DNA of 64,000 bases from Verrucomicrobiota bacterium (GTDB lineage: Bacteria; Verrucomicrobiota; Verrucomicrobiia; Limisphaerales; UBA9464). The stretch is from positions 1-64,000 of the forward strand of contig VHCX01000009.1 of NCBI GenBank assembly GCA_016871615.1, written 5' to 3'. Positions 1 to 64,000 of the stretch are shown in pieces (positions within the stretch are counted from its first letter, which is position 1; each line of letters begins with the position of its first letter). The notes beneath the pieces were generated by a model, which worked only from the letters and a program-made list of their open reading frames with translations, did no database searches and was not told the origin of the DNA. Made by a program: the position numbers and the translations under genes.

Positions 1-273
1 GATCCGCTCTCGGGTCACTTGTTCGTCTTTACCAACTCACGGAAGAACCGCATCAAGATCCTGTTCTGGGACAACACCGGTTGGTGGGTGTGCGCCAAAC
101 GCCTCGAGGCCGGGACGCTGGCCTGGCCGGCATCGCCGAGCCCCTCGATCGAGCTCTCGAGCGAGGAGTTGACCCTGCTTCTCGGTGGTATCGATCTATC
201 AAAAACGCACCGGCGACCGTGGCTCCGGAAGGGCTCGCAAACCGTGCCGGTGAGCGGACTATCCAGACATTGA
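1..273 (+). pseudogene. IS66 Orf2 (TnpB-type) accessory protein, C-terminal part
   Basis: The frame is open from base 1 to the stop at 273. It reads DPLSGHLFVFTNSRKNRIKI and continues with the WVCAKRLE-type segment followed by W-P, which is the hallmark of the IS66 Orf2 family (an accessory protein needed for IS66 transposition, biochemical role poorly defined). The N-terminus is outside the window, so it cannot be said whether this gene alone would be complete. Its downstream partner tnpC is broken, so the product is probably not functional. The ORF-track start at 19 is only the first TTG in the frame. Confidence 0.75.
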
Positions 274-715
274 ACTGACCTCGAAAACGGGGCTGTCTTC
301 CGGAGCCGAAAACCTTCATCAAACCCAATAACCACGGGCTTTTTGGCAGCGATATTGCTATGACAATCGCGTGGTGATTGCCCCCGATTCAACCCCTGCG
401 AGCCTTGAGCAAGCGCTCGCTCTATTGGGGGAGTCTCGTCGGCAATGGGATGCCGAAAAGCGCCTGCTCGAGCTCCGCATCCAGTCGCTGGAACATCGCC
501 TCTTCGGCACCAAGTCCGAGAAGGTGGCCTTCAAGGACAAGCAACTCGCGCTGATCGACGAGGTTTTCACCCATCCGGAACCGGCTGCCACCGAAGATGT
601 CGTCGTCGTTCCCGACATGGGGAAGCGGGCCGCCAAGAAGCCGGTGCGCAAACCGTTGCCCGAGCACCTCGAGTGCGTTGAGATATCATCGGGTTCCCTG
701 CATTTGGCCTGTAGT
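1..715. mobile_element. Remnant of an IS66-family insertion sequence
   Basis: The first ~700 bases hold the 3' end of an IS66 Orf2 (tnpB-type) gene followed by the 5' end of an IS66 Orf3 (tnpC-type transposase) gene, the normal IS66 order. The transposase similarity stops at about residue 100, near base 690, and the frame then runs into unrelated sequence. The right boundary is therefore approximate, and no terminal inverted repeat can be seen. The left part lies outside the window. The element looks truncated and inactive from this side. The 5' half of Orf2 could continue to the left. Confidence 0.8.
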
Positions 716-760
716 TGGACCGCAAAACTGTCAGGAAAAGAGGGTGGTGGAGGGGAGTAG
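371..760 (+). pseudogene. IS66 transposase (TnpC/Orf3-type), N-terminal fragment
   Basis: The 129-residue frame begins with a helical/leucine-zipper-like stretch, then RLFGTKSEK, an acidic DEV segment and KKPVRKPLPEHL. These are the conserved N-terminal features of IS66 transposases (zipper, then the start of the zinc-binding and DDE core). A full IS66 transposase is about 500 residues. Here the similarity ends right after LECVEI, and the last ~25 codons encode unrelated residues, so the zinc finger and the whole catalytic DDE domain are missing. The best start is GTG at 371; an upstream start is possible. This is a relic, not an active transposase. Confidence 0.75.
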
Positions 761-830
761 AGACTTGGTGAGACTTGTTGATTTCCGTGGAAATCTGTGA
801 TTTTCACGTGGTTCACTGAGTGAAATCAGT

Positions 831-1913
831 TCAAGCCCGACCGTCGGCCCGGCGGATCAGTGCGATCCCCACCGCTTGGAACAGGAAGTTGGGGATCCAC
901 AGCAGGTATTGCGGATACAGGTGGGGCTTCGTGTCCAGCGACTGCGCCACGATGATGAAGGAGTAGTACAGCAGCAGGAGGATCAGGGCCATGGCCACGC
1001 CGATGTTGGTCTCGCGCCGATGGGCCCGGATCCCCAGCGGGATGCCGACCAGGGTGAAGCCGAGACAGGCGAACGAGAAGGCCGCCTGACGGTGGATCTG
1101 CACCTCGATCGGCGTCACGTCGACCCCTTCGGCACGACGCTTGATCCGCTCCTCGAGAAGTTGGCGCATGGACATCTCGCTGAGCTTCGGCGGGTCCGAT
1201 CGGGCCAGTCGGAAGTTGGCGATCGGCTCGATGCGCTCCTCGGCCGAGATCCCCTGCCATCCGCCGGCCATCTGCACCAGTCCCTGGAAATTGCGCAGCG
1301 ACAGGGCCGCCGGGAACCGGTTGCTATCCCGCCGCAACTCGGCCTCGGGGGCGAAGAGATCGAGGTAGCAGGTGCCGTTGGTGAAGGCGAAGATGCGCAC
1401 ATCCCGCAACACGTCGCCGTCCACCTTGCGCGCATAGAGCGTGACCGAGCCCAACTCCAGGTAGCGACCCTCGCCCAAGGCCAGCGTCGCCTGGCTCCGC
1501 AGCACCGAATCCTTGAGTTCCTTGAAGGCCACCCGCGACCTCGGGCCCACCTCGCCGATGAACCAGAAGCAGACTCCGCACAGGCCGAGCGACAGGACCA
1601 CCACCGGGACGATGGCCGAGGCGAGGCTGATGCCACCGGCCCGGATCGCCGTCAGTTCCTGGTCGGCGCTCAGACGGCCGAAGGTCAGGAGCGAGGCCGT
1701 GAGCATCCCAATCGGCAGGGCGAACGACAGGACGAATGGCACCAGCAGGACGAGGGCCTTGAGGAGCATGCCGGCCGAGGTCTTCGGGCTGGCCAGCAGG
1801 TCGAGCACGTCCTTGAGCACATTGCCCAACAGCAGCACGAACGCGAAGACCCCGACGGTCACCACGAGGGTGGCCGTCACTTGTCGGAGCAGATGGAGGT
1901 GTAGGGTCTTCAA
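831..1913 (-). CDS. LptF/LptG family permease (YjgP/YjgQ)
   Basis: A 360-residue inner-membrane protein of the LptF/LptG family, which partners the LptB ATPase to extract lipopolysaccharide and pass it to the LptC-A-D bridge. The family layout is visible: about three N-terminal membrane segments (residues ~8-35, 50-85, 95-120), a large central periplasmic beta-rich domain, then three C-terminal hydrophobic segments. The ORF track gives 641 residues, but the upstream part is arginine/glycine/proline shadow sequence. The TTG at 1913, reading LKTLHLHLLRQ, starts just before the first membrane helix at the usual family position. No second lptF/G paralogue lies next to it in the window. Confidence 0.85.
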   Translation of the reverse strand: MKTLHLHLLRQVTATLVVTVGVFAFVLLLGNVLKDVLDLLASPKTSAGMLLKALVLLVPFVLSFALPIGMLTASLLTFGRLSADQELTAIRAGGISLASAIVPVVVLSLGLCGVCFWFIGEVGPRSRVAFKELKDSVLRSQATLALGEGRYLELGSVTLYARKVDGDVLRDVRIFAFTNGTCYLDLFAPEAELRRDSNRFPAALSLRNFQGLVQMAGGWQGISAEERIEPIANFRLARSDPPKLSEMSMRQLLEERIKRRAEGVDVTPIEVQIHRQAAFSFACLGFTLVGIPLGIRAHRRETNIGVAMALILLLLYYSFIIVAQSLDTKPHLYPQYLLWIPNFLFQAVGIALIRRADGRA

Positions 1914-2060
1914 TCGATTCGCCGGATCGGCACGCCAGACGCCGCCCCGCGACCGGAACCCTGAACCGACCCCGACCCTGGGCGCAACGCGGACCTCCGC
2001 CCGTCCCACACGGCGCCGGACAGGCTGGCCCAAACCCGTGCCCCGGGGCACCTTGCGTCC

Positions 2061-2840
2061 ATGCCCACCGCACTGGCCGTCTTCGCCCATCCCGACGACA
2101 TCGAGTTCCGCGCCGCCGGCACCCTGCTGCTGCTGCGGGACCGCGGCTGGGAGATCCACTATTGCAACCTCTCGAGCGGGGACCTCGGCAGCTCGGTGCT
2201 CCCACGGCGCTCCACGGCCCGCACCCGGGCCCTTGAGGCCAAGGCCGCCAGCCGGAGCCTCGGCGCCACGTGGCATCCGCCGATCGCCAACGACCTCGGC
2301 ATTTGCTATACGGACCTGAACCTCCGCCGGGTCGCCGCACTGATCCGCGAAGTCGAACCCGGGGTTGTGCTGACCCACCCGCCCGTGGATTACATGGAGG
2401 ACCACACGGAGACCTGCCGGATCGTGGTCACCGCCGCCTTCGCCCGCGGGATGCCGAACTACCGCACCCGGCCCGCGCGCCGGCCGACGCTGCAGCCGAT
2501 GACCCTCTACCACAGTCTGCCCCACGGGCTCCGGGACCCCCTGCGGCGCCCCGTCCGGCCCGAGTTCTACGTCGACACCACCTCGGTCCAGGACCGCAAG
2601 CGCGATGCGCTGGCCTGCCACGCCAGCCAGAAGGAGTGGTTGGACGTGTCGCAGGGCATGGAGAGCTACCTGCGATCCCTCGACGAGGGCGATGCGACCG
2701 TGGGCCGGTGGTCGGGGCGATTCCGCCGGGCCGAGGGCTGGACCCGCCACCTGCACCTCGGCTTCGGGTCCGAGGCGGATGATCCCCTGCGGGACGCGTT
2801 GGGGGCGGAACTTTGCCGGGGTGCCCGTCGGCGGGGGTGA
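2061..2840 (+). CDS. PIG-L (LmbE-like) family zinc deacetylase
   Basis: A 259-residue protein of the GlcNAc-PI de-N-acetylase (PIG-L/LmbE) family. These enzymes remove acetyl groups from N-acetylglucosamine conjugates or related amides using zinc. The signature AHPDDIE begins at residue 9, giving zinc ligands H10 and D13. A second motif with D114-H115 supplies the third ligand. There is no signal peptide, so it is probably cytoplasmic. It is divergent from the lptF-like gene upstream and convergent with mtnA, so the neighbours give no pathway clue and the substrate is unknown. Sugar-nucleotide, bacillithiol-type or antibiotic-type substrates are all possible. Confidence 0.8.
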   Translation: MPTALAVFAHPDDIEFRAAGTLLLLRDRGWEIHYCNLSSGDLGSSVLPRRSTARTRALEAKAASRSLGATWHPPIANDLGICYTDLNLRRVAALIREVEPGVVLTHPPVDYMEDHTETCRIVVTAAFARGMPNYRTRPARRPTLQPMTLYHSLPHGLRDPLRRPVRPEFYVDTTSVQDRKRDALACHASQKEWLDVSQGMESYLRSLDEGDATVGRWSGRFRRAEGWTRHLHLGFGSEADDPLRDALGAELCRGARRRG

Positions 2841-2858
2841 GGCCCCGACCGACCGCCC

Positions 2859-3980
2859 TCAAAGCCGGGGTCCGCTGCCGCGGGCCGCAACCGGCCGTCC
2901 GTAGAGGCGGGCCAACGCCGCGGCGGAAGCCCGGCAGACCCCGCGCTCGGTGATCAGGCCCGTGATGAGCCTGGCCGGCGTCACGTCGAATCCGTCGTTG
3001 CGTGCCGGCGTGCCCTCCGGGGTGAGGCGCACCTCCACCCGACGTCCGTCGGCATCGACGCCCGTGATGTGGGTCACCTCCCGTGGCGAACGCTGCTCGA
3101 TGGGGATCCCGCGGACCCCGTCCCGAAGCGTCCAATCCACCGACCCCCCGACGAAGGCCACGTAGAACGGGACGGCATGCTCCCGGGCCGCGAGGGCCTT
3201 GAGGTAGGTGCCGATCTTGTTGGCCACGTCGCCACGGGCCGTGACCCGGTCCGCCCCGACGATCACCACGTCCACGAGGCCATGCTGCATGAGATGCCCC
3301 GCCGCGTTGTCCGCGACCAGGGTGTGCGGCACGCCGCGCCCGCCGAGTTCCCAGGCGGTGAGCGCCGCGCCCTGGTTGCGGGGCCGTGTCTCACTGACCC
3401 ATACATGGATCGGCAGCCCCTCCTCGTGGGCCCGATAGACCGGCGCGGTGGCCGTGCCCCAGTCCAGGGTGGCGATCCGCCCGGCGTTGCAGTGGGTCAT
3501 GACCCGCAGCGGCTGGCCGGCCGGCCGATCCCGAAGCAGCCTCCGAAGGATCGCAAGACCATGGTCCCCGATCGACCGGTTGATGGCCACGTCCTCGTCC
3601 AGGAGGGCCGCTGCGCGGCTGTAGGCCGCGGCGACCCGGTGCCCCGGCGGCAACGGTCTCAGGTGCTCCCGCATCAGGTCGAGGGCCCACCGGAGGTTCA
3701 CCGCCGTCGGGCGCGTCTCGAGCAGGGTCGCGTGGGCCGCCTCCAGCGCCGCGTCCGACGGGTCGGCCCGGAGGGCCAGGGCGATGCCGAAGGCGGCGGT
3801 GACGCCGATCAGGTTGGAGCCGCGCACCTGCATGGTCCGGATGGCCCGGGCGGCCTGGGCCAGGGTCCGGAGGCGGACCGTCCTGACCTCATGGGGCAGC
3901 AGCGTCTGGTCGAGGATCAGCACGCTCACCCCGTCCGGCGCGAGCCGGAGGGACTTCTGGGAGGCGACCGGGGATCTCAC
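2859..3980 (-). CDS. mtnA: S-methyl-5-thioribose-1-phosphate isomerase
   Basis: A 373-residue MtnA, which converts methylthioribose-1-phosphate to methylthioribulose-1-phosphate in the methionine salvage pathway. The sequence has the QVRGSNLIGV segment near residue 51, the HCNAG motif with the expected catalytic cysteine at residue 164, SETRPRNQGA near 196, and VGADR with the catalytic aspartate at 244. Length and motif spacing match the family. Its ATG overlaps the stop of the upstream aminotransferase gene by four bases, so the two genes are translationally coupled. No mtnP, mtnB, mtnC or mtnD lies in the window, so the rest of the pathway must be elsewhere. Related eIF2B-like isomerases are less likely given the intact motifs. 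Confidence 0.9.
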   Translation of the reverse strand: MRSPVASQKSLRLAPDGVSVLILDQTLLPHEVRTVRLRTLAQAARAIRTMQVRGSNLIGVTAAFGIALALRADPSDAALEAAHATLLETRPTAVNLRWALDLMREHLRPLPPGHRVAAAYSRAAALLDEDVAINRSIGDHGLAILRRLLRDRPAGQPLRVMTHCNAGRIATLDWGTATAPVYRAHEEGLPIHVWVSETRPRNQGAALTAWELGGRGVPHTLVADNAAGHLMQHGLVDVVIVGADRVTARGDVANKIGTYLKALAAREHAVPFYVAFVGGSVDWTLRDGVRGIPIEQRSPREVTHITGVDADGRRVEVRLTPEGTPARNDGFDVTPARLITGLITERGVCRASAAALARLYGRPVAARGSGPRL

Positions 3981-5179
3981 AGTCCCAACCTCCGTCGGCT
4001 GGCGGCCAGCGCACCGGGGTCATCGACAAAGGCCCGGAGCCGAAGCAAGCGCTCCCCGGCGGCCCGCAGCGTCTCCTCCTTCTTGGCGAAGTGGAACCGG
4101 AGGAACCGGTGCTCGGGCTCCCGGAAGAAGCTCGAGCCTGGCACCCCCGCCACGCCGATCTCCCGGATCATCCACTCGGCCGCCGCCACGTCGGTCGCGA
4201 AGCCCAGGGCCGAGATGTCGACCAGGACGTAGTAGGCCCCCTGCGGCTCGGTGAAGGGCAGGCCCGTCTGGCGGAGGCAGCCGATGAACACGTCGCGCTT
4301 GGCGGTGTAGGTGGCCAGCAGGTCGCCGTAGTAGGCGTCCGGCAACTCGAGCCCCGCCACCGCGGCCTCCTGCAGCGGCGCCGCCGCCCCCACGGTGAGG
4401 AAGTCGTGGACCTTGCGGGCCTGCGCGATCACCTCCGGGGCCGCGTGGACGTAGCCCAGGCGCCATCCGGTGATCGAATAGGTCTTCGAGAGCGAGTTGC
4501 AGGTGATGGTCCGCGCCATGGCCCCGGGCAACGACGCGGCGTACACGTGCCGGTGGGGCTCGAAGACCAGATGCTCGTAGGGCTCGTCGAGGATCACGAA
4601 GGCGTCGTGCTCCTCGGCCAGCGCCAGGATTTCCATCAGCTCGGCCCGCGTGAACACCTTGCCCGTGGGGTTGGAGGGGTTGCAGACGATGATGGCCTTG
4701 GGCTTGCGGGCGAAGGCGGCGGCCAGCTCGGCCGGATCGTACCGGAAGTCCGGGGGACGCAGTGGCACGAAGATGGGCTCGGCGCCGGATAGGATCGCAT
4801 CGGCCGCGTAGTTCTCGTAGAACGGCGAGAAGACGACCACCCGGTCGCCCGGATTGCAGGCCGTCATCATGGCCACCATCATCGCCTCGGTGCTCCCGCA
4901 AGTGACCACCAGATGACGGTCGGGATCGACCTCAAGCCCGGTTTGCCGGGAAATCTTCCGGGCCAGGGCCTCCCGGAACCTCGGCGCCCCCCAGGTCACC
5001 GCGTACTGGTGGAACGGCCCCCGGGTCGCGCGCTCCAAGGCCGCCAGGAGCGCCTCCGGCGGATCGAAGTCGGGGAATCCCTGGGCCAGGTTGAGGGCCC
5101 CATGGCGGGTGGCCAGGCGGCTCATTCCGCGGATCACGGACTCGGTGAACACCTGGAGGCGGGAGGCGGTGGCGGGCAT
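3977..5179 (-). CDS. PLP-dependent class I aminotransferase, probable methionine-salvage aminotransferase
   Basis: A 400-residue fold-type I aminotransferase. LNLAQGFPDFDPP near residue 30, NPSNPTGK near 177 and SLSKTYSITGWRLGY with the Schiff-base lysine at 232 are typical of the YbdL/kynurenine-aminotransferase-like subgroup of class I enzymes. Several members use methionine/ketomethylthiobutyrate. Co-transcription with mtnA (four-base overlap) suggests it performs the last salvage step, ketomethylthiobutyrate to methionine. That specificity is inferred from context. The ORF track extends upstream to 5290, but ATG 5179 begins the conserved N-terminus, and the preceding 37 codons look like non-coding shadow. 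Confidence 0.85.
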   Translation of the reverse strand: MPATASRLQVFTESVIRGMSRLATRHGALNLAQGFPDFDPPEALLAALERATRGPFHQYAVTWGAPRFREALARKISRQTGLEVDPDRHLVVTCGSTEAMMVAMMTACNPGDRVVVFSPFYENYAADAILSGAEPIFVPLRPPDFRYDPAELAAAFARKPKAIIVCNPSNPTGKVFTRAELMEILALAEEHDAFVILDEPYEHLVFEPHRHVYAASLPGAMARTITCNSLSKTYSITGWRLGYVHAAPEVIAQARKVHDFLTVGAAAPLQEAAVAGLELPDAYYGDLLATYTAKRDVFIGCLRQTGLPFTEPQGAYYVLVDISALGFATDVAAAEWMIREIGVAGVPGSSFFREPEHRFLRFHFAKKEETLRAAGERLLRLRAFVDDPGALAASRRRLGL

Positions 5180-5573
5180 GAGGCTCAGGCTCGAGACTGG
5201 CCAAAGACCCCACCGGGACGCGAGGGGATTCCTGAGGCGGCTCCATGGCGGCGCAGGACCTTCCTTGAAACCGCCTCCACCTGGGTGCACGAACGATGCA
5301 GCGGGATCGGTCGTGCCGGCTGCGTCTTCTTCCGCAATCGCTTCGTGGCTCGCTCATTTCGGGCCTTCCATCGACCCGCGCCTCGCTCTCGCCTCGTCTT
5401 GCCAAAGAATCCGCCGCGCCCCCCCTTTCCTCCCAACTGAATCGGTCCGGCTGAAGCACGCTGGCAGGTGTGAGCAAGTTTCCGGGCAAACGGATTGACG
5501 ACACTACCGCTGGGGGGTTACCTCAATCAAGGCTACCGCCGGTTGATTCTTCGGGACGAATGCTCCAACAACT
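5180..5573. other. Intergenic region between divergent mtn and nrdR operons; no gene seen
   Basis: These 394 bases separate the minus-strand aminotransferase gene from plus-strand nrdR. Short ORFs in all frames have no recognisable product. A TTGACG at 5495-5500 could be a -35 element for nrdR, but the hexamer at the right distance (TTACCT) is a poor -10. No SAM riboswitch-like or T-box-like structure was recognised despite the methionine-salvage genes. No tRNA was seen. Confidence 0.5.
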
Positions 5574-6098
5574 ATGCGCTGTCCCAAATGCGGCGGTCAG
5601 GATGACAAGGTCATCGACTCGAGGTCTTCAAAGGAAGGCGCGACGATCCGGCGTCGTCGCGAGTGCCTCGCCTGCGCGCAGCGCTTCACCACCTATGAGC
5701 AGATCGAGCACGATCCGCTCATGGTCGTGAAACGGGACGGTCGGCGGGAGATGTTCTCGAAGGAGAAACTCCTCTCCAGCCTGCAACGGGCCTGCCAGAA
5801 GCGGCCCGTGTCGGAGGACGACCTCGCCACGGCGCTCGAGCGCATCCAGGGGGCCCTGGCCGAGAGCGTCGATCGCGAGACCACCTCACGGGCCATCGGT
5901 GAGCGGGTGATGCGCGAACTGCGCAAGCTGGACCCGGTGGCCTACGTCCGGTTTGCCAGCATCTACCGCAACTTCGAGGAGGCCACCGACTTCGTCAGCG
6001 AGGTCGAACGCCTCGGATCCCTGCCGATCGACGACCAGCGACAGCTTGAGCTGATCGCCGAAACGGAAGCCGCCGCCAAGGCCAGGCGCAACCCATGA
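5574..6098 (+). CDS. nrdR: Transcriptional repressor NrdR
   Basis: A 174-residue NrdR, the zinc-ribbon/ATP-cone repressor that senses dATP/ATP and controls ribonucleotide reductase genes. C3, C6, C31 and C34 form the zinc ribbon, with the basic stretch IRRRRECLAC between the pairs. The ATP-cone follows from about residue 49, starting VVKRDGRREMFS. The C-terminal YVRFASIYRNF segment is also family-typical. Length is slightly above the usual ~150-160 owing to a C-terminal tail. It starts at ATG 5574 and its stop overlaps the next gene's ATG by four bases. No convincing NrdR box was found upstream, and no nrd gene is in the window. Confidence 0.95.
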   Translation: MRCPKCGGQDDKVIDSRSSKEGATIRRRRECLACAQRFTTYEQIEHDPLMVVKRDGRREMFSKEKLLSSLQRACQKRPVSEDDLATALERIQGALAESVDRETTSRAIGERVMRELRKLDPVAYVRFASIYRNFEEATDFVSEVERLGSLPIDDQRQLELIAETEAAAKARRNP

Positions 6099-6742
6099 TC
6101 GCCCTCCGGGACGAATTCCTGCTGGTGGCCCAGGAGGGGGGACAGTTCATCCCCTGCTCCGTCGAGCACCTGACCTTCGAATTGGCAGGCGCGGCGGCCC
6201 AGCAGGTCGATCCGGAGTGGATGCGCCAGGCTGCGGCCGGGGTGCTCCATTACTTCAAGGACGAGTTGGGCAAGAGCCATGTCACGGTGGCCGAGTTCAC
6301 GGCCGCGCTCTCCAAGGTGTTCCAAGGCCTGGGACTGACGGCCGAGGTGCAGTCGATCGAACCGGCGCCCGCCGGGCCCGCCGCCACGAAGCCGCCCCTC
6401 CAGCCCATCGAGGCCCTTGCCACGGGCGAAACTCCGCCCACGCCCACCCACGCCACCCTCCCGGTGGTGTGGCGCGGCGATCTCCGCGCCATCGCGGTCG
6501 ACTCGGTGCAACTCGGCGAACTGGCCTTCCAGCAGGCCCTGCTCACCCAGTTGGCCACGGCGCTCGAGGCCGGGCCTCAGACCGTGGAATTCTCCGGCCT
6601 CCGGGGCTGCGTGAAGATGATCACCGGCCGCAAGATCTGGTGCCCGGAGTGCCGCCGCTGGTCCGACTGGATCGTGGACCTCCTGCGCCTGTGGCTCAGC
6701 GAGAAGGCCGCCGACCGCCAGGTCGCACTGGTGGTCCACTGA
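6095..6742 (+). CDS. Unrecognised protein translationally coupled to nrdR
   Basis: A 215-residue protein that I do not recognise. It has no signal peptide or membrane segment. Visible features are an N-terminal folded-looking region ending with HYFKDELGKSHVTVAEFTAA, a proline/threonine-rich linker at about residues 90-125, and a C-terminal region with WCPECRRW near residue 185 that could bind metal as a single Cys pair. Its ATG overlaps the nrdR stop (ATGA), so it is co-translated with nrdR and lies upstream of scpA. A role in nucleotide or chromosome maintenance is possible by context only. Confidence 0.7.
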   Translation: MIALRDEFLLVAQEGGQFIPCSVEHLTFELAGAAAQQVDPEWMRQAAAGVLHYFKDELGKSHVTVAEFTAALSKVFQGLGLTAEVQSIEPAPAGPAATKPPLQPIEALATGETPPTPTHATLPVVWRGDLRAIAVDSVQLGELAFQQALLTQLATALEAGPQTVEFSGLRGCVKMITGRKIWCPECRRWSDWIVDLLRLWLSEKAADRQVALVVH

Positions 6743-6918
6743 GCCGGAACCCTACTCCGATCCCTCTTCCGGTTCCTCTTCCGGTCCTGCCCCACCTCCA
6801 TCCGTCCGCCGCAATAACCGCCCCGATGACCGCCCCCGGCTCCGACTCCACCATGCCCGGCTCGACGGACGACCCGTCGTGGGATATCATCCGCTGGAAG
6901 CAACTCCCCCTCGGGCTC

Positions 6919-7665
6919 ATGAACGAATACCGGGTCCAATTCGACGTCTTCGAAGGGCCGCTCGACCTGCTCCTCCACCTCGTCAAGAAGCAGGAGGTCG
7001 ACATCTACCAGGTCAACCTCACCCGCATCGCCTCGGAGTTTGTCGCCTACATCGACCAGATGCGCGACCTCGACCTGGAGGTCGCTGGCGAGTTCCTCGT
7101 GATGGCGGCCACCCTGATCTACATCAAGAGCCGCGAACTCCTGCCCGCCGACCAGAAACCGGACTCCCAGACCGACGAGGCGGACGACAAGGACCCGCGC
7201 TTCGAGTTGATCCGCAGGCTCGTGGAGTACAAGAAGTTCAAGGATGCCGCCTCGGACCTCCAGGTCCTCGAGCATCGCATGGACCAGGTCTACGGACACC
7301 GCTCGGTGACGGTGGTGCCCGAGGGAACGGGCCCGAGGCGCCGAGAGGCCGTGTCGGTCTTCGACCTCATCCAGGCCGTCAGCGTCATCCTCAAGCGCTT
7401 CCACGAGCGGGACGATGTCCGGGAGATCCAGGCCGACCCCTTCACGGTCTCCGAGAAGATGGCCGCCCTCCGGACCCTGCTCCAAGAACGGGGCCGCTTC
7501 CGCTTTGGCGAACTCTTCGCCACCGCCCGGAGCCGCAGCGAGGTTGTCGTGACCTTCCTCGCCCTGCTCGAACTCACCCGCCTGGGCCAACTGCTCGTCA
7601 CCCAGGCGGAGGACTTCAGCGAGATCGACGTCGAGGCCGCCGAAGGGGTCGGTCCTCACTATTGA
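6919..7665 (+). CDS. scpA: Segregation and condensation protein A
   Basis: A 248-residue kleisin subunit that, with ScpB, bridges the SMC heads in chromosome condensation. The N-terminus reads YRVQFDVFEGPLDLLLHL and continues with a KKQEVDIYQV segment, the diagnostic ScpA start. EFLVMAATLIYIKSRELLP follows, and a C-terminal winged-helix region contains VVTFLALLELTRLGQL. The track begins at 6217, which is shadow of the previous gene. ATG 6919 fits the family best; ATG 6826 would add 31 residues and cannot be excluded. scpB is not adjacent in this window. Confidence 0.9.
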   Translation: MNEYRVQFDVFEGPLDLLLHLVKKQEVDIYQVNLTRIASEFVAYIDQMRDLDLEVAGEFLVMAATLIYIKSRELLPADQKPDSQTDEADDKDPRFELIRRLVEYKKFKDAASDLQVLEHRMDQVYGHRSVTVVPEGTGPRRREAVSVFDLIQAVSVILKRFHERDDVREIQADPFTVSEKMAALRTLLQERGRFRFGELFATARSRSEVVVTFLALLELTRLGQLLVTQAEDFSEIDVEAAEGVGPHY

Positions 7666-7818
7666 CACAACCTTCCAGCCATCCTGGCCTCTTCCCACCC
7701 CGGAATCCGGCAAAATCGGGGGCTCATCCAGGGACAACGGCTCTTGCTTTCGTCGACAGCGGGACGCATTGTACAGGGCCGATTTCGGGAACACCCGCAT
7801 GAATGCGGCCTCTAAGCC

Positions 7819-9585
7819 ATGAGCGAACCACTGGAGATCAACCTCGACCTCGACAAACTATTCCAGCCTGCCTGGGCCACCTCACCGACGGACCCCAACA
7901 AGTATGCCCGGTACGATGGCACCGAAGGGGAATCCCGGGGGGACCGGCGTTTCGGTCGAGGCGACCGCCCTCCCCGCCGCGACGGCGGGTTCGGCGGGCC
8001 CCGCGGAGGTCCGGGCGGCGATCGTGGACCCCGTCCCGGGGGCTTCGGCGGACCCGGCGGACCACGTTCTGGCGGTGACCGGGGCCCGCGCCCCGGAGGC
8101 GATCGCGGACCGAGGCCCCAGGGTCAGGGTGGCGGCGCACCGGGCATCGCCTGGGATCCCAAGGGCGGCCCCCGGCGCGATGGTCCGGGCCGGGGCCCGC
8201 GTCGTCCGGACTTCCGTCCGGAGCCCCTCATCCCGGTCGAACTCACGATCACGCCCGAACCGGGTGGCGTCAGTTCCCTCGCCCGGCAGATCAAGCTCAG
8301 CGGCCGCGCCTACCCGCTCTTCGAGGTGGCCGGTCTCGTGATGCAGAAGCCCGACCGCTACGCGGTGGGCTTCAAGGTCATCAAGCGCCGCGACGAGGCC
8401 GCCAAGAAGGACGTGCCCGTCCAACCGCTCTTCGTGTGCAGCCTCGACGACACCCTCTGGCTGAGCGAGGCGGCCGCGACCGACCACGCCCTCAAGGCGC
8501 ATTTCGACACCTTCTACCAGACGCAGAAGCTCCCTTGCGACCCTCCCAAGGGCGTCTGGACGCTCGTGGCGCAGTGCGGGATGACCGGCGAACTGCTCGG
8601 ACCCCCGAATTTCCACGGGTACCAGGAAAAGTTGCGCAAGCTGCACGCCGACCGCTTCTCCCGGATGAACTTCGACGCGTACAAGAACCGCGTGAAGATC
8701 GTCAAGGACGAGGCCGTGGTGAAGCAGTGGACCGAGTCGGTCAGCTTCCGCTTCGAGTACACGGCGCTCAACGTGCCGGAGCCCAAGGTGTTCCAGTCCA
8801 TGGACGAGGTCCGGGCCCACTTCATCGAGGTCCACCAGCCGACCATCATCCGGCAGGTCGATTCCTTCGCGCCGAAGGCCGATGTCAAGCTGCCCGGGCC
8901 GCTGCAGACCCTGACGCGCGTCGCGCTCGACAAGGAAAAGCGGTTCCCGATCCGCATCGCCACGGCCCTCAGCGGCACCTTCGCCTCGATGGGTCTCCAG
9001 TTCTTCAAGCGTGACAAGACGGTGGTCCACGTGGCCGTGGCGCGCCCGCATCATCTCGACATCGAGACCAGCGTCGTCTCCGAGACCACCCGGAAGATCA
9101 TCGAGCACATCAACGCCAACGTCGGGACCAACCGCAAACGCTTGGTCGAGACCCTCGCGCCGAGCCCGGCGCCCGCCGAGGCCCCGGCTGAGGGTGGAGC
9201 GGCCCCGGCGCCGACGCCGTTGACGGCCGAGCAGCAGGCCGTGCTCAACGACCTGCACTGGCTCATCCATCAGGGCCATGTCATCGAGTTCGCCAGCGGC
9301 ATGCTCGAGACGGCCAAGAAGCCGGCCCCCCGCCCGGCCCCGGCCCCGAAGCCCGGCCGGAAGGCTGACAAGCCCGCCGGTGACGCGGCCGCGACCCCGG
9401 CGGTCGAGGCTCCTGCGGCGATCCCATCCGACGAATCCATCCCGGCGGCCGAAATGGCGGCGACGCTGGCCCAAGAGGCGCCGGCCGAGGAGTCCTCGAC
9501 GCCCGCCCTGGGCCAACCGGCGGCCGAAACGGCGGCCGAGCCCGCTGCCGAGGCGGCCGCGGAGAATTTGCCGCAGACGGCCTGA
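7819..9585 (+). CDS. Unrecognised RGG/proline-glycine-rich protein with large conserved-looking core
   Basis: A 588-residue protein with no family I can name. Residues ~1-30 form a short acidic start. Residues ~35-130 are a low-complexity Gly/Arg/Pro/Asp region with repeated GGDRGPRPGG-like units, resembling RNA-binding RGG boxes. Residues ~135-440 look like a folded core that includes VWTLVAQCGMTGELLGPPN and a long charged helix-rich part. The last ~140 residues are Ala/Pro/Glu-rich and disordered. There is no signal peptide, so it is likely cytoplasmic. It follows scpA by about 150 bases and is followed by a clear intrinsic terminator. RNA binding or translation regulation is a guess from the RGG region. 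Confidence 0.7.
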   Translation: MSEPLEINLDLDKLFQPAWATSPTDPNKYARYDGTEGESRGDRRFGRGDRPPRRDGGFGGPRGGPGGDRGPRPGGFGGPGGPRSGGDRGPRPGGDRGPRPQGQGGGAPGIAWDPKGGPRRDGPGRGPRRPDFRPEPLIPVELTITPEPGGVSSLARQIKLSGRAYPLFEVAGLVMQKPDRYAVGFKVIKRRDEAAKKDVPVQPLFVCSLDDTLWLSEAAATDHALKAHFDTFYQTQKLPCDPPKGVWTLVAQCGMTGELLGPPNFHGYQEKLRKLHADRFSRMNFDAYKNRVKIVKDEAVVKQWTESVSFRFEYTALNVPEPKVFQSMDEVRAHFIEVHQPTIIRQVDSFAPKADVKLPGPLQTLTRVALDKEKRFPIRIATALSGTFASMGLQFFKRDKTVVHVAVARPHHLDIETSVVSETTRKIIEHINANVGTNRKRLVETLAPSPAPAEAPAEGGAAPAPTPLTAEQQAVLNDLHWLIHQGHVIEFASGMLETAKKPAPRPAPAPKPGRKADKPAGDAAATPAVEAPAAIPSDESIPAAEMAATLAQEAPAEESSTPALGQPAAETAAEPAAEAAAENLPQTA

Positions 9586-9605
9586 GCCGGGACATCCGAA
9601 CCGGG

Positions 9606-9634
9606 AACGGCACCCCTCCGGGGGTGCCGTTTTC
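9606..9634 (+). terminator. Rho-independent terminator after the RGG-protein gene
   Basis: A perfect 11-bp stem (AACGGCACCCC / GGGGTGCCGTT) with a TCCG tetraloop is followed by TTCC, 20 bases after the stop codon at 9585. The upstream-most start of the next ORF (GTG 9624) falls inside this stem, which argues that prfC really starts further downstream. Confidence 0.85.
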
Positions 9635-9665
9635 CTTGGAGCCCCCAACGAAACGGACCATCCGC

Positions 9666-10520
9666 GTGACCCTGCAGGAGGAAATCCAACGCCGGCGCAC
9701 CTTCGCGATCATCTCCCATCCCGACGCCGGCAAGACGACCCTCACCGAAAAACTCCTGCTCTACGGCGGCGCGGTGCAGCTGGCCGGCTCGGTCACCGCC
9801 CGCAAGAACCAGCGCGCCACCACCTCCGACTGGATGGAACTGGAGAAGAAGCGCGGCATTTCCATCAGTTCCACGGTGCTGCAGTTCGAGTATTCCGGCT
9901 ACCGGATCAACCTGCTCGACACTCCCGGCCACAAGGACTTCTCCGAGGACACCTATCGCGTGCTCACCGCCGTCGACGCCGTCATCATGGTCATTGACGC
10001 CGGCAAGGGCGTGGAGTCCCAGACCCGCAAGCTCTTCGAGGTATGCGCCCGACGCGGCGTGCCGATCTTCACCTTCATCAACAAGCTCGACCGGCCGTCC
10101 CGCGACCCGATCCAACTGATGGACGAACTCGAGGCCGTGCTGGGCCTCCGTTCCTGCGCCATGAACTGGCCTCTGGGCAATGGACCTGAATTCCGGGGGA
10201 TCTACGACCGGGCCGAGAAGAAGGTGCACCTGTTCGAACGCGTGGTGGGCGGCATGTATCGGGCCCCGGTCAACGTGACCGGGCTCGACGACCCGATCGT
10301 GGGCGAGAAGCTCGATGAACTCACCTACGCCACGGTGCGCGAGCAGATCGAGATGGTGGAACTGGCCGGGGCCTCCTTCGACCATGGCGAGGTTCTGGCC
10401 GGAAGGCTTACCCCGGTGTTCTTCGGTTCGGGCGTGAACAACTTCGGCGTCCAACTGCTGCTGGACCGCTTCCTGCAATATTCGTCTGCGCCCCGGGGCC
10501 GTGCGGTTGCCACGGAATAG
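9666..10520 (+). CDS. prfC: Truncated peptide chain release factor 3-like GTPase (G domain only)
   Basis: A 284-residue protein closely resembling the first half of RF3, the GTPase that recycles RF1/RF2. It starts at GTG 9666 (TLQEEIQRRRTFAIISHPD). It carries G1 SHPDAGKTT, the switch segment ARKNQRATTSDWM, G3 DTPGHKD and G4 NKLD, and ends shortly after FFGSGVNNFGV. Normal RF3 is ~530 residues and continues with two beta-barrel domains that contact the ribosome. Here the frame stops at AVATE and no continuation exists in any frame before the convergent gene at 10601. It is either a gene truncated by deletion or a shortened lineage form. The G motifs remain intact. Confidence 0.85.
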   Translation: MTLQEEIQRRRTFAIISHPDAGKTTLTEKLLLYGGAVQLAGSVTARKNQRATTSDWMELEKKRGISISSTVLQFEYSGYRINLLDTPGHKDFSEDTYRVLTAVDAVIMVIDAGKGVESQTRKLFEVCARRGVPIFTFINKLDRPSRDPIQLMDELEAVLGLRSCAMNWPLGNGPEFRGIYDRAEKKVHLFERVVGGMYRAPVNVTGLDDPIVGEKLDELTYATVREQIEMVELAGASFDHGEVLAGRLTPVFFGSGVNNFGVQLLLDRFLQYSSAPRGRAVATE

Positions 10521-10600
10521 CCGGGAGTCCCGGAGTCCCCCAGTCCCCGGCCCCCAAGCGACCTGGAATCACTCCGGGGCTCGGCACGGGCCGTCCGCGT

Positions 10601-11599
10601 TCAACGCGACGATGCCTTCGATCCCGTGGCCCGGGATGGCTTCAACGGCTTCGGGGACTTCTTCGGGGTCTCGCCAGACGTGGACGCCCGGGCGGGTTTC
10701 GCCCGACCGGCGGCCTTCGGGCCACGGCCCGGGAAGGTCAATTCGGCGATGCCGGATTTGTCGAGTTCACCCAAGCCGGCGGCGACCATCCGCTGGTACT
10801 GGCCCAGGGCGGCTTGGGCGAGCGGAAGCTTCACCCGGGCCTGCTTCGCGAGTTGGACGGCGATGCCGGAATCCTTGGCCGCATGGGCGGCGCTGAAGTA
10901 GCAGGCGTGGTCGCGCTTCTGCATGTCCTCGCCGTCGGTCTCGAGCACCCGCGAGTTGGCCCCGGTCTGAGAAAACACCTCGCGGAGCATCGCCAGGTCG
11001 AGACCCAGGGCGGCCCCGAGGCCCAGGCCCTCGGCCAGACCTGCGGTGTTGATGTTCATCACCATGTTGACCAGCGCCTTGACCTGCGCGGCGGTTCCGG
11101 CCGGACCGATGCGCCGTCGCGAGGCCGAGAGTACGGCCAACACCGGTTCGGCCCGCTCGCAGGCCGCCGCCTCGCCACCGATCATCAGATAAAGGGTTCC
11201 CTGCCGGGCCTGGGTGATGCTCGAGGCCATGCAGGCCTCGACGCTCTGGGCCCCGACGGACTTCGCACGGGCCTCCACCGTGACATGGGTCTGCGGGCTG
11301 ACGGTGGCGCAATTGATGAACAACCGCTGCGCGGCCCCCTTCAGCAGGCTGTCGCCCTTCGTCGCGAACAACGCCTCCATGGCCGCGTCATCGGTGACGA
11401 CCGTGATCACCACGTCGGCCAGGGCCGTCACGGCGGCCAGACGTGCCGGTGCCTCGCACCCCAGCTCGGCGGCCAGCGCCTGGGCCTGCTTGCGACGAAG
11501 GTCATGCACGGCGGTGACCGCGAATCCTGATTCCTTGAGGCGGCGGGCCATGTTGGCCCCCATGCGTCCGACTCCCACACAGGCGATTCTGAGGCTCAT
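10601..11599 (-). CDS. NAD(P)-dependent beta-hydroxyacid dehydrogenase (3-hydroxyisobutyrate dehydrogenase family)
   Basis: A 332-residue member of the HIBADH/tartronate-semialdehyde reductase family. The Rossmann fold starts at IACVGVGRMGANMA. The substrate region has a SITQARQGTLYLMIGG segment (family form usually GxxxAxxGxLxxMxGG). The KALVNMVMN segment carries the expected catalytic lysine, and the all-alpha domain follows. About 40 extra residues at the C-terminus are Lys/Pro/Ser-rich and probably disordered. ATG 11599 was chosen because the glycine-rich loop follows directly; the longer ORF adds 17 unlikely residues. The exact substrate is unknown, and glyoxylate/succinic-semialdehyde reductase activity is an alternative. 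Confidence 0.85.
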   Translation of the reverse strand: MSLRIACVGVGRMGANMARRLKESGFAVTAVHDLRRKQAQALAAELGCEAPARLAAVTALADVVITVVTDDAAMEALFATKGDSLLKGAAQRLFINCATVSPQTHVTVEARAKSVGAQSVEACMASSITQARQGTLYLMIGGEAAACERAEPVLAVLSASRRRIGPAGTAAQVKALVNMVMNINTAGLAEGLGLGAALGLDLAMLREVFSQTGANSRVLETDGEDMQKRDHACYFSAAHAAKDSGIAVQLAKQARVKLPLAQAALGQYQRMVAAGLGELDKSGIAELTFPGRGPKAAGRAKPARASTSGETPKKSPKPLKPSRATGSKASSR

Positions 11600-11646
11600 G
11601 AGGGTCTGATTCCCGGTCTTCGATCCTGGATCTCTGGTCTCGTCCC

Positions 11647-14298
11647 TCAACGCTCGTTCCGCACCCCTGCGGTGACCCCGGAAGCCGTGGCCCGCGGATG
11701 CGACAGGTCGAGGAGGTCGATCAGGACCCGCTCGGCCTCCCGGAGATTCACGTCGGCGGCAACCCCCTCCTCCTCCTCCTCGCCGTCCTCCTGTCCGGCC
11801 TCGCGCTGCCGGCGGCGCTCGGCGGCGGCATCCTTCCCGTTGCCGGCCTTCAGGGCGCGTGCGTCGCGGGCGGTGGCGGCGACGACCGGCTTGGCCGCCT
11901 TGGGCTCCGGAAGCCCGGCCTGGGAGGCGTTCTTGAGCGTGATCTCGTAGGTCAGGGGTTCGGTCTCGTTGCGACCCCGGATCTCCGTCTTGCGCACGGC
12001 AGCGCGGTCCCGGTCGGCGTCCATTTCCTGGCGACGCTTCTTCTCGTTCAGCGACACCGTCCGGTCGGCCAATTGCTTGCGGTAGCGTTCGATGTCCTCA
12101 CCGATGTAGGCGTAGTCCTTGTCCTTGGACACCCGGTCCCCCGACCGCTTCTGAAGTTCGGGAAGAGCCCGGGTGAACCGGTCGGTCTTCTCGAAGCGGA
12201 TCGGCGGGATGGTGTTCCATGGCAGTGCATTGCTCAGGGCGGACTCCCCGATGTCGGCGAAGTTGTTGATGCTCGGAAGCACCACGTCGGGCACCACCCC
12301 CTTGAGCTGGGTCGAGGAACCCGAGGGCCGGTAGAACTTGCTGATGGTGACCTTGACTTGGCCAGGTTTTCCCGCACCGCGATAGAAGGGTTCGAGGCTT
12401 TGGAGGTTCTGGACGGTGCCCTTGCCATGGGTGGAGCTGTCGCCCACCACCACCGCGCGCCCGTAGTCCTGAAGGGCACCGGCGAGGATCTCGGACGCCG
12501 AGGCGCTGAAACGGCTGGTGAGCACCACCAGGGGGCCGTCGTAAAGGACGTTGGCGTCGTCATCCTCGAGGATGCGCTGCTGGCCGAGCGAATTGACCAC
12601 CTGGACCACCGGTCCGGTCTTGATGAAGAGCCCGGTGAGGCTGACGCATTCCTCCAGCGAGCCGCCCCCGTTGCGACGGAGGTCGAGCACCACGCCGTCG
12701 ACCCCCTCGGACATGAGCTTGCGCAACAGCTTCGCGACATCCGCCGTCGGGCTCTTGGTCACGCCGTTGCCGCCGATCGCGCCACTGTAGAAGGCCGGCA
12801 GGTCGATGACGCCGATGCGGTTGGTCTTTCCCGGGCCGCCGGGCATCAGGACCAGCTTGGCCTTGGCCTCCTGCTCCTCGAGCGGGATGGTGTCACGGGT
12901 GATGGTGACGCTCTTCCGGGTGCTCAGGTCCGCACCGCTGGGGATGTAGGTCAGGGTCACCTTGGACCCCTTGGGCCCCCGGATCTGCTCGACCACCTTC
13001 TGCAGCTTCTCGTCGATGACATCCACCGCTGCCTGACGGTCCTGGGCCACGGCCACGATCTTGTCGCCCGCCTTGAGGGACTTGCTCTTCTCGGCAGGGC
13101 TGCCCGGCTTGATCTCGGTGATGGTCGCATAGCCGTCCTCGCTCGTGAGCACGGCCCCGATGCCGACAAAGGACAGCGTCATCGACATGCTGAATGCCTC
13201 CTCCTCGCGCGGCCCGAAGTAGTTGGTGTGAGGGTCATAGGAGTGCGCCAGCGAATCGAGGTACCACTGGAGCACCTCCTTGGACTCAAACTGCTTCAGG
13301 TTGCGCATCACCCGGTTGTAGCGGCGGGTCAGGGTCTTCACGATCTCGTCGTGGCGATCTCCCTGGAGGTTCGCCTCGAAGTAGGTCCGAAGGTCGCCGG
13401 GCCCACGGAACTTGCCGGCCTCGGCCAGCTTGGCCACGACGGGCGATCGGTTGGTGGACAGGTGCGCGTGGAGACGGATCTCGAGGTCGGCCAGGTAAAG
13501 GTCGGCCACCTTCTTGCCTCCGGAAAAGAGCGGCTTGGCGGGCTTCTTCGCCTCGGCCGGCTTGGGTGGATTCGAGGCGGCCGCATTGGTGGCCGCACCC
13601 GGGGCCTCCGCATCAGGCGGCTGGGTCATCAGGATCCACACATTGGTGGCCATGGTGGCGAAGTCCCGGTTGAGCTTCTCGGAGAGGTACTCGAAGCGCA
13701 GGCGGTCCTTCCAGAGACCCTGCAGCTCGGCCTGATCCCTGGGGCGGGCGGCCTCCTTCCGGTTGAGGAGGATCCTCGTGTCGGCATCGAAGGTGAACTT
13801 CTCGGTCTTGAGCAGCGACTGGACGAGGGCGTATTGCTGGTCGATCCGCTGAAGATAGCGGTTGAAGATCTCGTAGGCCGGACGGGTGTCACCCCGGCGG
13901 AGCGTGAGGTCGTCGAGCTGGTGGCGGTAGGCGGCAAACTCCTCGTAGTCGGCCGACGTGAAATACAGGCGCTGCGGGTCGAGCGATTCCAGATACCGCT
14001 CGAAGAAGCGCTCCGACACACGGTCATCGAACTCCTTCCGGAGGAAATGGGTCCTCTCGATCATCCGGGCCGCCAACCGGGCGATCTCGCCGCTGGACTC
14101 CTCCGGGGCGAGGGTCTTGGGATCGGTGAACTTCGAGGGAAGCACCCCGGTGTCCGGAGTGGCGGCATGGAGCGCCGGCGAGGGCGCGGCCAGATCGCCC
14201 GACGATTTGCCCGAACCTTTGGCCGCGGGGGAGTCCTTGGCGAGGCCACCGAACTGCAGGCAGAGGCAGGCCAGAAGCGACAGCACCCTATGTTTCAT
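11647..14298 (-). CDS. prc: Tail-specific (C-terminal processing) periplasmic protease
   Basis: An 883-residue S41 protease of the Prc/Tsp type. It degrades periplasmic proteins with nonpolar C-termini and trims envelope proteins. It has an N-terminal signal peptide (MKHRVLSLLACLCLQFGG), a helical N-terminal domain, a PDZ domain at about 365-450, the S41 core with SASASEI (nucleophile serine near 598) and HGKGTVQ (general-base lysine near 624), and a C-terminal DUF3340-like region ending in a Glu/Arg-rich tail. ATG 14298 is the only start giving a signal peptide; the 1273-residue ORF upstream of it is a shadow. A good promoter abuts the start codon. Confidence 0.9.
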   Translation of the reverse strand: MKHRVLSLLACLCLQFGGLAKDSPAAKGSGKSSGDLAAPSPALHAATPDTGVLPSKFTDPKTLAPEESSGEIARLAARMIERTHFLRKEFDDRVSERFFERYLESLDPQRLYFTSADYEEFAAYRHQLDDLTLRRGDTRPAYEIFNRYLQRIDQQYALVQSLLKTEKFTFDADTRILLNRKEAARPRDQAELQGLWKDRLRFEYLSEKLNRDFATMATNVWILMTQPPDAEAPGAATNAAASNPPKPAEAKKPAKPLFSGGKKVADLYLADLEIRLHAHLSTNRSPVVAKLAEAGKFRGPGDLRTYFEANLQGDRHDEIVKTLTRRYNRVMRNLKQFESKEVLQWYLDSLAHSYDPHTNYFGPREEEAFSMSMTLSFVGIGAVLTSEDGYATITEIKPGSPAEKSKSLKAGDKIVAVAQDRQAAVDVIDEKLQKVVEQIRGPKGSKVTLTYIPSGADLSTRKSVTITRDTIPLEEQEAKAKLVLMPGGPGKTNRIGVIDLPAFYSGAIGGNGVTKSPTADVAKLLRKLMSEGVDGVVLDLRRNGGGSLEECVSLTGLFIKTGPVVQVVNSLGQQRILEDDDANVLYDGPLVVLTSRFSASASEILAGALQDYGRAVVVGDSSTHGKGTVQNLQSLEPFYRGAGKPGQVKVTISKFYRPSGSSTQLKGVVPDVVLPSINNFADIGESALSNALPWNTIPPIRFEKTDRFTRALPELQKRSGDRVSKDKDYAYIGEDIERYRKQLADRTVSLNEKKRRQEMDADRDRAAVRKTEIRGRNETEPLTYEITLKNASQAGLPEPKAAKPVVAATARDARALKAGNGKDAAAERRRQREAGQEDGEEEEEGVAADVNLREAERVLIDLLDLSHPRATASGVTAGVRNER

Positions 14299-14305
14299 AA
14301 CGGTT

Positions 14306-14334
14306 ACTATGGTTTGAGACTCGGGGTTTGCCAA
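14306..14334 (-). promoter_or_regulatory. Sigma-70-like promoter for prc
   Basis: On the minus strand TTGGCA (5/6 of the -35 consensus) and CATAGT (4/6 of the -10) are separated by exactly 17 bases. Only seven bases separate the -10 from the prc ATG at 14298. Transcription would start at or next to the start codon, giving a leaderless or nearly leaderless mRNA. Confidence 0.5.
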
Positions 14335-14396
14335 CCGAAGTTGCGGGTGCGGAGCCGGCGTCGAACGGGGGGTGGGACTCGCGATCCCGGGACGCC

Positions 14397-15617
14397 TCAG
14401 CCGCCCGAGGGCGACCGCGGTTTCCAGACATAGCGGAACATCAGCACCCGCAAGGCCGCCGTCAGGGGGATCGCCAGGATGCCGCCGAGCAGGCCACCGA
14501 GAAGCGTGGTGCCGACCATGACCGCGATGATGATGGTCAATGGATGCAGCCCCACCCGGTCGCCCATGATCTTCGGCGAGATGACCAGGCCCTCGAGCGT
14601 CTGGACCACGGCGAAGACCGCCAGCACCTGGGCCGGCAGGACCCAGTCGCCCGAGCTGGCGAAGCCCACGACCAGTGCGGCGACACAGGTGGTGATGGCC
14701 CCGAGGAACGGGATCATGGTCAGCACGGTGGCCATGAGCCCGATGATGAAGGCGTAAGGCAGCCCGATGAGCAGGAAACCCAGCGTGTAGAGCGCCCCGT
14801 CGCAGATGGCGACCAGGAGCTGGCTGCGGAAGAACACGATCAGGTAGTCGTTGATGGACCGGAGGATGAACACCAGCTCGTCCTTGAACTCCGAGTTGCG
14901 CACCGGCAGGTAGTCGGTCCATTCCCGCTCGATCCCGCGCTTCTCGAGCAGGAAGTAGAACGCGTAGACCGGGACCAGGAACAGGCCCGCGAGCATCCCG
15001 AACCCACCGCTCACCTTGCCCAACTGTTCCAGGAGCCAGGATCCTCCCGCCGGCAGAAGGTTGACCAGCCAGGCCGAGGCGGCCTTCAGCGACACGACCG
15101 CCTGGGGATCGGGCGGCCGGGAATCGCCCACGGTCGGGGTGGGATCCGGGCCCCGGTTGGTCGAGGCACCCGTCGGGGGCAGGGCCGAGCGCAGCTCCAG
15201 CAGCTTGCGGACGAGCACCGGCGGGTTGGTGCTCCAGGACTCGACCTCGTGCTGGAAACGCTGCCGGTATTGGGGCACCCGCTCCGCGAACTGCCGGGTC
15301 TCCCGGAAGACCTGCGGGATGACGCTGGCGAAGACACCACCCATCAGGACCAGCGCCGTCGCGAAGACCAGCGCGATGGCGCGGGCCCGCGGGAGCCCAC
15401 GCCGCTCGATGAGGTCCACCAGCGGATCCAGCAGATAGGCCAGCACCCCCGCCAGCGCCAGCGGCCACAGGACCGGAGAGAGCACCCTGAGCACCTGGCC
15501 GATTCCCCAGATGGCCCCGGCGATCAGGGCCACGAGCACGGCGACGGCCAGGGCCGTCGCGATGCCCCAGAGGAGGCGGACCTGGGTCGGGTGCGGAGGC
15601 GGCAGGGAGGGGTTCAT
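14397..15617 (-). CDS. AI-2E family transporter (PerM/YdiK-like membrane protein)
   Basis: A 406-residue polytopic membrane protein of the AI-2E transporter superfamily, whose members export small molecules or act as ion/proton antiporters; AI-2 transport has been shown for only a few. An N-terminal pair of hydrophobic segments is followed by LAGVLAYLLDPLVDLIERRG (family-typical near residue 60), then a soluble segment, then a C-terminal block with LIGLPYAFIIGLMATVLTMIPFLG and ISPKIMGDRVGLHPLTII, the most conserved part of the family. ATG 15617 was chosen over 15677 because the preceding 20 codons lack coding character. The substrate is unknown. Confidence 0.85.
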   Translation of the reverse strand: MNPSLPPPHPTQVRLLWGIATALAVAVLVALIAGAIWGIGQVLRVLSPVLWPLALAGVLAYLLDPLVDLIERRGLPRARAIALVFATALVLMGGVFASVIPQVFRETRQFAERVPQYRQRFQHEVESWSTNPPVLVRKLLELRSALPPTGASTNRGPDPTPTVGDSRPPDPQAVVSLKAASAWLVNLLPAGGSWLLEQLGKVSGGFGMLAGLFLVPVYAFYFLLEKRGIEREWTDYLPVRNSEFKDELVFILRSINDYLIVFFRSQLLVAICDGALYTLGFLLIGLPYAFIIGLMATVLTMIPFLGAITTCVAALVVGFASSGDWVLPAQVLAVFAVVQTLEGLVISPKIMGDRVGLHPLTIIIAVMVGTTLLGGLLGGILAIPLTAALRVLMFRYVWKPRSPSGG

Positions 15618-15663
15618 CGGGGCGCTGCAGGTCGGGGTGTGGAAGTGACCCGGCGGGTCGGAC

Positions 15664-16473
15664 TCAGGCCATGGCACGGGCCTTGTCGGCGGCGGCGCGA
15701 ACGGCCCCGATCAACGCCGCCCGGACCCCACCCTTCTCGAGCGCGTGGATGGCCTCGATGGTGGTGCCGCCGGGGCTGCACACGGCATCCTTGAGGGCCC
15801 CCGGATGCTGCCCGGTCTCCAGCACCATCTTGGCGGCGCCCAGCAGGGTCTGGGCCGCCAGGCGCTGGGCGACATCGCGGGGCAGTCCGGCGGCGACACC
15901 GCCGTCGGCGAGCGCCTCGATCATCAGGAATCCATAGGCCGGGCCGCTGCCGCTGACGCCGGTCACGGCGTCCAGGAGTTTCTCCTTCACCTCTAGGGCC
16001 AACCCCACGGATCCGAGGAACGACTGGACCTGCCCGGCGTCGGCCTGGGTCGCGCTGGTCCCGACCGAGAAGGCCGAGGCGCTGGCCCCGACGAGGGCCG
16101 GGGTGTTGGGCATCACGCGGACGATCCGGAGGCCTTTCGGCGCGGCCCCTTCCATGCGGGCCAGGGTCACCCCGGCGGCGATGCTGACCACGAGGTGCCT
16201 GGACACCTCCCAGAGGTGCGACAACTCCGAGAGGAGGCCCACAACCTGGTCGGGCTTCACCGCCACCACCACGAGGTCGGAGGCGGTGACGACCTCGGCG
16301 TTGCCACCGGTGACCCGGGCACCGGTGGCCTGGGCGAAGGCCTCGCGGGCGGCCGCGACCGGATCGCTGGCGATGACGTTCCCGGCGGGCACCACCCCGG
16401 CCTGGATCACCCCTCGGGCCAGCGCCGTGGCCATCTTGCCGGCTCCCAGGAAGCCGATCGAAACACGATTCAT
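15664..16473 (-). CDS. proC: Pyrroline-5-carboxylate reductase
   Basis: A 269-residue ProC, which reduces 1-pyrroline-5-carboxylate to L-proline with NAD(P)H in the last step of proline synthesis. The nucleotide loop IGFLGAGKMATALARG is at the N-terminus. VMPNTPALVGASASAF lies in the middle. The family signature GVSGSGPAYGFLMIEALADG is near residue 170, and SPGGTTIEAIHALEKGG near 235. Length matches the family. It lies 46 bases upstream of the AI-2E-type gene on the same strand and could be co-transcribed with it. proA and proB are not in the window. Confidence 0.95.
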   Translation of the reverse strand: MNRVSIGFLGAGKMATALARGVIQAGVVPAGNVIASDPVAAAREAFAQATGARVTGGNAEVVTASDLVVVAVKPDQVVGLLSELSHLWEVSRHLVVSIAAGVTLARMEGAAPKGLRIVRVMPNTPALVGASASAFSVGTSATQADAGQVQSFLGSVGLALEVKEKLLDAVTGVSGSGPAYGFLMIEALADGGVAAGLPRDVAQRLAAQTLLGAAKMVLETGQHPGALKDAVCSPGGTTIEAIHALEKGGVRAALIGAVRAAADKARAMA

Positions 16474-16581
16474 GCGCCCGTGTTCCTACCAGCCACCGCA
16501 CGGGCCGGACATGGGAAAATCGACGGACCGTCTCCAATCGGCACCCGGCCGCCCGGAGGTCACCGGCGACCGCCGCCCTGC

Positions 16582-17358
16582 TCAGCGGGGCTCGCCGCTG
16601 CGGGCCTTGACCCAGTCCCAGTCGGTCGTGGGAGTGGCCGCGAAAATGCCCCCCGCCCCGCCCCGCACGTTCGGACGCACCGTCCCCTCGGGTCCAAGCA
16701 CCTGCCAGCGGTGGCCTTCGGCATGCCCGTCGAGGTAGGTGAAGAAGGCCGAGCCCGAGTGGTAGGAGGCCGGCAGGTTGCCCCACTTCGGGGCCTCCTC
16801 GAGTCGGTTCATGAAGAAGCCGTCGTTGATCGTGTCCGGGTGTTCGTCGAGGAAGGCGAAGAGCGTGGCCGGGGACCCCGCGTCGGAATCCTTGAAGACC
16901 TGGCGATACGACGGATTGAAGCGGTTGGTCAGCTCACCCGGATCGCCCACCAGCGAGTTGAGCGCATAGCTGCGGATGCGCAGGCCGTTGTCGGCCCGGG
17001 ACTGATCCGACGGGCAGCGGAACACCGCCGTGCTGGAGAGATGACGCGACAGCAGCCCGCTGGCCAGGAGCGCCAGGTTGGTGTTGCCGTCGCTGCCCGT
17101 CCAATCCATGACGTTGTTGGCCCAGGAGTTGGTGCGGGCGCGCGTCTCGCCGACCCCGTGGTTGTTCACGTACCGGTCGCGGTGGTCGTCGGAATAGATC
17201 TGGAGGGCCGTCTGCAACTGCTTGGCGTTGTTCAGGCACACCATGCCGGCCGCCTTGGACTTGGCCCGGGCCAGCGCCGGCAACAGCAGGCCGGCGAGGA
17301 TCGCGATGATGGCGATGACCACCAGCAGTTCGATGAGGGTGAAACCGCGGGAACGCAT
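16582..17358 (-). CDS. Pseudopilin-like secreted protein with prepilin cleavage/methylation motif
   Basis: A 258-residue protein with a type IV prepilin/pseudopilin leader: [14 protein letters not shown] followed by a hydrophobic helix, to be cut by prepilin peptidase after glycine and N-methylated at Phe. The rest is a globular domain ending with [11 protein letters not shown], the C-terminal DG-type motif abundant in planctomycetes and verrucomicrobia, where dozens of such orphans exist per genome. ATG 17358 places the GFTLIE site correctly; the longer ORF does not. No type II secretion genes are nearby. Substrate and role are unknown. Confidence 0.85.
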
Positions 17359-17532
17359 GCCCCGACGCTGGGCCTTGGCGGCCCGCAACGGAAGCCCCAA
17401 GCGCAGGCCCTGTCTCCGCGTTCACGCCCGGGATGCACGACACCCCGCAGGACCGCAAGGATCCATCGCCGACGGAGCTCTCCTGCCCGGCCCGTGGGCC
17501 GGCACCGGCGGACCGGCCGTCCACGGATCGCC

Positions 17533-19380
17533 TCAGCGCCGGGCGGCGGACACCCCGTTGGTTGCCATCGCCGTGGGGCCAGTGAGCCAGCGCGCCGGGT
17601 CCGTGTCGCCGCGGATCCAGTCGACGATGAGGCCGATGTCCCGCTCCGTGAGCCGGCCTTCCTTGAGATAGGAGGGCATCCGGTCGTTCCTCGAGCCGTA
17701 GAAGTCGACGTGGGTCGGATCGCCAACCAGGCGGATCATCCAGTCGCGCGAGGCCCAGCCGGTGAGGGTCGGTGCGGTCGCCTCCTCGTCCGGTTTCCGG
17801 AAGGCATGGCAATCGGTGCAGCCGAAGGTGGTGGCGACGTGGCGACGGCCCGCCTCGACCAGGGTCGTGCGATCGGCGGCTCCCGCCCGGTCGGCCGGCA
17901 GGTCGGCCTCGGCGACCACCGCCGCGATCATCGCCTCGAGCGCCACGGGCTCCGAGGCCTGGAGCTTGGGCAGCTTCTCGCGGACATAGCGCACCATCTT
18001 GCCGGCCCGGAACTTCGTGCCCCCGTAGTAGGCGCTGTTGGTGATGGTGTCGGCCTGGAGCAGGCCCCGGAGCCATGCGGCGGACCCGAATCCCCGGAGG
18101 TCCGGGGCGCTCGGGGGCTCGGCCGACACGATGCCCAGCCCGTCATGCCCGCCATGGCGGTGGCACGATGCGCAGTGCTGGGCGAAGAGCCGGGGGCCGA
18201 CCGTCGCCGGGTCCTGCTTCAGCAGCGACGCCGCACCGTCCCGGGGAATGCCACCGGCGGCCCGGATCAGGGTGACCATCCGGTCGGCCTCGGTACGGGC
18301 CTGGGCCACGGCCGCCTGGAAGCCCGGGTTCGCGGCGTCGCTCCGCAGCGACTGCACCGTCAGCAGGGTGGCCCCGACGAGGATCGCCGCCAGGAAACCG
18401 AGGTTGAACCGGTGTCCGAGACGCCAGTTGCCGAGGAGGGGCATGGCCGAGAGGACGCCCATCACCAGGCCCGGGATGACGATCGCGCCCACGAGTTCGC
18501 CATGATGACCGAACCACTGGGTGAGGAAATCCAGCTTCAGGAACTCGAACAGGAACAGGAAATACCACTCGGGGCGGGCCGCATTGAACGGCTGGGTTGG
18601 GTCGGCCGGGGCATGCAGCTCGGCGCCGTGGTGGCGCTCCGTGAGGTAGACCACCGTCGCCAGCACCGCCAGGCAGGCCACGCCGTCCATCAGGACCTGG
18701 TCGGGCCAAAACCGCGCCTCGGGCTTCCGGTACGGCTGCTTGGCGGTGATGCCATGGCGCCGGAACAACGCCACGTGGGCGGCGATGGCCACGATCATCA
18801 GGCCAGGCAGCACGCCGGCATGCAGCGCGAAGAAGCGCGTGAGGGTGTGGTGGCCATAGTCCGCGCCGCCGACCACCAGCTTCTGCAGCGACGGGCCGAT
18901 GACCGGGACGATGCCCATGAGGCTCGTGGCCACCTTGGTCGCCCCGAAGCCCTTCTGGTCCCAGGGCAGCAGGTATCCGGTCAGGCCCAGCCCCAATGTG
19001 AGCATCAGCAGCACGATGCCGAACCAGTAGTTCACCTCGCGCGGCGCCTTGTACGCCCCGTCGATGATCACCTGGAGCAGGTGGAGCACGAGCAGCACGT
19101 GCATGGCCTGGGCCACGAAATGGTGCAGCCCCCGGAGGAACCATCCGCCGGTCATCTCGTGCTGGATGTAGTACACGCTCTCCCAGGCCGAGTGGGCGCT
19201 GGGGCTGTAGGCCATCCAGAGCACCACCCCGGTGAGGATCTGGACGAAGAAGCAGAAGCTCAGCGTGCTGCCCCACACGTAGCGCCACCGCGCCCCGCCC
19301 GGGATGCGCTCGAAGAGCACCTCGTGCAGGAGGCCCTGCAGGCCGGTCCGCTGTTCGATCCAGTCGATGAGCTTCTTCAT
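17533..19380 (-). CDS. Cytochrome b / di-haem cytochrome c fusion subunit of a bc-type quinol oxidoreductase
   Basis: A 615-residue fusion. Residues ~1-350 are cytochrome b (both N- and C-terminal domains), with haem-ligand histidines in the HHFVAQAMHVLLVLH and HAGVLPGLMIVAIAAH helices and a PEWYF motif near 270 at the quinol-oxidation site. The remaining ~230 residues carry two c-type haem sites, CASCH near 401 and CTDCH near 520, with likely axial methionines downstream. It takes electrons from menaquinol/ubiquinol and passes them to a periplasmic acceptor. Its ATG overlaps the stop of the Rieske gene (ATGA), so the two genes form the complex. No separate cytochrome c1 gene is present, and the fusion probably replaces it. 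Confidence 0.9.
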   Translation of the reverse strand: MKKLIDWIEQRTGLQGLLHEVLFERIPGGARWRYVWGSTLSFCFFVQILTGVVLWMAYSPSAHSAWESVYYIQHEMTGGWFLRGLHHFVAQAMHVLLVLHLLQVIIDGAYKAPREVNYWFGIVLLMLTLGLGLTGYLLPWDQKGFGATKVATSLMGIVPVIGPSLQKLVVGGADYGHHTLTRFFALHAGVLPGLMIVAIAAHVALFRRHGITAKQPYRKPEARFWPDQVLMDGVACLAVLATVVYLTERHHGAELHAPADPTQPFNAARPEWYFLFLFEFLKLDFLTQWFGHHGELVGAIVIPGLVMGVLSAMPLLGNWRLGHRFNLGFLAAILVGATLLTVQSLRSDAANPGFQAAVAQARTEADRMVTLIRAAGGIPRDGAASLLKQDPATVGPRLFAQHCASCHRHGGHDGLGIVSAEPPSAPDLRGFGSAAWLRGLLQADTITNSAYYGGTKFRAGKMVRYVREKLPKLQASEPVALEAMIAAVVAEADLPADRAGAADRTTLVEAGRRHVATTFGCTDCHAFRKPDEEATAPTLTGWASRDWMIRLVGDPTHVDFYGSRNDRMPSYLKEGRLTERDIGLIVDWIRGDTDPARWLTGPTAMATNGVSAARR

Positions 19381-19922
19381 GTCAGCGCCACCTTCGCCTG
19401 GATGCCTGGGCGGAAATTCTGGAACCGCAGCCACACGGACCCGCCCCGCACCTCGACGGCCAGGGTGTCCATGGGCCTCGGGCTCGGTGAGCGGGGATCG
19501 TTGATGGAGCCATCGACCGCGAAGGTGCTGTCATGGCAGGGGCAGAAGAACGCCCTTCGGTCGACCTGGTAGTCGACGAAGCACCCGGCATGCGGGCACA
19601 CCGAATGGAGCGCGACGACCTCCGCCGGGCCGGTGCGGCGCAGGTACACGACCCCGACCGGCACCGCCGACTCCCGCGTCCAGGCGTCCGAACGCGACGT
19701 GACGACCGAGATCCGGACCGGCGTGCCGTCGGCGGGGATGCTGGCAACCTCGGCCACCTGGATCCAGTCGCCGCCGCCGGCACCCCGCGTCAGCGGATCC
19801 AGCCAGGCGATGAGGCCCGAAACCAGCGGTACGGCCCCACAGCAGGCGCCGACGGTGCACGCGGCGGCTCCGGTGAGGAACTCACGACGATTGCGTGAAG
19901 GGATTCCGGGATCCGACTCCAT
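19377..19922 (-). CDS. Rieske 2Fe-2S subunit of the bc-type complex
   Basis: A 181-residue Tat-exported Rieske protein. The N-terminus has the twin-arginine motif NRREFLTGAAAC followed by a hydrophobic anchor helix. The cluster-binding motifs are CPHAGC near residue 107 and CPCHDS near 128, each with one Cys and one His ligand, and the Cys pair for the disulphide is present. It delivers electrons from quinol to the cytochrome c domains encoded by the overlapping downstream gene. ATG 19922 puts the twin-arginine motif near residue 11; the longer ORF upstream is intergenic sequence. It is divergent from the riboswitch operon. Confidence 0.92.
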   Translation of the reverse strand: MESDPGIPSRNRREFLTGAAACTVGACCGAVPLVSGLIAWLDPLTRGAGGGDWIQVAEVASIPADGTPVRISVVTSRSDAWTRESAVPVGVVYLRRTGPAEVVALHSVCPHAGCFVDYQVDRRAFFCPCHDSTFAVDGSINDPRSPSPRPMDTLAVEVRGGSVWLRFQNFRPGIQAKVALT

Positions 19923-20041
19923 GGAGTTGACGAAGCCCCGGCCCTCCCGGGGTTCGGGAGGCCGAAACCGGCGCATCCTCCCCCGGCCTGCGGATTTTTC
20001 CAGCCGGAACGCAGGGTTTTTGAGCTGGCATGGATTGGCGC

Positions 20042-20071
20042 TTGACTTGCCCGGATGATTCGGGCTTTTAG
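20042..20071 (+). promoter_or_regulatory. Possible promoter for the cobalamin-riboswitch operon
   Basis: TTGACT (20042-20047, 5/6 of the -35) is followed after 17-18 bases by CTTTTA/TTTTAG, a weak -10. It lies about 55 bases upstream of the riboswitch and points toward it. The -10 match is poor, so this is only a candidate. Confidence 0.3.
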
Positions 20072-20120
20072 GCCGGGTTCTTTGACCGGGCCGGCCGATA
20101 ACCGGTCGGCCCATCATCAA

Positions 20121-20284
20121 AACACCTTTGGAAGTGCGGGAACGCCGTGGGAATCGGCGACGGTTGCGCCACTGTATCAGGCTACAACCCCCCTGGTCGG
20201 ACAAGACAGCCACTGGACGCAAGTCTGGGAAGGCGGGGGAGAGGATCGAAGCCTGGAGTCAGGATATCGCGCCAGGGGTGCTCG
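20121..20284 (+). promoter_or_regulatory. Cobalamin (B12) riboswitch
   Basis: The conserved cobalamin-aptamer segments appear in the right order and spacing: GGGAACGCCGTGGGAATCGG, then CGGTTGCGCCACTGT, then the B12-box-type AGCCACTGG, then CTGGGAAGG, then GGAGTCAGGATATCGC. The outer ends (ACACC and GGGTG) can pair as P1. Such riboswitches bind adenosyl- or methyl-cobalamin and normally turn off B12 uptake or synthesis genes when B12 is plentiful. Here the switch sits 271 bases upstream of a PEP-CTERM surface-protein gene and controls, as far as can be seen, a four-gene operon with no classical B12 gene. Boundaries are approximate. Confidence 0.92.
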
Positions 20285-20491
20285 TCGGGTCCCGGCCCCG
20301 TGCCCGGACCGCTTCGCCGCCAAGCGAAGGATGAGGCCAGCCATGCCGGCTCGTTTTGCCGGCGTGGGAACATTCCAGAATGTCTGACGCCTTCATTCCC
20401 TGTTTCGCCGGTGGATGGATGGCGTCGTTTTCGTTTCAGGCACCCGGTGTTTCACCGGAGGTCCGGGGCGTGCGCGCCCCCGTTTCCGGCC

Positions 20492-20558
20492 TGGTCTCCA
20501 TTGACCCAACCCGCCCGCCGTGGAACCCGGCGGGCGATTGCCGTGACCAGAGACCATG
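20492..20558 (+). promoter_or_regulatory. Possible riboswitch expression platform: hairpin enclosing the start codon region
   Basis: TGGTCTC (20492-20498) is complementary to GAGACCA (20550-20556), which contains the weak ribosome-binding site AGAG and the A of the ATG at 20556. Inside this 7-bp stem sits a strong 8-bp GC hairpin (20512-20519 with 20529-20536). Together they could hide the translation start when the riboswitch is in one state. This is inferred from base pairing only. Confidence 0.4.
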
Positions 20559-21467
20559 CCGAAGCCCACCCAACGTCCGTCGCCGATCCAACCGCCATCG
20601 AGCGGGCCCACGCCCGCTTCCCTGAACCCCGGTCCCCTTCGGACCGCCTCCGCCGCCTTGCTGGGCCTGATCCTCGCCACCCCGCACCTGGAGGCGCAGC
20701 ACGCCTCCACGGTCGTCGACTACCGACCCGGCACCGGATTCTCCCCGGGCTACACCAACGCCGCCGCCGCCCTGGGCGCGCCCTCCCGCGTGACCCCGGG
20801 CGACTTCGGGGGGCCGGTGACGCCCTTCGCCCCGCCCTACACCCGCGAGCAACTCGTGAGCATCGGCACCGGCGGCTCGTTGACCCTTCGGTGGGACACC
20901 CCGATCCGCAACGCCGCCGGCAATCCCTTCGGCCTCGACTTCACGGTCTTCGGCAGCACGGGTTTCCTGATGACCAATGAGTTCGACGCCAACTGGAACC
21001 CCATCGGCGCGCCGGCCACCGACGGATCGCTCTTCAATCCCAACCCGGGCACCCAGCGCCTCAGCGTGAGTGCCGACGGCTCCACCTGGTATGTCCTCGA
21101 CCCGGCCCGGGCGCCGAAGGTGGACCACTACCACCCGACCGACGGTTCCGGGGACTTCGGCATCCCGATGAGCCTGTCCCTCCAGCCGGCGGACTTCGCC
21201 GGCAAGACGCTGGACCAGATTCGTGGGTTGTATCGGGGGGCGGCCGGCGGCGCAGCCTTCGACCTCGACTGGGCCCTGGACGCCACCGGCAAGGCGGTGA
21301 CGCTGAGCGAGGCCTCGTTCGTCCGCATCGATGTCCTGACTGGCAAGGCCGACATCGACGCCTTGTCGCTGGTGGCCACCGTTCCGGAACCCGGGACGTG
21401 GGGGTTGATGGCCTCGGCTCTGGTCACCGGATGGCTGGGTCGCCGCATCGCCCGGAGGCACCCGTGA
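20556..21467 (+). CDS. PEP-CTERM surface protein controlled by a B12 riboswitch
   Basis: A 303-residue exported protein. The N-terminal ~45 residues have a hydrophobic stretch ASAALLGLILATP ending near LEAQ. The body is beta-rich, with VSIGTGGSLTLRWDTPI, LDFTVFGS and LSVSADGSTWYVLDP. This pattern resembles the cell-surface proteins found in B12-riboswitch operons of Bacteroidota. The C-terminus has VPEPGTWGLM at about 277, a hydrophobic helix and an RRIARR tail: a PEP-CTERM signal, expected to be processed by an exosortase (not in the window). It is the first gene after the cobalamin riboswitch and overlaps the next gene by four bases. A role in binding or taking up corrinoids at the cell surface is inferred from regulation. 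Confidence 0.85.
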   Translation: MPKPTQRPSPIQPPSSGPTPASLNPGPLRTASAALLGLILATPHLEAQHASTVVDYRPGTGFSPGYTNAAAALGAPSRVTPGDFGGPVTPFAPPYTREQLVSIGTGGSLTLRWDTPIRNAAGNPFGLDFTVFGSTGFLMTNEFDANWNPIGAPATDGSLFNPNPGTQRLSVSADGSTWYVLDPARAPKVDHYHPTDGSGDFGIPMSLSLQPADFAGKTLDQIRGLYRGAAGGAAFDLDWALDATGKAVTLSEASFVRIDVLTGKADIDALSLVATVPEPGTWGLMASALVTGWLGRRIARRHP

Positions 21468-21853
21468 GCGACCGCAGGATGCCAGGTGCCGATGCCCTTG
21501 GGTTCGGGCCGATCCCGGCGGCAACCCGGCCGACCGTCGACGATTCCGTCTGCCCGTTGTGCGGCGGCGCCAACTCCTGCGCCCGGGCGGACGGGGGCGA
21601 TCCCTCGCCGGGGCGCTGCTGGTGCGAATCGGTCTCCATTCCGGGCGAGGTGCTGGAGGGCATCCCGGCCGCCTCCCGGGGCCGGCATTGCCTGTGCGCC
21701 GAATGCGCCTCAGGGCCTGGGCCCGTCCAGGACAGTCCGGACACCGGGCCGGACACCTACCTCACCGAGGATGGGCGGGTGGTCTTCACCCGTGCCTTCC
21801 ACCTGCGCCGGGGCCACTGTTGCGGCAGCGGTTGCCGACATTGCCCGTTCTAG
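21464..21853 (+). CDS. Small cysteine-rich protein: CWC domain plus DUF5522
   Basis: A 129-residue cytoplasmic protein with ten cysteines. The first half has CPLCGGANSCARA and then CWC, the pattern of the cysteine-rich CWC family. The second half has YLTEDGRVVFTRAFHLRRGH followed by CCGSGCRHCPF, the DUF5522 pattern. Both are short, uncharacterised probable metal-binding modules often found as separate proteins. The GTG start at 21464 overlaps the stop of the PEP-CTERM gene (GTGA), so it is translationally coupled within the B12-riboswitch operon. The track start at 21398 lies inside the upstream gene and is not supported. Function is unknown; metal or cofactor handling is a guess. Confidence 0.8.
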   Translation: MSDRRMPGADALGFGPIPAATRPTVDDSVCPLCGGANSCARADGGDPSPGRCWCESVSIPGEVLEGIPAASRGRHCLCAECASGPGPVQDSPDTGPDTYLTEDGRVVFTRAFHLRRGHCCGSGCRHCPF

Positions 21854-21884
21854 TCGGCCATTCCCAACGAGGCGCCCCCTGTCG

Positions 21885-22895
21885 ATGGTTCCCCTGCTCC
21901 CAGTCCGCATCCGATCGCTCGTCACCGCCACGGCCATGGCGGTGACGGCGGGTGGGGCATCGGCCGGCCCGGTCGGGGCGGCGACCGTCGAGGAGACCTT
22001 CGACACGCCGCCGGAGACCCGGGGATGGACTGTCTGGGGCGACGGAGCCCCCTTCGCCTGGGACCCTGTGGGCCAGCGCCTGGAGGTGGACTGGGATTCC
22101 CGCCGGCCGAACGGGTTCTTCGCCCTACCCCTGCCCTCGCCGCTGACGGCATCCCACGATTTCGGCTTCGCCTTCGACCTGACCCTCGGCTCGCATGCGG
22201 TCGGGGTGCTGCCAGGGCAGCCCGGCACCTTCCAGATCGCGGCCGGGTTGATCCGTCGGGCGGATGTGCTGGCCACGAATTACTCCCGGGGAGCCATCCC
22301 CGGGCCGAGGAACACCGTCGAGTGGACCTGGTTCGGCGAGGCGGGCGCCGTCTCGGCCTCGGTGTCCCCGGTGATCATCCCGTCCGACGGGCGCCTGCCC
22401 TGGGGCTATGCCGACAGCTTCGTCACGCTCGAGCCGGGTCGGCGTCACCGCTTCGAGCTGAGTTACACGGCCACCGATCGCACCGCCCGCCTCCTCATGG
22501 GCGTCGACGGCCAAGCCGGTCCCCTCCTGCAGGACGTGGTCCTCCCCGCCGGCTTCACCCGCTTCGAGGTCGATGCCTTCGCCATCTGCAACTATTCGGG
22601 GGCCGGCCAGCACCCGCAGTACGCCGGGTCGGTGTTGGCCCGGGGCTGGATCGACAACGTGAGGCTCACGCTTCCGGATCCACCGGCGCCGCGTCTTCGG
22701 CCCCTCGAAGGCGGCGGGGCCGCCTTCGAGGGGCTCGCCGGGTGGCGCTACCGGTTGGAGGCCTCGGGCGACCTGGCCCGGTGGGACCCGGTGACGGAGG
22801 TGCGCGCCGGGCAATCCGGCACGCTCGAGCTGAGGGACCTCCGGGACGGATGGTTCCATGTCCAGGCCTACCGGGTCGTCGCCTTCCCGCCATGA
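21885..22895 (+). CDS. Secreted beta-rich protein of the B12-riboswitch operon, function unknown
   Basis: A 336-residue protein with a signal peptide (positive start, then LVTATAMAVTAGGASAGPVG). The mature part looks like a concanavalin/LamG-type beta sandwich of about 250 residues (ETFDTPPETRGWTVWGD at its start, ARGWIDNVRL at its end). A short C-terminal module, YRLEASGDLARWDPV, is of a kind common at the end of verrucomicrobial surface proteins. I recognise no catalytic motif. ATG 21885 is the only start that gives a signal peptide. It lies 31 bases after the CWC gene, and its stop overlaps the next gene's ATG, so it belongs to the same transcript. Confidence 0.75.
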   Translation: MVPLLPVRIRSLVTATAMAVTAGGASAGPVGAATVEETFDTPPETRGWTVWGDGAPFAWDPVGQRLEVDWDSRRPNGFFALPLPSPLTASHDFGFAFDLTLGSHAVGVLPGQPGTFQIAAGLIRRADVLATNYSRGAIPGPRNTVEWTWFGEAGAVSASVSPVIIPSDGRLPWGYADSFVTLEPGRRHRFELSYTATDRTARLLMGVDGQAGPLLQDVVLPAGFTRFEVDAFAICNYSGAGQHPQYAGSVLARGWIDNVRLTLPDPPAPRLRPLEGGGAAFEGLAGWRYRLEASGDLARWDPVTEVRAGQSGTLELRDLRDGWFHVQAYRVVAFPP

Positions 22896-23641
22896 ATCCC
22901 GACGGGAATCCACGCCGGGCGCCTCGGGCGGGCGCCTTCACCCTGGCCGAACTGCTGGTGGTCCTCGCCATCCTCTCCCTCTTGGCGGCGTTGATACTGC
23001 CCGCCCTGAGGAGGTCGCGTACCGCCGCCCGGGCCACCGTCTGCATCTCAAACCTGCGGCAGATGGGACTGGCCGCCCAGTTGTACTGGGACGACCACGG
23101 CGGCATCGCCTTCGTCGAGCGCGGGGCCCGGACGAACAACGGATGGAACTACTGGTTCGGCTGGCTGGAGGACGGACCGGAGGGATCGCGACGCTTCGAG
23201 CCAGCCTCCGGGGCGCTGTGGCCCTACCTGAGGCACCGCGGCGTCGAGGTCTGCCCCGCCCTCGACCGGAGCGATCCCGGGTTCAAGGGCAAGGCCCGGG
23301 GTGCGGCCTTCGGCTACGGGTACAACCTGAGGATCGGCACCCGGGGCGTCTCCGGCATCGCCATGGCCGGCGTGCGCGCCCCGGCCGAATGCGCCGTCTT
23401 CGCCGATTGCGCCCAGGTCAATGATTTCCAGGCCCCGGCCTCACCGGACCATCCCCTGTTGGAGGAATTCCATTACTTCGACCTAGAGGGACCGACCGTG
23501 CACTTCCGGCATGGCCTGCGCGCCAAGGCCTGGTTTGTCGATGGCCACGTGGCCGGCCACCCCCCGGCCGAAGGCTCCGAGGATCCGCGGCTTCCATCCG
23601 CCCACGTCGCGCGGCTTCCGGCGTCGTTGATCCTGCCGTGA
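22892..23641 (+). CDS. Pseudopilin-like protein, last gene of the B12-riboswitch operon
   Basis: A 249-residue protein with a prepilin-type leader: GAFTLAELLVVLAILSLLAA, where cleavage would fall before or at the A/F junction (Ala replaces the usual Gly-Phe spacing, and Glu at position 5 is kept). The globular part ends with WFVDGHVAGH, the DG-type C-terminal motif of PVC-group pseudopilins. The ATG overlaps the previous stop (ATGA). Having a pseudopilin under a cobalamin riboswitch is unusual. It may form part of a surface structure with the PEP-CTERM and secreted proteins upstream. Confidence 0.8.
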   Translation: MNPDGNPRRAPRAGAFTLAELLVVLAILSLLAALILPALRRSRTAARATVCISNLRQMGLAAQLYWDDHGGIAFVERGARTNNGWNYWFGWLEDGPEGSRRFEPASGALWPYLRHRGVEVCPALDRSDPGFKGKARGAAFGYGYNLRIGTRGVSGIAMAGVRAPAECAVFADCAQVNDFQAPASPDHPLLEEFHYFDLEGPTVHFRHGLRAKAWFVDGHVAGHPPAEGSEDPRLPSAHVARLPASLILP

Positions 23642-23653
23642 GCCGGGGCGGCA

Positions 23654-24286
23654 CTACTTGAGGAACACCCGACGGCCGCGACGCTCGCCCTCGGCCCGCA
23701 CCAGGTCGGGATGATCCTTCAGCCACTTGACGACCGCCCCATAGGAGGCGCCCGTGGCCTCGCTGATGGCGACCTGGCTCAACCCCTTCGGCGCCTTCCG
23801 GAGCGCCTCGGGGATGCGGACGTCGAGTTCGGAGTCGCTCAGCCTAGGACGGCGATCCTCCCGGGGGGCATCACCGAGACCCACCTCGATGCCCAGTTCA
23901 CCGCAGAACTGACGGAGCTTGGCGTCGATCGCGGCGATCTTCGTCTCGCAGGTACGTCGCTCGGCGATCCACGCCGCGAGGTCGTTGCCCGAGATGCGGG
24001 CCAGTTTGGCCTCCAGATCGCGTTTCTGCGCTTCGATGATTCTGTTGATGTCGCTCATGGTGTGGCGTTCGAGGGTTCCAAATCCCGGGATCAGGCCGGT
24101 GAGGATGGCGTTGAGTTCGGCCCTGGCCTTGTCCCTCGGTCCAGAGCCGGAGAAATAGGAGAAGAGCAACCGGTGGAGATGATGCTCCCCGAGCGAGGTC
24201 AGCGCATGCCTCCACTGCAGCGTCAGAGCGGAGAATTCGGCGGCGATCTGATCGGTGGTGGGCATTTGCAGGGAATCGGTATTCAT
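23654..24286 (-). CDS. Unrecognised protein with coiled coil and C-terminal helix-turn-helix
   Basis: A 210-residue cytoplasmic protein. Residues ~1-60 look helical. Residues ~75-130 form a charged coiled-coil stretch (DINRIIEAQKRDLEAKLARI). The last ~65 residues (IPEALRKAPKGLSQVAISEA and onward) look like a winged helix-turn-helix, with SYGAVVKWLKDH as a recognition-helix candidate and a basic tail GERRGRRVF. It is probably a DNA-binding regulator of unknown target. ATG 24286 was chosen because codons before it are GC-rich shadow. It is convergent with the riboswitch operon, 13 bases away. A dyad upstream of the start could be its operator. Confidence 0.65.
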   Translation of the reverse strand: MNTDSLQMPTTDQIAAEFSALTLQWRHALTSLGEHHLHRLLFSYFSGSGPRDKARAELNAILTGLIPGFGTLERHTMSDINRIIEAQKRDLEAKLARISGNDLAAWIAERRTCETKIAAIDAKLRQFCGELGIEVGLGDAPREDRRPRLSDSELDVRIPEALRKAPKGLSQVAISEATGASYGAVVKWLKDHPDLVRAEGERRGRRVFLK

Positions 24287-24300
24287 GACCCCGTCCGAAG

Positions 24301-24318
24301 CCTCCCGACCACGGGAGG
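24301..24318 (-). promoter_or_regulatory. Dyad symmetry just upstream of the HTH-protein gene
   Basis: CCTCCCG-ACCA-CGGGAGG is a perfect 7-bp inverted repeat, 14 bases before the ATG at 24286. It could be an autoregulatory operator of the helix-turn-helix protein or a hairpin in its mRNA leader. Confidence 0.35.
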
Positions 24319-24475
24319 ATCCTGACCAAGGATTCTTGATTCTGCGGCTTGGGCGATGGCAATTCAAGCCCTGCGACCGCTTCGCGCATCGCGCGCACGG
24401 CGCCCCCCAGGTCGCGCGCCCTGATCCATGGGGCGATTCCGGCCAGGCCCCCGGGGTCCCGCGCCCCGAAATGGC

Positions 24476-24512
24476 GCACGGGGTGCCTCCGCGGTCCGGA
24501 GACACCCCGTGC
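24476..24512 (-). terminator. Probable terminator of the DUF5069 gene
   Basis: GCACGGGGTG and CACCCCGTGC form a perfect 10-bp stem that closes a second short stem (CTCCG/CGGAG). On the minus strand it lies about 40 bases after the stop of the DUF5069 gene and is followed by CCATTT. The uridine tract is short, so termination is likely but not certain. Confidence 0.55.
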
Positions 24513-24554
24513 AGAGATCGATCCGCCGGGATCGGCCGGCGCATCAGGCACCGG

Positions 24555-25001
24555 TCACTTCAGGACGGCCTGGTGGAACTCGTACCAGTCGTCGAGGTCA
24601 TTGAGGCTGATCGCGTCGGGCTTGACGGTGCCGTTGTCGGGGATGCCGTTGGCGGCGAGGATCGGTTGGCGCACCTCGGGCGTGTGGATGTAGCCCGCGA
24701 TGGACACGTTAAGCTGGTGGATGTTGCCCGGAGTCAGGTTCACGCCGGGCTGCTTCTGGATCCATGCCTCGAACTGGGGATAGGTCGGACGCTGCTCCAC
24801 GATGAACGTGCGGACGGCCTCGGTGTCGAGACCCAGGGCGCCGAGCACCATGGAGTCGTACCCCTTTGAGAGGGCCGGATAACCCGGGGCGATCTGTTGG
24901 CGGGCCTCCAGGGAGGCTTTGAGCCAGAGGCGCGGGAGGTGGAGGACACCCAGCGGGCCGGCGACGCCGGAGCTGATGAGGGGAACGTAGGTGGTGCTCA
25001 T
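24555..25001 (-). CDS. DUF5069 domain-containing protein
   Basis: A 148-residue soluble protein that begins MSTTYVPLISSGVAGPLGVL and continues with LPRLWLKASLEA, the characteristic start of the DUF5069 family, which is frequent in verrucomicrobia, planctomycetes and some cyanobacteria. Conserved later segments include LGLDTEAVRTF, PQFEAWI and the C-terminal DWYEFHQ. The family function is unknown. No signal peptide is present. The gene stands alone, with its own candidate promoter and terminator, and is divergent from the HIT gene. Confidence 0.85.
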   Translation of the reverse strand: MSTTYVPLISSGVAGPLGVLHLPRLWLKASLEARQQIAPGYPALSKGYDSMVLGALGLDTEAVRTFIVEQRPTYPQFEAWIQKQPGVNLTPGNIHQLNVSIAGYIHTPEVRQPILAANGIPDNGTVKPDAISLNDLDDWYEFHQAVLK

Positions 25002-25026
25002 GGATGGAGGTGATGGTCGGGACCAG

Positions 25027-25056
25027 AACCTAGGAAGGGCCGGGGGATGGGGTCAA
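25027..25056 (-). promoter_or_regulatory. Candidate promoter for the DUF5069 gene
   Basis: On the minus strand TTGACC (5/6) is followed after 18 bases by TAGGTT (3/6). The expected start of transcription is about 19 bases before the ATG at 25001. Confidence 0.4.
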
Positions 25057-25144
25057 ATGGCTTTCTTTCCCGACTCCGGCCAACCCGGGCAACCGGGATG
25101 GCACGGGCGTTGCCATCGGGCCACCTGGGGCCGATCCTGCGTCC

Positions 25145-25483
25145 ATGACTCTCTTCGAGCGAATCATCGCCCGCCAGATCCCGGCCAAAATCCTCTTCGA
25201 GGACGAACACGTGCTGGCGTTCCATGACATCCAGCCGCAGGCGCCGGTGCACGTGTTGGTCATCCCCAGGAAGCCGATCCCTCGGATCGGCGAGGCGCTT
25301 CCCGACGACCAGGCGCTGCTCGGCCACCTGCTGCTCAAGGCGGCCGAGGTGGCCCGAACCCTGGGCCTTGAGACCAGCGGATACCGCCTGGTGATCAACC
25401 ACGGCCGCGACGGCGGCGAAAGCGTCCCGCACCTGCATTGCCACCTGCTCGGCAAGCGACCGATGAGCTGGCCACCGGGCTGA
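25145..25483 (+). CDS. HIT family nucleotide hydrolase (HinT-like)
   Basis: A 112-residue histidine-triad protein of the HinT/PKCI branch, which hydrolyses AMP-lysine and other purine phosphoramidates. TLFERIIARQIPAKILFED is the typical N-terminus, followed by HDIQPQAPVHVLVIPRKPI. The active-site triad appears as VPHLHCHLLG near residue 98. Length matches HinT exactly. It is transcribed away from the DUF5069 gene and is single. The C-terminus ends with the usual RPMSWPPG. Confidence 0.93.
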   Translation: MTLFERIIARQIPAKILFEDEHVLAFHDIQPQAPVHVLVIPRKPIPRIGEALPDDQALLGHLLLKAAEVARTLGLETSGYRLVINHGRDGGESVPHLHCHLLGKRPMSWPPG

Positions 25484-25485
25484 AC

Positions 25486-25613
25486 CCTGTCGGATCAGGC
25501 GGGCTTGGAGCATCCCCGCGGTGGGGCGCTTCCACGATGGGTCGGTGGAGCCACGGGTCCTGAGGGAACACGGCCTCCGTCCGCCCTTCAAAGCCTGTCT
25601 GATCAGACAGGCT
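25486..25613. repeat. Pair of related palindromic elements flanking ~90 bases, possible small repeat element or bidirectional terminator
   Basis: AGCCTGTCTGATCAGACAGGCT at 25592-25613 is a perfect 22-bp palindrome. A related copy, CCTGTCGGATCAGGCGGGCT, lies at 25486-25505 and matches 17 of 20 positions. They bracket the space between the convergent hit and galM genes. The palindrome could act as a terminator for galM on the minus strand (followed by TTGAA). The pair could also mark the ends of a short non-autonomous repeat. Confidence 0.5.
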
Positions 25614-25646
25614 CTCAGCAGGTCCCGAAACTCAGCAGGTCCCGAA
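25614..25646. repeat. 17-bp tandem duplication at the end of galM
   Basis: CTCAGCAGGTCCCGAA occurs twice with a 17-base period. The second copy carries the galM stop codon and the last codons (GTC*). It looks like a recent slip duplication, and the first copy is outside the coding region. Confidence 0.8.
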
Positions 25647-26807
25647 GCGGTACTCGGTCCGGCTGTTGAAGACCTGGCCCGGCCGCAGCACGCAGGACGG
25701 GAATCCGGGATGATGGATCGCGTCCGGGAAATTCTGCGTCTCGAGGCAGAACCCGCCATGGGTGGGAATGGGCACACCTCCGGTGCACACCAAGCCCTCG
25801 GGCGCCCGGTTGAAGGTCCACAACTGCACGCCGGGCTGGCTGGTGTGGCACTCCATCGTGCGGCCCTGGCTGCGTTCGACGACGCGCGCGGCCAATCCCA
25901 GCGACTTGCCGCCGTGGCGCAGGACGAAGTTGTGGTCGTAGCCCGGCGGGGTCAGGCCGGTCTTCATCCCGCGCCCGCCGATGGCGGTGGGGCGGGTGAA
26001 ATCGAGGGCCGTGCCGCGGACCGGCAGCAGCTTGCCGGTCGGGATGAGCGTGTCGTCCACCTCGGTGAACTGGTCGGCGGCGATCTCCAGCTCATGCGAG
26101 AGCACGTCGCCCCGCCCGGCGAGGTTGAAGTAGCTGTGGTTGGTGAGGTTGAGGATCGTGGGCGCGTCGGTGGTGGCGCGGTAGTCGATGCGCCAGACGT
26201 CGTCGCGGGTCAGGGTGTAGGTGACGGTGACCGTCAGCGCGCCGGGGTAGCCCTCCTCGCCCGCCGGGCTGGTGTACGAGAGGTCCATCGAGACCGCCTC
26301 GTGCGTGGTGCGGACCTCACCGGCGATCCAGAGCTTCTTGTCGAAGCCCACCAAGCCACCGTGCAGGTGGTTCGGGCCGTTGTTCACCGCGAGCACGTAC
26401 TCTTTGCCGTCCAGCGTGAAGCGCCCCTTGGCGATGCGGTTGGCAAAGCGGCCCGCGATGCAACCGAAGAACGGGTGCCCCTCGAGGTACCGGCCCAGCG
26501 TCTCGAATCCGAGCACCACATTGCCCGGCTTGCCGTGCCGATCCCGGGTGTGCAGCTCGGTGACCAGGAGCCCGTAGTTGGTGAACTTGAGCGTGGTGCC
26601 GTTGGGGTTGCGGAAGATGAAGCGATGGGCTTCGCGGCCATCGGGCAGCGTGCCGAAGACGGAACGTTCGGAGGTCATGGGGGCGTGGGAACCTGGGTGC
26701 TTGTGGCCACCGCCGGTCGACACCGCATCGGATTGGCAACCGGCGGCCAGCAGCGGCAACGCACCGATCATGGGCAGGGCCTCACGGCGGGAGATGGGAT
26801 CGTTCAT
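25632..26807 (-). CDS. galM: Aldose 1-epimerase (mutarotase), predicted exported lipoprotein
   Basis: A 391-residue mutarotase that interconverts alpha and beta anomers of aldohexoses. Family motifs are FGCIAGRFANRIAKG (substrate-binding Arg/Asn), NGPNHLHGG (catalytic-site His), NLTNHSYFNLAG (second His) and the C-terminal PGQVFNSRTEYRFG. About 35 extra N-terminal residues form a signal: SRREALPMIG resembles a Tat motif, and LLAAGC is a lipobox, so the enzyme is probably a periplasmic or outer-membrane lipoprotein. ATG 26807 is the start of this signal. It lies downstream of xylA on the same strand but 215 bases away. This suggests pentose/hexose utilisation. Confidence 0.9.
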   Translation of the reverse strand: MNDPISRREALPMIGALPLLAAGCQSDAVSTGGGHKHPGSHAPMTSERSVFGTLPDGREAHRFIFRNPNGTTLKFTNYGLLVTELHTRDRHGKPGNVVLGFETLGRYLEGHPFFGCIAGRFANRIAKGRFTLDGKEYVLAVNNGPNHLHGGLVGFDKKLWIAGEVRTTHEAVSMDLSYTSPAGEEGYPGALTVTVTYTLTRDDVWRIDYRATTDAPTILNLTNHSYFNLAGRGDVLSHELEIAADQFTEVDDTLIPTGKLLPVRGTALDFTRPTAIGGRGMKTGLTPPGYDHNFVLRHGGKSLGLAARVVERSQGRTMECHTSQPGVQLWTFNRAPEGLVCTGGVPIPTHGGFCLETQNFPDAIHHPGFPSCVLRPGQVFNSRTEYRFGTC

Positions 26808-27003
26808 GGTGGGAAGATGGATCGATGATCCTCGAAGGCCTGCGGAAGGCAATCTGCGTTTGAGGTCCTGCGGGTCTCGACGGCGCGGGCCACCACGGAC
26901 CAACGCGAGTCGTCACACGACGCACCGACACGAAGGCCGGAGCCGCCCATCCAGGGCATGCTCCGGTCGATGCCGGGGGTGGACCCCGTGGATCGGGGTT
27001 CAA

Positions 27004-27019
27004 CCGGGGCGCACCCCGG
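27004..27019 (-). terminator. Possible terminator after xylA
   Basis: CCGGGG-CGCA-CCCCGG forms a short perfect stem directly after the xylA stop on the minus strand, followed by TTGAACCCC. The stem is GC-rich but the uridine tract is minimal. Confidence 0.35.
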
Positions 27020-27022
27020 GTT

Positions 27023-28342
27023 TCAGCGGATGAACTCGTTGAAGATGGCCTCGAGCAGTTCCTGCCGGCCCGACTCGAGCCCGGAGACGTTGCCCAGGGC
27101 CAGCGCGTGCTTCTCGCAGTCGGCGAAGGAGGCCTTGCCGGCCTCGATCCGGGCACCGATGCCGGAGTCCCACGTGCGGTAGCGGTTCTTCACGAAGCCG
27201 TCGATGCGGCCGTCCTTGCGGATGGCGGCGGCGATCTTCAGGCCGCGGGCGAAGGTGTCCATGCCCGCGATGTGGGCGATGAACAGGTCGTCGGGCTGAA
27301 AGCTCTCGCGGCGCACCTTGGCGTCGAAGTTCACGCCACCGGTGGTGAAGCCGCCGTACTTCAGCACGGTGAGCATGGTCTTGGTGGTGAGGTACAGGTC
27401 GGTCGGGAACTGGTCGGTGTCCCAGCCGAGGAAGTAGTCGCCCATGTTGGCGTCGATCGAGCCCAGAGCACCGGCGGCACCGGCCACCTCGAGCTCGTGC
27501 TCCATCGTCTTGCCGGCAAGCCAGGCGTGGTTGACCTCGATGTTGAGCTTGAAGTGCTCGAGCAGGTCGTACTCGCGCAGGAAGTTCAGGCAGGAGGCCG
27601 CATCGCTGTCGTACTGGTGGCGGGTCGGCTCCTTGGGCTTGGGCTCGATGTAGAAGGGGTTCTTGAAGCCGATCTTCTTCTTGTAGTCGACGGCCATGTG
27701 CAGGAACCGGCCCAGGTGGTCGAGCTCGCGCTTCATGTCGGTGTTGAGCAGCGTGGCGTAGCCCTCGCGGCCGCCCCAGAACACATAGCCCTGGCCGCCC
27801 AGCTCGTGGGTCCATTCCATGGCCTTCTTGACCTGAGCTGCGGCGAAGCAGAACGCGTCGGCGTTGCAGCTGGTGGCCGCACCGTGCATGTAGCGCGGGT
27901 GGACGAAGTTCTGGGCCGTGCCCCAGAGCAGGCCGATGCCGGTGTCCTTCTGGAGCTTCTTGAGCTCCTGGCCCACCGCGTCGAACTGGGTGTTGGCCTC
28001 CTTGAGGTTCTTGCCGTGGGAACCGAGGTCGCGGTCATGCCAGGCGTAGTAGGAGACACCCAGCTTGGTGGCGAACTCGAAGAACGCACGGGCGCGGGTG
28101 ATGGCATCCTTGGTGGAGCATTCGCCGGTGTTCCAGGAGCGCTCGGCCGTGCCCCAGCCGAACATGTCGCCGCCGGTTCCCCGCATGGTGTGCCAGTACA
28201 CGGCCGCGAAGCGCATGTGGTCGCGCATCGTCCTGCCTTCGACGACCTCGTCCGCGTTGAAGTGCTTGAAGGCCAGGGGATTCCTGGAATCCGGACCTTC
28301 GTAGGCGATCCGGCCGATCTTCGGGAAGAACTGCTTGCTCAT
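27023..28342 (-). CDS. xylA: Xylose isomerase
   Basis: A 439-residue metal-dependent isomerase converting D-xylose to D-xylulose (and glucose to fructose). It has the [10 protein letters not shown] motif with the ring-opening histidine and paired aspartate, [28 protein letters not shown] with metal ligands, and the EVNHAWLAG segment with further metal-ligand residues. Length fits the longer (class II) xylose isomerases. ATG 28342 starts the typical sequence [16 protein letters not shown]. No xylulokinase or xylose transporter is adjacent; galM is the only linked sugar gene. Confidence 0.96.
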
Positions 28343-28460
28343 GTTGGTTCGCTGAATGGACCCGGCAGGCTACGCACGGCCCCGGGGCCATGGAAAGCCG
28401 ATAAGGATCCGCACTGGCGGTGCGGTGTGCCGGGCACGGCGGGCGGAGACGGCGGTGCCA

Positions 28461-30326
28461 TCAGGGGCGCGCGGGATCGAGCAGCAGGTGCCGCACGCGC
28501 TCGGCGCACAGCGGATGGTTGTGGCCGCTGTGGCCGCACGGGATCACCGTCTCGGGGACGCCCTCAAGATGGCTGCTCCGGTAGGGCACGACCCCATCGC
28601 TCGACGCCTCGGGTGTCCCGCACCCCTCGAGACATCCGATGATGCTGGCCACCCGCACGCGCGGATCCATCGGCAGCTCCTGGAGCAGGCGGGCCGTGTC
28701 GCCGTCCGGCTGGAGGGAATCGATGCTGCTGCCCGGCATCAACCGGCCCCGCAGGGTCAGGGCATCCGGGTTGAGGGTGACCAGGCCTGCGGTCGTCTCG
28801 AGCGCGGTGATCGGCAGACGCGCGACGTACCGCGCGAAGCGGCCCGGCCAGTCGGTCGCCAGCGGGCTGCCACCATGCGGGACGCAGATGAAGACCACCT
28901 GCCCCACTCGGGGATTCGGCTCGAAGAAGAACATGTCGCGGACCAGCCGCCGTTGGGATTCCTCCAGCCGCAGGGCCTCCACCGGCCGGGTGAAGTAGCG
29001 CCGGTAGAGACCTTCGCCTCCCCGGACGATCTGCAACCGGGACAGCAGCCCTCCCATGCTGTGACCGACGAGGATCATGCGGTGGAGGTTGGTGTGCACC
29101 CCGTCGGGATCCATCCGCCGCTGCCAGTCGGCCAGGCTTTGGCGCAGCCGTGTCGAGGACCATTGGACCGGGGTGCTGCTCGGATACTGGAACACCAGGA
29201 ACTGGTACCGCCGGCGGATCTCCGGATCGGCCAGGAGCGCGGCGTGGAGGAACCGCCAGGTGTTGGGCTCGCTCAACAGGCCATGCACCAGCACCACCGG
29301 GATCCGGTCGGTGTCCGGGGTCTCCAAGGCGTGCAGACCGGTGTCCTCGGAGAAGCGATCCCCCTGGAGGAAGCGCCTCAGGCCGAGGCTGAGGAGGTTC
29401 TGGCGGTCGAGTTCACGGGTGCGGACGGCGAAGGGGGTGGCGAAATCGCCGGCCAGCGGCTGGGAACGTCCGGCGATCTCGAGGAACTCGGTGCGCCTCC
29501 GGTCGTGCAGGCGGAAGGCGACGGTCCGCATCGGCGCCGGCGGGCCGAAGTCGACCGTCAGGGTCAGGGGAACCCAGGTGCCCGGCGGTGGGCCGAGGCC
29601 TCCAGACGCCGCGGCAAGGCCCGGACGGGTCGGGGCGGTCCCGACCTTTCCGACGCAGGCCGCCCCCCACCCGGGCACCGGACCGATCGCCGGGCCATCG
29701 CGGATCCGGAACCGGTCGACCGGCACCACCCTCTGCCACGGGGTCGGATCTTCGCCGGAGGCCGGAAGGGGTTGCCGATCCCACTGATACCGGCGGGTCG
29801 GCCCCGGGACGAAGGCGGGCGCCTCCGGGCGGGAATCCCAGAGGGCGCTGCCATGGCGATCCAGGAGCCTCGACAGCGCGAAGTCCTGCGCCCGCCGGGC
29901 GAAGTGGCGATCCTCCTCCTCCTCCTCGCCGCCCGCGCCGGGATCCAACCCTAGGTCGGCCGCATGTTCGGCCGCACACAGGTAGAACCCGTCGACGTCG
30001 CCCGCCCGGTCCCCGCGCCGTTGCGCCTCCATGCCGGCGGCCAGCGCCAGTTCCACCAGTGCGCGCCGCCCCGCCGGTCCGGTCAGGGCCGGCTCCAGAT
30101 CCCGCAGGGCCGCCGCGGGCCGGGCGCGCCAGAGGCTGCCCCAACCCCGCGCATCGAGGAGCGCCTGGCTGGCGCGGCTGAATTCACCGGGGCCCCAACC
30201 GGGCGTGGGCCCGGGTCGAAGCGGCTGGACCGGGACGGCCGAGAAGGGGCTCGCGCACCCGGCCACCCACCAGAGCAGGACCACACACCAGGCGGTGTGG
30301 CGTCGGGAGGCGGTCGTGGGAGGCAT
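28461..30326 (-). CDS. Alpha/beta-hydrolase lipoprotein (lipase/esterase-like)
   Basis: A 621-residue lipoprotein. The signal peptide ends with the lipobox VAGC near residue 24. Residues ~30-290 are an unassigned helical/beta region. From about residue 320 there is an alpha/beta-hydrolase domain with VVLVHGLLSEPNTW (oxyanion region), LVGHSMGGLLSR (nucleophile elbow, serine near 420), and a late GHSGHNHP segment as the likely catalytic-histidine region. This arrangement resembles triacylglycerol-lipase-like proteins that act on lipids or esters outside the cytoplasm. It starts 10 bases after dinB on the same strand and is probably co-transcribed with it. The substrate is unknown. Confidence 0.8.
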   Translation of the reverse strand: MPPTTASRRHTAWCVVLLWWVAGCASPFSAVPVQPLRPGPTPGWGPGEFSRASQALLDARGWGSLWRARPAAALRDLEPALTGPAGRRALVELALAAGMEAQRRGDRAGDVDGFYLCAAEHAADLGLDPGAGGEEEEEDRHFARRAQDFALSRLLDRHGSALWDSRPEAPAFVPGPTRRYQWDRQPLPASGEDPTPWQRVVPVDRFRIRDGPAIGPVPGWGAACVGKVGTAPTRPGLAAASGGLGPPPGTWVPLTLTVDFGPPAPMRTVAFRLHDRRRTEFLEIAGRSQPLAGDFATPFAVRTRELDRQNLLSLGLRRFLQGDRFSEDTGLHALETPDTDRIPVVLVHGLLSEPNTWRFLHAALLADPEIRRRYQFLVFQYPSSTPVQWSSTRLRQSLADWQRRMDPDGVHTNLHRMILVGHSMGGLLSRLQIVRGGEGLYRRYFTRPVEALRLEESQRRLVRDMFFFEPNPRVGQVVFICVPHGGSPLATDWPGRFARYVARLPITALETTAGLVTLNPDALTLRGRLMPGSSIDSLQPDGDTARLLQELPMDPRVRVASIIGCLEGCGTPEASSDGVVPYRSSHLEGVPETVIPCGHSGHNHPLCAERVRHLLLDPARP

Positions 30327-30336
30327 CGGTCCTTGT

Positions 30337-31491
30337 CTAGCCGGTCCGGTTGCCCGGGTTCAAGGCGGTCGAGGCGGGCCCGGGGCGCGCCGGCTCCGCG
30401 GGACGATCCCGCCAGTCGAAGACCAGCTGCCGTCCGCGGGTCTCGACCAGGCCGCCGACCCCGGATCCCAGCAGGCGCAGGGGGCGATCCACCAGCCGGT
30501 GCCGCGCCAGGAGCCAGCAGGCCAGCCGGTACAGGTCGCGGGCCTCGGAGACGGGCTCGTCGAAGGAGTACTGTCGGGTGAGGGTCGAGAAATCCCCGTA
30601 GCGCACCTTCACCTGCACCGTCTGCGCGGCCAGTCCATGCCGTTGCAACTTGGCGGCGACCTCGGCCGCCTGCTCCTTCAGGATGGCCCGGAGGGTCGGC
30701 CTGTCGGCGGTGTCGGCCGGGAGGGTGGTCTCGCTGCCGATGCTCTTGACCGTGTCGTCCTGGGAAAGCGGACGCTCGTCGATCCCGAAGGCGAAGGCGC
30801 GCAGGACGGGACCCCAGGATCCGACCAGGGCCTTGAGGTCACCGGGATGGTCCTGGAGGTCGCCCACCGTGCGGATCCCGGCCCGGAGCAGCACCTCCTC
30901 GGTCACCCGGCCGACCCCGTGCAGGGTGCGGGCGGGAAGCGGGCGGAGGAAGGCCGCACGGTCGCGGTCCGGGATCAGGATCAGGCCGTCTGGTTTGCCC
31001 CAGTCGCTGGCCACCTTGGCCATCAGCTTGTTCGAGGCGATGCCGATGCTGGCGGTGAGCCGGCGCGCGGCACGGATCCGGGCCTTCAGCGCGCGCGCCC
31101 AGCCGACGGTGGCGACCAGGGCCTCCTCGGAGTCGGTCGCCAGCCGCAGGCCGGAGGCGTCCAGGTAAGCCTCGTCCACCGAGACCTGCTCGATCTCGAC
31201 GCCGCTGGCGGCCACCAGCCCGAAGATGGCCCGGGACTCGTCCCGGTAGCGGTCCATGCGGGGCGACAGGAAGATTCCCTGCGGACAAAGCCGGCCCGCG
31301 GTCCGGCTGGGCATGGCCGACCGCACCCCGAACCGCCGCGCCTCGTAGCTGGCGGCACAGACCACGCCCCGGGAGGCGGGCGACCCACCGACGATCACCG
31401 GCAGGCCCTGCAGCTCGGGACGATCGCGCTGCTCGACCGCCGCGAAGAACGCGTCCATGTCCAGATGGAGGATGACCCGTGGCGTCTCCAT
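30337..31491 (-). CDS. dinB: DNA polymerase IV (Y-family)
   Basis: A 384-residue translesion polymerase. It shows HLDMDAFFAAVEQRDRPEL (first catalytic Asp pair), the YEARRFGVRSAMP finger motif, QVSVDEAYLD (second catalytic Asp/Glu), KLMAKVASDWGKPDG, and the helix-hairpin-helix segment LHGVGRVTEEVL. The C-terminal little-finger domain is present, but no beta-clamp motif is obvious in the final Ala/Pro-rich residues. ATG 31491 fits the family start (VILHLDMDAFF at residue 5); 31506 adds five residues. No LexA box was recognised. It sits between a TPR-protein gene and a lipoprotein hydrolase. Confidence 0.95.
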   Translation of the reverse strand: METPRVILHLDMDAFFAAVEQRDRPELQGLPVIVGGSPASRGVVCAASYEARRFGVRSAMPSRTAGRLCPQGIFLSPRMDRYRDESRAIFGLVAASGVEIEQVSVDEAYLDASGLRLATDSEEALVATVGWARALKARIRAARRLTASIGIASNKLMAKVASDWGKPDGLILIPDRDRAAFLRPLPARTLHGVGRVTEEVLLRAGIRTVGDLQDHPGDLKALVGSWGPVLRAFAFGIDERPLSQDDTVKSIGSETTLPADTADRPTLRAILKEQAAEVAAKLQRHGLAAQTVQVKVRYGDFSTLTRQYSFDEPVSEARDLYRLACWLLARHRLVDRPLRLLGSGVGGLVETRGRQLVFDWRDRPAEPARPGPASTALNPGNRTG

Positions 31492-31545
31492 GTTCGGGGG
31501 GACCATCCGGGCCGGGCCTGCCCTCCCCGGGGAAGTGGCCGGACC

Positions 31546-32478
31546 TCAGCGCTTCTTGGAGCTGAAGCCCTTGGGCAGGTGCGGCGCCCCGGGATCGGGC
31601 TCAGGCCCGGTCTCGGTCGCCGGCGGCGGGGCCTGGGGGATCTCGGCATCCTCGGGGACGCCGAGGCGGGCCCGCGCCTTCTTGGCGGCACCCGTCTCGG
31701 GGTACTCGCGGAGGATGCGCTCAAGCAGGGCCAGCGCCTTGTCGGGTTGGTTCATCTTGCCCGAGTACAGGTTCGCCAGGTGGATGGCGGTCCAGCCCCA
31801 CTTCTCGCGGCTCAGGCGCTTGGTGAGCACCTCCTCGAGTTCCAGGGTGGCCGCCACGTAGTTGTGGAGGTCCTTCTCGTAGATCTCGGCGATGCGGATC
31901 GCGGCGTACTGCTCCGACGGATTCTTGTCCAGGTACTCGCGCATCTGCCGGATGGCCTCGAGATGGTTGCCGTTGGCCCATTCGGCCTCGGCCGCCTCGT
32001 ACTCGGCGTCGGTCGCGGCCGGGGCGTTTTCCGACAGCACCACGTCGCCGGTCCGCCGGGATAACCAGCGGGACACCTCCCAGCCCAACAGTCCGGCCAA
32101 CCCGAGCAGGGAACCCACGAACCCGGCCAGCCATGGAAAGCCCGAACCCTTCATTGCCGGGGCCTTCCGGGCGGGTCCTGAAGCGGGCGCGTTGCTGGCC
32201 GTTCCCGTGGCGAGGGCGGAACCGTTGGTTGCGGAACGGCCTGCGCCCAGGTTGGTCTCCGACCCGGCGGGGCCTGGCGCGTTGGTCCTCGAGGCGGCCG
32301 GGGTGTTGGTCGACGGCTCGGATCCCGGATCCACGGCGGCCTCGGCCGCGGCCCCAGGCGCCTCGAGCCCGGCCCGCCGGACCTCCGCCCCGGCGTAGCC
32401 CGCGCGGAAACGCTGCAGGCACAGGGAGGCGGAAAGGAACAGCAGCACCGCGGCGAATCCCTTGATCCAGGAGCTCAT
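31546..32478 (-). CDS. Membrane-anchored TPR-repeat protein
   Basis: A 310-residue protein with an N-terminal membrane helix (IKGFAAVLLFLSASLCL). A ~90-residue low-complexity linker follows, rich in Thr/Asn/Ala/Gly/Pro, then a second hydrophobic segment (FPWLAGFVGSLLGLAGLLGW) near residue 120. About three tetratricopeptide-like repeats follow at ~145-265 (SEQYAAIRIAEIYEKDLHNY, GWTAIHLANLYSGKMNQPDK). The end is proline-rich with PKGFSSKKR. It is likely an inner-membrane scaffold. ATG 32478 was chosen because it begins the first membrane helix. It is upstream of dinB on the same strand. Specific function is unknown. Confidence 0.7.
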   Translation of the reverse strand: MSSWIKGFAAVLLFLSASLCLQRFRAGYAGAEVRRAGLEAPGAAAEAAVDPGSEPSTNTPAASRTNAPGPAGSETNLGAGRSATNGSALATGTASNAPASGPARKAPAMKGSGFPWLAGFVGSLLGLAGLLGWEVSRWLSRRTGDVVLSENAPAATDAEYEAAEAEWANGNHLEAIRQMREYLDKNPSEQYAAIRIAEIYEKDLHNYVAATLELEEVLTKRLSREKWGWTAIHLANLYSGKMNQPDKALALLERILREYPETGAAKKARARLGVPEDAEIPQAPPPATETGPEPDPGAPHLPKGFSSKKR

Positions 32479-32617
32479 CGTTGGGGTCGTGGTACCGCCC
32501 CGACGCCGATTCGAAAAGGGGAAAGCGACGCGCCGGCCGGGGTGGTCGGCCTTGGCTTCCCGGCGGCTTGGGCTTGAATCCCGGGCCCGGTTCAAGGCCT
32601 GCTGCGTTCTCCAGACC

Positions 32618-33340
32618 ATGGAATGGTTCGAGACACCCCAGCCCTCCTCCCCGGCCGAGCCCCTCGCCTGGGACGAGGCGTTCCTCGAGCGGGCGGAGGC
32701 CGGCCGCGGCGGACCGGCCCTTTGGTTCTGGGAGGCGACCTCCCCCTGCGTGGTGCTGGGGTATGGGCAGCAGGCGGCGATCGAGGCCGACCTTGACGCC
32801 TGCCACCACCACGGGGTGCCGGTGCTGCGACGGTGCAGCGGCGGAGGGGCCGTGCTGCAAGGCCCCGGGTGCTGGAACTACGGACTGGTGCTCCGCGTCG
32901 CCGAGACCGGACCGCTGTCCACGATCCCCGGGGCCAACGCCTGGATCATGGAACGGAACCGGTCCATCCTCCAGAGCCTGCTGGACCGGCCGGTCACGAT
33001 CGAGGGCCACACCGATCTCGCCGTCGACGGCCGCAAGTGCTCCGGCAACGCCCAACGCCGGCGGCGCCACCACCTGCTCTTCCACGGGACCATCCTCCAC
33101 GGCATCCCGCCGGGGTTGATCTCCCGCTTCCTCCGGTTTCCATCGGCCCAGCCCGACTACCGCCGGGGCCGTCCCCACGCCGAGTTCGTGGGAAATGTCC
33201 CGACGGACCCGGACGCGTTGCGGGATGCCTGGATCCGCGGCTGGGAGGCCATGCCGGCAACCGGACCCTTCCCGGCCGGGGAGACCCTCGCGGCCATGGC
33301 GGAGCGCTATGGCGATCCGGCGTGGCATGCACGGCGTTGA
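32618..33340 (+). CDS. Lipoate-protein ligase A family protein
   Basis: A 240-residue member of the LplA/LipB/BirA fold family. LRRCSGGGAVLQGPGCWNYG is the lipoate/adenylate-binding loop (RRxSGGGxVxxGPG). AVDGRKCSGNAQRRRRHHLL holds the conserved lysine that binds lipoyl-AMP, followed by FHGTILHGI. It is shorter than E. coli LplA (~338 residues) and lacks the C-terminal accessory domain, as in bipartite ligases and octanoyltransferase LipM, so the activity may be lipoate ligation or octanoyl transfer. ATG 32618 begins the conserved domain. It is divergent from the TPR gene and convergent with thiS. Confidence 0.85.
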   Translation: MEWFETPQPSSPAEPLAWDEAFLERAEAGRGGPALWFWEATSPCVVLGYGQQAAIEADLDACHHHGVPVLRRCSGGGAVLQGPGCWNYGLVLRVAETGPLSTIPGANAWIMERNRSILQSLLDRPVTIEGHTDLAVDGRKCSGNAQRRRRHHLLFHGTILHGIPPGLISRFLRFPSAQPDYRRGRPHAEFVGNVPTDPDALRDAWIRGWEAMPATGPFPAGETLAAMAERYGDPAWHARR

Positions 33341-33363
33341 AATCCTTGGGCCCCTGTTGGGCT

Positions 33364-33564
33364 TCAGCCACCCGCCACGATGCGGACGATCTCCAGCCGG
33401 TCGCCCGGCGCCAGCGGCCGTTCCGGGAACTCCGACGGGGCCACCGCCTCGCCATTGAGCTCCACCACGACGCTGCGCGGGGGGAGGCCGCGCCGGCGGA
33501 GGAACTGCTCGAGCGTGCACGGGAACTCGGCCGGAACGGGCTCCCCATTGGCGATGACCGACAT
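33364..33564 (-). CDS. thiS: Sulfur carrier protein ThiS
   Basis: A 66-residue ubiquitin-like protein ending in VAGG; the terminal Gly-Gly is adenylated and thiocarboxylated to deliver sulfur to the thiazole of thiamine. It begins SVIANGEPVPAEFPCTLEQF and has the central VVVELNGEAV segment, both typical of ThiS. ATG 33564 was chosen because the extended ORF (109 residues) would add a non-homologous N-terminus. No thiG, thiF or thiO is adjacent, and no TPP riboswitch was recognised upstream. Confidence 0.9.
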   Translation of the reverse strand: MSVIANGEPVPAEFPCTLEQFLRRRGLPPRSVVVELNGEAVAPSEFPERPLAPGDRLEIVRIVAGG

Positions 33565-33706
33565 GGGCGCAGCGTGGTGCCGGCAGACGGGATGTAAAGT
33601 CTTCCGGAAAGCCCCCCCGGCCTTCGGCTCCTTCCGCCCCGCGCCCTGCGCCACGGGCCTCCAGATTTCACTTCGGGCTTCCCGGTCCACCCACTAGCGT
33701 TGACGC

Positions 33707-34597
33707 GTGTCGCAGGATCCAATCCTCTCCCTCGACCTGCCCGGAATCCCCAAGGTGAAATCCGGGAAGGTCCGCGAAGTCTTCGATCTCGGGGACTCCC
33801 TGCTCTTCGTGGCCACCGACCGCATCTCGGCCTTCGACTGCGTCATGCCCAACGGCATTCCCCGCAAGGGCGAGGTCCTCACCCAGATCTCCTACTTCTG
33901 GTTCGACCAGACCGAGTCGTGGCTGCCGAACCACCGCCTACTCAAGGCCGACGATCCCCTGCCCGACCGCCTGAAGCCCTTCGCGGCCGTCCTGGACCGC
34001 CGGAGCATGGTCGTCCGCAAGACGAGGCCCCTGCCGATCGAGTGCGTGGTGCGCGGCTACCTGTCGGGCTCCGGCTGGAAGGAATACCGGAAGTCCGGAT
34101 CGGTGTGCGGCATCGCCCTGCCACCGGGACTGCAGGAGTCCTCCGAGCTTCCCGAGCCGATCTTCACGCCCGCCACCAAGGCCGAGTCGGGCCATGACGA
34201 GAACATCCCCTTCGACGAGGCCTGCCGCCTGGCCGGACCGGAGATCGCCCGGCAGGCGCGCGACCTGAGCCTGCGGCTCTACACGTTCGCGCGGGATTAC
34301 GCCCGGACCCGCGGCATCCTCATCGCGGACACCAAGTTCGAGTTCGGGATCGTCGACGGCCGACTGATCCTCATCGACGAGGTGCTCACCCCCGATTCGT
34401 CCCGGTTCTGGCCGGCCGACCAGTACGCGCCCGGACGCGGACAGCCGAGTTTCGACAAGCAGTTCGTGCGCGACCACCTCGAGTCCCTCGACTGGGACAA
34501 GACCCCCCCGGCGCCGGCGCTGCCCCCGGCGATCGTGGCCCGAACCCAGGCGAAGTACCTCGAGGCCTATCGACTGCTCACCGGTTCCCCGCTCTGA
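33707..34597 (+). CDS. purC: Phosphoribosylaminoimidazole-succinocarboxamide synthase
   Basis: A 296-residue SAICAR synthetase, which couples CAIR and aspartate using ATP in purine synthesis. VKSGKVREVFDLGDSLLFV forms the nucleotide-binding start. Other conserved parts are ATDRISAFDCVMPNGIP, IECVVRGYLSGSGWKEY, the FEFGIVDGRL region and LIDEVLTPDSSRFW. Length matches the longer eukaryote-like/type II PurC. The GTG start at 33707 immediately precedes SQDPILSLDLPG. It is first in a plus-strand run purC-ribH-lspA-miaA. Confidence 0.95.
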   Translation: MSQDPILSLDLPGIPKVKSGKVREVFDLGDSLLFVATDRISAFDCVMPNGIPRKGEVLTQISYFWFDQTESWLPNHRLLKADDPLPDRLKPFAAVLDRRSMVVRKTRPLPIECVVRGYLSGSGWKEYRKSGSVCGIALPPGLQESSELPEPIFTPATKAESGHDENIPFDEACRLAGPEIARQARDLSLRLYTFARDYARTRGILIADTKFEFGIVDGRLILIDEVLTPDSSRFWPADQYAPGRGQPSFDKQFVRDHLESLDWDKTPPAPALPPAIVARTQAKYLEAYRLLTGSPL

Positions 34598-34624
34598 ACC
34601 GACAGGCCGCCCCGACACACCCCA

Positions 34625-34635
34625 CCCCCCCCCCC
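34625..34635 (+). repeat. Eleven-cytosine homopolymer in the ribH leader
   Basis: An uninterrupted run of 11 C, followed by T and further C blocks, ends 15 bases before the ribH ATG at 34651. It lies where the ribosome-binding site should be, and no purine-rich Shine-Dalgarno sequence is visible other than GGA at 34645-34647. Homopolymers of this length tend to slip. Confidence 0.7.
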
Positions 34636-34650
34636 TCCCCTCCCGGACCC

Positions 34651-35148
34651 ATGCTCAAGGCCTCCCACCCGACGGATCCCCTGCGGACCGATGGCCGATT
34701 CGCCATCGTCTGCTCGCGGTACAACGCCGAGTACACCGAACCGATGCTGGCTGCGGCCCGTTCGATCCTCGAGGCGGCCGGGGCCCGCGAGGTCGAGGTG
34801 GTCCGAGTGCCCGGGGCCTTCGAGATCCCGGTCGCCGCGGCGGCCCTGGCCCGGCGCCGGACGCGCAGACCCCGGGCCATCCTCTGCCTGGGCGTGATCT
34901 GGCAGGGGGAGACCACCCACGCCGACCAGATCGGCGGCGCGGTCACCCGGGCGCTGATGTCCATCGGCCTGGACACGGGGATCCCTTGCATCCACGAGGT
35001 GCTCACGGTGACCACCCGGGCGCAGGCGCGGGCACGCTGCCTCGACCCGGAGACCAGCCGCGGGGTCGAGGCAGCCCATGCAGCGCTCGAGATCTCCGAG
35101 GCACTGGCCGGGATCGCCGGCCCTTCCCGGGGTCGGCACACGGCCTGA
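34651..35148 (+). CDS. ribH: 6,7-dimethyl-8-ribityllumazine synthase
   Basis: A 165-residue lumazine synthase, which makes the riboflavin precursor from the ArpP pyrimidine and dihydroxybutanone phosphate. FAIVCSRYNAEYT (substrate-binding N-terminus), VVRVPGAFEIPVAA, CLGVIWQGETTHADQI (with the catalytic-loop histidine) and HEVLTVTTRAQA are at the expected positions. The IWQGETTHADQIGGA loop departs from the common form VIRGETPHFDYV but keeps the Glu-Thr and His positions. It follows purC by 53 bases, including the poly-C tract, and precedes lspA by 14. No FMN riboswitch was recognised. Confidence 0.9.
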   Translation: MLKASHPTDPLRTDGRFAIVCSRYNAEYTEPMLAAARSILEAAGAREVEVVRVPGAFEIPVAAAALARRRTRRPRAILCLGVIWQGETTHADQIGGAVTRALMSIGLDTGIPCIHEVLTVTTRAQARARCLDPETSRGVEAAHAALEISEALAGIAGPSRGRHTA

Positions 35149-35162
35149 ATCACCCCACGACC

Positions 35163-35699
35163 ATGGCCGCAATCCGCCCCCATCTGCCGCCGGACCGGCT
35201 GACCCTGGTGCTCGCGCTGGCGGTGCTCGGCTTCGATCAGGCCACCAAGTGGCTGGTCCAGCGGTCGATGGAGTTCGGCGCCGAGCGGACGATCCTCGAG
35301 GGCTTCTTCAAGCTGGTGCACTGGGGCAACACCGGGGCGGCGTGGAGCATCTTCCGCCACCACAACGACTGGCTGGCCGGGTTCTCGGCCCTGGCCATGC
35401 TGGCGCTCTGGCGCTGGCGCCGGCACTTCGAGTACGACCGCCGCCCCGGTCAGGTCGCCCTCGGCCTGCTCTTCGGCGGCATCGTGGGCAACCTGCTCGA
35501 CCGGATCATCCACGAGCACGTGGTCGATTTCCTGCGGTTCTACTGGATCCGCCGCAGCGGCTCAGAGGTGGGTTTCCCCGCGTTCAACGTGGCCGACTCG
35601 GCGATCTGCACGGCGGTGGCCATCCTGATGATCCTCGCCTGGAGCGCGGAGCCACCCTCCACGGCGGGCCGGCCGGTCGGCGGCGGCTCAAAGCCATGA
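35163..35699 (+). CDS. lspA: Lipoprotein signal peptidase (signal peptidase II)
   Basis: A 178-residue inner-membrane aspartyl protease that cuts signal peptides from diacylglyceryl prolipoproteins. Four hydrophobic segments are visible. Conserved motifs are DQATKWLVQ, NTGAAWSIF, GNLLDRIIH (first catalytic Asp) and FNVADSAIC (second catalytic Asp). ATG 35163 starts the family-typical N-terminus; the longer ORF runs through ribH. Its stop overlaps the miaA ATG by four bases. Several predicted lipoproteins in this window would be its substrates. Confidence 0.95.
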   Translation: MAAIRPHLPPDRLTLVLALAVLGFDQATKWLVQRSMEFGAERTILEGFFKLVHWGNTGAAWSIFRHHNDWLAGFSALAMLALWRWRRHFEYDRRPGQVALGLLFGGIVGNLLDRIIHEHVVDFLRFYWIRRSGSEVGFPAFNVADSAICTAVAILMILAWSAEPPSTAGRPVGGGSKP

Positions 35700-36637
35700 A
35701 ACCGGTGCTGCTGACCGGACCCACCGCCTCGGGCAAGTCGGCGGTGGCCATCGAGCTGGCCGAGCGGATCGGCGGCGAGATCGTCTCCGTCGATTCGATG
35801 CAGGTCTACCGGGGCCTCGACATCGGCACCGCCAAGCCCTCCCCGGAGGAGCGGCGACGCGTCCCGCACCACCTGGTCGACGTGGTGGGCCTGTCGGAAC
35901 CCTTCGACGCGGCTCGGTTCGTGGCCACGGCCCGGGAGGCGATCGACGACCTGTCGGTCCGGGGGCGCGTGCCCATCCTGTGCGGCGGCACCGGCCTCTA
36001 CATCAACGCCTGGCTCGGCGGACTCGGCTCGGCCCCGCCGCCGGACCCGGCCTTGCGCGCGGAACTCGAGGCGACCGGGACGGATGCCCTGCTGGACGAA
36101 CTGGCGCGCAAGGATCCGGCGACCCTGGACGAGATCGACCTTCAGAACCGCCGCCGGCTGGTCCGGGCCGTCGAGGTGATCCGCCTCACCGGCCGGCCCT
36201 TCTCGCTGCAGCGGGCCCGGTGGCCCGAGCGCGGCGGCACGCTGCTGGCCGGCCGCGCCTTCGGCATCGGGCGGGATCGCTCGGACCTCGTGGAGCGCAT
36301 CCACCGGCGGGTGGACCGGATGTTCGGGGAGGGCCTCGTCGTGGAGACCGCCCGGCGGCTGACCGAGGGGCTGCGGGAGAACCGGACGGCGATGCAGGCG
36401 ATCGGCTATCGTCAGGTCGTGGAGCATCTCGAGGGACGACGCACCCTCCGGGAGACCCGGGAGCTGGTCCAGTCCAAGACCCGCCAGTTCGCCCGACGCC
36501 AGCGCACCTGGATGACGGGCCAGTTGGATCTCGAGTGGCTGGAGGTCCGCCGGGACGAACCTCCGGGGCACACGGCCGACCACATCGCCCGGCGGCTCGC
36601 CGAAGGGTGGCCCCGGAGGGGATGCGCCGGAAGATGA
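35696..36637 (+). CDS. miaA: tRNA dimethylallyltransferase
   Basis: A 313-residue MiaA, which adds a dimethylallyl group to A37 of tRNAs reading UNN codons. It has the P-loop GPTASGKS, SVDSMQVYRGLDIGTAKPS, ILCGGTGLYI, RRRLVRAVEVIRLTG, and QAIGYRQVVEHLEG with the C-terminal arginine-rich tRNA contact QFARRQRTWM. ATG 35696 overlaps the lspA stop. It is the last gene of the purC-ribH-lspA-miaA run before convergent genes. Confidence 0.96.
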   Translation: MKPVLLTGPTASGKSAVAIELAERIGGEIVSVDSMQVYRGLDIGTAKPSPEERRRVPHHLVDVVGLSEPFDAARFVATAREAIDDLSVRGRVPILCGGTGLYINAWLGGLGSAPPPDPALRAELEATGTDALLDELARKDPATLDEIDLQNRRRLVRAVEVIRLTGRPFSLQRARWPERGGTLLAGRAFGIGRDRSDLVERIHRRVDRMFGEGLVVETARRLTEGLRENRTAMQAIGYRQVVEHLEGRRTLRETRELVQSKTRQFARRQRTWMTGQLDLEWLEVRRDEPPGHTADHIARRLAEGWPRRGCAGR

Positions 36638-36679
36638 CCCGGAAGCCGCACGGGTCGAACCCCCTGCCCGTCCTGGCGG

Positions 36680-37846
36680 TCAGGGCTCGAGCACCCGGAG
36701 ATCCACGATCTCGCCCGGCAGCACTGGGACGTTCGCAGGCAGGGAGACGAGGATCGGAAGGCCGTTCTCGGGCGCGGAGCGGGTGTCGCCCCCGGGCCCG
36801 GAGGCCGAGGAGGTCCTTGGCAACAACGACGGGAAGATCGGCTCCAACTGCGCGCCGACGCTGAGCACCTCGCCGACGCCCACCTCGCGGTTCCGGGCCC
36901 GGGACCGCACCTCGATCCTCGTCCCGGGACGGGCATCGATCTGCAGCGGCTGGCGGAGGAAGGCGACGACCCTCGAGGGCTTCTCACGGGAGACCGTCAG
37001 GATGGGTTCGCCGGCCTGCACGGTCTCGCCGGTCCAGCGGTGCACGATGCTCACGACCCCGTCGAACGGGGCCACCAGGTCGATCGGCATCAACTGGGCC
37101 TCGATCAGGTCCAGCGCGCGGGATTCCACCTCGATGGCGGCCAGCGTCGAGGAGGACTCCTGCCCCTCCGGCCGTCCGGCCGCCATCTGCTGGAGGCTGG
37201 AGCCGACCTGGTTGACCAGCGCCTCCAGTTCCTGCACGGCGGCCTCCTCGATCGCGGCATCCCTCCGGGAGATGTCGAGATCGTCCTGGCTCAACACCGG
37301 CAGCGCGCCGGAGGCACCCGGGGTCGGGACGCCGGAGCGCAGCTTCTCCAGACGCGCCAACTCGAGCTGCCGATAGGCGCTGCGTGCCTTGGCCGAAAGC
37401 CAGTCGACACGCTTGGACATCCAGTCGAGCCGGAGACCCTCGAGGTTCACCCGGCTGTTCTGCTTCCGGAGTTCGGAATCGTTGCCGGCCCGGATGAGTT
37501 CGATGCGCGCCTTGCTGAGGGAGATCTGGGCCTCGAGGACCCGGGGTTCCACCGTGATGACGCGGGCCAGCACCTGGCCGGCGACCACCCGCTGCAGGGC
37601 GTCGACCTGCACCTGGGCGAGACGACCCGGCCCGACGCTCGAAACCACCCCGCGCACCGACTCGGCCTCGCCCACGAGCGCAGCCGGGCCGACATGGCCC
37701 TGCCAGAGCCACAGGGTGGCTCCGAGCACCACCGCGAAGGCGAGGTAAGGGACCACCTGGATCCGGAATTCCCGGAACCGGGTGCCCGGCGGGGTGGGGA
37801 TCGGTGGCAGTCCGCCACCTGGCCCATGGTTCGGTTGGTTTGGCAT
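36680..37846 (-). CDS. HlyD-type periplasmic adaptor protein
   Basis: A 388-residue adaptor with one N-terminal membrane helix (VVPYLAFAVVLGATLWLW), a first half-lipoyl segment (RLAQVQVDALQRVVAGQVLA), a long coiled-coil hairpin at about 100-210, and the second half-lipoyl/barrel part (APFDGVVSIVHRWTGETVQA). The end is a beta-barrel with PGTRIEVRSRARN. HlyD-like proteins normally bridge an inner-membrane pump to the outer membrane; no ABC or RND pump gene is adjacent. Instead it follows the DUF4956 and VTC genes with a 4-base gap, so it is part of that operon. ATG 37846 is preferred to 37867, which would overlap the upstream stop. Confidence 0.8.
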   Translation of the reverse strand: MPNQPNHGPGGGLPPIPTPPGTRFREFRIQVVPYLAFAVVLGATLWLWQGHVGPAALVGEAESVRGVVSSVGPGRLAQVQVDALQRVVAGQVLARVITVEPRVLEAQISLSKARIELIRAGNDSELRKQNSRVNLEGLRLDWMSKRVDWLSAKARSAYRQLELARLEKLRSGVPTPGASGALPVLSQDDLDISRRDAAIEEAAVQELEALVNQVGSSLQQMAAGRPEGQESSSTLAAIEVESRALDLIEAQLMPIDLVAPFDGVVSIVHRWTGETVQAGEPILTVSREKPSRVVAFLRQPLQIDARPGTRIEVRSRARNREVGVGEVLSVGAQLEPIFPSLLPRTSSASGPGGDTRSAPENGLPILVSLPANVPVLPGEIVDLRVLEP

Positions 37847-37850
37847 GCGA

Positions 37851-38543
37851 CTAGACTTCCGATTCATCCTCCGCCTTGAGGCTCGTCACCCGGGACACCC
37901 CCGGGAAGGCCTTGAGTTCCGAGACCAGTTCCCCGGCCCGGGAGGCATCCCTCAGGAGGATGCGGTAGGAAAGATCGGTTCCATCCGACGCCGCACCGGC
38001 CCTCTGGCTGGCCAGATGGCTGCGTCGCCCGTGCCTCTCGAGCAACCCGGCGAGGCTGGGCAACTCGTCCAGCGGGCGGCCCCAGTGCAGGTTGAGGATG
38101 AGGTCGTAGCGGTGCCGGGCACCGAACGAGGTCCAGTGGAGGTAGAGCATGATCGCGGCGAAGACCAGGCAGCCCAGGATCGCCGTGCTGAACTTGCGCG
38201 TGCCGGCGGCCATGCCCGTGGTGATGCTGGCGAGGATGTAGGCCGTGTCGAGGGTGTCGCGGAGGATGTTCCGGAAGCGGACCACCGCGAACACGGCCAT
38301 CATGCCGAAGACCATCAATAGGTTGTTGAACATCACCGCCATCACCAGCGCGACGATGACGCAGAGGATGACGAGGGAGTTGACGAAGGACCTCGAGTAG
38401 CTCAGGCCCGAATGGCAGATCATGTATACCCAGGCCACGACATGACCGCAGAGGAAGGCGATGAGCAGGCCCAGCACCATGCCGCCCAGGTCGTCGGGCG
38501 CGGTGCCGAAGTCACCCCGGATGAAAAGGTCCGCAACGTTCAT
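37851..38543 (-). CDS. DUF4956 membrane protein
   Basis: A 230-residue protein with three to four membrane segments in the first half (GLLIAFLCGHVVAWVYMI, SLVILCVIVALVMAVMF, LLMVFGMMAVFAVVRFRN, ILGCLVFAAIMLYLHW). The signature FAVVRFRNILRDTLDTAYI is followed by a soluble ferredoxin-like C-terminal domain. DUF4956 proteins are often encoded next to VTC-domain proteins and sometimes CotH kinases; their function is unknown. Its ATG overlaps the VTC gene stop by four bases, and the HlyD-type gene follows, so it probably forms a membrane component of the same assembly. Confidence 0.88.
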   Translation of the reverse strand: MNVADLFIRGDFGTAPDDLGGMVLGLLIAFLCGHVVAWVYMICHSGLSYSRSFVNSLVILCVIVALVMAVMFNNLLMVFGMMAVFAVVRFRNILRDTLDTAYILASITTGMAAGTRKFSTAILGCLVFAAIMLYLHWTSFGARHRYDLILNLHWGRPLDELPSLAGLLERHGRRSHLASQRAGAASDGTDLSYRILLRDASRAGELVSELKAFPGVSRVTSLKAEDESEV

Positions 38544-39403
38544 GTGGCCAGGAGGCCGGGTTGTCCCAGCCGGTTCGCGAGGCGAGAGAGTCGCGCCTTC
38601 CGACGCTCCACCGCCAGTCCAACCTCGGGAAATCCTGCGCCCGTCGCGGGATCCCTCAGGAAATGGTGTTCACCCTTCACCGCGATGCCATCGGCATACT
38701 TGGAGGCCGATCCCGGCCGCAACCCGAAAACCCGGACCATGTCGGCGAACCAGTCCGGGAAGCGGCCGGTGAACTTCAGCTCGAGGACCACGAGGTTGCC
38801 GAAGACCGGGGTCGGATCGTCCATCTCGGCGGCGAAGCGGGCCGTGAACTCCGGCGAAATGAGCACGTTGCGGTCGAAGGTGACCCGGACCGAGTTGTCG
38901 TTCGGGCTGATCCAGGCCTCGCGGTCGTAGGAGACGTGAGCCACCGGCATGGCCCGCTGGTCGCCGGCCAGCTCGATGAAGCGCTGCACCGCCACCAGTT
39001 GGCGCGCATCCTGGGTGACGAGTTCGGAGGCCTCGGGCAACTGTCCGGCCAGCACCGCCTCGACCGCGGGCCGGCGCACGCCGCACCGCTGCTTGAGGAT
39101 GGCGTCGTTCATCCGGCGCTTGATCTCGAAGAACACCGGCGCCTGGGGGTTCTGGGTGTCGGCGTAGAAGCGCAACCGGAGCTTGTAGCGGTTCTTGTCG
39201 CCGTTGATCGTGCCCCGGTAGATGCGGAGGTCCTCGGAGTCGAGATAGAGGTTGTGGATCGAGTAGGAGAGGTTCGGGCGATGGGCGCCGTACTCGTCGA
39301 TCTCTAGGTACGACGACACGAAGTCCCGCAGGGTCAATGCCAGCGCCTCGGGAATGACATACTTCAATTCCCACCGCTGCATCTGCATGTTGTCGGCTGA
39401 CAT
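38540..39403 (-). CDS. VTC-domain protein, polyphosphate polymerase-like
   Basis: A 287-residue protein with a VTC domain, the tunnel fold of the yeast Vtc4 polyphosphate polymerase. Motifs are RWELKYVIPE, IHNLYLDSEDLRIYRGTING, KNRYKLRLRFYAD (basic phosphate-contact residues), PVFFEIKRRMND (metal-binding Glu and Lys), and VFGNLVVLELKFTGRFP. No SPX domain or signal peptide is present, so the domain would be cytoplasmic, facing the DUF4956 membrane partner. It is first in a three-gene operon with DUF4956 and a HlyD-type adaptor. Polyphosphate synthesis is inferred from the domain and has rarely been tested in bacteria. Confidence 0.85.
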   Translation of the reverse strand: MSADNMQMQRWELKYVIPEALALTLRDFVSSYLEIDEYGAHRPNLSYSIHNLYLDSEDLRIYRGTINGDKNRYKLRLRFYADTQNPQAPVFFEIKRRMNDAILKQRCGVRRPAVEAVLAGQLPEASELVTQDARQLVAVQRFIELAGDQRAMPVAHVSYDREAWISPNDNSVRVTFDRNVLISPEFTARFAAEMDDPTPVFGNLVVLELKFTGRFPDWFADMVRVFGLRPGSASKYADGIAVKGEHHFLRDPATGAGFPEVGLAVERRKARLSRLANRLGQPGLLAT

Positions 39404-39454
39404 CGTACGGTTCCAGACGCCCCTCTCCGGCTCAGGAATCCGGGCAGGCTAACC

Positions 39455-39476
39455 GATCGTCACCAGATTGTCACCA
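39455..39476. promoter_or_regulatory. Tandem 11-bp repeat resembling a Pho box
   Basis: GATCGTCACCA is followed directly by GATTGTCACCA (10 of 11 identical). The CGTCA/TGTCA cores are spaced by 11 bases, which is the layout of PhoB binding sites (TGTCA repeated every 11 bases). It lies about 50-75 bases upstream of the VTC gene. The TGTCA orientation reads on the plus strand, opposite to the gene, which is atypical. Confidence 0.4.
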
Positions 39477-39608
39477 AGGCTGACGACCAGACACCAGACC
39501 CTTTGGGGCTGCGCTCCCCCGGGGCTTGCGTCTTGGAACCGTAAAACCACTAGCAAGTGCCGTGCCTGAGGCTTCACTCCTGCCACCTTCGGCATCGTCC
39601 GGCCGGCA

Positions 39609-41996
39609 TCAGTCCTTCCAGGCGTTGAGGACCGGGTCGCCATCGCCCCTCCGGTACTGGAACGGAACGCTGTCGACCACCGCCTCGATGAGGGCCGAGA
39701 AGCGCAGGCCGCGCTGCCGGACACGGGCCTCGATGGCGGCCAAGGCCGGGCGATCGTAGTATTCCAAGCCACGGCCGAGGGCGTAGGTCAGCACCTTTTC
39801 GCTCAGGCACCGGATGAAATCGGCTTGGCGGGCCTCGGAGAGCACCCGGCTGAGTTCCTGATGGTCGCTGAAGCGCTCGCCCGAAACCAGCTCGCCCCGC
39901 GTCTCGACCGGGGCGTCCCCGTCCTGTTCCCGGTAGCGTCCCACGGCGTCGAAGTGCTCGAAGGCGAAGCCGAGCGGATCCATCTTGGCGTGGCAGGAGG
40001 CGCACATCGGGTTGTCGCGATGGGCATCCATGCGCTGCCGGAGCGTGCCGTGGGTCTCCTTGGACTCGAGGGCGGGCACCCCGGGCGGGGGCGGCGGCGG
40101 GGGCGAGGCGAGGATGTTCTCGAGGATCCACTTGCCCCGCTTGACCGGCGAGGTCCGGTTGGGGTTGGAGGTCAGCGTGAGCACGCTGCCATGGGTGAGG
40201 ACCCCGCGCCGGCCCGTGCCCGCGAGCGAGACCTTCTCGAACGAGGAGGCCCCCAGCGGAGCCGGCAGATCCCGGAGGCCATAGTGCCGGGCGAGGCGGT
40301 CATTGGCGAAGGTGTAGTCGGCCGTGAGGAACTCGGTGATCGGCCGGTCCTTCCGGAGGATGTGCTCGAAGAAGGCCTCCGTCTCGGCGCGCAGGGCGGC
40401 CCGGAGCGGCGGGTCGAAGTCCGGGAAGAGCCGGTCGTCGGGGGCGACGATGTCGAGCGTCCGCAGCTGCAGCCATTGGCCGGCGAAATTGTCGACCAGG
40501 GCCCTCGACCGCGGATCGGCCAGCATGCGACGGACCTGGGACCCGAGGTTGCGCCGCAGACGCCCCTTCCTGGCGAGCGTGAAGAGTTCCTCGTCCGGCA
40601 TGGTGCTCCACAGGAAGTACGACAGCCTCGAGGCCAGCGCATGCTCCGACACCCGGTGGATGGCCCCCGGGTCGTCGGGATCGGCCTGCGGCTCGCCCCG
40701 GTAGAGGAACTGCGGGGAGACCAGCACGGCCGTGAGGACCTGCTTCACCGAGCCCTCGAATCCCTCGCCCTCACCCTGCGCCCGCGCGAAGAGGGTCATC
40801 AACCGGTCGATCTCGGCCGTGGTGGCGGGCCGGCGGAACGCCCGATCGGTGAACCGCTGAACGATCTCGCGGGCCACCCGGTTGGTGGTCCCGGGCGAGG
40901 GCTGCCTGAAGAAGATCCGCCGGTGCATCGCGTGCAGCGGAGGCACCTCGTCGGAATACGGACCCTTCACCTCGATGAACTCCACCTGCAGGTTCCGGTC
41001 CTCGATCTTCTTCTCCTTGAAGGTCTTGCCTCGCGCGTTGGTGCGCACCAACTCGGTCTCCCGGTAGAAATCGTTCAGGAACGCCACCGACAGGCGATGG
41101 GTTCCGGCCTCGAGCCGCACCCGGTGCTCGTGGAGCTTGGGATTGCCACGTCCGCGGCGGACCTCGATCTGCTCCAGCTCCCGGCCATCGGCCCTGAGGG
41201 CCATCTGGACCTTCTCGTCGCCGGCCTGGTCCCCGTAGGCCTGGACCCGGAAGAGGTAGTCGCCGCCGACCGGGGCCGGGTAGGCCACCGACATCTCGCC
41301 CCGGGTCGAGAGCGTGGCGAGGGCCCCGCTGCCGGCATGTCCCTCGATGCGCGACGGGGCGAAACGGGTCGTCCTTGGGGGGATCGGTCCGGAGACGATT
41401 CCCCGGTCGAGGATGTCCTCGGCCGCCTGGAGGTACTTCTCGAGGAGCATCGGAGGGGTCGAGAGCACGTCCCCGATGTTGTCGAAGCCGTAACCGACGT
41501 CGTCCTGGGGGAAGTCGGCCGCGGGCTCGAAATCCACCCCCACCAGGTCGCGGACGGTGTGGTTGTACTCGACGCGGTTGAGACGGCGGAGGGTCACCCG
41601 GCCCGGGTCGGGCCGGTCGGGATCGACCGGGAAGAGCGTGCGGTCGATCCATCCGGCCAGGTGGCTGCGCTCCTGGGCCGTCGGCTGGACCTTGCGTTTT
41701 TTGGGAGGCATCTCGCCCGAACGCACGGTCTGGAGCACCCGCTCCCAGGTGCCCCGGTCGCCCAGCACGGCGACGAGGTTGGTGTGCCGGTCGAAGTTCA
41801 CCCCGCCCTTCGATTCAGAATCCCCGTGGCAATCCCAGCAGTGCTCCCGGAGCACGGGCAGCACGCCCTCGCGGAACTGCCGCTCCACGGCCGGACGGTC
41901 CACGGCGAGGTTGGCCCGCGGACGCTGCCGGGCCGCCCCGGCCCAGACGGCCAGCGCCACGGGGATCAGCCACAGGAAATGAAGTTTTCGGATCAT
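39609..41996 (-). CDS. Planctomycete-type cytochrome c protein (DUF1587/DUF1595/DUF1592/DUF1588/DUF1585)
   Basis: A 795-residue exported protein. After a signal anchor (LHFLWLIPVALAVWAGAA) come a c-type haem site, CWDCH, at about residue 53, then RVTLRRLNRVEYNHTVRDL (DUF1587), a carbohydrate-binding-like beta domain, LASRLSYFLWSTMPDEEL (DUF1592), a DUF1588 region with HGSVLTLTSNPNRTSPVKRG, and FEHFDAVGRYREQ (DUF1585). A second CASCH site lies near residue 673. Such proteins are abundant in planctomycetes and verrucomicrobia, usually paired with a DUF1552 protein, which is absent here. Electron transfer coupled to an unknown extracytoplasmic oxidation is assumed. ATG 41996 starts the signal. 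Confidence 0.88.
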   Translation of the reverse strand: MIRKLHFLWLIPVALAVWAGAARQRPRANLAVDRPAVERQFREGVLPVLREHCWDCHGDSESKGGVNFDRHTNLVAVLGDRGTWERVLQTVRSGEMPPKKRKVQPTAQERSHLAGWIDRTLFPVDPDRPDPGRVTLRRLNRVEYNHTVRDLVGVDFEPAADFPQDDVGYGFDNIGDVLSTPPMLLEKYLQAAEDILDRGIVSGPIPPRTTRFAPSRIEGHAGSGALATLSTRGEMSVAYPAPVGGDYLFRVQAYGDQAGDEKVQMALRADGRELEQIEVRRGRGNPKLHEHRVRLEAGTHRLSVAFLNDFYRETELVRTNARGKTFKEKKIEDRNLQVEFIEVKGPYSDEVPPLHAMHRRIFFRQPSPGTTNRVAREIVQRFTDRAFRRPATTAEIDRLMTLFARAQGEGEGFEGSVKQVLTAVLVSPQFLYRGEPQADPDDPGAIHRVSEHALASRLSYFLWSTMPDEELFTLARKGRLRRNLGSQVRRMLADPRSRALVDNFAGQWLQLRTLDIVAPDDRLFPDFDPPLRAALRAETEAFFEHILRKDRPITEFLTADYTFANDRLARHYGLRDLPAPLGASSFEKVSLAGTGRRGVLTHGSVLTLTSNPNRTSPVKRGKWILENILASPPPPPPPGVPALESKETHGTLRQRMDAHRDNPMCASCHAKMDPLGFAFEHFDAVGRYREQDGDAPVETRGELVSGERFSDHQELSRVLSEARQADFIRCLSEKVLTYALGRGLEYYDRPALAAIEARVRQRGLRFSALIEAVVDSVPFQYRRGDGDPVLNAWKD

Positions 41997-42064
41997 GCGC
42001 TTCCGTGGGACGCCACAAAGGGCGGCGTCCATTCATCGCAACCTCCGCGCAACCTCGCGGGGCG

Positions 42065-43018
42065 TCAACCACCCGGACGAGTGGAACCCGGGCTGCGCCT
42101 CCCGACGGGCCGGGCCGGGCCGGAGGGCCGGAGCCGACGCAAGCCCTCCAGGGCGGCCTCGCCCCCCCCCGATTCGCGCGCCGCCGCATAGTCGGCCAGG
42201 GCCGATTCGGTCTCACCTAGGAGTTCCCGGGCAAGGGCCCGGTCCAGCAACAGGGCGACCTCCGGGCGATCGGCCGGCATGCGTCGATCGATCTCGGCGA
42301 TGGAGGCCCGGAGATCCTCCTCGGCCTCCGCGCGCCGGCCCAGGCCCTTCAGCGCCCGCGCCCGCCGGATCCGCCAGGTGCCCGGCAACCGGGAGGACCG
42401 GATCTCGGCCTCGATCCATCCGAGGGCCTTCGCCCATTGGCCGTCGTCCAGCAGCGCCTCCACGCGCTCGACCGCCAGGATCCCGGCTCCGGTCCTTCGC
42501 CGGCCCTCCTCCAGCCCGGTGATCCGGTCGCGGGCCAGTCCGAGTCGTCGCTGGAGCCCGCTGCGCTCCAGGTAGGCGGGGACCAGCGAGGGATCGCATC
42601 GGAGGGCCTCGTCGCAGTCGGCCAGGGCCTCGCGCCAGGATCGTCGCGCGGCGTGCGCCTCGGAGCGGATCATCAGGAAGGCCGCCCGCTCCGGACCCGC
42701 CAGCCCGGGCCGCCGCAGTGCCTGACGCAACGTCGACATCGCCTCGTCGACGCGGCCGCGGCGAAACTGGACCTGCGCCAGTTCCCGGAGCAGCAACGGA
42801 TCGTCGGGATGCAGGCGGGCCGCCCGGCGCAGGTCCGTCTCGGCCTCGGCCCACCGCCCCAGCGTCCGGTACTCGATGGCCCGCTCCAGCAGCAGGTCGG
42901 CATTCTCGCCCCCCTCGGCCATGCGGCGCGACAGCTCCTCGATCTCGTGCTCCGGCCCCTCGTGGGCGAGGGCTACGAGGACCAGCCAACCGGCGAGGGC
43001 CGCGGCGAGGAGGCGCAT
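42065..43018 (-). CDS. Secreted TPR-repeat protein
   Basis: A 317-residue protein with a signal peptide (RLLAAALAGWLVLVALAH). Tetratricopeptide-like repeats fill the rest: LLLERAIEYRTLGRWAEAET, PLLLRELAQVQFRRGRVDEA, WREALADCDEALRCDPS and later pairs, ending in an Arg/Pro/Gly tail. Its ATG overlaps the phosphatase gene stop by one base (TGATG), so it is translationally coupled as the third gene of a TPR-phosphatase-TPR operon. It may organise the phosphatase or bind its substrates in the periplasm; no direct evidence. Confidence 0.75.
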   Translation of the reverse strand: MRLLAAALAGWLVLVALAHEGPEHEIEELSRRMAEGGENADLLLERAIEYRTLGRWAEAETDLRRAARLHPDDPLLLRELAQVQFRRGRVDEAMSTLRQALRRPGLAGPERAAFLMIRSEAHAARRSWREALADCDEALRCDPSLVPAYLERSGLQRRLGLARDRITGLEEGRRRTGAGILAVERVEALLDDGQWAKALGWIEAEIRSSRLPGTWRIRRARALKGLGRRAEAEEDLRASIAEIDRRMPADRPEVALLLDRALARELLGETESALADYAAARESGGGEAALEGLRRLRPSGPARPVGRRSPGSTRPGG

Positions 43019-45102
43019 CAATCCTCCATCCAGAGGCGTGCGTCCAAGCCGAAGTCGATCGCCCCGTCGGAGTGGGCATGGCACTCGATGGCGAGCACGT
43101 TGACGCCGTCGACCAGGTGTCGGTGGGCCGGTCCGAGCGGCAGGTACACGAACCCGGAATCCTCGCGTGGCTTGACTCCCTGCGCGTTGCGGCCGGAACT
43201 GCGGCCCACGTTGGCGCGGGCCACTTCCTGTCCGTTGACATGCACCACGATCCCGTCGGCATAGTCGACCCAGAGGCCGAGTTCGGTGACCTTGTCGGCC
43301 TGGGGCACGGTGAACTCGCGCCGAACGTAGAGGGAGGGCCGACCCGTCGTCGACGAAGGGTTCGCAGGCTTGAGCCGACCCCGACCCAGATCGAAGGGCG
43401 GCTGTCGGTCCGCCCAGCCGGCGGCGTCGAATCCCGCCCGGGTCCACGCGGTCCCCTGCGGATGACCGGAGGCGAGCTGGCTCCAGGTCGAGCCCTCGGG
43501 GATGAGCACCCGGTAGTCGAGCGGGGGCGGATGGGGAGTCTTGGGTTCCTTGGAGGGGGCCTTGTACTCCGGGGGCTGCCACGGCAGGGCCAACCTGCGG
43601 ACGAGCCCGCCCCCCTCGCGCTTGACCAGGCTGAACCGGTCGCGTTCGAGACCGTCCCGGTTGATCATCCGGCCCACGAGGGTGTCCCCGTTCACATCGA
43701 CGACGAGCGACCCGTGTTCGAGGATCGTCCGACGCATCACCGGCGAGGTGCCCACCCTGCCGAGACCGGCCCCCGAATGACCGGCGACGACCTGGACGGT
43801 GCCCTCGTGGGCCCGGAGGCCGGGACGTTTCTGGTAGGGCCCGTCGCCGGAGGGGTCGCCGTCGCCGTCATCGAGGATGAAGTTCTCGGCCACGGTCGCG
43901 CTGGTGGAGTAGGCCCCGTCCATGAGCATGGAACGCTCGTAGATGTGCGAGTGGCCCGTCAGCACGAGGTCCACCCCGCCGGATTCGAGGATCGGCAGGA
44001 TGTGGTGTCGCATCTCGATGAGGTCGGCCTCCTTGTCGCTGTCGTGGCTGCCCTTGGTGTAGGGCGGGTGATGCCAGAAGGCGACCAGCCAGTCGGCCTT
44101 GGCCTTCTCGAGGTCGGCCTTGAGCCATTTGGCCATTGCGCCGGCGGGCTTCCGGTCGAGGTCGTGGGAATCGAGACAGATGAAGTGGAGGTTCCCATGG
44201 TCGAACGAGTAGTAGGCCTCGGTGCCCGAGGCCAGGCCGCCGGACTCGCCCCGGGTGGGCACGAGGTAGGCGTCGTAATAGGGGCCGATGCCGGTGCTGC
44301 CCTTCGAGGTGTGGCCTTCGTGGTTGCCCATGGCGGGCCAGCAGACCAGATGACGGAGGGTGTCCGCGTAGCTCTCGAAGAACCGGCTCTGGAACTCGAC
44401 GTCCCGGCCGGTCCCGTAGGCCATGTCGCCCACGTGGATCCAGAAGTCGAGCGGCCGGCCGTCCTCACGCACCCAGCGCAGCATGCCTTCGTGCACGGCC
44501 CGTTGGGCCTCGCGCCCGGTGCCGCTGTCCCCCAGCACCCAGAAGCGGTAGGGCCGCACCGTTCCGGCCTTGGGCTGCGCACGGAACCGGTGGTCGGCCG
44601 ATTCCGGGGTCAGGCGCCGGTCGCCGTCGAAGATCGCGTAGTAGCCGACCGCATCCGGCTCGAGGCCGTCGATGCGGGCCTCGTACTGGAAGGTGCCGAC
44701 CGGGGCGCTGTGCAGCTTCGGCAGCGCGAGATTCTCCGGGGTGCGCAGCGCCTGCCACCGTGCCGGCACGGCCTGCCCGGCGGCCCCGAGGCTGGCCCGG
44801 ACGACCAGGTCGTCCTTGCCCACGACCCGGTCGAGACGGTCGGGACGGGTGCCCCATCGGAGCACCGGGCGTATCGGCCCCTCGGTCCGCCACAGCACGT
44901 GGACCCGGTCGGGCCCCGAGGCCTGGACATAGGGCAGTCGTGCCATCGGCGGCTCCGGGTTGGCCGCCCGAAGCCTGGGCCGACCCATCAGGTCCATCAG
45001 GACCCATACGCCCAAAAGCACCAGACTCCGCAGGGAGATGGCGGCTCGTCCTGAACCACGGGCACCCAAGGGCAGGCACCACCGCATCGTGGAGTGTCTC
45101 AT
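43018..45102 (-). CDS. Purple-acid-phosphatase-like metallophosphoesterase
   Basis: A 694-residue exported protein with a signal region near residues 20-50 and an N-terminal fibronectin-like domain (LPYVQASGPDRVHVLWR). The metallophosphatase core has VLGDSGTG, HVGDMAYGTGRD, MGNHEGH, HHPPYTKGSHDSD and GHSHIYERS, which supply the two-metal ligands and match purple acid phosphatases. The last ~160 residues are a jelly-roll/galactose-binding-like domain (VHVNGQEVARAN) typical of verrucomicrobial enzymes. It probably hydrolyses phosphomonoesters outside the cytoplasm. ATG 45102 overlaps the upstream stop (ATGA). It lies between two TPR-protein genes in one operon. Confidence 0.87.
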   Translation of the reverse strand: MRHSTMRWCLPLGARGSGRAAISLRSLVLLGVWVLMDLMGRPRLRAANPEPPMARLPYVQASGPDRVHVLWRTEGPIRPVLRWGTRPDRLDRVVGKDDLVVRASLGAAGQAVPARWQALRTPENLALPKLHSAPVGTFQYEARIDGLEPDAVGYYAIFDGDRRLTPESADHRFRAQPKAGTVRPYRFWVLGDSGTGREAQRAVHEGMLRWVREDGRPLDFWIHVGDMAYGTGRDVEFQSRFFESYADTLRHLVCWPAMGNHEGHTSKGSTGIGPYYDAYLVPTRGESGGLASGTEAYYSFDHGNLHFICLDSHDLDRKPAGAMAKWLKADLEKAKADWLVAFWHHPPYTKGSHDSDKEADLIEMRHHILPILESGGVDLVLTGHSHIYERSMLMDGAYSTSATVAENFILDDGDGDPSGDGPYQKRPGLRAHEGTVQVVAGHSGAGLGRVGTSPVMRRTILEHGSLVVDVNGDTLVGRMINRDGLERDRFSLVKREGGGLVRRLALPWQPPEYKAPSKEPKTPHPPPLDYRVLIPEGSTWSQLASGHPQGTAWTRAGFDAAGWADRQPPFDLGRGRLKPANPSSTTGRPSLYVRREFTVPQADKVTELGLWVDYADGIVVHVNGQEVARANVGRSSGRNAQGVKPREDSGFVYLPLGPAHRHLVDGVNVLAIECHAHSDGAIDFGLDARLWMED

Positions 45103-45965
45103 GATCCTAAGGCCTTCGTGTCGTTGGTCCGGCCGGTGGCCAGGCGCTTCCCGAACGTTTCCAGCCGGGCCTCCCAGGTCGCCCACGTGGGCTGCCAGGC
45201 CTCCCCGGCAAACCGCTCCCGCGCCGCCGGGAGGGCCTGCTGAAGGGCTTCAAATTCGCGCCGCGCCGCCGCGGGCTCCCCGTCCTTCAGCAGGTACCCG
45301 ATCCATTCCAGCCGATTGCCGGGATGGACCGGTTCCAACTCCACGGCCTTGGAAAGATGCTGGCGCGCCTTGGACCGGCTGCCGAGCCCGAGGGGCGGCG
45401 GCGGGCACTCGGCGTACAGCATGCCCAGGGAACGGTCCGCCCCGGCATGGTCGAAGGCCGGGTCCAGCAGCCGCGAGGCCTGCCAGGCCGACTCCATGTC
45501 CCGGACATGACCCAGGGCCCGGAGCGGCTGGGATTGGGCGAGGATGCCAAGGTTCATGGCGAGGTAGTAATGGCACCCCGCCTCGGCCGGGAAGGTCTTG
45601 AGGGCCGTCCGGCAGGCCTCGACGCCTTCCTGGGCGACCGAGATGCGCACGGGCTTGGAGGCCAGCGCCTCGCACCGGTCGAAGCAGGCGCGGGCAAAGG
45701 CCCAGGCGAGATCGGGCCGGCCCGGCGACTGGCGGTGCAGGGCCTTGGCCGCCTCGTAGGCGCGGGTCGCAGCGACGCTCGTGGACATCCCGTATTGGAT
45801 CCTCCGGAGGCCCCGCGTCATGCCCTCGTCATCGCGGGATCCCGCCACCACCTGCGAACCGGTGGCCAGTCCCACGACCAGACCCAGCCCGCAGACCAGC
45901 CCGAGCCCCGTGCGGGGCGCGCGTCCAGGGTGCGACGAGACGAACTTCGTCAGGAAGGCGATCAT
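45099..45965 (-). CDS. Membrane-anchored TPR-like protein
   Basis: A 288-residue protein with an N-terminal hydrophobic segment (GLGLVCGLGLVVGLATGSQV) and helical repeats over the rest. HYYLAMNLGILAQSQPL and LGMLYAECPPPPLGLGSRSK followed by ARQHLSKAVELEP resemble the TPR proteins of the TatT / TRAP-associated T-component type. It is the first gene of the operon with the purple-acid-phosphatase-like gene, with a four-base overlap. ATG 45965 was chosen because the earlier codons lack coding character. Function is unknown; a periplasmic scaffold is likely. Confidence 0.7.
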   Translation of the reverse strand: MIAFLTKFVSSHPGRAPRTGLGLVCGLGLVVGLATGSQVVAGSRDDEGMTRGLRRIQYGMSTSVAATRAYEAAKALHRQSPGRPDLAWAFARACFDRCEALASKPVRISVAQEGVEACRTALKTFPAEAGCHYYLAMNLGILAQSQPLRALGHVRDMESAWQASRLLDPAFDHAGADRSLGMLYAECPPPPLGLGSRSKARQHLSKAVELEPVHPGNRLEWIGYLLKDGEPAAARREFEALQQALPAARERFAGEAWQPTWATWEARLETFGKRLATGRTNDTKALGS

Positions 45966-46051
45966 CGTAGCAAGAGTGCCCGCGCGCATCCTTGCCGGCA
46001 AGTCACGTTCCGGTGCCCGTTCCCGACGAGACGGGCCCATCGGTCCGCACT

Positions 46052-46070
46052 GCCCGGGCAACCCGGGCAT
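46052..46070 (-). terminator. Stem-loop after the RCC1/Ig surface-protein gene
   Basis: TGCCCGGG-CAA-CCCGGGCA is a perfect 8-bp stem with a 3-base loop. It lies 21 bases beyond the stop of the large minus-strand gene and before the next gene's start. There is no clear U tract, so it may terminate or only protect the mRNA end. Confidence 0.5.
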
Positions 46071-46091
46071 CCGGGGCGAACCGCCGCCGGG

Positions 46092-49000
46092 TCATTCCTC
46101 GACCAGTTGGAAGAAGCCCGAGGCCCGGGTGGGATCCAGCGACAGGGGCACACGGACGTTGCCCGTGGGAGTGATCTCGGGCTGCAACCCACTGTCACGC
46201 CACGACGCCTCCGAACCACCGAGCGAATCCGAGGTGCGGACCCGGAGACGCCGGTCGCGAGCCGAGACCACCTTGCCGGACGAATCCACGGCCTCCAGCT
46301 CCAGGCGCCACTGCGAGCCCGACACGGTCTGGCCCACCACCCGGCCGCCGAGCACCCGTCGCCGCTGGGCGATGCTCAACTGGCGCGCGCTGAAGCGCAC
46401 CTCGGTGACCGGCCGGGCCTCGACGGTGGCGATGAGCGAATCGAGCGGCACGGTGCCGAACCGCAGCTCGGTGGTCCCGGCCTTGGCCTTGACCCGGAAA
46501 CCCGCCTCAAGCCGCACCGAGGTCCCCGCCGGGGCCGCCTCGCCCGCCGGCCTCCAGAGGACCGCACCGACCCGACCCTCGGCCGCATTCCTGCGGTTTT
46601 CGAGGAACGAGGCGTTGCCCGGGGTTCGGAGTCCCACGAATTCGAGGGCCGCCGGGTCGAACTGGAGGTTGAACGAGAAGGCGTTCTCGTTGCCGACGCC
46701 CTCGAGGATCACGGGCACCCAGGCCTCCTCGCCCGCGACCAGGTCGCTCCAGCCATACGCCAGCGAGCGCACCGGTTCCGCGGTGCGGTTCCACGGCAGC
46801 GACTTGGCCACGGCGGAGCCCCGCGATCGGTTCAGAAGGTAGTTTGGCCCGCCCGAGGCCGGATCGGCGGCGGGCTGCAGGGGATCCAACTGGGCCACAT
46901 ACCGGGCCACCTGGACCAGGTCGGCCAGGTTGATGGACCAGTCGCCCGACTCGGAGCGGGGCGCGCAGTCGATGCGCCGCCGGGTGACGAGGTTGGTGTC
47001 CACCGTCCCGGCCGCCAACTGCGCGGCGATCGAGGTGATGTCCAATACATCCACCGATCCGCTGCCGTTGACGTCGCCTTCCACGGAGTCGGCCAGGATT
47101 GCAAGGGCGCCGCCCTCGGCGGCCACCGGGGCCTGGGTGGCATTGGTGTAGGCCACCCGGAACGCGAGGTCTCGGTTGGTCACCTGGAGTTCGGCATCGG
47201 GAACGACCCGGACCGGCACCCAGAGCGGCGGGACCACCGGGACCCCCGAGGTGCCGAGATTGCGGATGATGCCGATGGACTCGGCCGTCTGGGCTTGGAA
47301 CGACAGGCGGGCGATCCGGTTCGTTCCCCGTGGCAGGCCCTGCGTGGGGTCCTTCTGGGCCAGCAGCACCTGGAGTCGGAACCGGTTGCCACCGACCCCT
47401 CCGTTGGCCGGCGGCGCCACCAGCGAGCCGAGGCGTCGGACGCTCAGGGTGGTGGTGGCATTGAGGGCGGGGTCGAGGGTGAGGGTCAGGATCGACTCGT
47501 CGGTCACCAGGTACGGCGAATCACAGGCGAGGGTGAAGGAGACCGCCGACTCGTCGCCGAAGCCGACGAGGAAAAGGGGCAACTCCACGGCGCTGCCCGG
47601 GGAGACCAGGGTCTGGGTCGGCATGCGGAGCACGCGGTCCACCCGCAGGGCGATGGTCCTCGACACCCCGGTGGTGCCACCGATGGCATTGGTGGCCACG
47701 AGGCGGTAGATGCCCGCGTTGGTCGGGACGGCGCCGACCAGCCATCGTGGCGAGTTGGTCGCCTGGACGAGGACCTGGTAACGGGCCGGCACCGCACCCG
47801 AGGCCGGGGAGACCTGCCGCTCCCATCGGAATACCGGGGCCGGGAAACCGGAAACGGTCAGGTAGGCCGAGAGGTCCACCGTGGAGTAGGCGATCGCGGC
47901 GATGGTCAGGTCCACGCCGGGGACCGACCCCGGAACCCAGGATCCACCTCCCTCGACCGGAGCGGGCGGCGAGGCCGGGACACCGAGGTCGGCGGCGGAG
48001 ATTAACGTCACCGGGAAGGCGACGATCTGCTCGGTGCCCGCCAACTCGACGCCACCGGGAACGGTCAACTGGACGGCGCGGACGCGGTAGATGCCGGTCA
48101 TCGAGGGCTGGAGGGCGGACGTTCCCACCGAGAACGACGCGCGGCCGCCGCCGCCGGTGAGGTCGAGATCGAAAAAGCCCCCCGGTGCCCAGACCGCCGG
48201 CAGGGGCGGCACCGTCACGGGGAATGTCGCGCTGGCATCCCGCCAGGATCCCAGGACATCGTCCCAGCGCTGGAGTTGAACCCGTCCGGCCAGCGAACCG
48301 GCGAGCTGGATCTCCAGGGACGCCGCCGTGCCCGACGGAGCGAGGATGTTGGTCCGGGACAGCGCCACGGTGGCCGCCAGCACAGGCGTGAACCCGCCGG
48401 AGACCGCCGTGCCCCGGGAACGGTCCGCAGGCAGGCTCGAGCCGGTCAACGGGTTGGAGACCCGCACCGAGTAGGAGCCGATCTGGACAAAGCTGAAGTT
48501 GGTCAGGGCCAGCGTGCCATTGGTCGCCTTGGCGATCTCCGATCCGTCCTTGAGCCACTGGTAGGTCACCGACGGGCCATGCGCCGAGATCACCGAGAAC
48601 ACCACGTTGGTGGATCCGGCGGCGACCGGCCCGAGCAACGAGGGCACCGTCGGGTTTGGCGACACCGCCGAGGAGACCGCGGGCGTGGTGATCTCCGGGA
48701 AGATCCCGACGGAGACCAGGTTGGTCACGGCCTTGCCCAGGGCGTTGCCGACGACGACGAGGTAGTTGCCCGAGTTGGCGACGGCGAGCTGGCGTAAGGT
48801 CACGACCACCGATTGCCCGAGCACGGACGCCGTGGCGTTGGTCACCGGCGTGTCGATCGCGGACACCGGGTCGCCGGTGCGGGCATCATAGACCGTGACG
48901 GTCGGTTGGGGATCCCCCTCGGCCCGGACCACGAAGGCGAGGCTCAGGGCGGGATCGGCCACGGCGAGAGCCGTCCCGGAGGAGCTCTCGCCCAGGGGCA

Positions 49001-50459
49001 CGGCCAGGGGGGCCGGCATTGCCCGGAACGAGGCGGCATCGATCGAGACCTCGGCCGGGGAGTCGGCGATCCGGACCAGCACCGACCGGAGGTCGCCACC
49101 GAACGCGTTGATCGCCTCCGCGTCCATGCGGAACCATCCGGACTCGGAGGGTCCCACGGTCAACGAGACCTGGGCGTTGGTGGCACCGGGGACAAGCACC
49201 CCGTTGCGTCGCCATCGGTACTGGACCGGAGGCGCGCCGTTCTGCAGACCCACCCGGAAGGTCAGGGTGCGGCCGCGGTCGGTGAAATGGGCCGCGGGAT
49301 CGAAGTCGCGGACGCCTGCGGCCGAGGTCTCCCGGATCAGGACGGCTTCCAGCACGGGGCGCTCCCGGGACACCAGCACCAGGTTGTGCTGTGAGCCGGC
49401 GGCGATGTCCACGACGTTGACCAGGCCGGCGGGAATGGAGGTCTGCCCGGACCCGTTGTGGCCCCAGGCCGTGACCGTCCCATCGTCTTTCAGGGCCAAC
49501 GTGTGGGCCCGGCCGGCGGCGATCTTGACCACCCTCGAGAGCCCGGCCGGGACGCTGGTGCGACCGTCGGCGGCATTTCCCCACGCCACCACCGATCCGT
49601 CGCCGCGCAGGGCGACTAGGTGCGAGGCACCCGCCCTAAGCGAGACGACATTGGTGGCGTTCAGCGGGACGGACACGACACCGGAGGCGTCGGAACCCCA
49701 GGCAACGACCTGGCCGTTGGCCAACAGCGCGGCACTGAAGAACTCGCCGGCCACGACCGCCACGGCGCCCGTCACGCCCGACGGCACCAGGCGCTCGCCG
49801 AAGAGATTGTCACCGCCGAAGGCCGAGACCGTCCCGTCGGCACGCAGGGCCAGGACATGGGTGGAACTGACCGAGACGGCCACGTACCCGCCGAAGGGAT
49901 CGGCATCGGTCGCTGGCAACCCTGCCGAGATCCGGTCGCCGAAGAAGGCCAGATCGCCGGGGAACTGGTCCCTGAATCGGCCCGAAGGGATCGGTGACGG
50001 GGCGTTGGTGGGCCTGCGGATGAGGGCACCGAAGAGGTTCCCGAAGTCGACGCGGTCGGAGACCATCCGCCCTGCGGCATCCCGGAGGGCGACATTCCAG
50101 GAGGTACGATCGGCGTGATCCTCGGACCCGGGGCCGTATTGGACCACGCCGTCGGGTCTACCGGTCAGCAGCGCCGGGCCCCGCAGGAGGAGTCGGCTCC
50201 CCGCATAGTTGGTCCCACCCAGGAGAATGGCGTCGCGGAGCACGATCCCGGAGACGAGATCCCCGGCGACGACCGAGTCGACATCGTTGGCCGTGACGCC
50301 CGGCGGAAGGTCCGGTGGTCGGTTCAGACCTAGGAATCCATCGCCCCAGGCCACCAGCGAGCGGTTGCGGACCTGGCCCTGGAGCGCTGCGGCCGCGAGG
50401 AACGCCCACAGCACGACGGCAGCCGACCACCTTCCCCGACCCGACGGACGCGAAGACAT
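46092..50459 (-). CDS. Giant surface protein with RCC1 repeats, Ig-like domains, cohesin-like domains and a dockerin-like module
   Basis: A 1455-residue exported protein. A signal peptide ([17 protein letters not shown]) is followed by an RCC1-type beta-propeller over ~15-370, with repeats such as [17 protein letters not shown]. Immunoglobulin-like domains cover ~380-930 ([13 protein letters not shown] and similar). A cohesin-like beta sandwich covers ~945-1085. A dockerin-type pair of calcium loops ([20 protein letters not shown], then a second loop with [16 protein letters not shown]) lies near 1125-1190, and a second cohesin-like domain ([17 protein letters not shown]) near 1230-1350. It is probably an adhesin or self-assembling surface scaffold. 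ATG 50459 begins the signal peptide. Confidence 0.8.
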
Positions 50460-50575
50460 ACATTGGATCCCATCGACGGATCCCGCGACGACTTGAATCG
50501 CCACCGCCCACGCGGTCCGCAGGTCCGTGCTCGCCGCCTTTGACAGGCCGCCGCCCGCCCTCGCACGCTGAAGGC

Positions 50576-51358
50576 ATGTCGTTCGCCTTCCGCTTCCTGG
50601 GAACCGGCACCTCCCAGGGGGTGCCCCTCATCGGCAAGGAGTACCCGGAGGCCTACCTGGCCAACCCAAGGAACCATCGGTTGCGCGCGTCGATCTACGT
50701 CGAGACCCCGTCGGCCCGGGTGGTGGTCGACACCACGCCCGATTTCCGCACCCAGATGCTGCGGGAGAAGCTCGGCCACCTGGACGCCGTGATCATCACC
50801 CACGCCCATGCGGACCACATCATGGGCATGGACGATTGCCGCCGCATCTGCGACCTGCGCGGGGGGCCGCTGCCGGTCCACGCCACCGAGGAGACCTTCC
50901 GGTCGCTGCGCCGCGTCTTCGACTACGCCTTCGGCGGACACCCCATCCCCTTCAGCTACTTCCATCCCCTGCCCCGCGTCATCGACGGTCCATTCGAGAT
51001 CGGGGACCTGCGGATCGTGCCGTTCCAGTTGCCCCATGGCCGGATCACCACCACCGGGCTGATCTTCGAGCAGGGGGGCACCCGGCGCCTGGCCTACTAC
51101 TGCGACTGCAAGGAGGTGCCCGCGGCCGCGGTCGAAGCGGCGGGCCGGGTCCAGGTGGCCGTGCTGGATGCGCTCCGCCCGGAACCCCATCCCACGCACA
51201 TGTGCCTCGACGAGGCGCTGACGACGGCCCGTCGGATCGGGGCGGACCAGACCTACCTCACCCACCTGACCCACCACTACGACCACGACCGCGACCAGGC
51301 GGAACTGCCCCCCGGGGTGTCTCTGGCCCATGACGGCCTGAGGATCGTCCTCGACTGA
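50576..51358 (+). CDS. MBL-fold metal hydrolase (PhnP/lipoyl-octanoate-transferase-associated type)
   Basis: A 260-residue metallo-beta-lactamase-fold protein. [14 protein letters not shown] is the family start. [14 protein letters not shown] carries the HxHxDH metal motif. Later ligands are [10 protein letters not shown] (His) and AYYCDCKE (Asp), and the C-terminal [13 protein letters not shown] supplies further histidines. Related enzymes are PhnP-type cyclic-phosphate phosphodiesterases and conserved verrucomicrobial proteins of unknown substrate. ATG 50576 gives the proper start. It is divergent from the large surface-protein gene and 30 bases before plsC, possibly co-transcribed. Confidence 0.85.
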
Positions 51359-51388
51359 GCCGGGCCAGGCCGGCCCCGGAACGCGACC

Positions 51389-52072
51389 ATGACCCCGAAG
51401 AGCCCCCGACCCGCCGATGCGAACGACCAGCTCGAGCGCGCCGCCCGCATGACCTGGGCCTACCGCACGGCCTGGTGGCTTTCGAGGCAGGTGGCCCGAT
51501 GGGTCTACCGGACCCGCGTCGAGCACGTGGACCGGATCCCGCCGCTCGGCCCGGCCATCCTCGCGTCCAACCATGCCAGCCTCGCCGATCCCCCGCTCAT
51601 CGGCGGATCGGTGCCGCGCGCGGTGTGTTTCCTGGCTCGGGACACGCTCTTCCAGATCCCCCTGTTGGGCTGGTACATCCGGCGCCTCAATGCGGTGCCC
51701 GTCAACCGGGATGGCGGCGGCGGCGCGGGCCTGAAGGCCATCCTCGACCGCCTGCAGGCCGGGTCGGCGATCCTGCTCTTCCCGGAGGGAACCCGGTCGG
51801 CCGACGGGCGGCTCGGACCCGCCAGGTCGGGCATCGGCCTGACGGTGATCAAGTCCGGCGCCCCGGTCATTCCGATCCGGCTGCACGGGACCTACGAGGC
51901 GTGGGGACGCCACCGCCGGTTGCCAGGGCCGGGACGTTTCCGGGTCGTCGTCGGGGAACCGCTGCAGTTCGAGGCCCTCCGGGCCGAGGCACGGACCTGC
52001 GACAAGGACCGGCTCAAGGCGATCTACCGGGAGGTCGCCGACACCATCATGGCGAGGATCGCCGAACTCTGA
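51389..52072 (+). CDS. plsC: 1-acyl-sn-glycerol-3-phosphate acyltransferase family protein
   Basis: A 227-residue lysophospholipid acyltransferase that makes phosphatidic acid. Block I is SNHASLADPPLIGG (catalytic His-x4-Asp), block II is around NAVPVNRDGG, block III is LLFPEGTRSADGRLG, and block IV is VIPIRLHGTYEAW. The N-terminus has an amphipathic/hydrophobic stretch that would bind the inner membrane. Length fits short PlsC. The assignment to PlsC rather than another lyso-acyltransferase is by motif only. Confidence 0.85.
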   Translation: MTPKSPRPADANDQLERAARMTWAYRTAWWLSRQVARWVYRTRVEHVDRIPPLGPAILASNHASLADPPLIGGSVPRAVCFLARDTLFQIPLLGWYIRRLNAVPVNRDGGGGAGLKAILDRLQAGSAILLFPEGTRSADGRLGPARSGIGLTVIKSGAPVIPIRLHGTYEAWGRHRRLPGPGRFRVVVGEPLQFEALRAEARTCDKDRLKAIYREVADTIMARIAEL

Positions 52073-52116
52073 GCCCCCGGGGACCGTCGCCGCCGCGTCG
52101 ACGTGCCGGGTCCCGG

Positions 52117-53208
52117 TCAGCCCTTCACCTGGTCGAGGGCCCAGTTGACCTCGGCATCGGGCACCCGCTGTCCCCAGAACACCTTGCCGATGCACTCGGC
52201 CAGCACGAAGTGGATCTCGCCGGCGCTGACCTTCTTGTCCAGCCGCATCGCCGAGACGAGCCTGTCGCGCCGGTCCTCGGCCAGCTTGATGGAGGTGGGC
52301 AGGCCGACCCGCTCGAAAAGCGCCTTCAGGCGCTGGACATCGGCCGCGGGCAGGCCCGTGCGACGGGCCGAGAGATGCGCCGCGGCCACTTGACCGATGC
52401 TGATGGCCTCACCGTGGAGGAACTTCCCGTAGCCGGAGGAATTCTCGATGGCATGGCCGATGGTGTGCCCGAAGTTCAGCGTCGCCCGCAGCCCCGTCTC
52501 GGTCTCGTCCTGCACGACGATCTCGGCCTTGATCGCGCAGCAACGGGCGATGATCGCCGACAGCGTGGTCGCCGACCGGCCGAGAATCTGGTCCAGCTGC
52601 TTCTCGAGACGCTGGAACAGGGCCGCGTCGTGGATGACGCCGTACTTCACGATCTCGGCGACGCCCGAGCGGAACTCCCGGTCCGGGAGCGTGCCCAGGG
52701 TGTCGAGGTCGCACAGCACCAGCCGGGGCTGGTGGAACGCGCCGACGAGGTTCTTCCCCGCCTTGAGGTTGACACCGACCTTGCCGCCGACCGAGCTGTC
52801 CACCTGGGCCAGCAGCGAGGTGGGCACCTGCACGAAGGCGATGCCCCGGAGGTAGGTGGCCGCGACGAAACCGGCAAGATCGCCAACCACCCCGCCACCG
52901 AGGGCCACGATGAAGCTCTTGCGCTCGATCCGGTGGGTGGCGAGCTGGTCGTAGCACTTATGGACGGTCGCCAGGCTCTTGGCCGACTCGCCGGCCTCGA
53001 CCGTGATCAGGGTCGGGGTGAATCCGGCCACCTTGAGCGACTTGATCGCCGCCTCACCGTAGTGCTTCCCGACGTTTGCGTCGGTGATCACGGCACACCG
53101 CGTCCCGATCTTCAGGCGCCGGCAGCGCTCGCCGAGGGTCGCGACGAGCCGGGTCCCGACTTGGATTTCATAGGAACGGTTCCCCAGCGGAACCTGGACG
53201 GTTGGCAT
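52117..53208 (-). CDS. aroB: 3-dehydroquinate synthase
   Basis: A 363-residue AroB, which converts DAHP to 3-dehydroquinate in the shikimate pathway. It has VEAGESAKSL, ALGGGVVGDLAGFVAATYLR (NAD loop), QVPTSLLAQVDSSVGGKVGV (phosphate and substrate binding), EIVKYGVIHD, TLNFGHTIGHAIE and HGEAISIG with zinc-ligand histidines. ATG 53208 was chosen over 53304 because it starts the family N-terminus. Other aro genes are not adjacent. Its promoter region contains a short tandem repeat shared with murJ. Confidence 0.96.
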   Translation of the reverse strand: MPTVQVPLGNRSYEIQVGTRLVATLGERCRRLKIGTRCAVITDANVGKHYGEAAIKSLKVAGFTPTLITVEAGESAKSLATVHKCYDQLATHRIERKSFIVALGGGVVGDLAGFVAATYLRGIAFVQVPTSLLAQVDSSVGGKVGVNLKAGKNLVGAFHQPRLVLCDLDTLGTLPDREFRSGVAEIVKYGVIHDAALFQRLEKQLDQILGRSATTLSAIIARCCAIKAEIVVQDETETGLRATLNFGHTIGHAIENSSGYGKFLHGEAISIGQVAAAHLSARRTGLPAADVQRLKALFERVGLPTSIKLAEDRRDRLVSAMRLDKKVSAGEIHFVLAECIGKVFWGQRVPDAEVNWALDQVKG

Positions 53209-53334
53209 GGCCGGCGAGCATGCACCCGCCGGGACCCGGAAGGCAAGGCGGTCGGCGGATACCCCCTCGGGGGCGGGGGCCCGCGTCCACGCCGACCCGG
53301 CCACGGGGACGGCTGCATGGTCCCGTGGTTTTGG

Positions 53335-53360
53335 CGCTCCGGGTTATGACGCTCCGGGTT
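53335..53360. repeat. Short tandem repeat between aroB and murJ
   Basis: CGCTCCGGGTT occurs twice, 15 bases apart, in the divergent promoter region. It could be a regulator site or chance duplication. No obvious -10/-35 pair was seen around it. Confidence 0.4.
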
Positions 53361-53403
53361 TTGCCTTGGGTCGCACCGGAGGGTGTCGGATGCTCCCGCC
53401 CGG

Positions 53404-55005
53404 ATGTCACGATGGTTGTCCTCGTCCGGTGCCGCAGGCGCCGCCACGCTGCTGAGCCGGATCCTAGGCTTCGTCCGGGAGTCGGCCTACGCCGCGTTCA
53501 TGGGCACCGGGCCGGTGGCCGACGCGTTCTTCCTGGCGTTCCAGATCCCGAACCTCTTCCGCCGGCTGCTCGGCGAGGGGGCCCTGTCGTCGGCCTTCAT
53601 CCCGGTGTTCAAGGAGACCGAGCGCCGGGAGGGGGTAGCCGCCGCCTGGAAGGTCGGGCTCGCCTGCACCTGGGCCGTGCTCCTGGCCTGTTCGGTCGTC
53701 TGCCTTGCGCTGCTGGGAGGGGTGAGCCTGATCGTCGCCTTTTCGAGCGTCGACACCGACACCGAGCTGATGTTCCGGCTGATGCGCTGGATGCTGCCCT
53801 ACCTGCCGCTGGTGTGCGTGGCCGCGGGATTCATCGGCATGCTCAATGCCCGCAACCACTTCTTCCTGCCCGCCCTCGGCGCGACCATGCTCAACGTGAC
53901 CATGCTCGCGGCGGTCTGGTGGCTGGCCCCCCGCTTCGGCGTCGAATTGCGCGATCAGGTGTACGCGTTGGCCGTCGGCGTGGTGGTGGCGGGCATCGCC
54001 CAGGCCGGGTTTCAGGTGCCGTCCCTGCTGTCGGAAGGCTTCCACTTCCGCTGGCTGAGCCCATGGAAGGAACCGGCGGTGCGCGAGGTGGCCCGGCGCA
54101 TGGCCCCATCGGTGCTCGGTGTGGCCGCCTTCCAGGTCAACACGGTCCTCTGCCAGGGCTTCGCCTACGGCCATGGGCGGGAGATCATCTCGTCGTTCAA
54201 CTACGCCGTCCGGCTGATGGAACTCCCCCAGGGCGTGGTCGGCATCTCGCTCGCGACGGTCCTGCTCACCGAACTGAGCTCGCTGGCCGCCGACCGGAAC
54301 TATCCGGAGTTCCGACGCACACTGGCCGAGGGTCTCCGGCAATTGGTCTTCCTGACCCTGCTGCCGCTGGCGATCCTGCTCACCCTCTCGGAACCCATCG
54401 TGCGGCTGCTCTTCGAGCGGGGCGCCTTCGGCCCGGCTTCGACCGGCCAGGTCAGCCTGATGATCCTCTGCCTGAGCCCCAGCCTGTTGGCCTTCTCCCT
54501 CAACAACATCCTCGCCCGCGCCTTCTATGCGCTGGGTGACACCCAAACACCGATGCGGATCAGCCTGGCGGCCATCGTGACCAACCTCGTCGCGGCCTTC
54601 GTCTCGGTCAGCCTGATGCCGCGGACCGGGCTGGCGATCGCCAACTCGGCCAGCTCGATCTTCCAGTGCGTGTTCCTCCTCTACGCCCTGAAGCGCAAGC
54701 AGCCGAAGTTCGACCTCACCGCCTTGGTCGCACCCCTGCGACCGATGGGCCTGGCCGCCCTCGCGGCAGGCGGAACCGCCGCGGTGTCCCTCTGGGCCTG
54801 GGACCGGTGGGTTGGCCACGCCGGCCTGGCCCGGCGCCTCGGGGCCACCTTCGTGCCCATGACCCTGGCCGCGACCTGCTACTTCGGCATGGCGATGCGC
54901 CTGGGCCTCCCCGAAGCCGCCGACGTGCTGGCGGTCCTGACCCGCCGGTTCGGCAAGGCCCGACCGGAGGCGTCGCCACCGGTTCCCCCGCAAACTTCCG
55001 GTTGA
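53404..55005 (+). CDS. murJ: Lipid II flippase MurJ
   Basis: A 533-residue MurJ/MviN protein that moves lipid II across the inner membrane for peptidoglycan synthesis. About fourteen hydrophobic segments are visible. Family motifs include LSRILGFVRESAYAAFMGTG, ADAFFLAFQIPNLFRRLLGE, GALSSAFIPVF, the conserved loop GVVGISLATVLLTELS, and LARAFYALGDTQTP. ATG 53404 aligns with the family start; GTG 53383 would add seven residues. This gene implies peptidoglycan synthesis in the host. It is divergent from aroB. Confidence 0.94.
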   Translation: MSRWLSSSGAAGAATLLSRILGFVRESAYAAFMGTGPVADAFFLAFQIPNLFRRLLGEGALSSAFIPVFKETERREGVAAAWKVGLACTWAVLLACSVVCLALLGGVSLIVAFSSVDTDTELMFRLMRWMLPYLPLVCVAAGFIGMLNARNHFFLPALGATMLNVTMLAAVWWLAPRFGVELRDQVYALAVGVVVAGIAQAGFQVPSLLSEGFHFRWLSPWKEPAVREVARRMAPSVLGVAAFQVNTVLCQGFAYGHGREIISSFNYAVRLMELPQGVVGISLATVLLTELSSLAADRNYPEFRRTLAEGLRQLVFLTLLPLAILLTLSEPIVRLLFERGAFGPASTGQVSLMILCLSPSLLAFSLNNILARAFYALGDTQTPMRISLAAIVTNLVAAFVSVSLMPRTGLAIANSASSIFQCVFLLYALKRKQPKFDLTALVAPLRPMGLAALAAGGTAAVSLWAWDRWVGHAGLARRLGATFVPMTLAATCYFGMAMRLGLPEAADVLAVLTRRFGKARPEASPPVPPQTSG

Positions 55006-55137
55006 TCCGCCCCGGGCCCGGGGAGTAGCGTTTTTCCCAGATCCACCGGTGAATCCCCAGCGTCTCCCCGCCCTGGTCCGCGGCCATGAATGCCCGGCTT
55101 GGCGGAGGCGTCGGCCCTGCCGGAACGTTTCCATCCC

Positions 55138-56481
55138 ATGAGCCCAACCATCCCCTCCGCCAGCGCTCCGGTCCTCAATCGGCGCGGCTTCCTCTCCACC
55201 TCCGGCACCGCCCTCGGCGGTGCGATGATCGGCGGCCTCGCCATCGAACGCATGGCCTTCGCGGCCGCAAGCTCCGAGATCAAGATCGCGCTGGTCGGCT
55301 GCGGCGGTCGCGGGTCCGGTGCCGCCAACCAGGCCCTCAACGTCCCGGGCGTGAAGCTCGTGGCCGTGGCCGACGCCTTTCAGGACCGCCTCACCGGCGC
55401 CCTCAACAACCTCAAGTCGTCGCAGGCCGCCAAGGTCGATGTGCCGGCGGGGCGCCAGTTCGTCGGGCTCGACGGCTACAAGAAGGCCATCGCCGTGGCC
55501 GACGTGGTGATCCTCGCCACGCCCCCGGGATTCCGTCCGCAGCATTTCGAGGAGGCCGTGCGGCAGGGCAAGCACGTGTTCATGGAGAAGCCCGTGGCCG
55601 TCGACGGACCCGGCGTCCGCCGTGTGCTCGCCGCCGCCGAGGAGGCCAAGAAGAAGAACCTCAAGGTCGGCGTGGGCCTGCAGCGCCATCACCAGCCGGG
55701 CTACCTCGATACGATGAAGCGTCTGCACGACGGCGCCCTCGGCGACATCTACCTCGTGCGTGCCTACTGGAACGACGGCGGCGTGTGGGTCAACCCCCGC
55801 AAGGACGGCCAGACTGAACTCGAATACCAGCTGCGCAACTGGTACTACTTCAACTGGCTGAGCGGCGACCACATCACCGAGCAGCACATCCACAACCTCG
55901 ACGTGGCCAACTGGGTGAAGAACGCCTACCCGGTGAAGGCCCACGGCATGGGTGGCCGCCAGGTGCGCATCCAGAAGGAGTACGGCGAGATCTTCGACCA
56001 CCACGCCATCGAGTACACCTACGCCGACGGCACCACGCTGCTGAGCCAGTGCCGGCACATCCGCGGCGCCGACAGCAACGTGTCCGAGCAGTGCGTCGGC
56101 TCGAAGGGATCCTGCAACATCAGCGGCCACTCGATCACCCCGTCGGGCGGCGGCAACGCCTGGCGCCACCGCTCCGAGAAGCAGGTCGACCCATACCAGC
56201 AGGAGCATGACGACCTGTTTGCGGCCATCCGCAACAACACCGAGTACAACGAGGCGTTCAACGGGGCCAAGTCGTCGCTCACCTCGATCATGGGCCGCAT
56301 GTCCACCTACACCGGCAAGACCATCACCTGGGAGCAGGCCTTGAATTCGGGCGTGAACCTCGTGCCGAACGACTTCGAGAACCTGCGCTGGGACTCCGAG
56401 TGCAAGTCGCTGGCCGATGCCAACGGCTTCTACCCGGTCGCCGTTCCGGGCGACGCCAAGTGGTTCAAGAGGGTGGTCTGA
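55138..56481 (+). CDS. Tat-exported Gfo/Idh/MocA family oxidoreductase
   Basis: A 447-residue NAD(P)-dependent oxidoreductase with a twin-arginine signal (LNRRGFLSTSGTALGGAMIG). The Rossmann domain starts IKIALVGCGGRGSG. The family catalytic region EKPVAVDGPG holds the conserved lysine, and GLQRHHQPGY follows. The C-terminal domain has DHITEQHIHNLDVANW. This is the long secreted subgroup abundant in verrucomicrobia and planctomycetes, thought to act on extracytoplasmic sugars, possibly with pre-bound NAD. ATG 55138 puts the twin-arginine motif near residue 16; GTG/ATG codons upstream do not. It is followed by a strong stem-loop. Confidence 0.9.
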   Translation: MSPTIPSASAPVLNRRGFLSTSGTALGGAMIGGLAIERMAFAAASSEIKIALVGCGGRGSGAANQALNVPGVKLVAVADAFQDRLTGALNNLKSSQAAKVDVPAGRQFVGLDGYKKAIAVADVVILATPPGFRPQHFEEAVRQGKHVFMEKPVAVDGPGVRRVLAAAEEAKKKNLKVGVGLQRHHQPGYLDTMKRLHDGALGDIYLVRAYWNDGGVWVNPRKDGQTELEYQLRNWYYFNWLSGDHITEQHIHNLDVANWVKNAYPVKAHGMGGRQVRIQKEYGEIFDHHAIEYTYADGTTLLSQCRHIRGADSNVSEQCVGSKGSCNISGHSITPSGGGNAWRHRSEKQVDPYQQEHDDLFAAIRNNTEYNEAFNGAKSSLTSIMGRMSTYTGKTITWEQALNSGVNLVPNDFENLRWDSECKSLADANGFYPVAVPGDAKWFKRVV

Positions 56482-56543
56482 TCCTTCAAGCTCCGCCTGG
56501 GCCGGCGATCCTACCTGGATCCGTTCCGGCCCCTCAGGCGACG

Positions 56544-56575
56544 ATCGGCACCCCGGCCAGCGCCGGGGTGCCGAT
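56544..56575. terminator. Strong stem-loop after the Gfo/Idh/MocA gene
   Basis: ATCGGCACCCCGGC and GCCGGGGTGCCGAT form a perfect 14-bp stem with the tetraloop CAGC, 62 bases after the stop at 56481. There is no U tract on the plus strand, so it could be a factor-assisted terminator or an mRNA-stabilising end. Confidence 0.6.
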
Positions 56576-56711
56576 GCGGGCCCTCCGCTCCCCACCAAAT
56601 GGCCCCTCCCAGCCCCTTCCCGCCCCTCGAACTCGACCTCCCGGACGGGCCGCATCTCCGGGCGCCTGCTGACCGATTGACGATGCCGGCGGCGGGCTTA
56701 AGGTTGGGTTG

Positions 56712-57959
56712 ATGAAGCGCCTCCACCTTCGGCCCCACCTCCGGCTCCTCCTTCCCGCCCTGCTGTTCTCCCGCGCCGAGGCGGCGGATTGGCCCCGGTT
56801 CCGCGGACCCGACGGGACGGGCATCTCGCCGGAAACCCGTTGGCTCGGGACCTGGCCCGGAGGCCAGCCGCGACAGGTCTGGAAGGCCGAGGTCGGTGTC
56901 GGGTTCTCCTCGATGACCCTGGCCCAGGGCCGCCTGTTCACCATGGGCCACAACGGGCAGAAGCAGGACGGCATCGACAGCATCGTGGCGATCGACGCCA
57001 CCACCGGCGGGGAACTCTGGCGGCACAGCTACCCGGAGAAGCTGGCCAACCACTACTACGAGGGCGGCACCTCTGGCACCCCGACCGTGGAGGGCGACCG
57101 CGTGTACACCCTGTCGAAGGCGGGGCTGGCCCTCTGCCTCGACGCCGCATCCGGCAAGGTGGTCTGGTCGCGCCACCTCGCCTCGGAACTCGGACTCAAG
57201 GTACCCGAATGGGGATTCGCCGGGGCCCCCCACCTCCATGGCGGCCGGGTGATCTACAACGCGGGCGACGCCGGCCTGGCGCTGGACAAGGCCACCGGCA
57301 AGGAGGCCTGGGCCAGCGGCAAGGGGTCCGCCGGCTATGGCAGCCCGGTGCCCCTGTCGCTCGGCGGCAAACCCGCCCTCGCCCTCTTCGGTCTCCAGCA
57401 TGTGATCGCGGTGGACCCGGCGAGCGGCCGTGAATTCTGGCGCCATCGCTGGAAGACCCGCTATGACGTGAACGCCGCCGACCCGGTGGTGGCCGGCGAC
57501 ATCCTGGTCCTGACCTCGGGCTATGGCACCGGGGCCTGCGGGATCCGTTTCACCGAGTCCGGTGCCACGGAAGTCTGGAAGAACCAGTCGCTGCGCTCCC
57601 ACATGCAGGCACCGATCGCCATCGGCGGCCATGTCTACGGGATCGACGGCGACGGCGGCGACGCCAAGGCACGCCTGAAGTGCCTCGATGCCGCCACCGG
57701 CAAGGTGGCCTGGGAATCCCCCACGGCCGAGACCGGCGTGCTGAGCGCGGCCGACGGCAAGCTTATCTGGGTCACCGGGAAAGGCGAACTGGTGGTCGTG
57801 AAGGCCGATCCGTCCAGCTACCAGGAGGTCGTGCGCGCGCAGGCCGCCCGGGGAAAGATCTGGGCGACCCCGGTGCTGCTCGATGGCCGGCTCTACATCC
57901 GGAACTGGCGCGGTGAGATCGTCTGCCTCGACGTCCGGGGCGGCAGTGGGGCCTCCTGA
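56712..57959 (+). CDS. PQQ-like beta-propeller repeat protein
   Basis: A 415-residue exported protein with a signal peptide (LHLRPHLRLLLPALLFSRAE) and then DWPRFRGPDGTGIS, the typical start of planctomycete/verrucomicrobial PQQ-like (YVTN/BamB-type) proteins. At least seven beta-propeller blades are visible, such as AIDATTGGELWRH, CLDAASGKVVWSR and CLDAATGKVAWES. It has no dehydrogenase catalytic motifs, so PQQ binding is doubtful and a scaffold or sensor role is as likely. It starts at ATG 56712. The next gene follows after 9 bases and is probably co-transcribed. Confidence 0.85.
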   Translation: MKRLHLRPHLRLLLPALLFSRAEAADWPRFRGPDGTGISPETRWLGTWPGGQPRQVWKAEVGVGFSSMTLAQGRLFTMGHNGQKQDGIDSIVAIDATTGGELWRHSYPEKLANHYYEGGTSGTPTVEGDRVYTLSKAGLALCLDAASGKVVWSRHLASELGLKVPEWGFAGAPHLHGGRVIYNAGDAGLALDKATGKEAWASGKGSAGYGSPVPLSLGGKPALALFGLQHVIAVDPASGREFWRHRWKTRYDVNAADPVVAGDILVLTSGYGTGACGIRFTESGATEVWKNQSLRSHMQAPIAIGGHVYGIDGDGGDAKARLKCLDAATGKVAWESPTAETGVLSAADGKLIWVTGKGELVVVKADPSSYQEVVRAQAARGKIWATPVLLDGRLYIRNWRGEIVCLDVRGGSGAS

Positions 57960-57968
57960 GCCCGCCTC

Positions 57969-59021
57969 GTGGCGGAACTCCAAGCCGTGGCAACCACGCC
58001 CGGGTTCGTGTACCGGAACGGGGGCCTTCATTTCCCGGGGCTGGGCCTCTGGATGGACCCCTCCAAACCGGTCCGGACCGGCGAGTGGTCGGTGGTCACC
58101 CATGCGCATGCCGACCACACGGCCCGGCATGGGGCCGTACTGCTGACCGAGCCCACGCGTCGGCTGATGCGGGCGCGGGTGCCGGGCCGCCGGATCGAGC
58201 ACGTGCTCGACTACTCCCGGGTCCTCCGCTCCGGGGACCTCGGTGAGCCTTCGGCGCGGGCACCCTTCACGCTGAGTTTCCATCCGGCCGGCCACATCCT
58301 CGGCAGCGCCATGGCGCGGGTGGAGCACGAGGGCGACTCGGTGCTCTACACCGGAGACTTCAAGCTGCGTCCTGGCCTGAGTTCGGAGCGCTGCGAACCG
58401 GTCGCGGCGCGGACACTGGTGATGGAGACCACCTACGGACGGCCCCGATACCGCTTCCCGCCGACCGCGGCGGTCCTCGAGGACATCGTCCGCTTCTGCA
58501 CCACAACCCTCGAACAGGGAGCCACGCCCGTACTGCTGGCCTATTCCCTCGGCAAGACGCAGGAGGTGCTCTCGGCGCTGTGCGATCCCGTGCTGCCCAT
58601 CCAACTCCACCCCAAGGCGGCCGAGATGACCCGCATCTATGCCGACCTCGGCCACCGGTTTCCTGCGTGGACGCCGCTGGATCCGGAGTCGGTGCGCGGG
58701 CATGTGGTGATCACCCCGACCCTGCGCCCGCTCCTGGCCGAGCCCGGGCGGACCGGCCCCCTGCGGATCGCCTCGCTCAGCGGCTGGGCGCTCGATTCCC
58801 GGCGAGCCTCCGATCTTCCAGGAGGCCAGGCCCACCGGAGGTTTCCGCTCAGCGACCATGCGGACTTCGAGGACCTGCTGGAGTTCGTGCGGCAGGTCAA
58901 CCCACAGCGGGTCTTCACCCTGCACGGATTCGCCGCCGACTTCGCCCGGGTGCTTCGCCGTCAGGGCGTCGAGGCCCGCGCCCTCAGCGAGGACGACCGC
59001 CAACTGGATCTCGCCCTGTGA
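57969..59021 (+). CDS. MBL-fold beta-CASP-like exonuclease/processing factor
   Basis: A 350-residue metallo-beta-lactamase protein of the ligase-associated/mRNA-3'-end-processing-like group. THAHADHT is the HxHxDH motif. SFHPAGHILGSAM and VLYTGDFKLRP give further metal ligands. RTLVMETTYGRPRY is typical of the group. The C-terminal LSDHADFEDLL and VFTLHGFAADF supply the last histidines. Members are DNA/RNA nucleases or ligase-associated exonucleases. The start is GTG 57969, nine bases after the PQQ-like gene. No DNA ligase gene is nearby, so its partner is unknown. Confidence 0.85.
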   Translation: MAELQAVATTPGFVYRNGGLHFPGLGLWMDPSKPVRTGEWSVVTHAHADHTARHGAVLLTEPTRRLMRARVPGRRIEHVLDYSRVLRSGDLGEPSARAPFTLSFHPAGHILGSAMARVEHEGDSVLYTGDFKLRPGLSSERCEPVAARTLVMETTYGRPRYRFPPTAAVLEDIVRFCTTTLEQGATPVLLAYSLGKTQEVLSALCDPVLPIQLHPKAAEMTRIYADLGHRFPAWTPLDPESVRGHVVITPTLRPLLAEPGRTGPLRIASLSGWALDSRRASDLPGGQAHRRFPLSDHADFEDLLEFVRQVNPQRVFTLHGFAADFARVLRRQGVEARALSEDDRQLDLAL

Positions 59022-59060
59022 TCGGGTGCCCTCTGGATTGGGCCGACCTTCCGCGCCGGC

Positions 59061-59459
59061 TCACGGAGCCTTCGAGGCCTGGGGGATCGTCAACTCGTAC
59101 TCCGGCGACATGGTGCTGTTGATCCGGTTGTCCAGCACCCCGGGATAGAGGAATTCGAACTTGTACCGGTAGCGCAACACCGGGCGGTCGGCCGGCAACG
59201 GCAGGAGCGCCTCGAATCGGTTGACCGCGTTGGGCACAGGTTGCATGGGGTACAAGGCTAACCCGATGACCACCCAGGCCTTCACGTTCTCGGGGGGCAC
59301 CCCGCGGCGATGGGTCTGGAAGGTGGTCTCGAAGAGATGCGTGGACTCCGCGGCGGTCGTTGCCGTCCGGGGGCTCAGATTGGTGTTCCGGGACCCGGTG
59401 CAACCCAGGGACAGGACGGAGGCGAGCATCACCCACAGCGCATGAGACACGTGCTTCAT
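59061..59459 (-). CDS. Small predicted lipoprotein, function unknown
   Basis: A 132-residue protein with a signal peptide and lipobox (MLASVLSLGC, lipidated Cys near residue 20). The mature part is beta-rich, with ENVKAWVVIGLALYPM and RYRYKFEFLYPGVLDN. I recognise no family. ATG 59459 starts the signal. A 7-bp dyad lies 20-40 bases upstream. It is convergent with the beta-CASP-like gene. Confidence 0.7.
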   Translation of the reverse strand: MKHVSHALWVMLASVLSLGCTGSRNTNLSPRTATTAAESTHLFETTFQTHRRGVPPENVKAWVVIGLALYPMQPVPNAVNRFEALLPLPADRPVLRYRYKFEFLYPGVLDNRINSTMSPEYELTIPQASKAP

Positions 59460-59478
59460 CGGTTCGGTACATCGCACA

Positions 59479-59500
59479 CCCTTGCAAATGTTGGCAAGGG
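59479..59500 (-). promoter_or_regulatory. Inverted repeat upstream of the small lipoprotein gene
   Basis: CCCTTGC-AAATGTTG-GCAAGGG is a perfect 7-bp dyad with an 8-base spacer, 20 bases before the ATG at 59459. It may be a repressor operator; no matching promoter hexamers are convincing. Confidence 0.35.
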
Positions 59501-59549
59501 ACGAGTTGGAAGGAACCGTGCCCGGAGCCGACAGATCCCGGCCCGTCCA

Positions 59550-60284
59550 TCACGGGCCAAGGCCATCGCCGGTCGCCACCGGGACGCCCGCGGATCCTCC
59601 GGTCGGCGACCCGGGGGCGGGTCGGGCTTCCCAGGCCAGGAGGGCCAGCTTGCGTCCGCTCCCCCAGCGATACCCGTGAAGGCGGCCTGACCAGCCCACC
59701 ACCCGGTGGCACGGGATCCATAGGGCCACGGGATTGGCCCCGCACGCGGCGCCCACGGCCCGTGCCGCCTTGGGCATGCCCAACCGGTCGGCCAGGTTGC
59801 CGTAGGTCACGGGATTCCCCCGGGGAATCTCCTTCACGAGCCGCCAGACCCTCACCTGGAAGGGCGTCCCCGGGGGATCGATGACGAGGCCTGCCCGGGA
59901 TTCGGAACACCCCGAAAGCCACGCATCGAGCCATCGCTGGGCCTGTGCCGGATCGGGCTCCCCCGGGCACGTCACGCGAAAGGACGGGTCCAGGTCGGGC
60001 CGGGGGTTGGTGTTCGGACTGGGGCGGGGACTGGAGCTCGGACTGGGGTTTGGCCGATGACTCCGGTCGGCCAACGCTGCGGCAGGCGGGTCCATTCCGG
60101 GCATGGCCAAGGAATTCGAGATCCCGGGAGCCGTCGACCACGTGCCCTCGAAGTCACACCGGAAGATCCGGCTCCCGCACCAGACTAGGCTAACCGGTCC
60201 CCAGGGGGTTGTTGCCTGACCCCACCGGATCGTCGCGGGTGGAGGATTCCCCGCCCTCGAGTCCCCGTCGGGGAGGCGGATCAC
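59550..60284 (-). CDS. ogt: Methylated-DNA-protein cysteine methyltransferase with low-complexity insert
   Basis: A 244-residue O6-alkylguanine-DNA alkyltransferase that accepts the alkyl group on its own cysteine. The N-terminal Ada/Ogt subdomain begins TPWGPVSLVW. The C-terminal DNA-binding part has PFQVRVWRLVKEIPRGNPVT, then YGNLADRLGMPKAARAVG, and the acceptor motif WIPCHRVVG (active cysteine in PCHRV). Between them are about 25 extra residues of Pro/Ser/Asn/Arg (PSPSSSPRPSPNTNPRP), encoded by a degenerate repeat. The family is normally ~160-180 residues. The GTG start at 60284 overlaps the upstream TRASH-like gene, so the two are co-translated. Confidence 0.9.
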   Translation of the reverse strand: MIRLPDGDSRAGNPPPATIRWGQATTPWGPVSLVWCGSRIFRCDFEGTWSTAPGISNSLAMPGMDPPAAALADRSHRPNPSPSSSPRPSPNTNPRPDLDPSFRVTCPGEPDPAQAQRWLDAWLSGCSESRAGLVIDPPGTPFQVRVWRLVKEIPRGNPVTYGNLADRLGMPKAARAVGAACGANPVALWIPCHRVVGWSGRLHGYRWGSGRKLALLAWEARPAPGSPTGGSAGVPVATGDGLGP

Positions 60285-60553
60285 TTCGCCTTGGGCAGTT
60301 TCTTGAGGTAGGCGGCCGTGTCCTTCTTGAAATCCTTGAGACAGCTCTTGCAGCAGAGCTTGATGGTCTGCCCCTCATGGACAAACTCATGGGCCTCCAT
60401 GCCGGAGCCTTCGAATTTCTCATCGCTGACGAGGCACTTGTCCAGCGGGTACGGCTTGGCCTTGGCGGCCTTGGCCTTGGGCCTTTCCTCGGCGGAGGCA
60501 GGCAACGAGACGATCGCGAGGCACAACAGGGCAAGAATGGAACGGGTTTTCAT
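60281..60553 (-). CDS. Small exported TRASH/YHS-like metal-binding protein
   Basis: A 90-residue protein with a signal peptide (SILALLCLAIVSLPASAEE), a Lys/Ala-rich linker, and a compact domain with DKCLVSDEKFEG and IKLCCKSCLKDFKKD. This Cys pattern resembles TRASH/YHS heavy-metal-binding domains. It is periplasmic by prediction. ATG 60553 was chosen because the longer ORF lacks a signal peptide in frame. Its stop overlaps the ogt start, so the two genes share a transcript, though a functional link is unclear. Confidence 0.75.
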   Translation of the reverse strand: MKTRSILALLCLAIVSLPASAEERPKAKAAKAKPYPLDKCLVSDEKFEGSGMEAHEFVHEGQTIKLCCKSCLKDFKKDTAAYLKKLPKAK

Positions 60554-60675
60554 GGTTTTTGTGCGGTGGGTCCCACCGACCAAGGGTAGTGTCGATCCGA
60601 AAGACCCGGGTGGCAAGGGGATGAATTGCCACCGGATGGAACCGGCCGGCCGGCCGAGCTTCCATGGAAGTGCCA

Positions 60676-60704
60676 TTGGACTCGCCATCAATCGGGGTTA
60701 GAAT
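60676..60704 (+). promoter_or_regulatory. Promoter of the third pseudopilin-like gene
   Basis: TTGGAC (60676-60681) and TAGAAT (60699-60704, 5/6 of the -10) are separated by 17 bases. The ATG at 60717 follows only 12 bases after the -10, so the transcript would have a leader of about five bases. Confidence 0.5.
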
Positions 60705-60716
60705 CGCACTGAGCGA

Positions 60717-61586
60717 ATGATCCGCATGCGACCGACCAGCGCATTCCAGATCGGTCCCCGTCCCAGCCGACGGGGATTTTCGGCGTTCACCCTGCTCGAA
60801 TTGCTCGTGGTCGTGGGCATCATCGCCCTGCTGGCCGCCATGCTCCTGCCCGCCTTGGGCAAGGCCAGGTACCGGGCTTCGCAGGTCAATGAGATGTCCG
60901 GGGCGCGTCAACTGCTCATCGCCTGGGCGCTGTACGCGGAGGACCATGCCGACTCGGTCCTGCCGGGCTACCGGTACGGCCTGGCCGCCACGGACTTCCA
61001 GGGGCGGCAGGTCCAGCACCCGATCAACGCCCGCTACCCCTGGCGCATCGCCCCCTACCTCGGCAAGAGCTTCGACGTGATGTACCTCAACGAGAACCGT
61101 CGAACGCTCGACACCTTCCGGCGGATGGAGGATCCCGACCTCGGCGTCTATGCCGCGTCGGTGTTCCCGTCCCAGGGGATCAATTCGGTCTTCGTCGGAG
61201 GGGATGACCTGGAGCTGCCACCGACCGACCGGGCCTTCGAGCGCTTTGGACGCTTCTGCGTGCTGAAGACGGCCGAGGTGTCCCGGCCGACCGAACTGCT
61301 CGTGTTCACCTCGGCCCGGGGGCCTTTCGAGGGTCGGGTGGTTCCCGGCTTCTACGTGGTGAAGCCGCCCTACCTCAATGCCCGGCGCTGGGCCGTGGAA
61401 TGGAATCCCGACGACGGTCCGGAGGCCTGGGGCCACGTCCACCCGCGCTACAACCTGCGGTCGGTCACCGGCATGGTCGACGGCCATGTCGAGAACCTCG
61501 ATCGCCGGCGCCTGCAGGACATGCGGATCTGGGCCAACCCCGCCGACCGCCCCGACTGGACCCTGCGGGCGTTGCCGAATCCCTGA
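60717..61586 (+). CDS. Pseudopilin-like secreted protein
   Basis: A 289-residue protein with a prepilin-type leader: FSAFTLLELLVVVGIIALLA, with conserved Glu five residues after the predicted Phe. The rest is globular and ends with NLRSVTGMVDGHVENLD, the DG-type C-terminal motif of PVC pseudopilins. It is more than twice as long as classical type IV pilins. ATG 60717 follows directly on the candidate promoter; ATG 60726 is an alternative that would shorten the leader by three residues. No secretion genes are adjacent. Confidence 0.82.
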   Translation: MIRMRPTSAFQIGPRPSRRGFSAFTLLELLVVVGIIALLAAMLLPALGKARYRASQVNEMSGARQLLIAWALYAEDHADSVLPGYRYGLAATDFQGRQVQHPINARYPWRIAPYLGKSFDVMYLNENRRTLDTFRRMEDPDLGVYAASVFPSQGINSVFVGGDDLELPPTDRAFERFGRFCVLKTAEVSRPTELLVFTSARGPFEGRVVPGFYVVKPPYLNARRWAVEWNPDDGPEAWGHVHPRYNLRSVTGMVDGHVENLDRRRLQDMRIWANPADRPDWTLRALPNP

Positions 61587-61770
61587 ACCCCCCCTGCCTC
61601 CCAAGGCCCGGCACCGGGGCCAGGGCTTGGGCATACCCGGCGCGGACGGCCCCGCCACACCCCCCGTGGACGGTGGATTTCCCGAACACCACTGAGCCAA
61701 CCGCCCTCGAGGATCCCCCGATGTTCGGACGTGATTCCCGTCGGCTGGAAACCGTATCCTCCCTCCAACG

Positions 61771-62577
61771 ATGAGCATCCTGGACACGATCGTCGCCCGC
61801 AAACGTGAGGAAGTCGCCCTCCTGCCCGCGGGCCCCGTGGCGGCCCACCGGCTGCGCGAGGCGATCCAGCGGCGGGGCTCGGGCGTCCGGGACTTCACCG
61901 CGGCCCTTGCAACCCCCCGGCGCGGGGACATCGGATTGATCTCCGAGGTCAAGAAGGCGTCCCCCAGCCTGGGCGTGATCTGCCCCGACTTCGATGCCGT
62001 CCGCATCGCCCGGCAGTACGAGGCCGCCGGTGCAAGCTGCCTGTCGGTGCTCACCGACGGGAGCTTCTTCCAGGGATCGCTCGACGACCTGAAGGCGGTG
62101 CGGTCGGCCGTGTTGCTTCCCCTGCTCCGCAAGGACTTCCTCATCGACGAGCGGCAGATCCTTGAGGCCGTCGAATGGGGTGCCGATGCGATCCTGTTGA
62201 TCGTCGCGATCCTGTCCGACGACCAATTGTCCCATTTCCACGGCCTCGCCGACGCCGCCGGACTGGCGGCGCTCGTGGAGGTGCACGACGAGGACGAACT
62301 CGACCGGGCGCTCCGCTGCGGTGCCCGCCTGGTGGGGGTGAACAACCGGGACCTCAAGACCTTCCGGGTGGATCTGGGGACCACCGAGCGTCTGGCCCGT
62401 CGACTCGCCGCCGCAGCCGACTCGACCCCCCGCCTGCTGGTCGGCGAGAGCGGCATCCACTGGCGCGACGACGTCGTCCGCCTCAAGGCCGCCGGATGCC
62501 GTGCGATCCTCGTCGGCGAGTCCCTCATGAAGAGCGGGGACATCCCCGGCAAGGTGGCCGAATTGACCGGCACCTGA
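61771..62577 (+). CDS. trpC: Indole-3-glycerol phosphate synthase
   Basis: A 268-residue TIM-barrel enzyme that closes the indole ring in tryptophan synthesis. It has IGLISEVKKASPSLGVI (catalytic Glu and Lys), AASCLSVLTDGSFFQGS-type segments, LLRKDFLIDERQILEA (second catalytic Lys), LVEVHDEDELDRAL, VGVNNRDLKTFRVD and VGESGIHW. Length is family-typical. It stands alone, with no other trp gene adjacent, and is followed by a hairpin with a T run. Confidence 0.95.
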   Translation: MSILDTIVARKREEVALLPAGPVAAHRLREAIQRRGSGVRDFTAALATPRRGDIGLISEVKKASPSLGVICPDFDAVRIARQYEAAGASCLSVLTDGSFFQGSLDDLKAVRSAVLLPLLRKDFLIDERQILEAVEWGADAILLIVAILSDDQLSHFHGLADAAGLAALVEVHDEDELDRALRCGARLVGVNNRDLKTFRVDLGTTERLARRLAAAADSTPRLLVGESGIHWRDDVVRLKAAGCRAILVGESLMKSGDIPGKVAELTGT

Positions 62578-62695
62578 GGTCCCGTTCCTCCAACTCGAGG
62601 ACGGTCATGCACGGCCCCGTCCCCGACCCGACACTCTCAACCGGAGCAGGACGATCCATCGGGGCCGCATGGGTACCAAGGCCTCGAAGCCTGCC

Positions 62696-62721
62696 AGGAA
62701 ACCCCAGCGGGGTCCTGTTTT
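62696..62721 (+). terminator. Probable terminator between trpC and the convergent epimerase gene
   Basis: AGGA-(AA)-CCCC pairs with GGGG-TCCT around an AGC loop and is followed by GTTTTG. It lies about 120 bases after the trpC stop and just beyond the stop of the convergent gene, so it may serve both. The AA bulge weakens the stem. Confidence 0.45.
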
Positions 62722-62732
62722 GTGACGGACTC

Positions 62733-63626
62733 TCAGGCCAGGAACCGGCGGATGTCCGCCTCGAACGGGGCCGATCGAACGCCCAGGTCGCGCTCCACCG
62801 GGCCCGGATTGCCGATGTTGTCCTCGTCCAGCATCAGCAACTGGTCGCGGCTCAAGGGTGCGGCGCGTCCCAGCAGGCGGGGATACACCGCCTCGAGCAA
62901 GCCGGCCTGCATCCGCGCGATCGCCCCGGGCAGACGCATCCGGATGCGGCGGCGACCCGTGACCCTCAGGATCGTGGCGAGGATCTCGGGCAGGGTCATG
63001 CGGTCGGGACCGCAAAGGTCGTAGGTCTTCCCGATGGCGACTTCCGCGTCGAGGGCCCGGGCGAAGGCCTGGGCCACCGCCCCGACGGACACCGGCTGCA
63101 ACCGGGCGGTCCCGCGGCCGACGACCGGGAGCACCGGAGACCAGCGGCTCATCCGCTCGAAGAGATTCACGAATCCGTCCCCCGGACCCTGGATCACGGA
63201 GGGCCGGAAGATCGTCCACCGCAGGCCCGACCCTCGGACCGCCTCCTCGGCCGCCCACTTGGTGCGGTGGTATCGGGATGCCGCCCCGGGCCGGGTGCCG
63301 AGGGCGCTCATGTGGAGGCACCGGTCCACCCCGGCCGACCGGCAGGCCTCGAGAACCCGCAGGGTCCCCTCGTGATGGACCCGCTCGAAGGTCTGGTCGC
63401 CCACCTCGCCGATGATGCCGACCAGGTGGATCACGGCCTGGCAACCGCGGACGGCCTCGCTCAGCGCCTCCGGAGACACCACGGAACCGGGCACCCAGAC
63501 CACGGGCCCGTCATCCGTGCGCGGCAACCGCCGCGCCAGGGCCCGCACCGCATGCCCTGCCCGGACGACCTCGCCGGTGACGGCCCTGCCCACGAACCCG
63601 CTGGCCCCGGTGATCAAGACGTTCAT
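62733..63626 (-). CDS. NAD(P)-dependent epimerase/dehydratase-like SDR protein
   Basis: A 297-residue extended/atypical short-chain dehydrogenase of the complex I NDUFA9-like group. VLITGASGFVGRAV is the nucleotide loop, AVIHLVGIIGE follows, then the YHRTKWAAEE active-site Tyr-x3-Lys, and WTIFRPSVIQGPGDGF. The C-terminal half has DLCGPDRMTLPEILA. Members bind NADPH and act as sugar-nucleotide epimerases or assembly factors; the substrate is unknown. ATG 63626 was chosen as it starts the Rossmann strand. It is divergent from nothing recognised and lies 83 bases from the squalene/phytoene synthase gene. Confidence 0.85.
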   Translation of the reverse strand: MNVLITGASGFVGRAVTGEVVRAGHAVRALARRLPRTDDGPVVWVPGSVVSPEALSEAVRGCQAVIHLVGIIGEVGDQTFERVHHEGTLRVLEACRSAGVDRCLHMSALGTRPGAASRYHRTKWAAEEAVRGSGLRWTIFRPSVIQGPGDGFVNLFERMSRWSPVLPVVGRGTARLQPVSVGAVAQAFARALDAEVAIGKTYDLCGPDRMTLPEILATILRVTGRRRIRMRLPGAIARMQAGLLEAVYPRLLGRAAPLSRDQLLMLDEDNIGNPGPVERDLGVRSAPFEADIRRFLA

Positions 63627-63709
63627 GCACCCCACTCTCGACCGCATCGACCCCGCCGTCCACCCGGGAGGCCTCTCAGGTCACGAGCGTGCCAATTCCG
63701 GCCAACGGT

Positions 63710-64000
63710 TCACCGGCCCGCACGGCGATGGGCCTCGAAGAGCCCATCCCAGGCCCCGGGAAACGGGAGCCGCCACACCGTCGCCCAGAGGATCCCTCGG
63801 ACCTCCGACCGGCTGACCTTGACCCGTCGCGCGGGATCGAGGATCCCGGGCTCACGCAACCGATCCAGCGTGCGCAGCCCGATCAGGATCGGCCAGGCGC
63901 AGGCCAACCGGACGCGCCGCTGGTCCGCGGGGATGCGCCGCACGTACTGCCAACCGGCCTCCAGGTGCGACTCGGCCTGGCGACGCCAGGCATCGTGGAT
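63710..64000 (-). CDS. Squalene/phytoene synthase family protein, C-terminal part
   Basis: The frame is open from the window edge to the stop at 63710 (96 codons with the stop). It reads ...EAGWQYVRRIPADQRRVRLA and continues with CAWPILIGLRTL, then VKVSRSEVRGIL, which is the conserved C-terminus of trans-isoprenyl diphosphate synthases of the head-to-head type (squalene, presqualene or phytoene synthase). The catalytic DxxxD motifs lie outside the window. It would join two prenyl diphosphates for hopanoid or carotenoid synthesis. Which one cannot be told from this fragment. Confidence 0.8.
   Translation of the reverse strand: MHDAWRRQAESHLEAGWQYVRRIPADQRRVRLACAWPILIGLRTLDRLREPGILDPARRVKVSRSEVRGILWATVWRLPFPGAWDGLFEAHRRAGR

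Follow-up and report, generated by a model that had tools for sequence, protein, structure and literature searches.

The DNA analysed here, referred to as the window, is a stretch of 64,000 nucleotides from a Verrucomicrobiota bacterium of the Limisphaerales family UBA9464 (contig VHCX01000009.1, positions 1 to 64,000). It carries a short gene of the release factor 3 (RF3, prfC) family between two unrelated neighbours, with the following features.

7819 to 9585, + strand: upstream neighbour, a 588-residue protein without a Pfam match, which belongs to the conserved surroundings of the short prfC gene in some of the genus.
9666 to 10520, + strand: N-half of prfC, complete, 284 residues, RF3 domain I (G domain with the G' insert), with a conserved GTG start and a TAG stop.
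9717 to 9740, + strand: G1/P-loop, HPDAGKTT, invariant in the protein alignment.
9918 to 9932, + strand: G3, DTPGH, invariant in the protein alignment.
10080 to 10091, + strand: G4, NKLD (form NKxD), seen in the protein alignment.
10488 to 10517, + strand: C-terminal tail APRGRAVATE, what is left of the domain I-II linker at the end of the gene; relatives have a conserved ..PRGR and then a few variable residues.
10601 to 11650, - strand: convergent downstream neighbour resembling 3-hydroxyisobutyrate / 6-phosphogluconate dehydrogenases, a conserved context in close relatives.

Matches of prfC-family models to the N-half cover only positions 4-283 of about 527-529, TIGR00503 aligning over positions 5-283 with 398 bits in a profile search of the organism's own genome (contig C9). 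The protein aligns with residues 8-284 of Escherichia coli RF3 and its best PDB matches are all RF3. The best models are NF001964 and TIGR00503, with EF-G far below, which identifies a G domain of the RF3 subfamily of translational GTPases, and the GSG region is present in addition to the motifs listed above. This agrees with the sequence-only reading of the locus, which had described an RF3 GTPase domain standing alone with its G motifs intact, ending at a clean stop and lacking domains II and III. No remnant of the missing C-half lies between the N-half and the dehydrogenase-like gene, and a search of the whole genome gave no RF3 domain II/III match within the window, the sole full match to these domains being placed on another contig.

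Scanning for promoters and terminators around the N-half revealed nothing above chance. A TAGGCT/TTAGAC-like motif is found roughly 10-15 nt before the GTG of the N-half in many family genomes (e.g. L054, L020, L016), and a Shine-Dalgarno-like sequence is mostly absent from these starts; judging from such start regions, the N-half mRNA in these genomes is possibly leaderless or may have a very short leader. The N-terminal part of the 588-residue upstream protein is rich in glycine and arginine.

The remainder of RF3 is a gene at another site of this genome (G000), outside the window.

G000:C14:54657-55424, + strand: C-half of prfC, 255 residues, domain II and the RF3-specific domain III, with its own GTG start.

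Other GTPases aside, this gene is the only further RF3 match in the genome, which is 95.6% complete in 183 contigs. It corresponds to prfC positions 279-522 (TIGR00503, 227 bits) and scores 128.7 bits against RF3_C (PF16658; cut-off 40.1), so that domains II and III are found in this second gene only; in one relative, both EF-G_D2 and RF3_C match the C-half. It aligns with residues 285-501 of E. coli RF3, and the two halves (8-284 and 285-501) cover the E. coli protein end to end almost without gap or overlap, the cut falling in the flexible linker between domains I and II. Nothing in the genome exceeds the TIGR00503 whole-protein cut-off of 467, the three domains being divided between the two matches of 398 and 227 bits on separate contigs rather than united in one polypeptide; the second complete prfC that would have marked the window gene as a dead copy does not exist here. 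The C-half sits between a mutY-like gene (HhH-GPD and NUDIX_4 domains) and trpB. A GTGA start-stop overlap with mutY was considered as a coupling signal and set aside, as the overlap is not general: most members of the genus have about 30 nt between the end of mutY and the C-half. Two class-I release factor matches indicate that the genes for RF1 and RF2 are both present, and the usual substrates of RF3 therefore exist in this organism.

Both halves occur as separate genes in 31 of the 50 family genomes. Five genomes (67-89% complete) have the N-half alone, three (66-90% complete) the C-half alone, and another three (54-77% complete) have neither half nor a one-piece prfC. The remaining eight (G019, G026, G022, G028, G034, G029, G063 and G059) have a one-piece prfC of 539-547 residues where measured, that of G059 being cut by a contig end, and none of the 50 combines a half with a full-length prfC. 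Throughout the family the N-halves end in ..P(R/K/Q/L)GR followed by a short variable tail and a stop, while the C-halves have start codons of their own (ATG or GTG), which precede a conserved FSGF by 13 or 18 residues in most genera. These comparisons alter how the window gene is to be read. The short form is conserved in related genomes, ending a few residues after ..PRGR; its presence in nearly all relatives within the genus and in most of the family rules out the recent deletion at a genome junction that had been proposed, and there is no sign of a deletion, frameshift or assembly error at 10500-10600, where relatives have the same structure. The alternative proposal of a retained short form holds for the window gene and fails for RF3 as a whole, of which domains II and III form a separate and equally conserved gene. 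The apparent oddity of an RF3 without its ribosome-contacting parts dissolves accordingly, as those parts are encoded elsewhere in the genome.

No split prfC was seen outside the family among 245 genomes of the order and 155 of the phylum; the phylum set includes 41 genomes from outside the family that carry RF3, and in each of them domains II-III belong to an open frame at least 528 residues long. Among 80 RF3 loci from many phyla, only L193, from the same genus, is split, the others being full length or cut by a contig end. Six apparent further cases in the order were rejected, G037 because a contig break lies inside the linker and the two contig ends share sequence, and G073, G075, G143, G219 and G248 because one frame holds both parts. 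Across the order the linker between domains I and II is hypervariable, and it accommodates additional sequence in these same genomes (G037 [L168, L191], G073, G075, G143, G219 and G248); that of G037 contains a stretch ending ..NGDSPDRQDACPT, where the assembly broke. Such a hypervariable linker may have made the split easy to tolerate. Elsewhere in the order, G158, from another family, has two full-length prfC genes (G158:C420:1234-2802 and G158:C503:2701-4266), and the prfC at G154:C143:4539-6348 apparently lies in two frames that meet at model position about 140, through a frameshift or sequencing error.

Pairwise dN/dS values (Nei-Gojobori, own script) are 0.01-0.13 for both halves, within the range of one-piece genes, in comparisons with up to about 0.6-0.8 synonymous differences per site. 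Positions were taken as conserved if at least 97% of a set of 71 one-piece RF3s of other lineages share them; these number 118, with 75 in the N part and 43 in the C part. In the 24 split genomes tested, these residues are retained without exception (1800/1800 in the N-halves and 1032/1032 in the C-halves). On this codon and residue evidence both halves are under strong purifying selection and are not decaying fragments. Distances of the two halves are only weakly correlated after correction for rpoB (partial r 0.30), and the rate of the C-half, scaled to rpoB, is somewhat higher where prfC is split (1.48) than where it is one piece (1.22); both observations weigh against the two-subunit reading given below. 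AlphaFold2 single-chain models have a mean pLDDT of 79.8 for the N-half and 84.0 for the C-half, and RF3 structures make up the top 21 Foldseek matches for each model; each half is thus predicted to fold as its own part of RF3.

The two genes therefore qualify as a fission pair: intact, co-occurring and complementary parts of a single ancestral protein, without overlap. RF3 is not truncated in this organism but encoded by two separate genes that are conserved across most of the family, pointing to a factor in two pieces. We consider it very probable that prfC underwent fission and that the two chains associate non-covalently through the normal interface between domain I and domains II-III to act as RF3, the association and the RF3 activity being what we infer. 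On the ribosome, one-piece RF3 grips uS12 and 16S helices h5 and h15 with domains 2 and 3, its G domain approaches the sarcin-ricin loop and its G' domain is touched by bL12; relative to the free protein, domains 2-3 of bound RF3 are shifted with respect to domain 1 (PMC6076264). The window gene would then encode the GTPase subunit (domain I including the G' insert) and G000:C14:54657-55424 the ribosome-anchoring subunit (domain II and the RF3-specific domain III). On the simplest interpretation, both chains pack as the domains do in one-piece RF3 and follow the same cycle: the grip on uS12 and helices h5/h15 would come from the C-subunit, GTP binding and the contacts with bL12 and the sarcin-ricin loop would fall to the N-subunit, and rotation of the small subunit would then dislodge RF1 or RF2. 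The split would thereby separate two functional blocks at their hinge. It is rather unlikely, though conceivable, that the pair is a dissociable two-subunit GTPase in which the II-III subunit can sit alone on the small subunit and recruits or releases the GTPase subunit; if so, separate expression and assembly would provide a control point that is absent from one-piece RF3.

The alternative that survives best is that both halves function, yet separately: the GTPase half, its ribosome role lost, with another partner, the II-III half as a GTP-independent factor bound to the small subunit, or both. The G domain of a translational GTPase can be stable on its own, the halves are unlinked with gene contexts that differ between genera, and the slightly faster evolution of the C-half in split lineages points in the same direction. 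However, every position conserved in one-piece RF3 is retained, in the G domain and in domains II/III alike, the halves co-occur except in incomplete genomes, and several members of the family carry the same sequence as one chain, so that we regard separate action as distinctly improbable. Less probable by far is that the halves are pseudogene remnants of a dispensable factor in decay. Bacteria can do without RF3 and have frequently lost it, according to the RF3 part of one survey (PMC1780047), and many genomes of the order have no RF3 match above threshold, but the strong purifying selection on both halves and the full retention of conserved residues argue firmly against decay.

Joining of the halves after transcription or translation, by trans-splicing or a split intein, would account for function tolerating the split, but is hardly credible given that the N-half stops a few residues past PRGR, leaving no space for an intein between motif and stop, and that the C-half has its own start. 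An artefact of assembly or binning, whether a fragmented full-length prfC or DNA of mixed organisms, is brought to mind by the draft state of the family genomes (tens to hundreds of contigs) and by the real contig break inside the linker of G037, outside the family, yet its likelihood is negligible when clean stops and starts lie within long contigs, when the same structure recurs in dozens of genomes, when the same C-half is found on the public contig CANHYD010000036.1, and when the halves lie apart on one contig, with different genes between them, in G061 (about 4 kb), G023 (4.8 kb), G035 (9.1 kb) and G004 (173 kb), showing that the split is not a contig break.

The history of the two-piece RF3 was approached through a species tree built from rpoB and EF-G. 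The one-piece genomes do not group together in this tree, with g5 basal, g2 placed with g8 and g9, and three one-piece g6 members nested within that group among split ones; the tree requires three or more changes, and a single clade of split genomes is rejected (AU p 0.0004). In the RF3 tree, on the other hand, the g2 genes group with those of g5 (support 90) and one split clade is not rejected (p 0.125). Together the two trees are compatible with either a single fission, after which two lineages underwent replacement or re-fusion, or repeated fission. The N-half of split g6 genomes and the one-piece prfC of G029 both have zwf beside them, and gatB is near the N-half in G033 and beside the one-piece prfC in G019; these shared neighbours give some indication that the N-half kept the original prfC locus. 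The C-half is found in varied locations, beside mutY/trpB, purL or dnaG. Of these, purL precedes the C-half in G030 and G069 and follows the N-half in G033, and dnaG lies after the C-half in G024 and before it in G031; that these housekeeping genes adjoin different halves, or different sides of the C-half, from genus to genus is perhaps a trace of the splitting rearrangement, or chance.

A naturally divided RF3 offers an experiment on whether the GTP-driven shift of domains through which RF3 acts on the ribosome requires domains I and II to be covalently joined, and a ready-made pair of separable RF3 parts. It also has a practical consequence for annotation: neither half passes the prfC cut-off, and a factor with two coding loci may be reported as truncated or missing. 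We found no prior report of a split RF3 or of translational-GTPase fission in the literature covered, from which subscription papers were mostly absent. According to two surveys of translational GTPases, RF3 has a patchy distribution and has been lost frequently, and their RF3 parts make no mention of a split form (PMC1780047, PMC4342817).

Compared with canonical one-piece RF3 (E. coli 2H5E, 4V85, 6GXM-6GXP; TIGR00503), the split pair has the same domains I-III, conserved residues and predicted folds, and differs in being encoded by two unlinked genes with the chain cut in the domain I-II linker. The one-piece proteins of the family (G019/G026, G022/G028/G034 and G029/G059/G063) have G domains 81-86% identical to the window protein and, in places, the neighbour genes of the split N-half (zwf with G029, gatB with G019), but they hold domains I-III in one chain of 539-547 residues. 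To our knowledge, no other translational GTPase has its G domain and domain II encoded apart, and we know of none that is cut between GTPase and effector domains and kept so across a family. EF-G, LepA, TypA and Tet share the G-domain superfamily with the RF3 N-half, and the sections of PMC4342817 drawn on here report no such separation among them. Nanoarchaeota and other cases of fission likewise have ancestrally single genes encoded as separate half genes (PMC3655853). Those cases belong to reduced symbiont genomes, whereas split RF3 is found in one family with genomes of 2.5-6.4 Mb, and here it is a ribosome-dependent translational GTPase that has been cut between its GTPase and effector domains.
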